Shown here: piece after piece, positions 1-64,000 of the stretch | Layout of the letters: each line of letters opens with the position of its first letter | How positions within the stretch are numbered: position 1 is the first letter of the stretch | Assembly (NCBI GenBank): GCA_026770025.1 | Contig: JAMXDE010000005.1 | Coordinates: 3,472,001 to 3,536,000, forward strand | Length of the DNA: 64,000 nucleotides | From: Craspedostauros australis | Lineage: Eukaryota; Bacillariophyta; Bacillariophyceae; Mastogloiales; Achnanthaceae | Reading direction: 5' to 3' | Made by a program: the position numbers and the translations under genes | Notes under the pieces: model-generated | The model's database searches: none | Told to the model about the DNA's origin: nothing | Seen by the model: the letters and a program-made list of their open reading frames with translations, nothing else

Positions 1-22
1 ACATCAAAGAAAGACAGACAAG

Positions 23-1267
23 ATGATCATCTACAAGTGCCGATTCACCAACGATGAGATGCTCTCCGATGCATTCAAGCCAGTCCCAGTCAAGGGCGAT
101 GATGGTGAAGAGGTCGTTGGTTTGATCCGCATTGAATCCCAGAAGGTCAACAAGGTGCGTTCCCTGGCTGATCTCCTCCGCAATCCTGCGTCTCTGCAGT
201 GCATTCGAGAAGCCTGTTGCCACTGTTTTTGTTCCCATTGGTTTTTGGTGATGGCCGGCAATCGCATCAATTCGCTCCATGCTGCGAACACTGCGTTGTT
301 TATCTCCGCAAACGCCCCAAATCGCATCCTCACCCATCTTTTTCATGACTTTCTGTCGGTATTTTCATTGCCATCCTCATTGGTGGCGTCTTCACTGGTG
401 GCGTCTTCACTGGTGGCGTCTTCACTGGTGGCGTCTTCTTTGGGATGATATCATTCTGCGACCGCCGTGCAATACCTCATTCTTGACTCTTCTTCTTGGT
501 CTGCGCTCATATCGCTCAAATTGGAACTGCGAATGCAATGCAACAACCAACGATCAACGACATCAAACTGACCTTGCGGTGGTTGGTACTGCCACCGGGA
601 CTGCACCATGCCATTCTATACCATTCCATGCTGTGCTATGCTATGGTGGACTCGCATTCACTCATACGTGCGTACCCCATACGCATGTGTGGTCGCGACT
701 ACATTTGCGACGGCCACAACCACTGCGAAATATGCCACGCGCGAAAATCAAATGCATGAACCACAAAATCTACGCACAACAATATCGGTCTGTATCGTGC
801 TGCCATACTGATATGAATGCATGGTGGTGCCACGACATGAACTCTTGACAAACCAACAGGACACCGGCGGTTCTGTTGATATCGGCTGCGGAAACGAATT
901 CGGAGGTGGCGGTGACGACCTCGATGATGGTGCCGAGCTCGTCAACAACGTGGTTGACGAGACCATCGGATTCGATCTCCACGAGATCCCAATGTCCAAG
1001 AAGGACGTTAAGGAATACCTCCAGGCATACTGCAAGCAGGTGCGCCAGAAGCTCAAGGACGACGACAAGGTCCCAGGACCAGAGGTCAAGGCCTTCACCC
1101 AGTCCGCCCCAGGCTTCTGCAAGTGGATCTTGTCCAAGTACAACGACATGCAATTTTTCACCTCCTCCTCCATGGACCCAGATGGCAGCATGGCCTTCGG
1201 CTTCTACGAGGGAATAAATCCATCCTTCGTCTTCATCAAGATGGGAATGTACGAGGAGAAGTGCTAA
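23..1267 (+). CDS. TCTP: Translationally controlled tumour protein (TCTP), two exons
   Basis: Exons 23-154 and 860-1267 are joined across a GT(GCGT)-AG intron in phase 0 and give 179 residues, close to the 170 or so usual for TCTP. The N-terminus MIIYKCRFTNDEMLSDAFK matches the conserved TCTP start (MIIY...DEM.SD). The C-terminal exon carries a glycine/aspartate-rich loop, a charged helical hairpin (roughly residues 80-130), then the QFF....MDPDG..AF.FYEG...F.F.K.GMYEEKC ending, which is diagnostic. TCTP is a small cytosolic protein with an Mss4-like fold. It binds small GTPases and is tied to translation and growth control. The ATG at 23 is chosen because the family begins exactly there. The promoter is mostly outside the window. 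The 705-nt intron contains a 15-nt minisatellite. Confidence 0.95.
381..438. repeat. 15-nt tandem repeat in the TCTP intron
   Basis: The unit TGGTGGCGTCTTCAC occurs four times head to tail (the last copy incomplete) inside the single TCTP intron. The copies are essentially identical, which suggests recent slippage. Confidence 0.9.
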
Positions 1268-1856
1268 GACCATTCGATCCACACGCAACGGCGCAGTGCT
1301 TGTCTGGTTGCGCGTTGCGGAGTCATAATTTGTTAGCGGATCCTGTACAACAATCAGTTCACCCGCACGTACGTACGTGTATGAGTATGGTGCACCAACC
1401 GGTTGACTCTTGTGTTTTGATGCACACTGATCGAGGTTGCCGATTCTACTCGTGGTCGTATCATTTGCGAACTGCATGAAGGCCAGACAATCACATTGGC
1501 AGTGCCAAACTATGACAACACAAAACTGTGATTGCCCAGACGTGTCATTCATGTAACAATGCATGCAATAATAGTCGTGCACGTGCGTGCGAGTAGACAT
1601 GGCGAGAGTTGGATGTACGAACTGGGAGCCACATATAACAATTGTAGCCGAAGCGGCAGTGGCCCATCGCATGACAAGAGCACTTTTCGCGGTGCCGCAC
1701 TCCGCGTTGTTCAATAAAGTCTCCCGAGCACTCTACTATACTCCACGTTCACAGATGGTACGAGTATATTGCCATGTATTAGTACTCTCTATTTTGCATA
1801 TGGACCACGACAGGGTGATCCTCCTACTTGAAGTACGAACGCACACCATGGCCGTG
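1268..1856. other. Convergent intergenic region TCTP/TRM112
   Basis: This is the shared 3' flank of two convergent genes. It has no ORF with recognisable content. A GTACGAGTAT motif (about 1758-1767), seen repeatedly in the window's intergenic DNA, lies here. Confidence 0.6.
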
Positions 1857-2554
1857 CTACAGCCTGACCTTCTCGCATTCAGCCTCCGCCAGCATCATGT
1901 TGGGGATGCCATTGGTGACCGGAAATTCGCGTCCTGTCACGGGGCACGTCAGCATGCCCTTCACGAGGCGGACGTTCATCAGAACGTGGTACAGAGCCTT
2001 CTGAAATGCAACGTTGGATGCCATCTCCTCCGTCACTGTGGGAGGCAGCGTGGACAGTCCCATCTCGGATGCAGCCTGTCAAACAATATGGGTTGAGGGG
2101 ACGGGTGTATGGATGGATGGATGCGTGCGTGGATGGATGCATGGATAATTGAGCGAGTGAGTGAGACACGTTTCCAAATCCAAGTGCGACACATACGAAT
2201 GTGGGAGACGAGCACCTATGCGTGGGATTGGAAGCCAGCCACCACCATCACCACCAACACCACTACCATCACTACCATCACCATCATCACATAATACTAT
2301 TGAGGAAACAGGGCGAGCAGATGCACTAGTTCAGCTGCGCAATTCCGCACATGATCGGCACGTACCTTCACCAGAGCATTCCAATCCAAGTTGGGCAGCG
2401 CGGACTTGATGAATTCCAATTCCCGTGCCCCAACATTTTGCGCGGCAGGATCATCGACCACCTGCACATCCACGGGAGTTATCCGCAAGGGGTATCCCTT
2501 CCCGTCCGCCTCCAAGGAATTGTTGCGCATCGAGTTGTGCGTGAGCAACCTCAT
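1857..2554 (-). CDS. TRM112: Methyltransferase activator subunit TRM112, two exons
   Basis: On the minus strand, exon 1 (2554-2366) and exon 2 (2075-1857) are joined by a phase-0 GTACGT...ACAG intron of 290 nt and give 135 residues, the normal TRM112 length. The start MRLLTHNSM and the first exon (PLRI......V.......F.....P.LDW..L) match the family N-lobe. The second exon ends with LTCPVTGREFPVTNGIPNMML, the conserved zinc-ribbon-derived core and the ...GIPNMLL tail. As in animal TRMT112, only part of the yeast zinc site remains, with one Cys in the CP..GR..P motif. TRM112 is the obligate partner that stabilises several SAM-dependent methyltransferases acting on tRNA, 18S rRNA and eRF1. It is cytosolic and nuclear. 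Confidence 0.93.
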
Positions 2555-4402
2555 GATTGTGCTGTGTTGTGCTGTTGCTGTGTTGTGTTATTGCTGCGAA
2601 GCCGTTCTTGTCAATGGTCCGAGCGCCTGTCTTGTTTGCAGCAAGGTATTATGATGTAATACTTGATAGTAGTCGAGTGTATGGCCCTCCACTGATGATA
2701 TCTTCGTGCTGCTTTCGAATGTCCACTCCCACTTTCAGTTCCATGCCAGTCGCACAGTCTTCTTCGAACTCCGAAATCGGCGTTCACTGGTCTCTGTTCA
2801 GAACAACTCGATTGGATTCTTCCTGCTGTTTGTTGTTCCCACTTGCCCTATCTCTTGCCGTGTGCTAATCTCCTGTCGAGCGTCCTGACCGATTGTTGCT
2901 TCTCGCTTCGGCATCAACTCTCCACACGCCCCGGCATGATGCAGCTGCCGCCTATCTGGTTGCAACTCGCGCAGCACCCGTATCTCTGATGCTCTGTCCA
3001 CAACAGACGAAGAGAAGAGAGAGAAGGGAGAACGCAACGACGGTTTTGTGGGGATTGGTTGTTGGTATCATTGCGGAAGACGGCCAGACGGATAAGAATG
3101 GCGCCAAAGCGAAACACAAGCACGATTAAATCATGGTAGTCATGTTAGTCGATTTTCGAATGGCGACAAACGGAGTTTTCTGGTCGTAGGAATTGTGTCA
3201 TTGACATTTCTTGATATGGCCCGGCGCGTCACGGCATTGTTCCGAATGTGGCGGTTGTCCGCACGGACTTTGTTGACCGTGGGAATTTGGCACGGGTGGA
3301 CTGCGGCGAATTACGCGCCTGCGCTGCGACGCGAAACATTTGCTCCATGAATCATCGAGATGACATCACACAATGATGCGCAGACATGATGACTGCGACG
3401 CGTTCATTTGTTTTTCTTCTGTTCTGCGAGAGGGAGTTGAGAAAGACGGAAGGAAGCCAATCAACCTTCCATACAATCGCATTGGGAAGGTCACACGTTG
3501 CACGACCACAAGTTCGGACGGGCCATCAAACAGACGGAGTGAGAGTGAGCGAGCAAGGGAGTGAGCAACCATCGCAGCGACACAACGAAGTGCAGGAAGT
3601 GCCAACGACGAATCCCACACAATCCCCACTGCTGTATCGTTGGAGGTGCTCCATCGTGTCGCACCGCGTCGCCCAATGCTCGATAGGACGACGATTGATT
3701 GAGAGGCCAAACGGAAAGCACACAAAAGCATCACAAGAGCATCACCAAAGCTCATTCAAATCGCAGGAAGTATCGCACCTTCTTCCATTTCTGGATTGCA
3801 TCCCACTCGCATTGGATTGCGTCCCATCGTCTCACAACTATCACATCACATCACATCACGGCTATTACATCACATCACATCACGAGGACAAGGAGAAGGA
3901 CGAGCACGATCGTGACACACAACTCTCTGGATCGAAAAGTTCTTTCGGAATTTGCTTTCTCGTAACGTCATTGCCTCTCGGTTCTGTGGCATCTCCATGT
4001 TCTGATAACCCCGGCCTGCCTCGCTCATCTATCCAAGACCAAACAAGGACGCTGCAAGACAAGGCGATCGCAATACCCCAACAGAGAACCGAGCGTCTTC
4101 CTCTTCTCAACAAGGTACTGGTCACAGAACAAACGTCTCGGCACACAAATCAAGGCAGACGCCATATCAAGTCATCAAAGTCATTGCGCAGACCCACACC
4201 CGTCCATCCACCGAAGCGTGTCACGACGCATCACATCACATCACATCACATCACATCCGCGAGCCAACAAAGCCACAATCACACACAAACCCCGAAGGAA
4301 GAAGCCACACTGGTAGAATATTGGGCCTCATAGTGCAGCAGAACTCATTAAAGGCAGCAACAACTCTAACACCGACACCAGCATCAGCACCATCGCTCCA
4401 CC
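2555..4402. other. Divergent intergenic region TRM112/RING gene
   Basis: This 1.85-kb stretch between divergent genes should hold both promoters. The longest open frame on the plus strand (3386-4333) is low-complexity, rich in Ser/His/Thr, and overlaps pentanucleotide (CATCA)n runs at about 3843-3885 and 4227-4258, so I do not call it a gene. No other feature is recognised. Confidence 0.6.
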
Positions 4403-4683
4403 ATGATGTCCTTCCTCAAGTCCGCTCTGTCGGGATCCAGCAACAATGGCAGCGGCCGCAACAATAGGCGATCCAATGCGAGCAACAACAGAGGCAACAG
4501 AGGCAACAGTGCTGCCAATAGCACAAGCAATGCCAGCACAAGCAATGGTTCATCCAGCACCAGGAACCGGCGTCTTTTCCGTCGCAGTTCCACGGCTCCT
4601 CCGACCTTGATGGAAGAGTCAGAGAGCAGGAATGCGCCGCATGATGCCAACGGTTCCAACGGCGATATCAATCAGACCCAAAT

Positions 4684-4721
<38 letters not shown>

Positions 4722-5869
4722 CACAGCAGCAGCAACAAACGCAGATGCTTTCACAACCAATGCCAAGGCGCCTATCGACATCTTCCCTCAGGAGACCATC
4801 AAGACTATTTCGTCTTCGCCGATTGTCATCCTCCCCCTCGTCATCATCGGCAGCTACATCCAGCCGCAGTGGCAGTCGCAACCGCGACCGTCGGATCCCC
4901 AGGTCGCTCGTCAGAAGTGCGTCCACACCAACCGAAAGTGTGAGCACCAACACTGACGTCAACACCAATGCCAATGCCAATACCGATACCGGCACATCGC
5001 CAACGCCAACGCCCAATGCGGCCCCGGACGATGTCGACAAGCGCATCGTTTGCGATCTGCTGCACCTGCGCCTCAAGCAAATTCCCAAGCAGCAGCAGGG
5101 CGCCTTGGAATGCCTCATCTGTGCGGACAGCATGAACGCTGGCTGCCTCGTCACCAGGCTGCCTTGCGGCCATCTCTACCATTCCTCATCCTGCATCCTG
5201 CCATGGTTGGAGCGTAATGCCACATGTCCAACCTGTCGATTCAAGCTGCGCACAATCCCGTACACCGAGGAGAATATTCGCCTCAATCGTCATCAATCCG
5301 CCAGGCAGCATGGCACCGGTCTCTTTGGACCGGATTCCGCCGACGACAGCGGCACAGGCAACAGCAATGGTGCAGGCAACACTGGCGGTAGCGACAGCGC
5401 CGAAATGCATGGCAACAGCGACACTGCCGCTGACACTGACACTCCCACCGCCGACGGCGTGAACATCACCGCGCCAAATCCGGAAAGTATCCAAAACGGA
5501 ACCGACATGAACGAATCCGACCCCGATGGTCCACTCATCACGTCGCCGACACCGTCGTCCCCGGCGACTGCGCCGCAGGACGTCAACCCGGCCGCAAGCA
5601 CAGGGACACCGCGCTTGACCAGATCTTCTTCCACGATCTCGTCCTCCTCTTCCGACTCCCTTGTAAACCCGCCACGCAAGCCCATGGTCTTGGGTGCCTT
5701 CTGCGGATCCGGCGACATGATCCAGCTCAGCCTGCACCGTCCCAAGCCACCCAGCATCAACGAATGCCGTGGCGGCAGCGCGGTCAACGACGACGCGAAT
5801 GATGACGATGAGTTTGCATCGTCCTCCTCCTTATCGCTGGACGCGTCGTCCATGAACTCGGATCTTTAG
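4403..5869 (+). CDS. RING-finger protein, probable E3 ubiquitin ligase, Gln/Ser/Asn-rich
   Basis: A single-exon ORF of 488 residues. About residues 235-277 form a RING of the CxxC...CxH..H...C...CxxC type: CLIC, then CGHLYH, a Cys three residues on, then CPTC followed by FKLR. This pattern is typical of RING-H2 E3 ligases, which recruit E2 enzymes and direct ubiquitin to substrates. Spacing between the second His and the sixth Cys is three residues instead of two, a small departure from the consensus. Everything else is low-complexity: Asn/Ser/Arg-rich at the start, a polyglutamine run (coding DNA about 4684-4735), and Ser/Asp/Thr-rich acidic stretches afterwards. No membrane segment is visible. 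The substrate cannot be inferred. The start at 4403 is the first Met (MMSFLKSAL). The gene converges on VPS52, with only 280 bp between stops. Confidence 0.85.
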
Positions 5870-6149
5870 ACTTTTGTCATCTGCGCCGCGCACAGCCACT
5901 GACGGAGGAATATGCTCTTTGGATGGTCTTTGCAATGTAACACTACGAATATAACAATTATCACAGTACTCTATCATGCGTTTCCATTACTCTACGTCGC
6001 AAGGGATCCGCAATGATCCTCGAAGGGCGAGGTCAAGTGAGCAGGGTGCTGTGGAGTAGAGTGGAGTATTCTATCCATTCATGCCTATTATCATCGAATA
6101 CGAGTGTTTACACTTCCGAATACCACACGCCACTCCACACCATCACTGC

Positions 6150-9002
6150 TTAAATCGAGAGAGCGTACTTCTTGATTTCCGCAAGGATGGTGGCGGTGGG
6201 CACCAGATCCTTGCAGAAGGATGGCATGGCCTGCCCCCGCGCTGCGAAGACCTTGCGCAGCACGTCTTGGAAGCGGGTGTAGTACAGCAGGAGCTGCGTG
6301 AGGACCTGCTTCAGGATCTCCATGCCGTTGCGAAAGTTGGAAAAATAGCTGAGGACGTTGCGGTTCATGTCCTCCAATCGCTGACGCCAGTTGGACGCAA
6401 AGTCCCGCACCAGCGCCTCCACGACCTGGACGTTCACCATGTCCTGCTTCATGTCCTTGTTCTTGGCGGCCGCGACGAGGTGGGCCTCCGTTTGCTGCAG
6501 GAAGGCGATCATCTTGGAGAACCCGTGGCACAGCAGCTCCTCCTCGACGAAGAGCTCGCGCTGCTTGAGCAAGTCTTCGAGGATGCGGTTGAGCTCCTTG
6601 CCGACCACGCGACGTTCCCGGAAGATGCAGACCACGGAATCGAGGTTGTTGATGAGGAAGATCGCTTTGTTCTTGTTGGATGTGTGCGTCTCCTCGGCAA
6701 GGCGCTTCATGAGAGACAAGAAGTCGTCCGCCAGCTCGTTCAGGTCTTGCAGCAGCATATCCCCGGCCGTTGCGACAGAGTTGGCCGTCGCATTGTTCAA
6801 TGACGCCGTCTCGCTCGATGGATTCTTGCTCATGAAAGCACGCTTTGCGATTGCGGCGCTTGTTGGATCCTCGTCCGGGGTCGTGACGGAAGGTGATTTC
6901 CGCGGGGCACCCGTTCTATTTCTGTGGTTGTCTCTTCTGCCACCAGCCGCGCCGGCAGCAGTCGTTGCCGTGCCCATGGTCGGTGTGGAACCATCCTTCT
7001 CCTGCAAGATGAGCAGGATGCTGCAGGTCAATTCCGCAAATCGACGCGAGACGTAGTGGCCGTGCAAGTCGATGCCGCCGAGCGAGGTTGATGTTGCCTG
7101 CTGCAGGCTGCGACGGTGTGCAGCCATGACGGTTTGCAACCGCGGCCAAAGGAGCTGCGTGATGCTCTCTAGGAAGGGGTCCATGGAGTAGATGGTGCGG
7201 TGGTGGGCCATCCGCTTCATGGAGTGCGTGACCTTGATCATGAGGAGGAGGCATAGCACGTCGTGGCAGGAGAATAGGTAATTTTCCAGCTGCTCAAGCA
7301 CGAGCTGGACGGTGGATCGGAAGATGAGATCGAACGCGTCGCGCTTGAACAGCTGCCGGCACACCACGAATTCGTTGGTGACGGCATTGACCAAATGGCA
7401 CAGGATGGATTGGAATATGCGCTCGTACGGGAACATGTGGCCCGAGCGTGCTGCGACGTGCGCTGATATGATGGAGTTTGAGGATGTCGACGCCGCGTTG
7501 GTGGGCGCACCGGCGGCAGAAGAGGACGAGAGAGAGCCGGGTGGAGCTCCAGCCGTCCCCTTGCTGGGATATCCATGCGACGATGACGACGGCGATCGTC
7601 TGGGGTTGTTGTGAGACATGGATCCCTTCGATGGAGTTGCGGATGAAGATGATGCAGCGTGACCTTGCCTCGACGACGATGATGCTGCGGCGCCGTGCGG
7701 ACCCGGTTGGATGCGCATGGCGCTGAGGACGTCGGTCGCCCTGGTCTTGAGCGAGAAGACGTCCACGCGGTTCTTGGCCTTGGTGGTGAGCGAATCCCTG
7801 AGCACGGCATCGTCGATCGCGATGACATCCTGTCGCGTCGCGGAGATCCTCGTGATGTCGAGGGGCGCGAGCTGAGCGTGATACGTGCGGAAGAGCGCGT
7901 ACATGGTCTTGCTCATTCGATCGCAGTAGGCGGAGAATACCTCCTGCGCCGACGACGGCGAGGCGGACTGGAGGAAGTCGTATAGCTTGGCGTAGGGAAT
8001 GAGACCGTGCGCCTGGATCATGCGGATGTTGGTGTTGGCCTGCTTGAAGCGTTGGATCTGCGTGTGCAGGAAGTACTCGCGAATGCGCTGCACGGCAAGC
8101 AACCTGAGCTGCGACACGTGTTCTTGCATCTCCTTCCCCGCTGCCGTGGCCGATGGCGGAGTGTCGCAGCTCCAGACCTGCGGGTTGCTGTCGTAAACAT
8201 CCCGCACGAGCTGCTCGAGCTGCTGCACCGCCGAAACGAAGTCCTTGGTGTTGATCTTTCCATCCGTGATGGTCTGCGCCAGCTGCGGCGATATGACGAT
8301 GTGCTCCAGGAACTGGCGCAGGCCGAAGCAGGCATGCTGGCGGTTGGAGAGCTGGTAGTTTAGGTCCTTGGAGGTCTCCTGCAGGGTGCGGATGTCACCG
8401 GACAGACCGCCTAGGTCGGCCTGGAAGCCTAGAAGCAGCTCCTCCAACAGCGCCAGGACGCCATCGCAATCGTGCAGCTCCCGTTGCAGCGTGTGGATGT
8501 CCTTCGCCTTGTCCTGGTACAGCGATATGCACTGGCGTTCCAGCACAGCCAGCTCGTCCTCCACCTGTCCTCCGTAAGCGGCCAGATCCAGGCTTCCGTC
8601 CGCCAGCTGCTGCTTCAGCAGCGGATTCTCCAGAAACACCTTCAGGTCGTTGCTCAGCTGCTCCTCTTCGCTCAGCTGTCCTTCTGCCTCGTTCCCACCG
8701 ACCGTCACGGCCTTGGGTTCCGCAGAGGGGTTGGCAGAGCGGTTGGCAGGCGCAGAGGCAGCCGCTGCTGATGCAACAGGCGCCCCAGCAGCCACATCGG
8801 CGTAGGACCTGGGCCGCCTTGCCGCCGCTTGCGAGGCATTGCCTGACAGGCTCAAGGTCGACAGCGCTGACGGCTGGTTTGTCATTTTTCTGCCGTTGCC
8901 GTTGCTGTTGCTGTTCCTGTCGCTTGCAATACCACTCTCCTCTTCGATTGTCAATGCACAAGAGTTGTGTTGGCACTTGCAGGACACGATCTGCGGAGAC
9001 AA
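6150..9002 (-). CDS. VPS52: VPS52, subunit of the GARP/EARP tethering complex
   Basis: A single ORF of 950 residues if it starts at 9002, or 911 if it starts at the internal Met at 8885 (MTNQPSALSTLSL), which I slightly prefer because the first 39 residues look unconserved. After a low-complexity start, residues about 130-300 match the Vps52 core: a helical stretch with ...LLLGFQADLGGLSGDIRTLQE.S..LN.QL.NR......L..FLEHIVISPQLAQTI..GKIN, then the C-terminal half with IPYAKLYDFLQ and the long alpha-helical bundle to the end. Vps52 with Vps51, 53 and 54 tethers endosome-derived vesicles at the trans-Golgi network. The protein is longer than the roughly 720-residue human form, mostly through a Ser/Ala-rich insert (about residues 430-510) and a second disordered insert near residue 720. 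No intron is needed. Confidence 0.88.
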   Translation of the reverse strand: MSPQIVSCKCQHNSCALTIEEESGIASDRNSNSNGNGRKMTNQPSALSTLSLSGNASQAAARRPRSYADVAAGAPVASAAAASAPANRSANPSAEPKAVTVGGNEAEGQLSEEEQLSNDLKVFLENPLLKQQLADGSLDLAAYGGQVEDELAVLERQCISLYQDKAKDIHTLQRELHDCDGVLALLEELLLGFQADLGGLSGDIRTLQETSKDLNYQLSNRQHACFGLRQFLEHIVISPQLAQTITDGKINTKDFVSAVQQLEQLVRDVYDSNPQVWSCDTPPSATAAGKEMQEHVSQLRLLAVQRIREYFLHTQIQRFKQANTNIRMIQAHGLIPYAKLYDFLQSASPSSAQEVFSAYCDRMSKTMYALFRTYHAQLAPLDITRISATRQDVIAIDDAVLRDSLTTKAKNRVDVFSLKTRATDVLSAMRIQPGPHGAAASSSSRQGHAASSSSATPSKGSMSHNNPRRSPSSSSHGYPSKGTAGAPPGSLSSSSAAGAPTNAASTSSNSIISAHVAARSGHMFPYERIFQSILCHLVNAVTNEFVVCRQLFKRDAFDLIFRSTVQLVLEQLENYLFSCHDVLCLLLMIKVTHSMKRMAHHRTIYSMDPFLESITQLLWPRLQTVMAAHRRSLQQATSTSLGGIDLHGHYVSRRFAELTCSILLILQEKDGSTPTMGTATTAAGAAGGRRDNHRNRTGAPRKSPSVTTPDEDPTSAAIAKRAFMSKNPSSETASLNNATANSVATAGDMLLQDLNELADDFLSLMKRLAEETHTSNKNKAIFLINNLDSVVCIFRERRVVGKELNRILEDLLKQRELFVEEELLCHGFSKMIAFLQQTEAHLVAAAKNKDMKQDMVNVQVVEALVRDFASNWRQRLEDMNRNVLSYFSNFRNGMEILKQVLTQLLLYYTRFQDVLRKVFAARGQAMPSFCKDLVPTATILAEIKKYALSI

Positions 9003-9881
9003 CTATAAAATGAATGACAAGGTGTGGCTGCAGACCTGCGATTGTGCGTTCTCCACGGTCGCCAACAACACCGTGCTTGTTGTGGCGAACTTCCGCACAA
9101 TTGTTTTCAGGTTTTGAAGTCGATCTAGTCAATGGTGTCGATCTGGTTTGTCCCGAATAGTCGTGATTGGAAAAGTGGTGACGATGTTGGCGGCATCTTC
9201 GCGCGTTTTCTGTCGAATCCAATTCGCGCCAAATCACAAAGCAACATCAACAGGCTTCGCACAATGCGGGTCGCGACATCCAGCATCCGCTGCCATGACA
9301 ATGGCCACAGGCGCATCAGGCAGATATCTTCTGCGTCTGCCTCTGCCTCTGCCTCCGTGGGATCACAGTTCACAACCCTGGTGACCCTGTTCGCTGTCTC
9401 CTCTGTCTCCTCTGCCTTTCCGTCCAACGATTCATGACGGCGCAGCATCAGCATTTGGGCAGATCAGTTAGGCCCATGACGACTGCGGGGCCTGGTTCAG
9501 TTGTGGCGACCACGAAGGTCAGTCCTGGTGTGTCATCGAGCGCATCCATACCAACAGAATCAGCAAGTGCGCCAGCGGCCGCAACAGCGAAAGCGGTAGG
9601 CCCGCCCTCCGGAACATCCCAAAACGCCGTCATCACCATCGCCATGACGAGCATTGGAATCGACAGCTCTGCTGTGGCGGATGGAACCAACCACACCTTC
9701 CATCAAGCAGTTGGACGCAAGAGCATACCAGCATTGATAGTCACAGCAGGCACGGTACATTCAACAGCAACGGAAGCAACAACAACGGAAGCAGTCATCA
9801 CAGCAATAGCTCTCAATCAACCCTTGAGCGTCATACGCAAACTCCAGAGAAGTGCATCACTGTGTATATTACTCGAGTATT
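9003..9881. other. Intergenic region between VPS52 and the NTPase gene
   Basis: Both neighbours are on the minus strand, so this holds the VPS52 promoter and the 3' flank of the upstream gene. A plus-strand frame at 9434-9958 (174 codons, Ala/Thr/Ser-rich) overlaps the 3' end of the NTPase gene and has no recognisable domain; I leave it uncalled. Confidence 0.55.
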
Positions 9882-12800
9882 CTACTCATCCCACCCGCCG
9901 TCTTCGTCTTCTGCATCATATAAATAATCATCGTAGTAGTAATGTACATCGTCAATGAAGGCTGAATCGTCTATGTCGTTTGCATTGTCGTCTTCGCCAT
10001 GGATCAACCCGACACCATGTGCGTCCATCTTCTTGTGCGGATCGCGGGCATCTTCAATTTTCTTCATCATGTTGGGTAGGATCCCCATCTCGTCGGTTGG
10101 GAAAGACACATACGACGCACGCCCAATTTCCTTCTCCTCATTCACGGCGTGTGGGGTGTCCTCTCGAGGGCCGACTGCTGCATTCCCATTGTATGTATCT
10201 GGCAGCTTCTCCTTCTTGTACGCCAAGCAGTACAGACCAGTCTTCCCAAAAGGAATCTTGAGGAGCTCATCGCACACTCTGTCCTTGTTTTGGCGGATCT
10301 CTTCGGAGTCGAGTTCGGGGCCGTCGACGCAGGTCTTGCTTTGGATGAAGATGGTGTACAGCGCATGATCCAACAACTCTGACTTGTCTGCATTCCACTT
10401 CGCACCGATGAACGAGACGCTTCCATCAGCGAGATTGCTGTCACTCCCAGCCACAGTCGCAAGGGCGGGGAACAACGTATGTGGTGGTTTCCCCTTGTTG
10501 TCTGCCAACTGTTGAAGACCTTCCATCTGATGTTTGTCCATGAACAGGGTCTCCACGTTCGCCGCTTCTGCTTTCGCGAGATCAAGGTCCCGCTTTTCCA
10601 CGCTGGAGAGGTCGCATGGAACATCACCATCACTTGGTGTGACCATGATTCCCTTCACCTTATCCAAGTCGCCCATCGTCTCAGTGTTCCCGTGTTCGTC
10701 TCGCTTGTTCAACCACATCGCGGATTTCTGAGAGTACATGCCATCCAAGGTGAGATCGCATTCGGTTGAGACAGGAATCACGTCTTTGAATGCCTCCCAC
10801 GCCTCTTTGATCTCCTTGTCAACATGTTCGGCTGTGTCGTCGCTATCGTTGGTGTAACCTCCCAAGAACATCTTGAGGCTCTTTGTCAAGATGTGGTGCA
10901 CGTTTTTGCGTTTCTTCTCCTCGATGGTCATGGCTGCTGTAATGGCACAACTCACAAGCTGAGTTGACAGCACCTCGAACCCAAACGAATGGGCTCCCAA
11001 CAGCGCATCAGCCTCCCTCGACCGTTTTCCACTGCTCGCAAGCCAGATGCACAGTAGTCGCATCACGTCCTTCATGATGAACGGTTGTGATAGGGTTTGT
11101 GTTTCGGTCCACTTGCCTGTAAACTCTGCCTGTACCACCAGCCCGTACTTGCGAACGAGCAGCCGCATAGGTGTCCGCCAATCATCCTCGGCAGGAGCAA
11201 CTGGAGCGGTTCCACGGAACGCGCTGTAGAAGCTATGGAATGAAGGGCCGTAGCTGAGCGTCATTGCCTTCGCTTGTGCTGTCGTGTCATTGGCGGGTAA
11301 TTCGAAGGGCTCTGGATAGAGAAGCACCGCAAAGGCTTGCGATGATGCAGCCATCCTGTCCTTTGCTGCAATGATATCATGGTTCCGCAAATGTTGCGAG
11401 TTTGGGATTTCCGCCAGTGGTACACCTGGCGGGGCATTTTTGTTCCAGCCTTCATGGCCGCTCCACAGCGAGCACATTCCATTCGAATTGATGAACCTCT
11501 CGAAAACCGAATACATCAATCGGATCTCATCATTTGGATTGTTGTACAGGAGCCCCGAATGGAACATTTGATCGATCAAGATGGAAGCCATCCGTGCATT
11601 GCCCTGGGCGATGATTCCCAGGAATGGCCGCGTCTTCAGATCTTCGAATGTCGCGATGTTCTCGTATCCATCACCGCTCGTGTCGTACTCGGATTTGAGT
11701 GTATCGTACAGCTCCTTGGTGACCGTGTTGCCGCTGGGCTTGAGGCACTTGTAGTTGCCAATTTGGGCTCCAACTGTGCCCCCATACGCCCCTGTGCTGG
11801 CGATAGAGAACACAACACGGATGGGTCGGTCCGTTTTGAACTTCTCGTCCAGCACGCCGCCAAATCCACTGGCGATGTAATCCCCCATGGTTTTGTAAAG
11901 CAGATCCTTTTCGTTGATGATCGTCTGCACCAAGTTGAGGCAGGAAGAAGTTTCATCGATGCAGAAGACGATCCTGACATCTGCCGTAGGATTGTCGTTT
12001 GGTTCCACCCAGTCGTTGATTGCCTGGAGAATGGTCTCGAAGGCTTCTTTATTGTATTCTGCGAGTGCGTCGAAACGCTTCTTGAGTGTTTCAATGCACT
12101 GTGCTCTTCGTTCTTCCTCTGTCAGTGTCTTGGGTAAGTTGTCCTCTTTTGAAACGGAGCCAACCATGCTGATGGCGCAACCTCGCAAAAACGCGCTTCC
12201 GGCGAGCTCAACTGTCTTACCACTGCCACTTTCCGAGGAGTAGACCAATAGGGCGTTACCTTTCTTCTGTGAATTCGACGCGTCCAGAACGACCTTTCGC
12301 GGACGTCTCAAAGACCATCCTTGGTGTCGGAAGTTGACGGTACCAACATAGAATGTCTTGCCTGCGCCATGTGAGAGCCTCTCAACTTCTCTATGCGACA
12401 GTCTGGTGAGTCTCCTCTGGATGAAGTCGTCGAGTGTTTGTTCAGCATCGTCCAACCAATCGTGGATCTTGTCAACGACATCCTGCGCTTGGTCTTTGCC
12501 GCCTTTATATCTTGTGGCGATCCATTGGAGGATGGGCTTGGCTGCATCCGTTGCTTTGTCCCAACTTCTCGCGTCGGTTTCGAGACCATAAAAAGTGAAC
12601 TCGTCATCTTCTTTGACGGCCGCAACGATATCTGTTCGTACATCGATTAACGGTTTCCACAGTTCACCTGCAGACTGTCCTTGTCCCAGCACTCTCTCAT
12701 CGAGCAGTTCCATGACTGCTGCATCCTCCAACTCGGGGTCCCAGAAGCTGGCGTCGCTGAAGAGGTCCTTGTAGTTGTCGATGTCGAGTGGGATCGCAGG

Positions 12801-13046
12801 TGGCGCCGCTGCTGCTGCATCCTCGTCGTTTGTAATATCTGAAAACAGACGAGAATCAGACCACCATCGTTGTGGTTGGTGTTGAAGTGGCGAAGTGGAC
12901 ACCAATGGCAAGGATGAGGCTGGTGCGAAAGGCATCGAAGAGATGTATCTGGAGGCCGAGGACAGTGGCAAGCATCGGCGTGGGGCGATGAATCCCATCG
13001 CGGGCATCGCGAGGGCTGATAGTGACGCCATTGATGACATCCTCAT
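9882..13046 (-). CDS. Large P-loop NTPase with probable C-terminal nuclease-like domain, CRN/RHS-type
   Basis: An uninterrupted ORF, about 1054 residues from the Met at 13046 (the frame stays open up to 13262). Seen directly: a Walker A motif SGSGKT near residue 270, a hydrophobic strand ending in IDET near residue 360 that fits a Walker B, and toward the C-terminus (about residue 870) a strand IFIQSK that fits the Q/E-x-K step of a PD-(D/E)XK nuclease fold, with possible earlier helix residues around GFEVLSTQLV. The tail is Asp/Tyr-rich and acidic. The order of a variable N-terminus, a P-loop ATPase and a restriction-enzyme-like nuclease is the known layout of Crinkler/RHS-type proteins, found as multigene families in many protists and in trypanosomatids. 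Membership is an inference from motif order. The N-terminus (MRMSSMASLSALAMPAMG, then FIAPRR and a Ser/Arg-rich stretch) looks like an organelle or secretory presequence. A stand-alone AAA-like ATPase is the alternative. Confidence 0.6.
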   Translation of the reverse strand: MRMSSMASLSALAMPAMGFIAPRRCLPLSSASRYISSMPFAPASSLPLVSTSPLQHQPQRWWSDSRLFSDITNDEDAAAAAPPAIPLDIDNYKDLFSDASFWDPELEDAAVMELLDERVLGQGQSAGELWKPLIDVRTDIVAAVKEDDEFTFYGLETDARSWDKATDAAKPILQWIATRYKGGKDQAQDVVDKIHDWLDDAEQTLDDFIQRRLTRLSHREVERLSHGAGKTFYVGTVNFRHQGWSLRRPRKVVLDASNSQKKGNALLVYSSESGSGKTVELAGSAFLRGCAISMVGSVSKEDNLPKTLTEEERRAQCIETLKKRFDALAEYNKEAFETILQAINDWVEPNDNPTADVRIVFCIDETSSCLNLVQTIINEKDLLYKTMGDYIASGFGGVLDEKFKTDRPIRVVFSIASTGAYGGTVGAQIGNYKCLKPSGNTVTKELYDTLKSEYDTSGDGYENIATFEDLKTRPFLGIIAQGNARMASILIDQMFHSGLLYNNPNDEIRLMYSVFERFINSNGMCSLWSGHEGWNKNAPPGVPLAEIPNSQHLRNHDIIAAKDRMAASSQAFAVLLYPEPFELPANDTTAQAKAMTLSYGPSFHSFYSAFRGTAPVAPAEDDWRTPMRLLVRKYGLVVQAEFTGKWTETQTLSQPFIMKDVMRLLCIWLASSGKRSREADALLGAHSFGFEVLSTQLVSCAITAAMTIEEKKRKNVHHILTKSLKMFLGGYTNDSDDTAEHVDKEIKEAWEAFKDVIPVSTECDLTLDGMYSQKSAMWLNKRDEHGNTETMGDLDKVKGIMVTPSDGDVPCDLSSVEKRDLDLAKAEAANVETLFMDKHQMEGLQQLADNKGKPPHTLFPALATVAGSDSNLADGSVSFIGAKWNADKSELLDHALYTIFIQSKTCVDGPELDSEEIRQNKDRVCDELLKIPFGKTGLYCLAYKKEKLPDTYNGNAAVGPREDTPHAVNEEKEIGRASYVSFPTDEMGILPNMMKKIEDARDPHKKMDAHGVGLIHGEDDNANDIDDSAFIDDVHYYYDDYLYDAEDEDGGWDE

Positions 13047-13816
13047 CTTTCCCCTTGTTGGTCCACCGAGGAGGAGAGCACAACGCATGGCACGAGTATT
13101 GGTGGTGGCTGGCTGGCAGTTTGGTTGCAAGTTTGGTTGCTTGATTTGTGGTCTCGTTGGATGTTTGTTTCGGTGTGTGCCTACTTTGTGGGCAGAATGA
13201 AGTTGCATCTCCACGTTCAGATTTATTTGTAAATGAGTTTTGAAGCGGTGCTTTGCAGACACTCGTCCAAATGCAAGCTGAATTGGTGAGTGTCCAGTAG
13301 TCCTAATACGGATTGAAGGGTCGCTCAGGTTTTGGTGGGAGGGCAGTTGGGAACATCATCACCCACAAACGACCTCGGGTTTTCTTGTACCCTTGGACAT
13401 TCGGTGTGCGCCTCTGAGCGTGGACTCTGTCTCTGTCTGTCTCTCTCTCTCACTCTCTTTGCGTATTGATGTGCGTTCTGCGTGTGTTATTGAAATGTGT
13501 GTGTTGATGTGTTTGTTCGGGATGACCCGAGTCAGCGAGTCGACCAACCTTTTGTATTGTCGAGTGGCGCTTTTTCATCGATTTTATCATAGAGCCTCTT
13601 GGCTGCCAGTAGCGAGGAGCGGCGACGGCAAACGTGGCTTCTGCGCGGAAAGGTAAAGACGCATTGTACGAGTACTCGAATCCGTGTGTACAAAACTCTG
13701 TCCTACCGGTACGTGCTTTGATCAAAGCGTGCGACATGCCATGTTCTACCTTGGCACGGTGCATCCTCCAACCTAGTGATTGACAGGATTGACCTGTACC
13801 CACCTTCAGTGATGAT
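13047..13816. other. Intergenic region between the NTPase gene and the HA-domain gene
   Basis: It lies between two minus-strand genes and so holds the NTPase promoter and the HA gene 3' flank. It contains a CT-rich run (about 13429-13460) and an ACGAGTACTCG palindrome (about 13667-13677). No gene is recognised. The NTPase frame remains open upstream to 13262, so a longer N-terminus cannot be excluded. Confidence 0.55.
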
Positions 13817-16800
13817 CTATGCCATGTCGTACGTATCAAAGGTTGGATTGGCACTGTCTTGCGATTTTTCGTCTGCTTCCAAATCAGACGCATCGTACTC
13901 TCCCTCAGCATTTGCGTCCTGGCTTCTTCCGTCCCCGCCACCTTCCCCATCTAGAGCTTGCCCATGTTCATTCTCATGCTCGTGTTCGTTGTTTTGGTGC
14001 ATCGACACGCACTCTTGCTGCTGCTGATGTTGCTGCTTGGGTTGGTGGTGATTGCCTGGGGCTTTTTGAGGAGATGGCGGCTGCTGCTGCTGGGTTTGAT
14101 GTAATATCCCAGCTGGCACCGAGGCAGCATGGTGCTGCCCATGCCGACTGTGTTGGTCGCCCTGGTCTTGTGCCGTGCCTTGAGCTTGATGCTGTAGCTG
14201 CTGTGGCGTATGCGGATGCTCTGCTGAGTGCTGTTGGGTGGCATTCTCTTCTTGCGGAGGCGCAGTTGAAGACCACCGCGGCAAATTACCGAGATGCTCC
14301 TGACCGCCGCGCCCTCCACCCACGCCCACACCAGCAGCCTCCACGTACGCGAAACCGCGAAAGTCTGTGTTTTGCGGTCCCTCTGGTTGTGGTGGCTGTG
14401 GCAGGGTGGCGCTGGTTCCGATTATCCTGCCGTCGCCATAATACTGGCCTGGCTGCCCCTCCGTGGGCGGGTGTTGCTGGAGCCGCTGTGGTTGGTTTGC
14501 CTGTTCATGATACACGGGTTGGATAGTTTGCGATGGCATCGGAATGCCCCCACCCACCATCACAACCATGTGCTGGGGACTCTGCCCCTGCGGTTCTGCG
14601 TGATGTAGCTGCTGCTGCGGTTGCAGTGCCTGTATCTGCTGCTGACCATGGTGTTGCACCTGCTGCAAGCTCGGCGGTTGGTGTTGTTGTTGGGGCTGCT
14701 GTGATGCCTGCGAATCGTCAATGGCGACAGACCCACCCAAGTGCGATTGATGGTTGCTGTGGTGCACTGGCTGATGTTGTTGTTGATGGTGCTGCATTGT
14801 GGAGACAGTCAAATGGTGACGTGCGTACTGTGACTGATGCGGTTGTTGGAACGACGCGTGAGATTGGTGCGGATGCTGGTGTGGCACACGGCCGTGTTGC
14901 ATTTGCGGCTGGCCTTGCATACCGTGATGAACGGGGTGTCGTTGCACTTGTATCTGCTGCGGCTGCGCCTGTCGGGGTTGCTGTGGCAAGTTGTGATGTG
15001 GCAGATGCGAGTGCTGGAGTTGAGCATCCGCGGGATGGTCGCGATGATGTTGCTGGTGACTTTGGTGTTGTTGGTGTTGCTGATGTGGATGCAGCGGTTG
15101 TTGATATTGATGTGGCTGATGCTGCTGCTGCTGCTGCTGCGAGTGTTGGAGCTGAGCATCGATTGGATGACCACGATGATCCAGCATGGGACGTCCGAAC
15201 TGTGTAGGATGTTGAAGAGTGATGTGGACTGGGTTCTGTGCCTTCATTGGTGCCATCGCTGGTGTCTCCGGACCCTGTGTCTCCGCATGCATCCCTCCTG
15301 CTTCCATCGAGGTTTTTTGCTTCTTGTTGGGATTCCTCGGTTGTTGATGAGCCGCTCGTATCTCGCCTTGCATGCCTTGATTGGTTGGCGCTGTACCAAC
15401 TGCTTCGGGCACAGGGGCAGCATGTGCTTCCGCGACAGCCGCAGCGATGGCAGCCGCTGCTCCGCTCCCCCAGCTGAACCCAACATCTTCAAGCTTCTTG
15501 ATCCTCTCTTGCGTGAGTTGTGATGGTCTACCCCGCTGCTTCAGCGAGTACTGCGCCCTCTGCTTTCCTACCCATCGCCCGAGTGCCCGGTTAGGTGCGT
15601 AATTCACGGGGACGTTAGTGGTGCCAGTCTCTCGACAGTACTCGACGAGCTCCTGGAACCGCGCATTCCAACCGACGGCACGAGGTGCCATCCGCCACTC
15701 AAATCCAACCGAATTCAATTGGGCCATGCGTTCTGGACTCAACACTGTACGGTACGTGTGTTTGCGATGGTTCATCACTTTGCCCGTCTTTCGGAGCTCA
15801 TACTCTCGATACTGCTCCCGCTGCGATTTCACCCACAAACCGAGCTTGCCCGATGACTGTGGCACATTCGTGTGCCCGTGCTGGAGCTTGAACGACAGCA
15901 GGGCCTGAAAGTTGAGGTTCCACCGCGACTGGCTGTCGAAAGGGACTCGGTCCCAGCAAAACTCTATGCTGTTGAGCACCGCGAGTCTGTCTGGAGTGAG
16001 CAAGTAGTTGGTGGCACCTCGTTGATTGGCAACCGCGTTAGATGTAAGTAGCGCTGGATGGATGGGCGGGCGTTCTGGTTCTTTGGCTTCCTCGGATTCC
16101 ATCTGTGACTTGCTGCCAGCGTCTTGCTTTGTGGTATTGACCACATATCCTGCTGAGTTTCCGTGAAACGCTTGCTGATCACCAGGAGCACTGAACGGTG
16201 GATGAGACGGGTTCATCGTCGCCTCTCGTTGTGACCCATCGTTGGGCATCCTGCCCTCTTGTCCAGCGCCTTGCTGTGCATGGCCTTGGTGATACTGAAC
16301 GGGGTTCGGCGCATGCGCCACCTGCGCAGGCCCTGAATCCGTCATTGATGGGTCCGCAAAATGCCCACATGGCTGCTGCTGCTGCTGCTGCTGCACATAA
16401 TCTTGATTGTATTGATGACCTAGTTGCTGTTGCATCTGCTGCTGCTGCTGTTGTTCCTGTGGCTGCACGTTGCCACTATTTGTTGTGGAATTCGGTCGGC
16501 CGTCAGCCCCGGGGGTTGTTCTCGTACTGATGTTCTCGTTTGGAGTAGCGATGGCACAAGCGCTTGCGTCGCCAACGGCAGGTCTCGGAACGGACGTGGT
16601 GGAAGAAGACTGGCGAAGACCGTAGTATTGGGCTTGCGCCGCTGCGCGTTTCCTCTTCGACTGTGGTTTGGTTGGCCATTTGAGTTTCGAGGATCGCTCG
16701 ACAAGCTCCGCGTAGTGCGCTCGCAGTTGGGTAACCCATTTGGATAAGGTCTTGAGGGTCTTTTGCGTGTACTTGGGGACCTTGCAATGTCCATGCTTGG

Positions 16801-18298
16801 CTCGAAAGACGAGCAATTCGAACAACATGTTGTTGAAACTTTGGCCTTGGTTGCCTCCTGGCCCACCCTTGCGTTTTCGTTTGGGAGGTGGCGCCGCTGC
16901 GGCTGCAGCCACCGCGGCCGCTATCGCTGCCTCTCCTCTGGCTGTTGCTGTTGCTGTCGTCGTTGTTGTTGCTGGTGCTGCTACTGTTGTGGCTGCGGCT
17001 GTCGGCTTCGGCTGGTACATCGGTGGGTAAGCAGATGGAGTTGCGCCATATGCGGGTGGCATCCCGACTCCCGGTCCATACGAGGGTCCCATCGCAGGAT
17101 GAATCTGCGCGTGCCCAGGTAGGGCGGCCATGGGAACTTGCCCGACCCTTGGCCGCATGTCCATCCTTCCAGGCGGCAGCACCGAGGGAGGGGGGTGAGC
17201 GTCGGCGGCAGGATATGCTTTGGGCCGTGCAGGTGCATACATGTGATTCGAGTGCAACGGGACAGAAACTGTCCCAGCGACTGGAGTCCCACCTTCTCGG
17301 CTATTTGCTTGTCCTTCGGGCAATAATTGCAAGCCAGCTGTGTCCGGGGCGTAGGCTGGGCGTTGGTCGTGAGGCGCGGCTGGTTGCTTTGGATCCGGTT
17401 GATCAAGTGAAGACGATGCTCCTTCCCCTGCTTTTCCTGGCGGTGGTACCGAGGTTTGCTCGGATGCAGGGGATGGTTCCGTCCGTGATGCCGTAGGTTG
17501 CTGCTGCTGTTGCGCTTGTTGTGGTTGCGCTTGTTGTTGCGGTTGCGCTTGCGGTTGTACTTGTTGGTGTTGACCTTGCCTACCGCTGGTGGGTTGTAGA
17601 CCAGCCTTGCTGGCATGGTCATTCGGATGCTTTGCAGTATCAGTGGATGCATGAACTTCGTCTGCCTGGGTGTCGCTGGAGTCTCGAGGAGGTTCAGTAG
17701 CGTCGCCCTGCGCTTCGCCCGGCTTGATTGGCGAAGGTATCAAGGACAAAGGCTGCGACGAAGTCATCCGTACGTGTATTCCAGGTTGGGTCTCTGTAGA
17801 TGCCATCGTTTCGTTTGATGCCACAGCGTCTTGCGTTTCTGTGTGTGCCGTGGCTGCAGCCGAAGGAGCTTGTTTTGTTTTCAATGCAACCACACTTCCA
17901 CCCTCCGCAGCATCCACCGCAGCATCAGCATTGTCTCTGTCACCATCGCCTTTCGTGGCACGCTCGTCCATGCCTTGATCGATGCTCGTGCCTTCGTTGC
18001 CAACAAAGGGACTGGCATCCACAGCAGGAGCATTCGTGCTGACCGATGCAACGACCTGCCCACCATCCATCAGACTCTTCGCATCGTTCGCGACGCCATC
18101 AGTGCCGCCATTGAGATCGGTTGGCTGCGTCATTGGTGAATCATCCGCAGATGCTGACTCAGAAGCCGGTTCAACGAGCTGATCGGCATCTTGTTTGGCA
18201 TCCTGTTCGGTCGCTGCACCCCCGTTGGCGCCCCCATTGGCACCACCATTGGCTGTTTCCTCCTTCATCGCTCGGTTGCTGGATGAGATCGACCGCAC
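13817..18298 (-). CDS. Glutamine-rich protein with three helicase-associated (HA) domains
   Basis: A single ORF of 1493 residues from 18298 (an alternative Met lies ten codons on). Three segments match the helicase-associated domain, a short helical repeat with the signature W...F..L..F...HGH..VP......L..WV..QR..Y: about residues 487-560 (HGHCKVP..., KWVTQLRAHY), 785-865 (HGHTNVP, LGLWVKSQREQY, then LNSVGFEW) and 869-940 (TGTTNVP, LGRWVGKQRAQY, then LEDVGFSW). The last two are adjacent. The first stands 220 residues upstream and is followed by a Lys/Arg patch. HA domains are common in stramenopile algae, often without any helicase domain, and their role is thought to be nucleic-acid binding. 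No helicase motif is present here. The remaining 80% is Gln/His/Pro/Ala-rich and disordered, suggesting a transcriptional or chromatin regulator (inference). Confidence 0.85.
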   Translation of the reverse strand: MRSISSSNRAMKEETANGGANGGANGGAATEQDAKQDADQLVEPASESASADDSPMTQPTDLNGGTDGVANDAKSLMDGGQVVASVSTNAPAVDASPFVGNEGTSIDQGMDERATKGDGDRDNADAAVDAAEGGSVVALKTKQAPSAAATAHTETQDAVASNETMASTETQPGIHVRMTSSQPLSLIPSPIKPGEAQGDATEPPRDSSDTQADEVHASTDTAKHPNDHASKAGLQPTSGRQGQHQQVQPQAQPQQQAQPQQAQQQQQPTASRTEPSPASEQTSVPPPGKAGEGASSSLDQPDPKQPAAPHDQRPAYAPDTAGLQLLPEGQANSREGGTPVAGTVSVPLHSNHMYAPARPKAYPAADAHPPPSVLPPGRMDMRPRVGQVPMAALPGHAQIHPAMGPSYGPGVGMPPAYGATPSAYPPMYQPKPTAAATTVAAPATTTTTATATARGEAAIAAAVAAAAAAPPPKRKRKGGPGGNQGQSFNNMLFELLVFRAKHGHCKVPKYTQKTLKTLSKWVTQLRAHYAELVERSSKLKWPTKPQSKRKRAAAQAQYYGLRQSSSTTSVPRPAVGDASACAIATPNENISTRTTPGADGRPNSTTNSGNVQPQEQQQQQQMQQQLGHQYNQDYVQQQQQQQPCGHFADPSMTDSGPAQVAHAPNPVQYHQGHAQQGAGQEGRMPNDGSQREATMNPSHPPFSAPGDQQAFHGNSAGYVVNTTKQDAGSKSQMESEEAKEPERPPIHPALLTSNAVANQRGATNYLLTPDRLAVLNSIEFCWDRVPFDSQSRWNLNFQALLSFKLQHGHTNVPQSSGKLGLWVKSQREQYREYELRKTGKVMNHRKHTYRTVLSPERMAQLNSVGFEWRMAPRAVGWNARFQELVEYCRETGTTNVPVNYAPNRALGRWVGKQRAQYSLKQRGRPSQLTQERIKKLEDVGFSWGSGAAAAIAAAVAEAHAAPVPEAVGTAPTNQGMQGEIRAAHQQPRNPNKKQKTSMEAGGMHAETQGPETPAMAPMKAQNPVHITLQHPTQFGRPMLDHRGHPIDAQLQHSQQQQQQHQPHQYQQPLHPHQQHQQHQSHQQHHRDHPADAQLQHSHLPHHNLPQQPRQAQPQQIQVQRHPVHHGMQGQPQMQHGRVPHQHPHQSHASFQQPHQSQYARHHLTVSTMQHHQQQHQPVHHSNHQSHLGGSVAIDDSQASQQPQQQHQPPSLQQVQHHGQQQIQALQPQQQLHHAEPQGQSPQHMVVMVGGGIPMPSQTIQPVYHEQANQPQRLQQHPPTEGQPGQYYGDGRIIGTSATLPQPPQPEGPQNTDFRGFAYVEAAGVGVGGGRGGQEHLGNLPRWSSTAPPQEENATQQHSAEHPHTPQQLQHQAQGTAQDQGDQHSRHGQHHAASVPAGILHQTQQQQPPSPQKAPGNHHQPKQQHQQQQECVSMHQNNEHEHENEHGQALDGEGGGDGRSQDANAEGEYDASDLEADEKSQDSANPTFDTYDMA

Positions 18299-19776
18299 GC
18301 ACGAGCTGAGTATCCGTATTACAAGTCCGAGGAAGGGGATGAGCCTGCTCCCACCATCAATTGGTGATCCTACTTGTTTATCCTGGAGTTGCTCGGAGAG
18401 TACGACTATGTGCCTTGCTCTACGAGTATGTTTGTTTCACACTGTCTGTACGAATGAGTATAATAGGAGCCGTGATTTGGTGAGTATTGGTATGGTGCCC
18501 TCACAGCGAACTTGCATCCAAGCCAAGATGCGGCAAGCGTCGAGCCCTTGATGGTGCAGGGCGTTTTATGTTGTGGTTCGCGAGATGGAACGAGATGTCT
18601 GTGTTTCGGCGCGCTTCGCTCTCCTCGTGGTCGAACTCACACTGATGCGAGCTGTGCACCATGCCCGTGCTTCGCTCAACGTACCTGCTCTGTTCGTCTT
18701 GTCGTTGTTGTTGTTCTTGTTCTTGTCATTCGCCTCCCTCGATTGATTTGTGATGAAGAGGACGTCTCCTCGCTCGTTGCCTCTCCTTCCTGTTTCCACA
18801 TGCAAACCCCTCGTCTCTCGATGGGGAGAATGGTGTCAACTCTGTTTTTCTTGTTGGTTGTTTGCGCTCCTGGCTGTTTCGGATGTGCGTGGAAACGCTG
18901 GGGCAAACCTTGGTGCACGCTAAGGCGATCTTCTCCACCGTTTCTCTGCCATGCTCGTCGTGGCTGCCATGTGCGCAGACAAAGAAATGAACGTTTCAAT
19001 TGGGAACCACAATTCTGTTCGTCTGATTCTTGCAGACAAGCATACAACAACAATATGACTGTTGAAACCTGGCAGTCTACATATGTAAGATAGATGTCCC
19101 GAAAGCTAGAATCAACATGAAATACCTATGGTCCGAACGCAACCTCGTCTCATCGCTTGGCTCCACACTCGCATCGATGCAGTGGTGCAACGAAGGGAAC
19201 CGCCGCTTCTACCAATGCATGCACCCGCGCACAACTGACAGTATGATATAATGGGATGGAGTACTGCACGGTATGAACAATACCTGCCACTACATTTTTG
19301 CAACAGTACAAACACGAGCCTGTGTAGGGATGTGATGGACTTGAATCGAGCAGAGTACTCATACTCGCGCAGAGTGCTACTCGTTTTCTGCTCGTATATA
19401 AGATGTATTAAATAATATCATATTCTGTGGAAGTAGAATCGCAATACGTGCAATGTGTGGAATAGAGTGACGCAACTTGCATGACGCTCCAGATGGATCC
19501 TCCCTGTACACCCGTCCAGTCCTTTGCGACTTGCAACATACTTACACCTTTCTTCATGTGTGTGTGTGTGCAATCGTTCCATAAAAAGCCTTCCCATGGC
19601 ATCATGCTTGTGTTTGGACGCAGAGTCGACACCCCACGGAAAGGCGTGCTCGTTGTCTCTTCGATTTGTTGTGCGAAGCATTGGTTATCTGCGCCTGACT
19701 TGGAGACATTGAGCATTGAGGATAGCATTATGCTCTGCCGAATTTGCTCCTATGCTCTGCTCGCGCAGTGCGCACA
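18299..19776. other. Intergenic region upstream of the HA-domain gene
   Basis: This 1.48-kb stretch lies between two minus-strand genes. The plus-strand frame 18512-19093 (193 codons, Cys/Arg/Val-rich) resembles no family I know and lacks consistent coding bias. TACGAGTATG (18421) and GAGTACTCATACTCG (about 19354-19368) are further copies of the recurrent intergenic motif. No RNA gene is seen. Confidence 0.5.
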
Positions 19777-20646
19777 TTATTCGCTACCCGCCTTGCATGC
19801 AGCGATGAAATCTGCCATGTAATCATTCGGTGACCCATTGATGTCGCCATTTGGTGCTGTTTCTGTTGCTGGGGCTGGCTCAGGCGACTGTGTCTGTGGG
19901 AAATCCGCAGCATCCGTCGTTTGCGTTGCCAACGCTGGTTCGGTTGGAACGGCGGCAGCCATGGCATCTTCGTAAGAGTAGCTGGAGTTGACAGGAGTCG
20001 GAGCCGAGAGTTGCACGGGGGCTGGAACTGGGGCAGAGACTGGGATTGGGGCGGGCGGGGCAGGTTCTGTGGCGGCGCTGGTTGCGGGCACGGATTGCAG
20101 CTGCTGTGCGTAATCGTAATCGTACTCGTTGGCTGGAATGTTGGCGACGAATGGTTGCGGTGGCGGTGCCAAAGGTGGCAATGCCATGGGCTGGGGTGGT
20201 TCGCTGGGCTTCGTCAAAACTCGATCTCGTTCCTCCATCTTCTTGCTGAGCTTGAGGAGGAAGTAGACCAACCCGCCGAAGAGGAAGATCTCCAACGGAC
20301 TGCCCGCAGACCGCTCCAAGCTCGTCGTGTACGATTTCTGATAGTAGTTCGCGTAGTCAGTCGCCGCCGTTGCAATTTGTGGGCTGAGCAGAATGCTTGT
20401 TGCGGAGGTCACGACGGATGCAATGGCAGTCGCAACCTTGGTCGACGGCGCATCTGCAGCGACAACGGATGAGTCAGGTTGCGGGTGACCGTGCACGTTT
20501 GATTGCTGCAGCTGCTGCTGGCACTGCGATTGATGATGAAGGTGGCCCGCCCTCCGTGGCAAGGGAGACGGTACCCACGCAACGCACTGCAAGTGCATCG
20601 TTGCAAAGGCAAGCGCAGAAAGGAGAGAAAGGCGCATGAATCTCAT
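19777..20646 (-). CDS. Putative plastid-targeted single-pass membrane protein, Pro/Ala-rich
   Basis: 289 residues from the Met at 20646 (MRFMRLSLLSALAFATM), chosen because it starts a clear hydrophobic signal sequence. The frame is open to 20766. After the signal, VAWVPS followed by Pro/Arg/His-rich residues resembles the A-x-A-[FW]-x-P cleavage region of bipartite plastid presequences. A second hydrophobic stretch (about residues 65-95, Ala/Ser/Thr-rich, ending IATAATD) could be a thylakoid-type signal or membrane segment, and GSPLEIFLFGGLVYFLLKL (about 115-135) is a confident transmembrane helix followed by Lys/Arg/Glu. The C-terminal half is Pro/Ala/Thr-rich with a Tyr-Asp patch. I recognise no family. 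The plastid location is inference from the presequence. Confidence 0.7.
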   Translation of the reverse strand: MRFMRLSLLSALAFATMHLQCVAWVPSPLPRRAGHLHHQSQCQQQLQQSNVHGHPQPDSSVVAADAPSTKVATAIASVVTSATSILLSPQIATAATDYANYYQKSYTTSLERSAGSPLEIFLFGGLVYFLLKLSKKMEERDRVLTKPSEPPQPMALPPLAPPPQPFVANIPANEYDYDYAQQLQSVPATSAATEPAPPAPIPVSAPVPAPVQLSAPTPVNSSYSYEDAMAAAVPTEPALATQTTDAADFPQTQSPEPAPATETAPNGDINGSPNDYMADFIAACKAGSE

Positions 20647-21675
20647 GATATGCGGATGAGCTTGGCTTACTATCTGTATGCGTATTCGATTATGTATGAC
20701 TGCAGGTGGTGTGGATATATGGATGCGTGGTTTGATCGGCAATTTGATTGGAAATTTGATCGGCAATTTGATCGGTGCTTTGCGGATAAGTGCTTTGCGG
20801 ATGGTCTGTCTGGAACAGAAAAGAAGAGTGCTGAAGTCTCCGTCGGCGTTCTCTGGAGCTCTCTGACGTTGCGAATGCTGTCTACTGGCTATCCTCTCTG
20901 TTGGCAGTGTCGATGGTACTCTGCCTCGTGATTGGTCCTCTACTCTATTTGCACTTGGACAAGTATTGTCTGATGCGGGTGGAGCAGGAAGGTTGATGGT
21001 TGGCGGGAGGAAGCAAGCAGAGAAGGAAGGAATCGATGGCTTTCCATAGTAAGAGAACGAGCGCTGTGTTGGATGGTGGGTGAGGCATCTTGTTGTGGAC
21101 GCAGCGACATGGCATGATGGCTTCCACCAGCTGTTGTTGCTGTTGCTGTTGCTTCAGCTGTCTCATCTCTTTGCTGTGTCTGAATCTCGTTGGCGGTGGT
21201 GGCAGAAGATCCGCCCCACGCACGAGAACGCTCTTGTTGATGTCTGTGACGTCGATCTGACGGTTTGATTGATGGACGGAAAGTGCCACGTCAGAGTGTC
21301 TCCATCGTAAATTTTTGTTTGGTGTATTAATAGTGAGGTACATCATATGCAGTTGTGGTATCGAAACAAATATCGGACTCACTATTTACACAATCGAGGT
21401 GGTGCTTGTACGAGCATCTACTGACGTTGGATCAAGACCTCTGGACGTACTCTACTCGACGAGTATGAACCCAATCTTTGCGCTACTGCATGCGCAAGCT
21501 GCCCTGGCACTACTCTACTAGACTGGAATCTGTACGATATGAAAACATATATAACATATATTCACGAGTACTATTCTACCTACATAGGGTAGAGTACACC
21601 ATAATACTTGCCGAGCCCCACGCCCGAGTTTGTCCCACCCTTACATGCTCGTACCTTGCTCGCGCAATACTCCTA
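20647..21675. other. Intergenic region with short ATTTGATCGGC-type repeats
   Basis: It holds the promoter of the 19777-20646 gene and the 3' flank of the HMG gene. About 20730-20800 contains degenerate direct repeats of GGCAATTTGATC and TGCTTTGCGGAT. About 21560-21670 is AT-rich. No gene is seen. Confidence 0.55.
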
Positions 21676-24273
21676 CTAGATGATGCCTCCGAACGGATTG
21701 CCTCCGATCATGCCGGCGCCGCCGCCCATGAGCGACGAAAAGTTGCCGGCATTCTGCTGCGAGTTGCCTGCACCGTTCTGGGCCATACCTTGTCCCTGAA
21801 TGTTGGCGAGCAGACCCTGATTCTGCTGCTGTTGCTGTTGGAACGCCGCGGCAAAGTTGTTGTCATTCATGCCACCGTTCAATCCTAGGCCCAGGGCGTC
21901 GTTCATGCTGTTCATGAGGTTGGGTGTCATGTTGACGGAAGCGATGTTGGAGGTGGATCCTCCTCCAGTGGCCGTCGACTTGGCGTCGTTCATCTTGTAC
22001 GGAGATGCCGCGGACTGGCCTCCAAACTGTGACATGAGGAGGTCGGATGTTCCGGTGGATGCCGCGCCCGTGCCCAAGGCAGCCAACGCCGCGTTCTGGT
22101 TTTTCAGTTGCGTCAGGTTAAGATTGGGCATGGCGTTGGCCAAGCCAGGAGCGGGGTTGGCTGCCGGGAAGCCACCGTTGAAGAGCGACGTAAGGGAGGG
22201 CGCGGCGTTGTTCGACATGCCGTTGGCGGCGGCATCATTCATGTTGACATTCATGCCCATATTCATGTTCATATTGATGTTGATGTTGCCGCCAAAGTCC
22301 CCGCGTATGGCACCGGCCTGGATTCCTTGGAGGTCACCGGACGTGATGCCGGAGGGTGCGTTGGGCATGTTGGGGAAGCCAAGCGCTTGCTGGCCCAGCA
22401 TGGATTGGATCCCACCCATGAGATGATTGGCCTGCGTATTGGATTGCAGCTGTGGGTTGTGGGGATCGAAATGATTGTCGGGTTGAGGCTGATTTTGTGC
22501 ATACTGTTGCTGTTGCTGAAGCATGGCAAGGAGCTCCTGCGATTGGTTATCGTGCTGTTGTTGCTGCTGCTGCAGCTGCAGCTGGTGATGCTGCTGTTGT
22601 TGCTGCTGCTGTTGTTGCAGTTGGGAATTCAAGGAATGTTGCAGATTCATGGAGGGAGCAGCACCACCAAACGACTGCATGCCGATGCCCATGCCTTGGC
22701 CCATGTTCGCCGCTGCCGATTGGTTCTGCAGCCTCTGCAGCTGCTGTTGAAGTTGTTGCTGCTGAAGCTGTTGCTGCTGTTCGAATGCAGTGAGGTTGCG
22801 CAGATTGGAGGGCCCGGCCGACTGTGCGAAGGGCCCCAGCCCCATGGTCATGGCCTGCTCCCGCAGGCGTTGAGCGAACTGGTCCTGCTGGTGGTGTTGC
22901 TGTCTCTGGCGTTGCGCCTCCTCCTGCTGCAGACGATGGCGCGCCTCGGCCTCTCGCTTGTTGCGCTCCTCGTACTCGCTCATGGCCTTCTCCTGACGCT
23001 CCTTGTCCTTGGCGGCCAGGCCGTAGTACTTCTTGCGCTCCGTCTCTCCCAACGCCGCCCAGCGCTTGCCGACCGTCCTCGCCATCTGCACGAGGCCGAT
23101 CTTGCCGTGCACCTTCCTGTGCGGGCGCTTGGTGCGCGTGGTCTTCATGAGGGGCTTTAGGAGCTGCTCCGTGGGTGGCTGCTTGGAAAGATCGAACTCC
23201 TCGCCGCGTTCCTTCGCGAGGATCTCCCGAAGGATGAGCTCGCGCTGCTCCGAGAAGAATATGTTGTAGGCCGAAAGCGGTCGGCGTGGGACGTCGGAGG
23301 GAATCGATTTTGACTTGCGCGATCGGTTGACCGGCTTGGTCGTGGCGAAAGTCGAGGCCTTCGTTTTCGATTGGGCCTTGCCACTTGCCTTGCCACCTGC
23401 CTTGCCGTTGCGCTTGTTGGCACCCTTCTTGAGCTTGAGGCTGCCCGTGCCAGCTGTAGGTTCGGATCCCACCACTGCTGGTACTGTTGCGGATGTAGTC
23501 GATCCCGGGTTGCCGAGAGCGAAGAGCGCGTTGGAGGCAAGGTCAATCGGATGCTTCTGCGCCCCGTTCCCGTTGACACCTCCACTGCCGGATATGGGCG
23601 CGGGGTAAGCGTCGCCAGCACCCTTCTTCGCTTGGGGGTTGAACAACTTGGAAGGCTCCGATGGATCGGCTTTGGTCTTGACTGGCATGCCCATGCCTTT
23701 GGCCATACCGGATGACTTGCCGTTGTTGTCTGCCAAAGAGGCCAGCTGGAGTCCCAGCTTGGTGTTTGGGTACCCGCTCGCACCATTCATCCCCAGATTT
23801 GTGGTTGCGTTTGTGCCCATGTTATTCATGTTCATGTTCATAGTGTTCATGGCGTTCATTGCACTCATGTTGTTCATGTTCATGGCATTCATAGTGTTCA
23901 TGTTCATACCAGCACCCATTCCCATGCCCATTTGCATGGCCATGTTGACGAGGCTGCCCTTGTCAACGCCATTGTCGATGTTGTTGTTATTGGCAATGCT
24001 GTTGGCAGTGCCCCCGTTGCTGCGCTCACCCATCAATGCTGCGGACATGCCACCGAGCTGCTGCACAGAAGTGGAGGGCGAGATGACGAGCTTCTCGTGG
24101 TTCTTCGTGAGGTTGGGGGAAGCGTTTGTGCCGACAATCGGCTTGCGCGGCATGGCAGCACCGTTGCTTGCTGCGCCCGGAGCTGCGTTGGCGCTCGTGT
24201 TGGTTCCCATGCCGATCAGTGACGTAGACTGGGCCATCATGTTTCTCTTGTTGTCTGTGCGTGAAGTCGTCAA
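21676..24273 (-). CDS. HMG-box protein with Gln-rich and Met/Asn-repeat regions
   Basis: A single ORF of 865 residues. About residues 328-433 hold one HMG box: a basic lead-in (RKSKSIP..VPRRPLSAYNIFFSEQRELIL), then KIGLVQMARTVGKRW..L...ERKKYYGLAAKDKERQEKAMSEYE. Helices I and II are separated by a charged insert of roughly 45 residues (ILAKERGEEFDLSKQ...RPHRKVHG), which is longer than the standard loop. HMG boxes bend DNA and act in chromatin and transcription. The N-terminal third has a Met/Asn repeat tract (MNMNTMNAMNMNN type, coding DNA about 23820-23910), and the C-terminal half is polyglutamine then Asn/Met/Gly-rich, both typical of disordered activation or condensate-forming regions. The start at 24273 is the first Met; MMAQSTSLIGMG eleven codons on is an alternative. 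Confidence 0.87.
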   Translation of the reverse strand: MTTSRTDNKRNMMAQSTSLIGMGTNTSANAAPGAASNGAAMPRKPIVGTNASPNLTKNHEKLVISPSTSVQQLGGMSAALMGERSNGGTANSIANNNNIDNGVDKGSLVNMAMQMGMGMGAGMNMNTMNAMNMNNMSAMNAMNTMNMNMNNMGTNATTNLGMNGASGYPNTKLGLQLASLADNNGKSSGMAKGMGMPVKTKADPSEPSKLFNPQAKKGAGDAYPAPISGSGGVNGNGAQKHPIDLASNALFALGNPGSTTSATVPAVVGSEPTAGTGSLKLKKGANKRNGKAGGKASGKAQSKTKASTFATTKPVNRSRKSKSIPSDVPRRPLSAYNIFFSEQRELILREILAKERGEEFDLSKQPPTEQLLKPLMKTTRTKRPHRKVHGKIGLVQMARTVGKRWAALGETERKKYYGLAAKDKERQEKAMSEYEERNKREAEARHRLQQEEAQRQRQQHHQQDQFAQRLREQAMTMGLGPFAQSAGPSNLRNLTAFEQQQQLQQQQLQQQLQRLQNQSAAANMGQGMGIGMQSFGGAAPSMNLQHSLNSQLQQQQQQQQQHHQLQLQQQQQQHDNQSQELLAMLQQQQQYAQNQPQPDNHFDPHNPQLQSNTQANHLMGGIQSMLGQQALGFPNMPNAPSGITSGDLQGIQAGAIRGDFGGNININMNMNMGMNVNMNDAAANGMSNNAAPSLTSLFNGGFPAANPAPGLANAMPNLNLTQLKNQNAALAALGTGAASTGTSDLLMSQFGGQSAASPYKMNDAKSTATGGGSTSNIASVNMTPNLMNSMNDALGLGLNGGMNDNNFAAAFQQQQQQNQGLLANIQGQGMAQNGAGNSQQNAGNFSSLMGGGAGMIGGNPFGGII

Positions 24274-26460
24274 TTGTTGTGGAGTGGGGTGGAGTGGAGT
24301 GCAACGGAGTAAAGCAATGATGGATTGAGTGAGTGAGTGATCGCAATGCGAAGGTGCACCCCATATTTTGTGCGAGCGACGATCTCGACGTTTGCATGGT
24401 CATGGTAGTGGCCATGGGATTGATCATGGGTGTGGTGTGTGATTGTGCGACCGGCGCAACCGAGCGCCGCCATGGTCCATGCCATGTTGAACTCCATGGT
24501 GAACGTCCACCATCGGAGAGCAGGCTGACGGAATGATCCCAGCATGTTGTTCCAGCCCAGCCTGAACGCGGACGCTGGTGTCGGAGATGTTGACGTTGCC
24601 GAATGAAGGGGTCCGGACCAACGTCCTTCGCCCTTGCCGCGGCACGATTGCTGGAAGGCTATCCGTCAGACCGCCCATAACATCACTCACCTGTGTTGTG
24701 CGAGTTGGCTGCGTTCGATGCTTCCGACGCTCTCGGCCAGCCTGGTCGTTGTCGATGTTGGCCCTTGTCGCTGCTTGCTTGTGCTTGATGGTCCGCTTTC
24801 TTGGCGCCAGTCGTTTGATGACGCAGTTCGAGCGTTCTCTCTCTCTCTCTCTCTGGTTGTTGTTCGCGATGGATGCGATTGTTGCGGATGATGATGCTGA
24901 TCAGTGGTAATCAGTGGTGATCAATAGACTTGTCGTCTGTGTTGCTGCTGTTGCTGCTGCCTCTGCTACTGTTGCTGATGATGATGACGATGATGCTGTG
25001 GTTGTCGGTTCAGTTGAGTTTGTGAGACTGTCGGCACAAGTCTTCTCAAGCGCAACAGCCTGTCAATTGCTGAGATTAATCGTTTTGTGTCAGGGGGTTA
25101 GGGAACGCAATTCAGATGGCAATTGCCAAACGATCACGTACCGCACACACGAGCGGAGCAGAATAGCTCAACGCATCCACAGAACTTACATTTCCACAAC
25201 AGGCTATCTTGCTGCTTCATCGTGCTACATCAGCCCGCCAAAACTGCGACAAACACAACGGACAAACACAGCGAAAATCATAACCGCAACAACATCAAAA
25301 CACGACAGCAACGAAGACAGCAGCCGTGGAGATACACGGTAACACTCCGCAACGCATCACGACACAACGCAACGCAACGCAACGCAACGCAACGCAACGC
25401 AACGCAACGCAACGCAACGCAACGCAACGAAGCCACTGTACTTTGTAGGTACTTCCAGCGCTTGTCCCATTCTTCCAAGGGAACGCACCACAACACGGAC
25501 TGTCGCCCTTGCTTTCAGGCGTGGTGCAACTGGTGCCGAAGCGCGAGCATCGTGGGGTGTCCAGTTCGCGTTCTTCTCCATCCAAACTTCTCGCGGCGAC
25601 CACGACACGTACGTTCGTGCGTCTTTGGATTGTGCGATTGTGCGGATACGAACCACAAATTGTCAGTCAGAGATTTCTCCGGATACCGATCGTTAAGTGA
25701 AGGAGGGGTTAAATGAAGGTCTGAAACTATAAAGCTCTTCTTCACAGAATAGCACAGTACATATGCAGCTGTTAAACGGAGAAAATGGTGAAACTTTGTC
25801 ACGTGTCAGACGTGGTCAACTGCGAACTGCATTTTACCAGGCTTTATTGCCTCAGCGCTCCCCATAAGTTCGAGTGGGGCAGAAGGAGTTCGTGTGATAC
25901 AAGCGCTGCTCTGCGGGAGACGTCGCCGATCGTTCGCCGGTGTTATGTCAGCGTCATGACGTGGTGTGCCCAAAGGGACAACAAGGTTTATGTGCGACAG
26001 AAGGCAAGGGTTCTACTCGTGACAGAGCCTGTTCGCGCTATCCATGGTACAGCGTCGTTGTGACACGCGTCTTTCCCTGGGACAAATTCGCTCTGTCCGA
26101 ATTCGGTGCAACCGCGCAAATTCTGTGCGCTTCGTGCGCCTTCGTTCCCGAAGAAGCCGGAGTTCGATGCTCTTCTTCGTGGCGTGTGTCTGTCTGTCTG
26201 TGCGTGTTGGTTGTGTTCGTTTGGAGGGTCTCAATCGTGCATAATCGAATCTAGGTTTGAATTTAGAGTCTATTGGGCTACATTTTGAGGATAGGTTTGT
26301 GCTCAAGAGAAACTCCCTGGCTTCTCCAAAGTGGTGACAGTGTTGGTGATACGATCGGTTCTACTGCTGTTGATGCTGTTGTGGATACTTATTTTGTTAC
26401 TGATGCTGTTATTATATTCACGACGACTCTACCATGCTCGTACTGCCGCCGCGATTGTGT
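24274..26460. other. Intergenic region upstream of the HMG-box gene
   Basis: This 2.19-kb stretch lies between minus-strand genes. It carries CT and GCT dinucleotide/trinucleotide runs (24836-24856, 24944-24985) and a pentanucleotide microsatellite. No open frame has recognisable content. Confidence 0.55.
25365..25429. repeat. (CAACG)13 microsatellite
   Basis: Thirteen uninterrupted copies of the pentanucleotide CAACG, outside any called gene. Confidence 0.97.
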
Positions 26461-28080
26461 TCAACCTCGGAAATAAACATGGCCGTGTCTTGTGGAATGG
26501 CTGCTGCTGCCGAGGCTGGTGCGAGCGTTGCTGTTCCTGCGTGCTAGTTGGCAGCGCACGTCGCGGGTGTAGGTGTGCACATCCTGTGCATCCTGACACG
26601 CACGATGGATGGCCTCGTATCGATCGCTGGCGGCTATCTTGGAGTACATCCTCGCAATGTGTTCGCACGCGTCCTTCGTATCGTCATCTCTGCTGTCGTT
26701 GTTCAGCGTCACGTCTATTGGAACCAGTATCATCGTTTGTGTCGACGCAGAAGTGTTGGTCTCGCTGTTGACACATGTCCGGTCGATGCTGCCGTTGTTG
26801 TTGTTGCTTGGAAGATGGTGTTGCGGCTGGCCGTTTGCGGCGATCCGTTTGCACAGCGACACCACCGACTCCACCGAAGTCTGCCGATGCCGGAAGGTGT
26901 CGTTGAAGAACGGTTCCAATCCCCTCGTGCACAATGCCTTTGGCTGTGATCGCTGACCTTGGCGGGAGTGGCGGTGTGGTCGAGAGAGGGCGTGGACTTG
27001 GAAGGAGGGAGAGACGCCTGTGCGCGTACCAATATCGTTGGAGTCGAGACGCTCCGCTGTGTCCGCATCGCATCGCTGATCTGCTTGCGTTCTCGATTGT
27101 TGGTGTTGTTGCCGTTGCGTGCTCTCGATGCCGCAAGACTTCACGATCTTGCGTATCTTCTGCTTGATGCGAAGATACTCGTCCGGCTGAAACCAGAGCT
27201 GGGAGGGGTGCTTCACCATCGATGAAACCGGGATGATCTCCTTCACGTCATCCTGGATTGCAAAATGGATGGATGGCCTGTCATGCGAAATGGTTGACGC
27301 GGTTGTGATGCTGTCGAAGGATGATGCTGAAGATAGGCACGATCCGTTGCATGTGGAGTGCGAAGAGGACAATGCTAATCCTTGTGGCATCGAGGTGTCA
27401 CCGTCGTCGTCATTGTCATCATTTTCGCACCGATTCCAACCATCGTGGCGGACGGAACGTTTATCGTTGTGGCTTTCACTCTTACTCATGCTACTACTAG
27501 TGCTAGTAGTTGGACGAGCAGTGTCGGCACCCATACAACAACTCGTAAGCGAGGTACCATCCACGGTCAGGCTTGCGGCTAGGTTCTTTTGCATTCGGCG
27601 ACCTCGCTGCTTCATTGCGCTGCGACGCGGGCGCTTTTGAAGTGCGATGCTTGCGCCTGGGTGTTGTGATGAAAAGACTGCGGCGGCACAGTCACCATCG
27701 TAGGACTGGGTTTGAAGATCGAGGTGCTCTGCTTCCATGGTGTTGGTTCGTGTAGTCGCACTGTTGGGTGAAATGCAGTTCATTAGCTGTTCCGTGCTGG
27801 TGCTGATCTGATTGATGGCTTTCACATCTGTGGTGCCGTTGTGAACATGGCAATGTTGTGAGCCCACACCACACCCATGTGCACACTTGTGAGCACCTCG
27901 TTGTATCATGGAGCAGCCAACCATGGCATCGCCATTATCGTTGTTTGTCACTGTCGCTGCCACTGCTGCTGCTATTGTCGCTGCTTTGGCCATTGTTCTT
28001 GTTTGGTGCAGCACCGAGTTCGGATTTCTATCGATGCCTCCCATCTTCCTTCTCGTTTTTGTTGTCTCGTTTTCGTCCAC
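26461..28080 (-). CDS. Unknown, largely disordered protein with a short conserved-looking core
   Basis: A single ORF of 539 residues (an internal Met at 28044 is an alternative start). Most of it is Ser/Asn/His/Arg-rich and predicted disordered. One region, about residues 275-335, looks ordered: IHFAIQDDVKEIIPVSSM, then LWFQPDEYLRIKQKIRKIV. This V.F...V..IP.......LW...EY..IK arrangement recurs in uncharacterised stramenopile proteins as far as I recall, so it may be a lineage-specific domain. A C-terminal segment (CEHIARMYSKIAASDRYEAIHRACQDAQDVHTY, split here only by composition) may extend this fold as an amphipathic helix pair. No catalytic motif, signal or membrane segment is seen. The function is unknown. 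Confidence 0.68.
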   Translation of the reverse strand: MDENETTKTRRKMGGIDRNPNSVLHQTRTMAKAATIAAAVAATVTNNDNGDAMVGCSMIQRGAHKCAHGCGVGSQHCHVHNGTTDVKAINQISTSTEQLMNCISPNSATTRTNTMEAEHLDLQTQSYDGDCAAAVFSSQHPGASIALQKRPRRSAMKQRGRRMQKNLAASLTVDGTSLTSCCMGADTARPTTSTSSSMSKSESHNDKRSVRHDGWNRCENDDNDDDGDTSMPQGLALSSSHSTCNGSCLSSASSFDSITTASTISHDRPSIHFAIQDDVKEIIPVSSMVKHPSQLWFQPDEYLRIKQKIRKIVKSCGIESTQRQQHQQSRTQADQRCDADTAERLDSNDIGTRTGVSPSFQVHALSRPHRHSRQGQRSQPKALCTRGLEPFFNDTFRHRQTSVESVVSLCKRIAANGQPQHHLPSNNNNGSIDRTCVNSETNTSASTQTMILVPIDVTLNNDSRDDDTKDACEHIARMYSKIAASDRYEAIHRACQDAQDVHTYTRDVRCQLARRNSNARTSLGSSSHSTRHGHVYFRG

Positions 28081-28623
28081 GGTTGGTGTGGTTGCCGAAG
28101 ACTATACACACAATTGGAGTATCGTCTCTAATGTTCACAAGATGCGTCGGGATGGCTGCGAGTGCGCCCAAGCAAGATGCTTGTGAACCGAACCGATCTC
28201 CGTTGAGGACGTGGCAGGTAGAGTGGCCCGTTCTTGCGGATAGATGATCACTCACTCACTAACTCACTCACTCACTAACTCACTCAGTCCCTTAGAAGAA
28301 GAAGAAGTTTGATGTGGTGCTGTCTGGAGAGAGACAGAGAGACGTGGTCGGATGGAGATGCCTTCCTTGATGTTATGCTCGACTCCATCTCCTTTTGCAT
28401 CTCCCACCAACATGAACACCATCGTCGGTTGTCGGTTGTCGGTCGGCTCTCATTGCGCTTGTTTACATTGCCACCTCCACATGGCGCCACCTCCGTGTTG
28501 TTCTTGACGCACGTGGCAGGAGTGCGAATGGTTTGTCAGCGATCGGCTCGTGATTTTGTTTCTGAGCCGCCCATGATCGCATCGCTTGTTGCATTCTGTT
28601 GTGGCTCAAAAAGTGACAGAATA
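28081..28623. other. Upstream region of the 26461-28080 gene
   Basis: It contains a (TCACTCAC)n / TAACTCAC tandem tract at about 28249-28287 near the gene start. Nothing else is recognised. Confidence 0.5.
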
Positions 28624-29722
28624 GAGGGATATCGCATTTCACATTCACACCCCTGTATTCATGTCACATGTGGCACTCACGTTCGGATTTCACATTGGTA
28701 CTCGTGACTAGTTCGTGACCTACACAGAAAGACGACCAACATGACTGAATCGGCTTCTCTTCTGTAGAATAGAGCTCTAGTTTAGACTGCTCTGATATGA
28801 ATGCTCCTTGCATGTTATCGCATCACTTGTTGAGACCAAAGGTTGATAGGATCATTAATGGGTGTGCTTTGAGTTGCACGCAACGCACATCCCTCTTTCT
28901 TCTCTTAGGAGCTTCGTGTTCTGAGAGTTTCGCTGCCATCTCTTCTGTCTCAACTTTGCCGCTAACAGAGGTCCGGTAACATATGCGCAAGCACTTTGTC
29001 CCTGCTGATTCATAGCCTGTTCAAGGCTCTGTTGCCAATATCGATGACAGAGACCTCTTGATCACTGTATCATGGAGATGGATCAGCAGTTTGTTGTCCA
29101 ATAGAAGGTCTCCACGCAGTCTACACAGAACTATTGCGATTGCGCGTTGGGTTGGTTGGAGACCAACGACGACTTCCGATATGGCAGTCAGGATCTCCAA
29201 AAGATGCAACATGCGCGTTGGTCGAAGTCCCTGGTCGTATCTGACTACACTAGTCCTCAGAGCATCAGGAACACGCCGCGGATGTTGTATCGGGTGAAAT
29301 AGGATATGAGCAAAGATTCCTCAGCTGGATCATGAAGGGGTCCTTTTATATTTGCGCGCAGATATCATATGTGAAGCTTACAGGCATATTCGACATCTTA
29401 GTCGCTCTCTATCGCTCCATGCACCTCTCATTCGGAATTCTAGTTTCATCATCACTAGCATCTCAACAAAATATCATTTTCACGACAAGGACGACTCAAC
29501 ATTGCTGCAAATGAAGAGAAATGATTGGCCATTCGTTTCGTTCCAACACGTGGAAGGTTGGAGTGCCGGGACTGCAATGTGAAACTCAATTGTGTTTTTG
29601 GCTCCTAAAACGCAATCGAGTTTCACTTTCCGAGGGGGAAGTTCGCATGTTGCCCCTCTAAAAATGTCATTATCAGGTTATTTTGTACCGTGGGACTCGC
29701 AATGTGAAATGCGATATCCCCC
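28624..29722. mobile_element. Candidate non-autonomous DNA transposon (1.1 kb) with terminal inverted repeats flanked by TA
   Basis: The left end (28622-28645) and the reverse complement of the right end (29724-29701) match over 24 nt with one mismatch: TA, then GRGGGATATCGCATTTCA and CATT. Each end is preceded by TA, which fits the TA target-site duplication of Tc1/mariner-type elements. The interior has no long ORF, so any copy would be non-autonomous. Inside, near the right end, is a strong hairpin (29579-29626). The family call rests on the TA flank and the termini alone. Confidence 0.55.
29579..29626. repeat. Imperfect 20-bp palindrome (hairpin)
   Basis: Arms GTGAAACTCAATTGTGTTTT and AAAACGCAATCGAGTTTCAC pair with two mismatches around a loop of about 8 nt. 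The left arm follows GGGACTGCAAT, and the same GGGACT(C)GCAATGTGAAA string recurs at the right terminus (29692-29709), so the hairpin is probably made from element-end sequence. Confidence 0.8.
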
Positions 29723-29724
29723 TA

Positions 29725-30661
29725 ATAATCTGTTCTCCCCTGAATTGATCGTGAATAATAATGTCATGAGTGATTTCGAACTAACGAGATGTTCTGAACA
29801 AAGATAAGAAAGGACACATTGAATGTCTCAGAAGTCTTTGGGAGCTGTTGCGCCGCGCTCCACGATCTTTTCTTCACCAACAACGACACAAGAAGCACAA
29901 GGACGGCGCTGAAAGTGTTTCTTTGACCGACGGCCAGACGTATGTGGAGACTTTCAAACAAAACAGGCCATTTTAGTTGTTTGGTGACTGACATTATTCG
30001 TGACTGGTAGGCTGAGACACAACGAAGACAGACCCTTCAAAGCGACTTTGTTTTGAAATTGGTGTTAACCGTCACGGTTTTCTGTTTCTGTTTCTTGATA
30101 ACACTGGTCGGCGCGCGAGACACAAATCGCACATGCACGACTTCAACGGACGGACACGTGCGCCATGCCACATGAGCGAGTGGTCTGTGTATCGATGGAG
30201 CCACCACAAAATGATGAGACGAAAGACGGAAGAAAGAACAAGTGTCGTCTCCGTGATGTGTTTCTCCATTATCATGGCTTGCGGGGGCGACTTGAGTTGA
30301 GTCGAGTTGATTTGATTTGATTTGAGTTGAATTGAATTGGGTGGGCAATCGATGAAAGGGCACATAGTACTATACCCGCCTCCATCCTCTTCTCCATCCT
30401 CAACGGAACCCTCAAGAAAGCAACGCATCGACGTAACAATACTCCTGACTTCGAGAACACATCAACGAGTACATACAAATACAGATAGTCGCCGGTGCTG
30501 CTACTGCTCCTACTACTGTTCCCGCTACTGCTCCTGGTGTTACCTCCATCATCGTAGCATATAAACTTTGCTTCCGCACAACCGCAGTTGAGGTCGAAGC
30601 TGTCACTACCATCGCTGGACACTACCATCGTCACTGAGCCCCACCATCGCTTCGGACAATC
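29725..30661. other. Upstream region of the membrane-protein gene
   Basis: No gene is recognised. A run of TTGA(T/G)T-type repeats occurs at about 30296-30340 (GAGTTGATTTGATTTGATTT and onward). Confidence 0.5.
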
Positions 30662-31727
30662 ATGATGGTGTGGAAGCTGCCGACTCTGCAGCAGCTGAGG
30701 AGCAACAGGTTCCTGCTCGTCTGGAATCTCGCGTCGATCCTCACTTTCGTCGTTCCGTTGCTGTCCTTCACAATCGCGAGGGGCAATGGAAACAACAACT
30801 ACGATGACGAGGAGGAGCAGAATGGCAACAACGATTACGATGGCGACGACAATGGCGACCAAAACCAGCAGCAGCAATCGCATTGGTGGCAGTTCTGGAA
30901 GAGCAGCACGACGTACGATGAGGATGAAGACCAGCGCAGCAATTCGCAGGACAGCGGCTCGCCATGGTGGTGTAAGTTCGATAATCGAGCGTTGCGAGCT
31001 ACTGGTGCCGGTTGGATGGTATGCGTCGACATTGTTATGTATGCATGCATGCATGTTTGCATGTACGGGATGATATGTCCTCTTGATCTGCATTCATTGA
31101 CTTGATGGGATTCGCTGATCTTGCGTATCGATACACTCGCAAAGCATAAGAACCTGCTGACATCCGATATTGCCCCACCCCAACATTTGTGCTCTCCTCT
31201 ACACGCAACCACACACACGCCACACCACGCTGTCTTCATGTACAATCACATATCTTGTTCGCGGAACCGTTGCAGGGGTATGGAGCAGCGAAGAAGGAGA
31301 GCCAGAGGAGGAGGGACAGGGCACGCTATTATTCGTATACCTGTGGACGCTGTTGCTGCTCGGGGCCATCACATTCTTCGGCAACAACGTCATCACGAAC
31401 GGTGAACGCAATCAGCAGAAGGACCTCGTCTGGGTTCTGCTGGGATACCTCAACACCGGCTTTCTGTCCTCCGTCTTGGTCGCGGGCCTTGGTGTCGTTG
31501 AGGTTGGCGGCAGGGAGGTCGAGGAGACCGGATGGTACGGACAAACATCGGTGCTGGTCTTCCTCACCTCCATGATGGGTGTGATACACAGCGCCATCTT
31601 CCTGCTTTGGATCTATCGATCTGGCGTCACTTACTGCGACAATGGATCGGCGGGCAACGACTTTGCGTACCAGCTCAACAAAGAAAACTCAAGCAAATCC
31701 GCTGTGCACGACGCTGTTGCCGTCTAA
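30662..31727 (+). CDS. Multispanning membrane protein of unknown function, two exons
   Basis: Exons 30662-30971 and 31276-31727 are joined by a GTAAGT...TGCAG intron (304 nt, phase 1; the split codon becomes TGG, Trp) and give 253 residues. The first 40 residues hold a hydrophobic helix (FLLVWNLASILTFVVPLLSFTI), either a signal anchor or a signal peptide. An acidic, Asn/Gln-rich loop with a Trp cluster at the exon junction follows. Then come three more hydrophobic segments: LLFVYLWTLLLLGAITFF, LVWVLLGYLNTGFLSSVLVAGLG and SVLVFLTSMMGVIHSAIFLLW. The tail is short and polar. I do not recognise the family. Without the splice the first frame ends at 31105, soon after the donor, and the second half lacks a start, which supports the two-exon model. 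Confidence 0.75.
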
Positions 31728-32786
31728 GGTAGTCGTGCAGCACGGCACACCGTAGCGCAGCACAGCTACCATGCGAGTACGTGGTACAATCATACTCCGG
31801 TCAACTCGCATGGCACACAACACAATGGCGGAGCAGTAGCGGCAAGGAGGCAACGGACGGGTGAGCGAAGGAACAAACGAACAATCAATCAATGGACAAT
31901 GGACAATGAAAAAGGCATGAGGAAAGGACGAGCTATGGAACGGATGCAACGGCTGCAGAACCTTGCCTTCGTGTCCGTCCAAGTACTCCTGCGCCTCACC
32001 AGTCATGTGCGGTGACAGGCAACAAGAGATTCTAAATGGTGGACAGGGGACACGGCCGTACTTTTATCCATGATGGTGCGAGCTCGCAAGGTGCAATGCC
32101 CTTTCATTGCACATCAAGAAGGCGGTGTGTCTTCAATACCTGCGGCATGGCGTGGTCAAGGCAGGCGATGAGGACAGAGAAGTCTCCGCCTGACGGCTCC
32201 ATCTTGCGTGTCCGCTCTGATGACTCTTCTTCATTTTTGGAAGATATCGAAATCTGCAATACGATTGTTGGAACTCCGCGTACGATACTTCACAAGCACC
32301 CACATACTCAGACATGAACAGGAACATGAACATAATTGTATCATGCTGGATCGTTCGCGAGAGGAAGAGTCAGCTTCCAAGATTACCAACGGAGAGAGAC
32401 AGAGAGGAGGGGATAGACGAGTCCGAAGACAAAGCGAGTACAGAGCTTCATGGTGGATTGCAAGATCGGATCAAAGAAAGCAAGGATGAGAAAGGCAGCA
32501 CAATACCAGTCCCTCCCAAAATGCTGCGTTATGTCACCAGCTCTGTGTGTAGCTCGTACTGCATCAGAAACTACTTTCATTACCATGAGTACATTGGTAG
32601 AGACTGGATGTCTCACCAAAGAACCTCGAACAGCGCATCGATGATGCAGAGAGCAGAGGCACGTCAACACTCATCCAGCACACAATGTAGTCAAGTAATC
32701 GCCTACTCTACATAGTATTGCACCATACATACCAGTATACTCGTACACGGACGTCCACAGACGACGATTTGTTCAAATGCTCTACT
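31728..32786. other. Convergent intergenic region, membrane protein / glycosyltransferase
   Basis: This is shared 3' flank of 1.06 kb. A plus-strand frame at 32314-32715 (133 codons) has no recognisable content. TACTCGTA at 32738-32745 is another recurrent motif copy. Confidence 0.5.
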
Positions 32787-34967
32787 CTAGTAGATCTCCA
32801 TCACTTGCCGCCACGTGTTGTCGGATGCTTGTATAGGCTGGTAATTCTCGCCCCCTTCACCCGTGCAGTGTCCCTTGAAGATATCCTTCTTGTAGTCCCC
32901 ATCTCGGCCTTTCAAAATCATTTTATCCTCCGTCATCGCAAACAGCTTGTCTTCAAAATCGAGCCTCGTCTCGTGCCATTTCTGGATCAGTTCCATGCAG
33001 TGCTCTGATTTCCGAGAGCGCAGGGTATGAGGTGGAGTGCATGGCCGCCAACATGAATGAATGAATGTGCAGGGGGGAGAGTGAGAAGGTTGTCCGGTCC
33101 GCCGATTGATGGAATGGTTGATGATTAAAACCAAGAGCAGGAGGGATGTGCGCACAAACACAGACACGGTATCCCCATGCACAGCATTGAGTTGAAGCGT
33201 GTACCATGCGGTGGGCTTCGCTCATGCTAGCGCAGAACAGAGGGGAGCGCAAGGTTTGATGACTTACCAAAATTGCCAGCATCCGTGTCAATGGAATCAG
33301 CAGGCTTCTTCAAACGACCACCAGGAGATCCCGCGCCGATGCAATTCCATGGTTTCCGACCTGTGCAATCGGACGCGGAGCCATACATGGAACAGCGTGA
33401 GGAGAGCAGCGTACGAGTATTCGGCACGCACATATGAATAGAGAGTGTGATTGAACCAAACGGAACATGTGAACAAAGAAACGAGTGGTATGGTATGGTA
33501 TGGTATCGTATGGCATGGGTGAAACAGTGAGTTGAGAGCATGGTGGTGGAAGTCATCAGCACCATGCTATTGCAAAAGCCAGCATCATCCCCAGAGACAT
33601 GCAATCTCGCGACGCGCAAAATTCAACTTACATTCCGTGTAATGGACATTGTAGATGAGGTTGACGTCGGTGACCGTGCAGTCCTCGCAAATGTCGTGTG
33701 GATTATCGTTGCGGCACTTGCCGACCTTGTCCTTCTTGCGTTTGTGGAAGTTGGGTGCGTGTCGGTACCGAATGTCCATGCCCATGTGGTTGAACCGACA
33801 CTGGTTGAGTTCCACGGCGGTGTTGGGTCGTATCATGTCGTAGTAGTACGCCATGAGACCTTGCATGGCCATGGATCCGACGTATCCGCCGTAACCCGCA
33901 CCACCCCAGCCATTCGCGAGCTGGAATCCACCGGTGTAGTTGCCCTCCAGAATGACGTTCTTGAGCTCGTCCACGACGGAGGGATCGCGGCGTGCCACGA
34001 GGAAGCCCGCTTGAAACATCGCCTTGCGACCCGGAATGACCTGCGGCCAGTCCCTCGTGACGAAGGCATCGATCCTGTCGGGCAGCGGATCGGAGGGACG
34101 CTCCAGCAGCAGCTGGGATCGTGCAGCACGGCCCTCGTCCGAGTCCTTGTCGTGCAGGATGGCATCGTACAGAACATCCATCGGTTGGTAGAACGCAAAG
34201 TCGATATCGACGTGCACAATGACATCCTGCGGGATGGTGTAGGCGTAGAGCTTGACGAATTCATCGCTGCCGCAGCACCACTCCTTGTGGATATTCTGCT
34301 TGAGATGCTCGCCGCGGATCTGGTTCTGCTGGATGGGCGGGTCGACCACGATGAGTTCGAAGCCCACGTTGCGCAGGACATGGCTGCAGGCCTCCGCTTG
34401 CGTGTGCACGATGGCGTACATCTTGTAATCGTATTTGGAGCCGGACGATGGGTTGCGCATCGATTGCAGATGGACGGAATGGCGCAAGACGGTGGCGGCG
34501 TCGGTCAGGCCCGTTGGCGTTGACTGCTTGTCGCCGCACTTGATGAGGGAGATGGCGTACGCCACCACGGGCGGTTCGTGCGATTGGCCGTTGCTGTTGG
34601 CGAGGGAAGCTGGGCTACGACTACTGATGCTCGAACTCGCAGCGAGATTGCTCTGTTGCATCCGCCCCGCGTCCCCAGGCGAGCCATCTCCGGCGGCCGC
34701 CATAGTCAGCGAGGCTCCCGCGATGGAATCGTCCATCCCGAGATGCAGCAGCAGACCGAAGAGGATCACGAAGGCGCCGAACATGGAAGTGCGCACAGCT
34801 CGGAACCATCGAGACTGAGACCGCTTGCGCTGCCTTCTGCCGACGCCTCCTCCTCCGAATCCGCCTGCCGCGATGCCCGTCCCATTGCTGCTGCTGATGC
34901 CGCTGCTCCTGCTTCCGAACGGCAACAGCTGCGACCTGTTCGTCAGCCGGTGCAACGACAGCGGCAT
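32787..34967 (-). CDS. GT8-like (glycogenin-type fold) glycosyltransferase, type II membrane protein, three exons
   Basis: Minus-strand exons 34967-33632, 33360-33268 and 33004-32787 are joined by two phase-1 GTAAGT-AG introns (271 and 263 nt) and give 548 residues. The start at 34967 (MPLSLHRLTNRSQLL) is preferred over 35153 because it puts a single signal anchor at about residues 61-78 (MFGAFVILFGLLLHLGM) after a basic stretch, the type II Golgi topology. The catalytic region has a VHVDIDFAFYQP strand with the DxD metal/UDP-sugar site near residue 253, an upstream KMYAIVHT / FELIVVDPP Rossmann-like core and a downstream QAGFLVARRDPS and FQLANGWGGAGYGG loop, as in nucleotide-sugar transferases of the GT8 type. 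The joins restore continuous sequence: ...TECRKPWNCIGAG... and ...GNFEHCMELIQKW.... A Cys-rich segment precedes the first junction. The donor sugar and acceptor cannot be told. Confidence 0.85.
33487..33506. repeat. (GGTAT)4 microsatellite in a glycosyltransferase intron
   Basis: Four copies of GGTAT on the plus strand, inside the first intron of the minus-strand gene. Confidence 0.85.
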
Positions 34968-35483
34968 GATTCGGCTTCTTGATTCTGTCCTTTGCTTTCC
35001 TTTGCTTCTGTTCTTTGCTTTGGTTCTGTCTATTATACTTCGTTGCTCCTCACTGCCCTCAAGTATGGTGTGTTGAGTCCTCTTGACTTGACTTGAGTTG
35101 TGCGGTGTGTGTGTGCTAAGTGGCGGCAGAGTGCTCATGCGGACGTGCGCCACAAACGTCGTCCATCGCGAGACTTCGCCATTGTCGCCCTGTCTCGTGA
35201 CTCATGTTGCCTTGTCATCCACGATTGAATCCCTGCAATTTGGCGCGAATTTCTCGCACAGGTTCAATTTCGTCGACTCTGCGATCGTGGTTCGTCCACG
35301 GTGAGGACGAGCAACCCACTTTGCACTTACGCAAATGCGACTTCGCTGGTGTTGTATTGTGCTGTATTGTGCTGTATTGTGCTGTGTTGTGATGGGTTGA
35401 ATTACTTGCATTGCTTACTCTACGTTCGCATGGTGCAGTCCCACACGAGTATCCGCAGAGCGTCGCATTTTGCGTTTCATTCC
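34968..35483. other. Intergenic region glycosyltransferase / SMC6
   Basis: It holds the glycosyltransferase 5' flank and the SMC6 3' flank. It contains four copies of a 10-nt unit, GCTGTATTGT with small variants, at 35351-35390. Confidence 0.75.
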
Positions 35484-38400
35484 TCACAACGTCGTTTGCG
35501 CTACCGCGCCTGCCACGTTCATTCGCTCCGGAGGCCTCATCTGGTGGATGCTCACCATGTCGTCGGTCTTCACGTTCGAAACGTCCTGCGGAGTGATGAA
35601 GATGAACTGGCGGTTGCGGAACTCCCTGCCCAGCTCCACCAGCTGATCGAGCACCAGCTTGCGCGTCACCGGGTCCAGGAACACATCGAATTCGTCCATC
35701 ACCCGGAAGGGACATTCGAGTCCCTCTCCCATCGCCAGGAGGAGCGCGATGGTCGTGAAGGAGCGTTCCCCACCGCTCAAAGCCCCCACGTCCTTCTGCT
35801 GGCTGTTCTGATCGTTGGAGTCCTTTTGCACCACCAGCTCCAGCGAGCCCTCCGTGCGCTCTTCCTGTCCCGGGTGCCGGAACTTCACCGTCCCGGACGA
35901 GCCCTTCATGTTCAGAATCTCGTCGAACCGTCTGCAAGTGGCACCGGCGATGTGCCCACGGAAACCCAGCCATCGCTTGCGGCGAATCGCGAGATCATTA
36001 TGCAACGGCGCCGTCTTGCGGCAGATCTCGTCGATTGCCGTCTGCTTGTCGGCCAGCAACTTCGATGCACGAGCATAACGCGTGTAGATAACATCGGCAT
36101 CCTCGCCGTCCAGCTGTCGCCGCTCCGTCTCCTCGGCGATCTTGGCTTTGGAACGATCTATGCGCGCCTCGTAATACGGCTTGTCCTTGCCGGGGTCGTT
36201 GGGCTCGATCCCTTCGAGATCCGACTCCGTGGGCTCCCTCGCAACGTACTCCGACTGCTGCGTGCTGCCGTCGCCCTGGCTGCTCTCGTAGGCGTTCTCC
36301 TCGATGCAGCGGAACGTGAGCAGACGCGCATCCTGCAGCGCCTTGTCCACCCTCTCGCTTTCCTTGTCGATGTTCTGCTGCCGCTGCTGGATGATCTCTT
36401 CGTACTGCCGCACCTTCTCGCGCTTCTTGTTGAGTCGTTCCTGATTCTGCGACGAGTCCTGCACCAGCTTGGACAGCTGCTCTTCGGATTGCTTCAGATC
36501 GACGATCACCTTCTCGTTGCGAGCGCGCACTTCGTCGAGCTGGCGCTTGGCCGCATCTATGGGACCTTGGTATTCGCCGACCTGCTGCGCCAGCGAGGCG
36601 CTGTCGTTCCGCAGTTTCTCCAGCTTGCCTTCCGCCTCCGCGACGTCCCTCTCGAGCTCGGATGTGTCGGTGTCGAAGGTTTCGGCTTCCGTGGCCGTGT
36701 TGCGCAGCTCCTGAATTCTGGTCTCGATCTGATCGATGAGCTTGTTCTGCTTCTGCGTCGCTCGCTTCTTCAAGTTCCACTCCCTCTGGTAGTTCATGTG
36801 CTCGGCTTCCAACCGTGCGTACTCGCGGCCGGCTGTCTGGAGTTCGTTGTCGGCGGTCTGCAGCTCGAGCTGGGCCTCCTGGATGGCGGAGGTCCTGTCC
36901 ACGCCGATGGTCCTCTTGAGCTTCTTTTCGTTGGATATCATGGAGACGTTGCCGTTGGAGACGTTCCACATGTCACCCTGCGGCAGGAAGTAGACCTGCT
37001 TGATCTTGCCCCTGATGCGGTATCGGTTGGTGGATTCGTCGCGCTGCAGAAGAAGCTGCTCGCTCTCCTGCTTGGATCTGCAGACGGCACGTTGCTCGAT
37101 CATGAACTGATCCACGAGGCAATTGAAGACGAGGTCGTTGTCGACGCTGAGAGTGGTGGCGACTGTTTCGACGCCTTCGACAGGCGGAGGCGGGACGCGG
37201 TACCGGGCGTCGACCTTGACCTGGATGACACCGCAGTCGTTGCGGCAGCCGCAATCCTTGCGTATCTTCTGGAATATCTTTCGATCGTGGTCGTTCGTGA
37301 CGAGGAACCTGTCGAGGAACCTTGACCCCAGCGCGAGCTCTGCCAGCGATGCGTATTGCTCCTTGCCGGCGGCGACCTTGAGATGCGCGCCGATGGGACC
37401 GATGACGGGTCCGCGGAAGTGTTGGCTCTGACGATCGGCCATCTCGCGCACCCTGGTGCAGTTGCGTCCGAAGAGGGCCAGGTCCGACGCTGCCCCCGGT
37501 GACTGCTGCAAGGAGCTGAGAGTGGCCCGGATGGCCTGCATCCGCTGCTTGCACGAATTCTCGTTGTGACGCGCCTGCTGCACGTGCGGATCGAGCTCGT
37601 CGTACTTGCGCAATCCTTCCGTGACCTCCTGCCGCAACCGCACGCTCTCTTGCTTGACAGTCTCGAGCTCCGCCTCCTTGTTCTGGAGCTCCATGGTGAT
37701 GCGCTTGCGTTCTGACTCCTTGGATCCCTGCTTGTCGAGGATTTCCTTGCGCTTGGCATCGAGAGCCCGCTTGGCATGCAGGAGGCTTTGCGCCTCACGC
37801 TGCATCTCCCTGTCGGTGCGCTGCTGCTGATGCTCTATGTCCTTCTTCGGTCTCTGGGCCTCCTTGTAGGCTGTCTCGAGCTGCGACTTGAGCTGCGCCT
37901 GATCCTGCGCCTCCTTGATGAGACTCTCTATCTGCGCACGCACCTTGAGCTCCTCCGTGTTGGGAGCCGCCGACGCCTCCTCCGCCTGGCTGAGCTCAAG
38001 CTGCTTCCTTGATGCTTTCTCTCTGAATTTTGCCATGGCCTGTCACAGCAGATACAATTAGTGAGCGCACAGCATAGCATAGTATGGCGTGGGAGATGTG
38101 TTTGTTTGTTTGTTTGTTTGTTTGTTTGTTTGTGCATGATTGTGAGCATGTGTGTTATTGACAGGTTGTTTTGTTGAGAACTTCATGAACAACTGTCGGA
38201 TGGTACAAGAGCAGCAGCACAACACAACGTACTAAAACAATGCATTCGCAACGCAATACCTGCCAGCAACAGCAGCAGTAACAACAGCAGTATCGAACAT
38301 ATAAACTCACATCCTGCTCAGCCGTGAACTTGCGGACTGCCTCCGCGTGATGCGCCCAGGCGTACTTGATGTGATAGTCACGCAGCTTGGCCTTGAGCTT

Positions 38401-39570
38401 GTCGAGCTCCTTGTGCTTTTGCCACTGCTCCTTGGTGTCCTTGACGCGATCGGCCAAGGGAAGGAGATCGCGCTTCATGCGGTCCGTCTGCTTGGCCATG
38501 TCCAGGAGGTCGTCCATGGTGGCGGCGAAGGTCCTGTCAATGTGCTCTAGCTCCGTCGCCTTCATGAAGAACTTGTACTTCTCGCGGTCGCTGCCGGTGA
38601 GGAACTTCTTGGCCTCCTCCTGGTCGAGGATGGCGATGGGGTTCTCCACCTGTATGTTGAGATGGTCGAGGAGGCTGTAGAGGTCCTTCTTGCTGCGTGA
38701 CTGCTCTTGGCCGTCCGCATCGTAGAGCTTGAACCCGTTGTAGCCGCCGCGCACGGCGATGGTGCGCTCGACCGTGATCTTGTCCTTGTATAGGTCCGGC
38801 CTGTATCCGTCCTTGCCTCCGTTGAGGATGGTGACGGAGACCTTGGCGCAGGCGCAGTTGGCCCCCTTGCGCACGAGCTCCTTGAGGTTGCGGGCTCGGT
38901 TGGTGCGTCTGGCGCCCGCCCCCAAGCAGATCTGGATGGCCGCGAGGATGGCGGACTTGCCGGATCCGTTCTGGCCGTAGATGAAGTTGATGTTGCGATT
39001 GAGGACGATCCTGAACTTGCGATGGCACATGAAGTTCTCCACGTAGATCTTGGTGATGATGCCCACCTCGGGTGGGTTGGATCTGTCCAAGTCTGTCTCC
39101 GCTGCGCTGCTGCTCGTTCCTGCCTCCGCGTGCCTCTGGATCTTGCGAACGAGGCGTTCGATGTGGTCTTCACCTTGTCTTTCAACTTGTGCTTGTCTTT
39201 CAACTTGTGCTTGTCTTTCACCTTGTGCTTCACCTTGTCCTTGACTGTGTTGTCTGTCATCATTGTCGTTGTCATTGTCGTTGTCATCATCGTTGTCATC
39301 ATCATCGTCCTCCACCCCGCTGCCGCTGGCTGAAGTGGATGCAGGCGTGACAGACTTGGTCTGCGTTGTTGCATGCGATGAGGACTGCGACTGGCTTTCG
39401 TCTATCCGGCGACGCTTCGTTGGGGACTCCCCAGTTGCATCCTCCGCTCCAGCCGCTGGGACTGCGACTGCAACTGCCACTGCGACTGCCTCGTCTCCCT
39501 CCGTCTCCATCTCGAGTTCTGGTGTGCCCTCGCTCTGTGCTTCCTTTGCTTGGGCCTTCCTCGTTGACAT
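35484..39570 (-). CDS. SMC6: SMC6, ATPase core of the SMC5/6 complex, two exons
   Basis: Minus-strand exons 39570-38311 and 38039-35484 are joined by a phase-0 GTGAGT...GACAG intron of 271 nt and give 1271 residues. The N-terminal ATPase half has IYVENFMCHRKF and Walker A GQNGSGKSAIL (about residues 196-206), then ILDQEEAKKFLTGS, the Q-loop-side motif typical of SMC6. A coiled coil leads to the hinge (GPIGAHLKV.........ALG..LD.FLV.NDHD). A second coiled coil returns to the C-terminal half with signature LSGGERSF and Walker B FRVMDEFDVFLD, ending DDMVSIHQMRPPER. SMC5/6 entraps DNA and acts in recombination repair and replication-fork stability in the nucleus. The N-terminal extension of about 160 residues is unusual: a VA repeat, Asp/Asn runs and a QVERQ-type repeat. 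Confidence 0.95.
38101..38132. repeat. (TTTG)8 microsatellite in the SMC6 intron
   Basis: Eight copies of TTTG on the plus strand within the single SMC6 intron. Confidence 0.95.
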
Positions 39571-40513
39571 TGGTCACGCTGTTGTTGCTGTTGTCGCTGT
39601 TGTTGCTGTTGTTGCTGTTGTTGCTGTTGTTGCTGTTGTTGGTGTGATTGTCGATGCACCTGTTGGCACTGAATCTTGATGCTGTGACGCTTCTGTACGA
39701 ACACTCGTGCGACTGTTGTTGGGGGGTTGTTGCGAAGTGGTGACAGGGGTTGGCTCGGAGGCATGTTCCTGTGCCCTCTCTTTGTTGGCGTCCTCTCTCT
39801 TGTGTGTTGCTCGTTTGCTGTCGCGGATTTTCTGTGCGTGTGTGTGTGCGGCTTGTTGCTTTCTTTTGGTTTCGTTTTTTTTGCTGTGTACGTGTACGTA
39901 ATAGTACAGGCAATGCGGTTGTGGTTGAGCATTTGCCGTTGTTGCTGGTGTTCGTCGGATGCAAGTCTGTGTTGGTCTCTGTGTTTGGAGGTTTGGTTGT
40001 CGTTTCGTCTGTTGTTTCGTTTGGTGTCGTTGTCCACAATGCCGAAACGTCTTTCCGACTCCTGCGAATCAGGAACTCTGTTGACTTTTTGACATGAACT
40101 GACCAACTTGACCTAATGAGGAGAAAGACTAATGTCTACTCTCAACAGAGAGAGAGAGAGAGAGAGAGAAGTGCGACGATCAATAGGTTGTAGAGCAGAC
40201 TGTTAAGTGTCGAGCATACTCGTGCATGCCAATCGCAGCAAAGTATTCTATGACAGAGTACTATACGACTATGGCAGAGCACACCGATCTATTGTTGCGC
40301 GAGTATGCAACGATAGAAGTTGGAGAAGACGACGCACTCAAGGGAGGAACGACCCAAATCAATCCAGAAGATGGAGCATGGGCCACGACCGGGACTCAAC
40401 AGAGTGGAGTGTCGATGTTACCAACGTGTTACTCAAATGCAATTGCCGCCATTTCATGCTCTGGGAATGGTTCTTCGCCGCGGCTATCTTCGACTCTTCG
40501 CTGCATCACTTCT
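39571..40513. other. SMC6 upstream region with GTTGTTGCT repeats
   Basis: A 9-nt tandem repeat (GTTGTTGCT on the plus strand, CAA/CAG-type on the SMC6 strand) fills about 39580-39640, immediately upstream of the SMC6 ATG. An (AG)n run lies at about 40148-40169. No gene is seen. Confidence 0.7.
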
Positions 40514-41386
40514 TTACTTCTTCACCAACTCATCCTTCTCGCTGAGATCCAACTCGGGCATTTCGTACGCGTAGTCGCCAGCAAGGCTCATGTACTTGTC
40601 GTGAGCTGGATGAGAGACGCGGATCGGCCCGGTGACTGCGGGAACCATCATGCTGCGAACCACGCGCACGCATCCGTGACAGGCCCAGAGGCTCATCACG
40701 AGAGAGAACAACACGACTGCCACCATCCACACGATGATGGTTGGCGTGCTCTTTTCGAAGTCATCCGCAGCGTCGTGGACGAAGCGGCTCAGCTCCATCG
40801 CATCGCCCTGGCAGTTCACCTCCACGTGGGTGGATCCGGCAGGGATCTCGTCAAAGTACAGAGGCAGCCGGTCCTGAAGCATCGGGTGATCGACGGGATG
40901 GCATCGCGGGCTCACCGCCAGGCACATGTCGGGAAACAGCATCAGCTTGTCGGCAATCTCCTCAACGTCGGGCAGGTCGTCGCTGCTGAACGAGTCCCAG
41001 GAATCGGAGCTGTCCTTCAGGTCCACAACCCAGTTCGTCGGTTCGGGACGCCCCACGACTGTGCTTCGCTCATCGCTGCACGCATTGGAACTGCCGCCGT
41101 GCTGTCCCATCAGTGCGGGAACTCCGCTCACAACGCCATCAGGCATCATGATGCTGGTCGGAACTTGAAGGGTGGCGTCGGTCTTGGATTTGCGAAAGGT
41201 GAACTCGCATCGTTGGAAGAATGCTCCGTAGAAGCCGTGCGGTTCCGCGTTGTCGAGGCAATCTTCGATCATGCGGAGCTCGAGCTCGTGCGTTACCCCC
41301 GTCGTGAAGCCGGTCGCAAAGATCGGGCTAGCGGCGAGGAGGAGGGCGAGCGCTGCTGCCGACGTTTCCATGAAGAATGGTGCCAT
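40514..41386 (-). CDS. Type I membrane protein with signal peptide, unknown
   Basis: 290 residues from the Met at 41386 (MAPFFMETSAAALALLLAASPIFATG), the position that gives a textbook signal peptide. The frame is open to 41482. The extracytosolic part (about residues 27-225) has several cysteines (DCLDN, QRCEF, SNACSDE, DMCLA, PRCHP, EVNCQG) that could form disulfides, and an acidic stretch. A single transmembrane helix follows (TIIVWMVAVVLFSLVMSLWA, about 227-246), then a short basic/acidic tail ending in LDLSEKDELVKK. The terminal KK is at -1 and -2, so it is not a canonical KKxx retrieval signal. No family is recognised. Confidence 0.72.
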   Translation of the reverse strand: MAPFFMETSAAALALLLAASPIFATGFTTGVTHELELRMIEDCLDNAEPHGFYGAFFQRCEFTFRKSKTDATLQVPTSIMMPDGVVSGVPALMGQHGGSSNACSDERSTVVGRPEPTNWVVDLKDSSDSWDSFSSDDLPDVEEIADKLMLFPDMCLAVSPRCHPVDHPMLQDRLPLYFDEIPAGSTHVEVNCQGDAMELSRFVHDAADDFEKSTPTIIVWMVAVVLFSLVMSLWACHGCVRVVRSMMVPAVTGPIRVSHPAHDKYMSLAGDYAYEMPELDLSEKDELVKK

Positions 41387-44300
41387 GGTTGTGTTTGTCT
41401 GTGAATGATTTGGTAGTGTATTCGCCTGGTATGATACGCACGAGCTATTGTACGTTGTGGTAGAGAATAGAGAACAGAGCAAGGAGTAGAGTATGGTACG
41501 TAGTATATGATGGGGCCGATCAGTGGCTGCGTGTGCGTGCGTTTTATGATTGCAGCACCAACAGTGCCTTGCTCCATGCTGCTGTGGCCGCGGCTACGGC
41601 TGGCATGTGGCTGTCGTTGTCATGACAACCATCGATGATGCCATCAACTTGCCTTCCACACCCGTTAGCATCTGTTAGATGTTGTTCTTTTTGGTTGTGG
41701 TTGTGGTTTTGGTGGAGGAGTTGGCTGGCTTTGTGACCGCCCTTCATCATGCACGACTTGGGAAGCTGCTGTGTGACTGTTCGACGAACATCCATCACAA
41801 CAATCACGAACGAAGCCACGACACAGATCCAACAACAATCCACCGAACCACCCCTTTCTCTCTCTCACACACACACACACGCACGCACAAAATTCGCTCC
41901 CCTGGGTGTCCTGTCCATGGCCATCTGTTGGGCGCAGGTTGGTCACTGGTCAGGATGCCGATCGTGTGGCCGCCAGATTCTTCATCGTAAGAATACGAAC
42001 AGCCCGCACCTGGATGGGTACGAGTATAGGGACATCCATTGGATCGCTCGTTGTGAGAGAAGAGGGTGTGAAGAGCCATACCTGCTCTGACGGTCTGTCT
42101 CTCACGTGTTGGCCCTGTCACACCCTGCCTTTGCCTTGCCTTGGCTTGCAATCCGAAGCCCTAACCAGAATGCAGCTTTCCTTTCCTTTTCGTGTCTTTT
42201 CGTTTCGCAGGTGAGCGCTTGAACCCATCAGCGGATGCGATGGCAGGCATAGTAGTGCCACATTCGTGCTCAGCGAGAGAGCGGTAACAGCACGCGAACT
42301 GATGGCTCGTCACAAGGATGGTTGGTGATGAGTCGCTTGGACTGCGGTCGGCTGTCTGTGCGAGTTGGTGCCGAAATGAACGCAGAGGGTGGATGTGCCT
42401 GTGAAGCGGTGTCTGTGAAGCGGCGTCTGGTCTCGGCGCCGACTGTGTACGGTCCTGCAGCTTGCAGCAGACGTGCTCGTGGTCATGGGAGAAAAGAGAC
42501 GGAGAGGTGGGAGCGGGAGGAGTTCTGCCGACCCAGCCCGGCACGGAGCAACCCATTGCTGCTGCCGATACGAAGTGTTCCTGCTTCCCCGCAACACACC
42601 CGAACTCGACAACCACTCGTACCCGTACTCGTTGCTCTCCCTCTCTTCTTCTCCCCTTCTGTGCTCGTACTCGTATCTGTGTAGGAGAATGCACAGATGA
42701 CAAGTTGCCAGTCTCTCGCTTCCTGTGCCATCTTTTCTCTGTGCTTCACAGTACAAGAAGATGAGTACCGGCCTGGATACAGAGCGACCCCCTGTCGCAC
42801 ATTCCCAGCCATCATGTCCATTCCCATCAGCGTGGCAGATACAAACATCCCGCTACCACACCCATTGCGTGGTTGCTCGCGAAACTTCTCCGAAGGTATG
42901 TGTTGTGCTATTAGTGCGGGCTATGGTACCATACACCCACTCGTTGGCACTGTTGCGGCACGGTACTGGCACACGCGAGAAGCTGGATCCAACCTGAGCA
43001 GCATTGCGTGGACAAGGCAGGCCAAGACGATGCGCCTGTTTGATTGGCAAGCGTTGCGCTGAAGATGGGTCGCCTTCAACCGTTTCTTTGAGTTTCTGGC
43101 CAGTGTGCGGCACTTGCGTTCGCGCTCGGCCTTGTTTGACGGTACCGCGAGTGATGGAAGCGTTCGAATTGAGAAGGGTTACAAAGCGGAAAAGCATCAG
43201 GTCGTGTTTGATGCGGTTTTTGTCGTGATTCGTGAATTCGTCGCCAGTGTTCGGGGCGCTCCCGAAGCGGTTCGGGTTGAGGCAAGGAAGATGGCTTGGA
43301 CGACCGTCTGCCTCTCTCTCTCTCTCTCTGCTTTTCTGCGTTGGCGTCTTGTGGCTGCTGTGGTGGCGACTGTTGCGTGACGGAGAAGTTGTGGACGCCC
43401 ATGTGGGCGGAATTGACTTCGTCCTGCCACTCTCGAAAAGGGAATTGCGCGCCAGGATCGCGCCTCTTTGACGCTTCCAGCTGCCGCGTCGCTGTCCTTC
43501 CGCAAACTTTTTCTGCAAACGTTGTTGTCGCTTCGCATCCTCCCAGTGCTTCTGTTCTTACGATTGTTTCTCTCCCTGTTGTGATCGCCTGTCTCAGTGC
43601 CTTTCTTGGCGAGATTTGCACTCGTTCTCCAACCACCATGACCCGAACACGAGAACACAATGAGCGAGAGGGAACATAAATCTCTGATCCAAGATGTCTG
43701 GACACAAGTGACGCTGAGTTGTCCCTCATCACCAAGAGCGCCGAATGCGACCGCGAATCTGTTGCCGGTCACGGCTCTCGGAATAGCGCTGACACCTCTT
43801 GGATCACGCGAAGAGGAGCCATGCGCATCACAGACGACTACAAGAGGGGCCAATCAGTGCGCGGCACGTACATGGATACGGCCTGAGACAGGAGCCACCA
43901 TCAACAAAGAGAAACGTTGACATGGTGCGCAATGTGACACAAACAAACGCCAAACTGATCGATCTGTTCCCTTCTCTGTCGTTGTCGTTGCCGTCAAGTG
44001 GTACGGTTACTTTGGCTGCGATTAACCTTCTCAAGTTTCCATGCTCTCTACGTGGTCTACATTACTCTAATTTACTCTACTCTACTCTACTCTTCGCTCC
44101 TGCTCCTTGCTCACGCTGCACTGTGTTAATTTAACTTCTCTCCACCGTACACACACGAGAATAGTCCAATAGTTGTCGTCGCTATACTTTAGTTGTGATG
44201 GATGATTCCCCACGAGTAGTTTTCATTTGCTTCTGTGGAACTCATAGGTGGCTGGTACCGTGATACTTTGTGCATACACTTGTACCTTCGCTTCGCCAGT

Positions 44301-44839
44301 TTTGGCAAGGGGAGGGTCGCCTCAAGTTGTTGAGTCGTTGATACACACCAGTGGCAACACGAGCATGCAGGTTCGATGTTTCTGTTGATCTTGGACGTCG
44401 CCGGAAAGAAGAGCGATGAATGAATGAATGAATGAGTGAATCGGTGGATGAGCGACAGGGATGGCTGAGTGAATGAGCACGCATCGATGGATGGGTGATG
44501 AGAACAAGTGGATGCCGTTGGCATCTCCCATCGCCAGAGAGGTGTGCCATGCGGAGATTGCAAGGGACACGAGAGCTCATCCACACCCCACATTTGCACG
44601 TTCAGGATCCAATCCCTTGTCACCCATCCGCTTCTTGTCACCTTCGTGCGAAGCGGGACTTTGCCGCCGTGCTCGCAGCTCTTCTCTTGTGAGAGGACAA
44701 GGGATCAAGAGAAGGCACCTTTGTCAGCAGGGGACAACGAAACAAATGCACTGGTGTGCATCCCAGTTCCTGTCTGACCCGACGCTCTTTCGTGACGCTT
44801 CAGTATGTACTTGTACTCGTGATTGTGCCCGTGCGGTAA
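41387..44839. other. 3.4-kb region without a supported gene
   Basis: Several overlapping frames of 120-220 codons exist on both strands around 42.1-43.9 kb, but they compete with each other, are Arg/Ser/Glu-rich, and show no domain. Short runs of (AC)n (about 41866-41886), (CT)n (about 43312-43328) and (GAAT)n (about 44417-44440) occur. Copies of GTACGAGTAT or its complement lie at about 42018 and 42667. An unrecognised spliced gene is possible. Confidence 0.45.
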
Positions 44840-44878
44840 GGCCCCATTCAGGATAGAATCGTACGTTTTTGCGGATTT
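44840..44878 (+). repeat. Left terminal inverted repeat of the 7-kb element
   Basis: 39 nt beginning GGCCCCATTC and ending TTGCGGATTT. It is the inverted counterpart of 51773-51811. Confidence 0.9.
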
Positions 44879-47800
44879 GACATCGTAAAACGTGATATTT
44901 TTAGATAACGATACAGAGTGTTGTCAATTAGGGTTAGATATATTTAGCTAGCTTATACGACACAATTACCTGGCTGACTTGTCTTCACCGCGGACGAAAT
45001 TGATGACGTCTTTGACGGTCGATATCAGACGGCAATGGAATCCAATGGTGTGGATGGTGACGTTGTCGCAGATTCGGTGTTGCCTCGATCCCTTGCGTTG
45101 TTGGTGATTTGGTTCTGTTGTGTGCTTCCTTGTTTTGTCAAACAGCACAGCGTTGGTGGCAGCGTCCCTGCACGTCCATGTTCACAGCAACAGCAACACT
45201 TGCGAATACCACACAACACAGTATTATATAATGTAATGGATCACAGTGGCTTATCCTGTGGTATGCAAAATATTGTATAATACTATTTTATGTTAAGCTT
45301 AGTTTGTAAATACAAAATCCTGCGGAACCTGTATCTCTCCCCTTGCTGAGCTGATGGCACGACGCGGAAAGAGACTGGTGACCGCAGTGTTGTTTCCTTT
45401 GTTGTGTTTCAGTGGTTGTCGGTTGATTTTGACCTTTCCTGTTGTGGCAGCCATCATTGTGCAAATCGCAACACGATTTGGGCTGGAAGAAGGCACCAAA
45501 TGACCACATTTTTTCCAATTCCATGGTTCCGTTTGCATGATCTGGCGTCAGAGCACGTTTTGGTGCTTCTGATCGTGGTGGTGGGACAGACGTTGAATTA
45601 GTCATTTTGAGGGATCGAGCAGACACAAACAACACGAGAATGGGCTCTACTGTCAAACCATTCTGCTGAGAATCGGACAACCAGTGTTGGTGCAGATCAG
45701 CCAAAGAGTGTTTCGTACCTGGTTTTGCAGGGGAAGCAAAGTCAAGGGCGGACTGCTACTAGCTGCGACAGCTTTTTTGGCTGCTGCGGTCACATCGGAT
45801 GATCCGTTCAACATTTTGCATCTGGTGATCTGTGGGAGGGTGCGTTGAGTGTGACAGTTTTTCTCGACTGTTGCCATCCTTGCCTTCGACATGGAATACA
45901 GTCTATTCCAGCATTATCACATGGGCTGGTCCATCCATCCACCAACTTTTCCATGCACCCGTGGAAGTATTCAACTTGGCATGCGCTGCCAACGTATTGC
46001 AATGTTGGTGCTGAGCATGGTATACTCTGGGAAAAGATCCGTCCACAGACGCACCTCACATCAATTCTGCTCTCCCATACATGTACAGACCCATCATATT
46101 AGCGCACGCTAAATCTCTAACAATAGCGACACCCGTCGACCAATCAGAAATCTCCACTTTTCTTACCTTTTCCGTTCCGAACGGAAATTTTGGTCGAAAA
46201 TCCGTTGTGTCAAATTTGTGTCGCATTTCGCGTCGCAAGAATCGTTTTCCCTCAATCACAGTTCCAAAATGTCGCGGAAATTGATTTCTTGCCAAGATGA
46301 GCCAATCTGCCCAATCAGGACAGACTTGGATCTTGGGTGTGACACGTGCGAATCTTGCCATGACCTTCTCAAGTGAATACGATCAATCGTGTGATCGTAC
46401 TACTAGCAACATCGTGAGAAGACGTAATTCACAACACAGGCTATCGCGGTGTTTTGTTCATTGACTCTTTGCACCTCATCTTCACGCAGTAACACGCACA
46501 TTTGTCGTGTTGTCTCCGTGTTAATTTTACTTGCAATTGCATGAGATCATGTCATGCCTCTCTCATGCTCACAGTTCTCAAGAAACCATCTTGTGAGCTC
46601 GCCCGCATTCTACTACTCATACGAATAATACTCAATAACAACACTCATCCTCACCCCAACAACGATCTGATCACTCTACGTTTCGGTGCGGAATCCCATC
46701 CTTGATTTCGTTCTAACACATCATACTTGTACCAGGCCGGGTCCATGCTTTTCACAGCATCCCATGTGGGCTTGCACGATACACGAATAGATGGCGTTGT
46801 CCATCCCTCCATCCATCCAACCATCCAACCATCAGCAGGCAAGCAGGTGGCCACAAGAGACAACATGGCCATCATGATGACTGCATCCAAAGCCTCCAGC
46901 CACCAACATCCTTGGAACATGCACAGACATCAGAACAGTGGAGGTTACTGGAGAAGAACCAAGAGGATTGATTAGCAGCAGTAGCAGCATCATCTCATCT
47001 ACTCCTGTTGTGAAGAGCATGCCAAGACATCAATCATGCGCCCTTTTGTGCAGTCTGTACAAAACTGGAGAGAGTTGCTGGCTATTGTGCCATTGGTGTC
47101 AACAGAATACAGGTTCCAGCATAAACTGTGTGCCTTTAGTGGTACAAATCCTGATATCTTCGGCTGCACCAGGATCCTCGATTACATCAGGATCAGCAGT
47201 ACCAATTCGATCCGCAACAGAGGGCGTGCCAACTCCAGCAGCAGTGGAACGGGAACAAGAAGAGGAGGCAGGAGGCATTGTGCAAGGTTCCTTGCAGCCA
47301 CACCTCCTCATTCTGCCACCATTATTACAGCAGTGGCCAGTGGCCATGCACAATGTACGCTCAGGACACCAGATGTCAAAACAAGGTATAATACTCCTGC
47401 AACTGGTGATATCATCGTGATTCCAACAACCACAAGGAAGGAGTGCCAATCGAAACGGCTTTGAACTGGCTTGCAACACCAAGTTGGCTGGATTTGAGCG
47501 AACTGGGTCCCAGCCTCCACAGCCAACATGGTTGTGACCTTGTGACCATGGCAAGAGCTCACTGCCAATTGGATTCTCCCCCATGTACAACCTTTGAAAT
47601 TGGTCCATGGGCAATCAGAACATTGGCACTGTCCGCGATGCTCATTGGCATATGTCGGTAGAATTTTCCACAAGGTTGTGGCAGGGAACGAATGCAGACG
47701 CCTATCATTGCCAAAGAGGCGATTTCCTTGAACAGCGACTTGTGCAATGACTTTCCGTCCCAGGTGCACAATGATAAACTATCAGGGACAGTGTTATTCC

Positions 47801-50800
47801 ATTCCACACAGACCCCTGGTGATGCCATCTTCCATGTGAACTGCCAGGATGCATCAGCTCACATCTTCCCTGCTGATCCCAACCTCAATGGTAGCAGCAT
47901 GGAAGATGAATTCGAATCCTCCCTCCTTTGACCCTTGTTCAGCACCATCTTCAAAGCACCAAGCCTAACAAGCCTATCCTCTTTGAACTTATTCTCCTTC
48001 CAGATGAAGCAGCCTCGGCTCAGCAACAACAATCAACACAGAGAGAATTCCCAAAATGTTACATACCATCTCGAAGGATCCGGACGGGTCATCTGTGGTT
48101 GTGTTCATGAGTCCAGCAAGACCATCCACACACATGTGCGAGAGCATCCGAACACCTCTGTCCACCTCTAAGAGTCAGAACAGCCTGTGGAGGAGCTGTG
48201 TTGTCTTGTTATTGTACACAGCGAAATCACACGAATCCGTCAAGAGAGATCAAGTCTTTCAGGAAGGTGGTGATGAGCTGGTGTAGCAAAGGTACTGATT
48301 GGGTAGAGTGACTTCTGAATCTATGTTATCTTCATTGAGCTAGTTGTATCTCATGTTGCTGCATTCAAGGACAGCTCTTGGTCATGCATCTTTGCCATCT
48401 TGTTCTGATGTGGAGATGACCCATGATGTGGCAATGACGTCTCCTGTATCGACGTCACTCATCACCATTCCATGGCTCTGTTGATTCCACATTCCATGAT
48501 GAATCTTGAGGTCGTTGAAGGTGGTGTCACTTCAGGTTTAGTTGGGAAGTAGATCATGGTAAACTTGGCGTCACATGATTGCTGGGTGGTGGCCAGACCG
48601 AATCTCTGATGTTCTCTAGTGTGTTCCCTATGCCAATAATCATGTGTCTGGAGGAAAAGACGTTTCAGCACATACCAGGACGGACTAATCAGAAAATGTA
48701 TCAGGTGAATAAAGCAGTGTGCTAATAAGCTGAAAGCAAAGATCATGAAGAACGTGGAAGAGGAAGTGGGGACAAGAAAAGCACAGGCAGTAGCCCACGA
48801 AGAAAGCACAGGCAATGCCCCCAAGGATGCGGATGAACACATGGGGCCAAGGTAGTTGGTGTAAGCGCACCGAACGGAAATGAAGGCTCTCATGATTGAC
48901 TGGCCATCCTCCAAGCGAATACGGCGAGATTTGCAACTGCTGTTCGAGTCTATCCTTGCATCAGTCATTGTGAATCCCTCCATCTCTATTAAACTCTGAC
49001 CCCACCTCATCAGGAGAACAAAGCTCAAGCACCAGCTGTGGTGTCCATTGCACGAGGAGTTCGCCACAGTGATAGACAGCTGAAAGAAGATGCAGTACAA
49101 CCGACACGAGAGTTGAGGAAAACACATCACAACCGAGCTCATTCGCATATGTGTGGTGGCCAGATTGCTGATGCGAATCTGCGCGTCAGGCTTCATGCCC
49201 AACCTGCATCATTTGAGAATGGAACACGTCGAATGCGCCATGACGAGGGCAATGGCAACAGTGAAATGGTATGTCATGAGCACGGTCGTGGTTCATTGCT
49301 GATGGCCTCTGCACCATCAGAATCGATTCTTTTGGCTCACGATTGTCATCAGTCAATCCGTTCAAATACTTGGCAGAAACTTGGCGACGGTCACATGCAA
49401 CGAGCAACAATCATACCACGAGAGCGCTTTGGCTGCCCAGGGTATCCGTGTTGGCAGCATTGAACGACTAGAATAGGTGAGATGTGTTGCAATGCAGGCT
49501 ACGAGCATGAGGAGGAGGCAACAATGCATGGGACTAGCGATGCGCTGCATCTATATGTCTGCATGGAATGTGCCCAGGTTGCGAGAGCTTGGCTGTTGGC
49601 GACTGGGCAAAGATTCTGCCTCTAAACACGTGCCAATGGCAGTGTTTTAGTGCATCCAGCGATCAGCATTCGGTACAGTCGTGGAAACAGTCCTGTCAGG
49701 CTCTGCATACACCAGAATATGCAGCAGCGACATACACAAGTCGGTTGCCACGTAGTTGGAGCTTGGGCCTTGGCCATATTATGCCTTCCTACTCTGGCCA
49801 TGCGCACATATCCCAGATGGTATATACTAGGCTTGAGATGTATGCCAGCTTCGTGTCAGGGTGCGCCTGACAATGGAAAGAAGTGAGGAGAAGATATTGG
49901 AAGAGGAGAGATGACTGCTCACATACCCTGTCATGTGGGGTCAATTGATGTTGGAATACGCCGATCGCGAGATCGGTTGCCTCGTGCAGACATTGCTTCT
50001 ACAGGTCAGTCGTCCACATGCGCAAGGCGACACCGGAAGAGGGTCGAGGGGACGATTGCGAAAAGCATGCAGAAGATGGGGTGCCCTGCACCAGGTAAGT
50101 GCATCAGTGATGGCATTGTGCGTGTATGGGAACATTGCATTTGTGGCTCAGACTCTGACATCACATGGTGCGTATTGCGTTGGAGTTGTTCTTCATCTCT
50201 GTTGCATGGCATGCATCATGCTATACTGCTGTGTGCGAACCCTCAACACTTGGACCATCCAGCAACTTTCATGTCATTAAATACTACTATCACCATCATC
50301 ATTGTCCGCTGCAATCGAGTCGAGCATTAAGCTCGTACCTTCGCCGTCGGTCACAAAGCATGGAAAGAATGAAAATCAAATGGATACTCATGCTAGGCCA
50401 GATGCCAGGGGCAACACCGATCTGATACTTGAGCGCCACCATCTTGATCTGCAAACACTGATCGATCCCGGCAGCACATGCCTGATCCTTCATCCGACAG
50501 TCCTTGGATGAATGACCCAAGAGAGACCGAAGGAATCACCAACATGTCACGACCCTTGACTGAATGGACTTGTTTTTACACCAATCATTGCACGCGACGT
50601 GGACAATGCGAATCGAAAGTGGTCCTTCGACAGATGTCAACATCACAAGTGTTGTGCGCGCGGAGCACAAACATCTCGCACAGTCAAAGGTTTCCCAGGC
50701 AGAGTGACAAATTTTGAGTGTGCGAGATGCGTGTTGCCCCCAATGATGAATTCAGTAATGGATGCCGGTTGTGCTTTCAATCGCTTCCATGGAACGATCT

Positions 50801-51772
50801 CCGATCATGACAACTGGCGGTCACAACGCAGATTCTTCAGGAGCTGCTTTTGTGGTTAGATTGTTGTTGTCGTTGTTGTCGTCGTCGTCGTTGTTGTTGT
50901 TGTTGTTGGAATCGTAGCTTGTGGTGTGTGGGTGCGATAGAGGTTGGCGAACTTGGAGAGATTGCACCCAACACAACAGGATCACGAGTTGAACTCTCTC
51001 CCACCAAGATCCCAACCGCCGCTGGTATTCACTGCCAAATACAAGGTCTGTCTCTCTTTCGTGAAGATACTGTGCGACATCGAGAAGAATTGATTGGCCA
51101 CTGAAAATTCAAACACTATCGTGGAGAACATTTCTCGCCGAAGTTAGATCAGAAATCAGAAATTTGGAATCAATATTTGAAGACATGAGGCCTTTGTTCT
51201 CGTCCAAAACGTGAAATACGTTGAGAACAAGAAAATCATGCGTCTCCGGAAACGGGAAAACACACAAAACTGCGTTCAATTCGGAAGAATCAAGTGATTG
51301 ACACTGAAACAAAAAGCCAAGAGCAAAGCAGATGAACAACGGCCAGAAGCCAACGATGGCCATGAACAGCAGCAGAACAGAGAACAAAGCAGTGTGGAAG
51401 TCAAGCTGGGCATCAAGATCTGGATTACCCACCAACCCACAACGCTGGATTGCGATGTCTGATCGGCAGCCCAGATGAAGCATCAGCCTCAGCAAGCCTG
51501 CCGCCACTGCGCAATCCTCATCATTTCTTCACACCCAACCGCCTCACCAATGCGAAATGCGAGAGCGCTGATGATGGACACGACTGGACAGCGAGCCGAA
51601 GCACGACTAGCGATTCCGAACCTCATGTGCCTCTCAACGTCCGCATGCTCAACGTTTCTAGTCATAGACTAATGCGAAAAATATAAACTTTTTAACTACA
51701 AGACCCAGGATCTTGTAACTTCACTCATATACTCTCTGCAACATAATAGGATGATCTAAGTGCTTATCTTAA

Positions 51773-51811
51773 AAATCCGCAAAAACGTACGTTTCTATCC
51801 TGAATGGGGTC
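51773..51811 (-). repeat. Right terminal inverted repeat of the 7-kb element
   Basis: Read on the minus strand it begins GACCCCATTC and ends TTGCGGATTT. It differs from the left copy at two positions. Confidence 0.9.
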
Positions 51812-51815
51812 GTAA

Positions 51816-54404
51816 GTATCGGCATGATGCGCGCACATGGCCAAGCAGATGCGGCGCTCCCGTTTTACTCCACGTTTCTACTCCAACTCCTATGAAAAGT
51901 ACCATGGATCTTGCGTGTGCTCCTACTGCTATTTCGATTGGACTGTGGTTTGCTGTTTGGAGCACAGAGGACTCATACTGCAGAGCAGATTCGGGTGTTC
52001 TCCCAGTCCCTTCCTCCACTCAAATGCCGCCTCCAAGGATGGGCAGCCACACACAGCATCATAATTGTCCGGGAGGATGGCCTCTTCCTTCATCGGAAGC
52101 GAGAACACTCAGAATGGGGAGGAGAAGGGAAGAATCAATCCAAGATCCTCGTTCTTCTCTTTCTCCTTCCGATGCGAATTGTGTGGGTTACCGTCATGGT
52201 CGTGCAAAGTGCAAAGCAGTGGTACTGGTGTGGACGATACGACTAGTACTCCTACGGCACCAATGCCTCCATTTTCAAACAGTGAAGTATTGGACGTACA
52301 AGCGCTGCCCAGCACAACCTATTATACTTGTGTAGCTCGTACCCGTATTATGTATAGTAGCGTGGCGAGGAGTGCGCTCTTGCGGCGCCAGCACAAGCAG
52401 TGTGCGATCTGATTTCGCTTCTGCTTCAGAAATGTGAGCGTTCGTTGTGGCGTACAAGCTCGTACAGCACATCCCCACCCGTATCTGTCTGCGCCTGGCT
52501 GTCTCCGCCTGCACACTCCTATCCCATTGCTTCATTGCGATTTGTGTGATAAGGCCATACAAAAACTCAGCAATTGTAGCGGGTATCAGCATCCACCCAT
52601 GTTCTGGTTCTGATCAGAACATCGTACAAGGGACAAAGTCAAAGTTGACCGGAGGAGCGTTTTCGAATCTGGCTTGTCCCCAAAAAGCATGTAATTGTTG
52701 ATGATAGTCGGTATCGCGACATCCTGCATGTTGAGGCGCGTGATGTTTTGCCAAGCCACAGCATTTTTGGCCCCTCTGATCTATCAAATGGACTTGAATG
52801 TGCTTTTGTGGTGAATGGCATCGTGAATGACCGCGCAGCGAACGATAAGTTGAATGAGGCCAAGAGCGGCAATCAGCCAACAAGCACCCCTCTTCACACA
52901 GACATACGAGCCATTACATGTGTGGCACCCAACTCCAGAGTGCCCAGGAGCACTATACTCGACTGTCCAAATAGTTACCCGTACTGCCATTGTACCCCTC
53001 CAGAAACAGGAGCGGAAGCAGGATCGGTCGGAACAACAACGATAGCAACATCAAGACTTTGACGATGCGCGAATTGCTCATCCATGAGAAGCCCGAGATT
53101 GTGTGGTTGATCGAATTCCTCCAGAACAATTATTCTTCGCATTGGTGTCGCCGTCGCAAAGAGCCCTCTCGGATGATGGTTCACCCAGATACACCCATTC
53201 CCGATCACCAGAAGTGCAAAACAAACGCGAACCTTCCGTGCGCCACAAGAGGAGAAGGGATGCCAGGACCAAGGCAAATGCAACGAAGATATCCCCTGTT
53301 GGGAAGGAGATGTGGAGGCAACAGGGCTCGAAGAGCGCGTGTGGGAGTGCTCCTTCGTTGATTGTGGCGATGGACTGGCGATGCTGAAGAAACCTGAGGT
53401 GAAACCTATCTTGAATCGCCCATCATCGCATCCATCAACCGCCAGCGCCCATGTTTTTGCAACTCCAGCCAACAGAGAGAGGCACTGAACACATCCAACA
53501 CATCCAACACATCCAAAGCATGGAACACATCATCGATCACAGGCAACACAGGCAACACAGGCAACAAATACGCTGACCAGCTGCTCTGCATCGTGACGAT
53601 CACCCATTCCACTTGCCGAAGTCGAGGAGCTGCCGGATGCAAAGGTGAATATCACTGCAGACTACTTTTGTCCATGACACTTCGGATCAAGTTGAGACCG
53701 TCGCCTGCAGATCGTGAATTGAAACACAGGTCGTTGCCGTCTTCGGGCAGATTAATTCATGCCTTTTTGACGCACAGAACACGTTCAAAAGGCCCGTGTT
53801 CATCCATCATCAAATGTAGAGCATCCATGATCCAACCCCTTATCATTATTTGTCATCACAAACACAACCGTTGTCCGAACTGCATTGCCCTTGCCTCCGA
53901 CCGTGTCGTTGGAGGTGTTGTCATCGACACCGCCCTCCAATCCTCACAATACTCCTACCGCCATCGCGACCTCTCTTTTATCTTCATCCCTGCCTTCGCG
54001 CCATCACAAAATAGAAACAGCAAAACCAACAAGTTGGGAAGACGGCAATGCAACGATCGCACAGCCAACAAGGCACACGCAAACAACCAAGCAAAGGACG
54101 AGCACGAACACCAGGGACGTGGCAAGGAAAGTCATCTCCGAACAGGTTCCCAGCAAACCGGGCCGCAATCACCCATTTTACTCGTACGCAGGCCTGCGGA
54201 TATACTCGGATTCGTCGTGATCAGGTCTTCCAGCACCTCGGCTGAACACACCGGCATACCTTGCAAGGTCGTACGACCCCCACGCGTTGTGCTCTGGCCT
54301 TCAATTGCCCCCGGGGAGTTGGTCTCCCGCGACGCAACAGAGCAAACGCCTTGTTGCCATCCCAGCCATCGATTATAGAGTGTTTACACAATTACCACTC
54401 TACG
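51816..54404. other. Region between the 7-kb element and HSF
   Basis: This 2.6-kb stretch should end in the HSF promoter. Plus-strand frame 53593-54378 (261 codons) and minus-strand frame 52975-53472 (165 codons) show no known domain and I leave them uncalled. Nested direct repeats of ACATCCAAC and GGCAACACA occur at about 53485-53570. Confidence 0.5.
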
Positions 54405-57400
54405 ATGAATGATGACAATGTGCCTCTCGACCCGCCCGAGCCTGATGGGAATCGACGGATGGGACAAGAAGGGAATGCCCAACATGATCGTCAGACCACC
54501 ACACTGAGTTCTCCTCAAGACATGGCTCAGAGATGGCAACAGCCACCGCAGCACCATCAGCAAATACAAGGTCAGCAACAGCATCAGCATCAGCATCAGC
54601 ATCAGCAGCAACGGAAGAGCCAGCACGGATATCACAATCAGAACCAGCTTGCGATTGCCGAGGATTTGCTCCGGGTAGATCATCGGCTTGACGACGAAAG
54701 TTCAACGTCGGCATCGCAACGAATGTGGACCAATGAAATGACAAACGCCGTTCCGCTGTTTACATCGACACCTGAGAGCAAGTTGCCATTGGGAATGCAA
54801 CGCACAGGCCAAAAGTCAGACAAAGACAAAGACTCCAGTACCTTGTCATGTGCCGATGCAAGTGCGCCAATGACATTCCCGCAAAAGGTAAGAGTGTGTA
54901 CACGTCAATTATCGTTCCCACGTTGACGGCCACGTTCACGGCCACGTTCACGGCCACGTTCACGAGCATTCTTGCCACAGCACTTGGCTGTCGCATGCGT
55001 ACGAGTAGCACCAATACGCAAATACGATCTCTGCAAGGACGAGTGCTTGTACGAGGGCCATCAGTCACAACCTCAGGACCCCATTGTATTGGCTTCTTGT
55101 CGCATCAAGGATTGCAGATACGTTGATGTACAAATGCTTCGTGCCACGCAAGACGAGTGCCGAATGAGGCAGTCCATACGAATGCTGTTGTCGACACTTG
55201 CGGATCTCACGAGATGCCCAGCGATGGTGCCATGATATTGATATTGGCTGGGCAATCCAACACGCCGCCGTGGTACACAGCACTATTCACATCTCACGCC
55301 TTCCGACGCGTTTGTACATGCCGACACTCTCCTGCCCTTGTCCATGACCTTGACCTTGCCTTTGTTGTTGGAACCAACATGTTTGATAACAAAGATGATG
55401 GAGATTCTCTCCACAGAGAAGTTCTCTGACATCATATCATGGCTACCACACGGCAAAGGGTTCATCATCTTGCAGAAGCACCGTTTTGCAACCGAGGTGA
55501 TGCCACACTACTTCAGCAAGAAAGCAAAATTCACGAGCTTCACGGTGAGTCATACGTTCAAGTATTGGGATGGCACTATTCGCAACTTGTGGGGCTTCAT
55601 GTTCTTTGGCTTTCTCATGTACTCGTATGCTGCTTGTACCATACTGCATGATGCAAAAGGTATCATGGCGTTGTGTTGGCTGCTGAAGTGTTCACTGGTG
55701 TGTCATCCTGTGACGGAATGGGTATGGTCTTCCTGTGCGTACCTCCTTCATCAGATACTTGCGTGGACAGCCAGATCGAAGACGCATCGTACTCACTTGC
55801 TTTGCCTATTGGCGTTCTTCAACTCTTTTTGACCGAATGCTTGCTTCTGCCCGCTCCCATCTTCATTGGAACGCTCGGTAACAATGGACCACCCGCAGCG
55901 AAAGCTCAACAGATGGTAAGCAAGCAGAAGCAACTTGACTCGCAACTGCGTTGTACTATCGCGCTTCATGTCTTGAACAAACTGTTGCTGTTGATGCTGC
56001 TGTTGCTGCTTCTATTGGTTTCCATCATCAGGGAGTTTGCCTCGGGGTTGAGCCTGTACTGCAATGAAATCCTCCCCTCAAGTCCATCTATGGGAACGCT
56101 CATGCGCACGTTAAATCTTCAATACGTTATAACATGAGTCACAAAGACCTTGGAAGCACGTCAGCTGCGCCTGTGAACGATGGAAGTCAGGTTGCAGTCT
56201 CCCAGGCTAACACTTCGCATGCATTGCGGTTTGATGCTCCATTGCGATCCGGCCCAGTGAAAGATATTCGGACGCTACGGCACAGAGATGACACCGACAA
56301 GTCAGTTCCTGTTTTTTCTGCTGTGCATCAATTTATCACTTCGCATGACTAACTCTTCAATTCCAATGTGACTGATGCGCTGATGCACGTGTGTGTGCGC
56401 GCGTGTACGTGTATGCCCTGCCATCTGACTCGGACGCCATCTTTGTTTTGAAATCGCCGTTTGGGATGATGCTCGGTTGGCACTCAAATCTGTGCCAAAT
56501 TGGCATTCCTGCTACCTGTGGTACATGTGCATTCATCGTCACGCCATCCTGTTGCCGTGATTGGTGTGCATGGCATGGTATGCACTCTTGCGCAACGAAT
56601 GAAGGAGTTTCACACGAGTAACCAGAGGGCCAGAAACGGGCGCCTACTACCACCCGATGTTCCAACGAGGCAATTTGCGCCTCTGTTTGCAAATGAATTG
56701 CATCGGCTCAAAAGAGCCTCAGCAGATCGAGCCCATGGATCCTATCGCATTGGGCCTCATCGTCCCGCAGGGCGGCCGCAACACTCGGTTGACGCCGCAA
56801 CGCGAACAAGATCAAGAGCAGATGCAGCCGCAGCTGCAGAACCAGGGAGCGTTGCACGTGGGGTTGGAGACAGGGATGCAGGGAGGACTGCAGGCAGAGA
56901 TGCAAGCCCAAATACAAACACAAGCGCAGGCACAAACACCAATGAAAATGTATCCGGGAACACAGCCGCAGAGACAGGCAGAGATGCAAACGCCAGCAGG
57001 CGCACAAGCACCAACCCAAGCCCACCAAATGCCCAACGCGCCCCAAGACCTAGAATCGTCTCAGCAACTCGTGGGCCCAACGGCGGATATCACAGCCCAA
57101 ACGATGCTGCAACTACAATCAAGGCTGGCGCAGGGGCGAACGAGAGCACCGGATGAGATGGGGGCGCAGGGCCAGCTTGGCGCCTCCAACCTCAATCGCA
57201 CGATGTTCGATGAGAACGTGTCATCCGCGAACCATATTCTCCAGATGGCTCTGGAAAGGCGAGTTCACGGTTATGGTCAGCACGTAGAGCATGCACCACA
57301 ATCACAGGGACAGCACAGCCGACAACAACAGCAGCAGCAGCCGCAGCAGCAGCAGCAGCATCAGCTCTCACTTCCGCTGCAGTTACATCTCCAGGAAATG

Positions 57401-58348
57401 CAAAACCAAGCACATCAAGTCGGAGTGCCACAGCATGGTAGTAATCCCAATGGCAGCCGCATCGGCAGCTCTGGCGTCCGTGCTGATGGCCAGCCGCAGC
57501 CAGATGTGAGTTGCGATTACCCTCCAATCACGGCCATGATGGGTCAGTATTCGCTCGATCAACTCTTGAGGCGGCAGTATGGGTTTGACAAGGGGAAGGG
57601 GGGCACCCAGGGAGGATCACATCCGTTCGATGGCATCACCGACCTCGACCTGCGATTGCAGCAGCATGCGGCCCAAAGGATCGCATCGTCTGGAAGGCAG
57701 ACTGATCTCCACGGGAGAATGGAAGGAATCGACCGCAGTAGCTTTCGCGGTGGGGTTCCTTCGGATGGTGTGGATGGAACGAACCGAACACCTGGGGTTG
57801 GGGTCAACCCATCACTCGCGGGATTCTTTGGAACTGGTTCAGCTGACGCCATATCAGTTTCTGGTCCGTTGACCGGAGCAGGCGCTGTCGGTCCTTTGGC
57901 TGGCGAGAATCCAACGCTGGCGGCTACCGCCGCCGCTGCTGCTGCCTCGTCGTCGTCGTCGTCTGGACAGGAGCCGCGCCAGATTCAGTTGCTGCAGGGA
58001 TCAGCGTGGCAACAATCGATGCAACAATCGATGCAGCAGACATGGCAGGAGACGCAGCAGGCAGCTGCTTCGGACAGTCTTGGGGGATTGCCGGGTTCGT
58101 CTATCTCCATGCCGTACCAAATCCTGCAGTCGCACAGGCAAGGACGTGACGTGTACGCCGAGCCCAGGCTGGAGCCGAATCGAGACTTGCTAATGATGGT
58201 GGCCAACATGGACCCTCAGATTCAGCCGCAGAATCGTCATCAGCAACAACAGCAGCAGCAGCAGCAGCAGCAACAGGGTGGAAATCTATTCCAAGACAAC
58301 TCGCAACGAGAGCACGAACAATATGGGCGGCATCAACAGCAGGAGTAA
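54405..58348 (+). CDS. HSF: Heat-shock-factor-type transcription factor (HSF), four exons including a 17-nt microexon
   Basis: Exons 54405-54887, 55395-55544, 55899-55915 and 56605-58348 give 797 residues. The HSF DNA-binding domain is split over all four: FPQK (exon 1, residues 158-161); MMEILSTEKFSDIISWLPHG, then FIILQKHRFATEVMPHYF and KFTSFT (exon 2); RKLNRW (microexon, completed by the first base of exon 4); SFTRVTRGPETGAYYHPMFQRGN (exon 4, split here by composition only after FTRV). Junctions are GTAAGA-AAAG, GTGAGT-GCAG and GTAAGC-GAAG. The reading frame is kept at every join and each joint restores the family order, including the recognition helix SF.RKLNRW. The residue after RKLNRW is Ser where Gly is usual. 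The N-terminus (residues 1-156) and the long C-terminus are Gln-rich. HSFs bind nGAAn arrays and drive stress or developmental genes; the family is greatly expanded in stramenopile algae. Confidence 0.88.
54928..54963. repeat. 12-nt tandem repeat in HSF intron 1
   Basis: Three copies of GGCCACGTTCAC, about 40 nt after the donor site. Confidence 0.9.
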
Positions 58349-59270
58349 CAAAAAGCAGCCGCCGACATCATAGGCGTACAGCGCGACGCAGTGATCGAAC
58401 ATATTCCGAACACCAGTTTGTCGTCGGTTGGTTGGCGATATTGTCGTGAAGACAGATGCCCTTGGCCAACATGTACAAGGCTGGTGGAGTAACAATGCAA
58501 TCTAATACAATAGTATTCTATTATATTCTACAATAGAATAAAGCAGAGTACCATGCTAATATAGCTATTCTATTATATATTTTAATAGGCTCTAATACAG
58601 AACCTTATGCAAGCAACAATAGTATTAGCAGCATTACGCTCGTGCGTGCCTGGCATTCCGATGACGGTTGTGTGCACCTCTCGAGTGCCCGCGCGAGGAC
58701 TTGTCGCGTTGGAGGTTGATGTTTGTGTTTCTGCACATTTTCCGTTGTTCGGGTTTTGGCTTTTTGCGAACGCATTTTGTGAGGCATACCCGTGTCCAGT
58801 CGTGATGACGACATTGATGACGTCATGTTCAAGCAGAGAGCGCGAGCGAACAGAGGCATTTTCACGATCTGACGCTTGAGTTGAAGTTCGATCCGTGGTT
58901 GACTCATGCGATCAAATGTGTTGGAACAGCCAAGCAAAATCGTGGATGGTGCTCGTTGTGTTTGGTCGTCGTTGTCGTTGTTGGTGGTGGTGGTGGTGGT
59001 GGTGGCGTCACGTGGAAGAGAGAAAAGACGAGAAGGTCTCCCCAACATCACTCCGACACCCGCGCTAGAACAGGTCACAGCCAAACAAGCGCATCAGCAA
59101 ACACATCAAGAGATTCGATCAACACGTATTACTACATTGACGGACACATCAACAAGTCACCAAGGGCCACACGAGGATCGCATCTCGTCTCATCAAACCT
59201 CATCCAGGCTCATCACAGCAACAACTTACGATCTATAATATTATTAAAAGACAAAGAAGACAAAGACACA
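58349..59270. other. HSF 3' flank and IspH promoter region
   Basis: The two genes are in tandem. About 58500-58615 is strongly AT-rich with repeated AATAGTATTCTAT/TCTAATACA units, a plausible HSF 3' end. A (GGT)n run at about 58982-59005 precedes the IspH start. The open frame upstream of 59271 lacks a targeting sequence and is not taken as coding. Confidence 0.55.
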
Positions 59271-62013
59271 ATGAAGTTCACAACATCCGCAGTCTTGCTG
59301 GTGGCCAGCAGCGCCTGCGCGGAAGCATTCGTGATTCCCACTCCGAGCTCCAGCGCATCCGCGGTCGCCTCTGCTCCAAGCACCAGCGCTCTGTTCTCCA
59401 CCACAGAAAAGGAGCAGGAGGAGAGGCGCCGCACCAAGAAGGCCGCGCGCCTCGATTTCTTCAAGAGCGATCAGTTCCATCGCAGGGGATTCAAGGAAGT
59501 GCGCGATCAGGTGGAGCAGAGCGTGCAGGATCAGTACAATTCGGATCTCGTGCAGGAGCTCCGCAGCAACGAGTACTCCATCGACAGGGATGGCGTCAAG
59601 GTTTACCTTGCCAAGGTGTGTCTCTAGATCTCAGATCTGTGGAGGTTGCCTCTTTGGGTGCCCATCTTGGTGCTTCTTGGGATGCCTTTGTTCATGTCGA
59701 TCTGCGATTGCTTTCTCTCCTTCCATTCAGGTCCCATTCAGATCGCATTCAAGGCAGAATTGAAGGCAAAAGTGAAGGATTCTTGCTTGCAGGCCTCGGT
59801 TTGGCGCCAAAAGTGGCAATTCATGGCTCCTCCCATCTTACCATGCAGATCATGGTGTCAAATCGAGGAACGCAGCAACTGTGCTATTGCCTTCAGAACA
59901 CCGAATTCGTTCAGTGATGGCCTCTTGGAATGGAATGCAATTCAATGCGATGCGACGGAGTTGGATTTCCTTCAACAATCTTGTGGGAGTCTCCAAATTC
60001 ATCGCATCAACGAATATCAAACCATACCATACCATACCATACCATGCAACACCCTGTTCTACTGCCTTCCTTTCTTCCTCTTTTGGATCTTTTCGGCCAT
60101 CAACTCACGAGATAACCAGCAGCGTTGCCACGTTGACAATGCGATTTGCCATATCCAACATGATATCCCGCGATATGCCTTCCGTTCGGCTTCATATTCT
60201 CACTTCATGGTCACTTCTCATGTTCTCCTCTTCTTCGTCGGCGCTCTTGTGGTATGCCCCTACATCGCTTGATGGGACGGCGCGCTTACACATCATGGCA
60301 TATCACGCTGCATTGCATACGCCGCATCACGCAACCACCACCCATTGCCATTTCCGTTCGCATTAAAAAGGATTTCGGATTCTGCTGGGGCGTCGAGCGC
60401 AGCATCGCGCTGGCCTACGAGGCCGTGGAACACTTCCCAGACCGCAAGCTGCACATCACCAACGAGCTCATTCACAACCCGGAGGTCAATGATCGTCTCA
60501 CCGACATGAACGTCAACCTCATCGAGAAGCTGGGCGAGGGCAAGAAGGACTTCGAGGTCGTGGAGGATGGCGACGTCGTCATCCTTCCCGCCTTCGGTGC
60601 TTCCCTCGAGGAGATGGAATACTTCGACAAGAAGGTCAGTGCTGGTATCAATTGTGTGGGGGGATTCCAATGTTGTCGCATCTCAGTGTATCACCGCGTT
60701 GGCACGTCAGTTCATGCAACAAATGGAGTGTGCAGAGGTCACATGGATTCCCTGTCATCGTATCGCGCGCTGATCGAGGTTGTTGCCACCCATGCACTAT
60801 ATGGTATGTCTGCCCATGTGCGCTGAACACTTGCCCTCACAACACTTCATCACCAAAACGCGTCACCCTACCATCCCGATTGACCGGCCGCGCAGAATGT
60901 GGAGATCGTTGACACCACCTGCCCATGGGTGTCCAAGGTCTGGAACTCCGTCGACGCCCACCAGCGCAAGGGACACACCTCCATCATCCACGGCAAGTAC
61001 GCCCACGAGGAGACCGTCGCCACCACCAGCTTCTGCGAGGACTACATCTGCGTCAAGAACATGAAAGAGGCCGAGATGGTCGCCGACTACATCGCCAACG
61101 GAGGCGACAAGGAGGCCTTCCTCAAGCACTTCGAGAACGCCATCAGCGAAGGATTCGATCCAGACACCATGCTCCAGAAGGTCGGTCTCGCCAACCAGAC
61201 CACCATGTACAAGAAGGAGACCAGGGCCATCGGACAGCTCTTCCAGACCACCCTCATCAAGAAGTACGGGCCAGGCAACATCAGCGAGCATTACTTGGAG
61301 TTCGACACCATCTGCGATGCCACGCAGGTAAGTCTGCCCATGTCGCAATTTTCGCTGCGGTTGTCGTTGCTGTTGTCGTTGCTGTTGCTGCTATTCTCTT
61401 CCCTTACTTGTTGGATACCGCACGTGGGCCGTTGCGCATCGGGCGTCAATCACGTTCAACGCCGGCATTAGCGATAGACGGAGAGAGTCAAGTTCATTTA
61501 TTCATTTGTTTGCATCCTTGCACGCATGGCCATCTCACCGTCACATCAATCACACCTGCCGTGTGTTTATTCACCTATTTTTCTTTGAATGAATATTTGA
61601 TCGGTTGATGGAATGATGGCGTACCTCCAACGAAATACAATGCAATGCATTACAATGGCCAACAGGAACGACAAGACGCCGTGGCCGAGTTGGTCGACAA
61701 CGCAGAGAAGCTCGGTTTGGACTTCATCCTCGTCGTTGGAGGTTGGGATTCATCAAACACCGCCCACTTGCTCGAGATCCCACAGATGGCCGGTGTCCGA
61801 TCCTTCCACATCAACAGAGCGGAGTGCATCTCGGCGGACAACACTATCACGCACAGGAACACGAAAGGCGAGATCGAGACGGAGAAATTCCTCCTGAATA
61901 CCGACAAGGACGTCGTCATGGGTGTCACATCCGGAGCATCCACCCCGGATGCCGCAGTCCAGGATGCTCTCAGCCAGATCTTCTTGCTCAAGAAGGCCTC
62001 CGAGGCCAACTAA
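59271..62013 (+). CDS. ispH: Plastid 4-hydroxy-3-methylbut-2-enyl diphosphate reductase (IspH/HDR), four exons
   Basis: Exons 59271-59615, 60371-60634, 60896-61327 and 61666-62013, all phase 0, give 462 residues. IspH is the last enzyme of the MEP pathway. It reduces HMBPP to IPP and DMAPP with a [4Fe-4S] cluster in the plastid stroma. The three cluster cysteines are present: FGFCWGVER (Cys about 120), VDTTCPWV (about 212) and FDTICDATQ (about 343). Other family marks are [37 protein letters not shown] and [10 protein letters not shown]. The form is the plant/cyanobacterial type, with the long central insert. The N-terminus [25 protein letters not shown] is a signal peptide with an A-x-A-F cleavage site followed by a Ser/Ala transit peptide, the bipartite presequence of a complex red plastid. 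The ATG at 59271 is chosen because it begins that signal. Confidence 0.96.
60022..60044. repeat. (CCATA)n microsatellite in IspH intron 1
   Basis: Four to five copies of CCATA. Confidence 0.85.
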
Positions 62014-62383
62014 ATGCGGACGGAGAGGTCTTGGCGTCACACAGCGGCACGATTCCAGCACCAGAATCAGTTTGGGTATGAGTACGACTACGGCTACCAA
62101 CACTTCGAGCACGAGTATGCAACGACATACTCATAGTTACAACCTAGAACATCAGACACGTCATTTTCCTTCATTCCTTCTTTCATGCGATGTTCACCAT
62201 CTGCCATGTTCACTCTCTGGGGAGCAGAACATGGACTCGCACTGAATAGGACACATCATGGGCACAGGACGAACGTACTCCATTGTCGCGCTCAACTCGA
62301 TGACCTATTACAACAATCAGAGTATGGGACTGATCAATTCAAAAACTAAGCTGTCGCATCATGACCATGGATGATACTCGTAG
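62014..62383. other. Convergent intergenic region IspH/DUS3
   Basis: 370 bp between converging stop codons. It is dense in GAGTA motifs: GAGTACGAC (about 62080), ACGAGTATGC (about 62112), ACATACTCAT (about 62126) and GATACTCGTA (about 62371). No gene is seen. Confidence 0.6.
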
Positions 62384-63931
62384 CTACAGATCTGCGCCGC
62401 TCGTAGCCGCAACAGCGGCGGCGGCAGCTTCGGCCTCAAGCCTGGCTTTCTTCGCAGCTCGCTCCGCTCTAATTTCCGCGATCTCTTCCGGAGTGCGTTT
62501 TGGCTTTGGATTGCGGCTCCGTCTCGGTTGATGGCCCTTCTTTCCGTCACCCTTCGGTATGTTGGCCAATTCAGTTGTGGTGGGGTCCTCTGTCTCCTCC
62601 GGTTGCTCATTCAGAATCTCCTTAAACGTGTGGCTCTCCGCAAGATCGTTCAATCGCCTCACCGCGTCCGCATCAGAATCGGCATCCCACAGGCAATGCG
62701 AGATCAGATCGTGCGTCTTCTCGCTCCTGTGATACATCAGCGTCTCCAGAGGCGTGGTCGTTTCGGGGATGCCGAACCGATCGTGGATCAAGGGCTTCTC
62801 CTTCGACATCTCGCCAAACTGATCCTCCGGGTACGGCTTGTACCTCGTCAAGAAGTGGAAATGCCACGGCAGGAATCTCCAAGCCTTCTTGCGTCCCCAG
62901 TCATCATCGCCAAAATGGTCCTTCATGTACCTAGTGAGCGTCCGGTACACCGCGATGCGATCATCCATCTCCGGCCTCCAGTCGATGCCATCGCGGAACT
63001 CCTGGAAGATCCACGGCTTCATCAAGGCCCCGCGACCGACCATGACGCTGTCGACGCCGGACTCCTCGATCCGCCGCCTCGCCTCGTAGTACGTGAGGAT
63101 ATCCCCGTTGCCAACGATGGGGATGTCACTGCCGGACTCTTGACCGTCCACGACGACCTGATTGATGAGGTCCCAGTCGGCCGACCTCGCGTATCCCTGC
63201 TGCGCCGTCCGACCGTGGATGGTGACGGCGGAGGCTCCGGCTTCGCGCAGGGTGCTCACAACTCTCCGCACGTTGATAGTGTCGGCGCAGCAGCCCAGAC
63301 GGATCTTGACTGTCAGCGGCAGGCCGGTTTGGGATTCCTGGACGATGCCCTCCACCAAACGGCCGAGCTTGTTGGGTTGGCGCAGCAAGGCGGAGCCGAG
63401 ACCGCGCCTGGTGGCGTCGAAGATGGGACACCCGCAGTTGAGATCCACAAAGTCCGCCCCAGCCTCCTTGGCCATTCGCATGGCCCGCACGCCCTCGTCG
63501 ATCTGCTTGGTCGCAATCTGCACTCCGAAGAGCTGCTCGTTGCTGGCCCTCCTCAACCTGGCCTGCTCGATGCGGTCGCCCTTGAGCAATGGGCGGGAGT
63601 ACACCATCTCCGACATGGACACCTCCATGCCAAAGTCCGCGCACAGCCGACGAAACGGGAGGTTGCCTCCGCGCGTCAACGGGGCGAGGATCATCTTCCC
63701 CTTGATGGCCTGGGAGAATGCCGGCTGGCTCATCGCCTCGCAGAACCCAATGGAGTCGATCCCGATCAACGCGTTGCCAAAGGCAGCTAGCGTCACGGCA
63801 CCGATGAACGACACAGCGGGGGACCTGATCGTCGCTGAGTTCCTCGATGAAGCGCCAGCCGTCCTCCGAGCAGAGAGAGCGACACCCACGCCGTCCATCA
63901 TGCAACTGTCCGCCGCAGACCGCTCCTCCAA
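62384..63931 (-). CDS. DUS3: tRNA-dihydrouridine synthase, DUS3-like
   Basis: A single ORF of 515 residues. It has the flavin-barrel marks of Dus enzymes: MILAPLTRGGNLPFRRLC (about residues 80-97), EMVYSRPLL, FGVQIAT, FVDLNCGCPI with the catalytic Cys, LTVKIRLG, VTIHGRTAQQGY, IPIVGNGDI and VMVGRGALMKPW. Dus enzymes use FMN and NADPH to reduce uridines in tRNA. The PLT..GNLPFRR start and the LMKPW.F.E / W.FLPWHFHFLTRY tail resemble the Dus3 group (U47 of the variable loop, also some mRNAs). The CCCH zinc-finger N-terminus of fungal and animal Dus3 is absent; instead there are about 75 weakly conserved residues with a hydrophobic patch. The C-terminal tail is Lys/Arg/Ala-rich and may bind RNA. 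An assignment to Dus1 is less likely but not excluded. Confidence 0.85.
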   Translation of the reverse strand: MEERSAADSCMMDGVGVALSARRTAGASSRNSATIRSPAVSFIGAVTLAAFGNALIGIDSIGFCEAMSQPAFSQAIKGKMILAPLTRGGNLPFRRLCADFGMEVSMSEMVYSRPLLKGDRIEQARLRRASNEQLFGVQIATKQIDEGVRAMRMAKEAGADFVDLNCGCPIFDATRRGLGSALLRQPNKLGRLVEGIVQESQTGLPLTVKIRLGCCADTINVRRVVSTLREAGASAVTIHGRTAQQGYARSADWDLINQVVVDGQESGSDIPIVGNGDILTYYEARRRIEESGVDSVMVGRGALMKPWIFQEFRDGIDWRPEMDDRIAVYRTLTRYMKDHFGDDDWGRKKAWRFLPWHFHFLTRYKPYPEDQFGEMSKEKPLIHDRFGIPETTTPLETLMYHRSEKTHDLISHCLWDADSDADAVRRLNDLAESHTFKEILNEQPEETEDPTTTELANIPKGDGKKGHQPRRSRNPKPKRTPEEIAEIRAERAAKKARLEAEAAAAAVAATSGADL

Positions 63932-64000
63932 ATATGGATGGGGCGTAATGTGGTGGAGCGGATTGAAATGGAGATGTCTGGCTGCGTATCTGACTTGCTG

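Follow-up and report, generated by a model that had tools for sequence, protein, structure and literature searches.

Among the closest described counterparts of the exon reported here is a 9-nt microexon of plant AP2 genes, a tiny exon that likewise encodes core residues of a DNA-binding domain, that is found with RNA support in many flowering-plant AP2 genes, and that is often missed in annotation (PMC8831610). Heat shock factors (HSFs) offer a second point of comparison, as splicing around the recognition helix of the HSF domain is described for plants: Arabidopsis HSFA2 holds a heat-induced 31-nt cryptic mini-exon within its intron, a poison exon that carries a stop (PMC8483784), and plant S-HSFs arise by retention of an intron of the DNA-binding domain (DBD) that lies at the boundary between helix 3 and the wing, mostly under heat (PMC12582567). 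The DBD intron of two-exon poplar HSFs is reported to be phase 0 (PMC4948027). DNA contact itself depends on a short RQLN motif. According to HSF1 and HSF2 structures, an invariant arginine of this motif (Arg71 and Arg63, respectively) contacts the G of GAA in bidentate fashion, and the contact of its asparagine (Asn74 and Asn66) is solvent-mediated (PMC8379338); RQLN is described as conserved in 24 species, and mutation of its arginine (R-to-A) as abolishing DNA binding in two maize HSFs (PMC12251660).

The 64-kb stretch of Craspedostauros australis DNA analyzed here (the window) contains a member of an expanded HSF family that very probably carries a real coding microexon, constitutively spliced in the order exon 1, exon 2, microexon, exon 4. 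Plant AP2 sets a precedent for coding microexons within DNA-binding domains; the HSF case differs in concerning one gene in one genome, another domain family and another lineage, and in being read from genomic sequence. It differs also from the Arabidopsis HSFA2 mini-exon, in that the 17 nt are coding and are required by the domain. The main text of the AP2 microexon paper contains neither "HSF" nor "heat shock" (PMC8831610), and searches on microexons together with HSFs, diatoms or stramenopiles, with most subscription papers outside their reach, listed no title on this topic.

All parts of the gene lie on the + strand. Exon 1 (483 nt, 54405..54887) encodes a Q-rich N-terminus from an assumed start codon and ends with FPQK in phase 0. 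Intron 1 (507 nt, GTAAGA...AAG, 54888..55394) interrupts the HSF domain, separating FPQK from MMEIL, and exon 2 (150 nt, 55395..55544) continues the domain as far as KFTSFT, again in phase 0. Intron 2 (354 nt, GTGAGT...CAG, 55545..55898), placed between T and R, is followed by the microexon CGAAAGCTCAACAGATG (17 nt, 55899..55915), which encodes the recognition-helix core and was delimited by domain fit and spliced profile alignment. Intron 3 (689 nt, GTAAGC...AAG, 55916..56604) interrupts a Trp codon in phase 2. Exon 4 (1744 nt, 56605..58348), which begins with GAGTTTCACACG directly after AAG, supplies the remaining HSF domain (SFTRVTRGPETGAYYHPMFQRG) and a long Q-rich C-terminus that ends at a TAA stop. 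Joined, the four exons form an open frame of 797 aa, counted from the assumed start codon, that encodes a heat shock factor.

An initial annotation of this DNA had claimed a 17-nt exon at 55899-55915, flanked by GCAG and GTAAGC, and the sequence bears this out: CGAAAGCTCAACAGATG occurs there, on the + strand, and nowhere else in the 64-kb window, with CCGCAG on its 5' side and GTAAGC on its 3' side. The claimed exact fit to its neighbors also holds, as exon 2 ends at 55544 in phase 0 and exon 4 resumes at 56605 after phase 2; the single base taken from exon 4 rebuilds the Trp codon as proposed, so that CGA AAG CTC AAC AGA TG/G AGT reads RKLNRWS across the junction. The exon is thus internal, bordered by CAG and GT, and in frame at both junctions, and at 17 nt it falls well within the 51 nt or less by which coding microexons are defined (PMC12409088).

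The encoded residues, RKLNR plus two bases of W, constitute an RQLN-type core equivalent to HSF1 R71 to Y76. RKLNRW aligns with RQLNMY of HSF4 (6j6v), and RKLN also with RQLN of 5d5w; K replaces Q, and the microexon product keeps both the Arg and the Asn of RQLN. When the window gene is aligned with four paralogs, TRKL.RW does not vary. What the microexon encodes is thus nearly coextensive with the DNA-contacting motif, K standing in for Q. The annotation's description of it as the DNA-contacting helix stands for the core, but not for the whole helix, whose start (SFT) comes from exon 2.

Of four splice paths compared with the Pfam HSF profile (PF00447), this one gives the fullest match. With the microexon included and exon 4 beginning at 56605, the spliced model scores 74.4 bits over profile positions 1-96, above the Pfam cut-off of 22 and in keeping with an HSF-type transcription factor; skipping of the microexon lowers the match to 44.1 bits (profile 1-53), and retention of intron 2 lowers it to 43.9 bits (profile 1-53). 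An alternative start of exon 4, for which the annotation had given no coordinate, at 56032 (CAG/GGAGTTTGCC) keeps the frame and was rejected, as it leads into non-HSF sequence, ends at 251 aa and scores 60.6 bits (profile 1-63). A candidate alternative or duplicate recognition helix within intron 2 (IRNLWGF, ~55590) was likewise discarded, since the Pfam match does not reach into it. Intron 2 does hold 95 open in-frame codons beyond exon 2 (55545-55832), with a hydrophobic translation, before the in-frame stop at 55830-55832 that would terminate a retained form; this open stretch is probably due to chance.

The same structure emerged from a splice-aware alignment to a position matrix built from 27 domain rows of 26 of the 30 full-length paralog loci, the window gene not being counted, although the laying out of the matrix columns on the window-gene protein introduces a mild circularity. 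The alignment recovered the same four exons unprompted, including exactly 55899-55915, with a score of 177.8 bits, compared with 153.8 bits for the best spliced path when the microexon was masked. Across 1000 dinucleotide shuffles of the intron, consensus splice scoring gave a mean of 155.7 and a maximum of 166.7 bits. In case the consensus splice bonus had decided this result, flat GT/AG scoring was run as well; the real sequence reached 173.1 bits against a maximum of 168.0 among 2000 shuffles, the first 1000 of which reuse the seeds of the consensus scoring, such that the two sets are not independent.

These scores bear on the possibility that an intron fragment simply happens to read RKLNR. 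A degenerate pattern (AG + R[K/Q]L[N/H]x + TG + GTNNG) has one match in the 74.8-Mb genome, which is the microexon site, and its reversal, used as a control, has none in the same 74.8 Mb. Because composition alone predicts 0.5 matches genome-wide, this uniqueness proves little, and a match somewhere in ~75 Mb would not be a rare event. The match sits, however, exactly where the domain would otherwise have a gap at these residues, fits the frame at either end and is accompanied by splice sites; the expectation for that 1060-nt interval is 4e-6, and none of the 2000 shuffles scores as well as the real sequence. We consider a chance origin of the reading extremely improbable.

The window gene belongs to a large family, with 118 PF00447 matches genome-wide (one gene may hold several); such expansion is known in diatoms, with 68 HSFs reported for P. 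tricornutum (PMC12899012). Of these matches, 105 run unbroken through profile positions 50-62, which argues against a T/R intron with a separate RKLNR exon in any of them. The other 13 comprise the window gene and 12 matches in loci L045, L050 (twice), L052, L055, L056 and L059-L064, whose aligner paths contain no such microexon. Judged by profile 50-62 continuity and by the aligned loci, no second such microexon was found among the 118 matches. A continuous match does not strictly guarantee a continuous exon, because one locus (L065) has an unbroken match (profile 1-63) and yet was assigned an intron at position 57 by the aligner, with a weak score of 55.4; heavily split HSF genes might also evade the six-frame search.

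Intron positions were compared across 65 aligned loci, a set that includes the window gene (L058) and holds one region twice (L011, L057). Near the recognition helix, introns fall at position 53 phase 1 in L052, at 56 phase 0 in L059, at 57 phase 0 in L050, L056, L060, L061, L062 and L065, at 60 phase 0 in L063, and at 60 phase 2 in L045 and L064. Within HSF codons 53-60, each of 11 other loci thus carries one intron and the window gene alone carries two (one at 55 phase 0, the other at 60 phase 2); the same 8-codon stretch is interrupted at six different positions or phases in the HSF genes of this genome, or five if the window gene is left out. Intron 3 of the window gene is identical in position and phase to the intron of L045 and L064, and the T/R position of intron 2 recurs in no other of the 65 aligned loci. 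The position of intron 1 is common to L026, where it was placed by the aligner, and to L019, where it was read by eye; before the LM.. motif, the aligner missed this intron of L019 and a suspected one of L025.

Phylogenetic analysis groups the seven genes of RKL-RW type (the window gene, L019, L025, L026, L028, L045 and L064) as one clade with support of 97/96, in a tree of 89 columns whose bootstrap had not settled and whose inner order for this clade is poorly resolved. The tree comprises 57 of the 65 loci; those dropped (L001, L002, L011, L037, L038, L057, L059 and L065) are partial or weak, except for L001 and L002, which are full but have divergent domains. L045 and L064 resemble the window gene in clade membership and in having the RKLNR/W phase-2 intron in the identical place, but, unlike the window gene, they are without the T/R intron and hold RKLNR within a normal exon. 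A further clade member, at C37:213422, has a match that runs past TGG and then contains TAA, and probably has the Trp intron too.

Some members of the family may derive from duplication. The best genome match of the spliced domain (63%) is L019, which carries SFTRKLNRWGFTRVTRGPE in one exon; this RKLNRW-type HSF domain (G000:C3:3544216-3544473) lies ~14 kb past the end of the window gene, just outside the window, and is possibly a local duplicate of it. Elsewhere, HSF matches of equal or near-equal score occur as pairs on opposite strands of the same contig, ~26 to 82 kb apart (G000:C10:1640840/1695854; C8:2003722/2085807; C64:124489/167120; C2:981271/1006951), an arrangement that suggests inverted duplications. 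The L060 and L061 domains are identical, and those of L009 and L012 nearly so.

The distribution of introns points to a straightforward origin for the microexon. The most likely, and simplest, history would have an old Trp intron kept in three RKL-RW members and a T/R intron in the window gene alone. Under this scheme, the older intron in the Trp codon, common to the paralogs, would already have closed an exon after RKLNRW, and a later, gene-specific intron between T and R would have cut off the last 17 nt of that exon. Joining of exons 1 and 2, the microexon and exon 4 would then yield a complete HSF DNA-binding domain, to which the microexon would contribute the counterparts of the Arg and Asn through which HSFs contact the heat shock element. 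Loss of the T/R intron from the other loci, in place of a gain in the window gene, is also conceivable, as is a slide of the commoner position-57 phase-0 intron by six bases to the T/R position. We infer the order of these intron events, the presence of the microexon in mature mRNA and its constitutive inclusion from genomic sequence.

An introner origin of intron 2 was considered and rejected, as no near-identical copy was found in the genome. A genome search with intron 2, in which simple repeats and very common words were skipped, matched only intron 2 itself, and one with the region 55380-56700 matched that region and a single 35-nt stretch within a tract rich in CTG/TTG. Relatives were also sought in collections that hold no algae, which returned 8 prokaryotic and 18 viral pattern stretches, none confirmed as an HSF relative.

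Some splice sites of the window gene are unusual. Two of its three acceptors read AAG (55392-55394 and 56602-56604), and that of the microexon is a canonical CAG. For the other HSF loci, 33 introns were inferred, a tally that leaves out the window gene itself (L058) and two loci whose paths were judged spurious (L008, L057); these introns have CAG (27) or TAG (6) acceptors and no AAG, and flat scoring agrees; near-duplicate loci are among them (L060/L061, L053/L054), such that not all are independent. The microexon donor, GTAAGC, is acceptable, although it scores above just 3 of these 33 donors. Intron 3, at 689 nt, compares with a median of 296 nt (range 189-1346) in the other HSF introns. 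Given its two AAG acceptors, the gene might be inefficiently spliced or in decay. If it were a decaying paralog, the odd splice sites would reflect lost constraint and the microexon would be a remnant, perhaps inefficiently spliced; the 2/3 versus 0/33 incidence of AAG and the confinement of the T/R intron to this one aligned locus fit such a course. Nonetheless, the 797-aa frame is open, no residue that is invariant among the five aligned genes has been lost, and splicing restores the conserved Trp codon, and we hold decay to be very unlikely.

Regulated splicing is a further reading of this gene. As had been claimed in the initial annotation, skipping of the microexon would delete the motif and shift the frame, giving a predicted 394-aa product that is out of frame after residue 211; retention of intron 2 would give 306 aa, and retention of intron 3 would give 217 aa, ending in RKLNRW because TG/GTAA reads Trp-stop, with the in-frame TAA at 55917-55919. 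If splicing of the microexon acted as a switch on DNA binding, as the annotation had suggested, with inclusion set by heat or another cue, the 394-aa form, having neither recognition-helix core nor wing, would be expected not to bind DNA. The loss of DNA-contacting residues and of frame would suit such a switch, and the heat-induced mini-exon of Arabidopsis HSFA2 offers a parallel (PMC8483784); that mini-exon, however, is a poison exon that is included and not a coding exon that is skipped. The canonical CAG of the microexon acceptor also speaks against regulated skipping, and exon skipping is reported to be rarer than intron retention in P. tricornutum (PMC5859163), as it is for plant microexons (PMC8831610). 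Altogether, regulated skipping appears very improbable.

Regulated retention of intron 3 would instead yield the 217-aa protein, its domain ending after the recognition helix and before the wing in the manner of plant S-HSFs. Besides the stop, the AAG acceptor, the low rank of the donor and the length of the intron are in line with this reading, as is the origin of plant S-HSFs, mostly under heat, from a retained DBD intron at helix 3/wing (PMC12582567). Intron 3 falls at roughly the helix 3/wing boundary, in phase 2 within the Trp codon, against the phase 0 reported for two-exon poplar HSFs (PMC4948027). Yet a stop arises automatically at any TG/GTRA phase-2 boundary and needs no selection, and because intron 1 also ends in AAG, weak acceptors are not peculiar to intron 3 and may reflect a gene that is drifting, not one that is regulated. 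We regard regulated retention as unlikely. If splicing is regulated at all, retention of intron 3 seems a better candidate than skipping, because a weak acceptor is combined with a stop directly after RKLNRW, as in the short plant HSFs. The broader proposal of a splicing-controlled HSF, in which incomplete splicing by either route would leave a short form without wing or helix and the S-HSF strategy of plants would have been reached independently by an alga, is unlikely. Plain constitutive splicing of the window gene is the most likely state.

Annotation pipelines readily overlook short exons, even ones that encode the functional core of a domain, and if these 17 nt were missed, an intact HSF would appear truncated. 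The locus would also be a tractable example of a microexon born from an intron gained beside an older one; regulated splicing, if true, would add a parallel to plant S-HSFs.

Other frames were noted in the window. Downstream of the HSF gene on the + strand, an open reading frame at 58881-59627 has no Pfam match, and the start of the frame at 59271-59627 resembles a plastid-targeting leader. On the - strand, a 1493-aa open frame at 13817-18298 has matches to the Helicase associated (HA) domain in three stretches. Adjoining frames at 35484-39570, also on the - strand, match SMC_N (just under the Pfam cut-off) and AAA_23, and perhaps represent one split SMC/Rad50-like gene.
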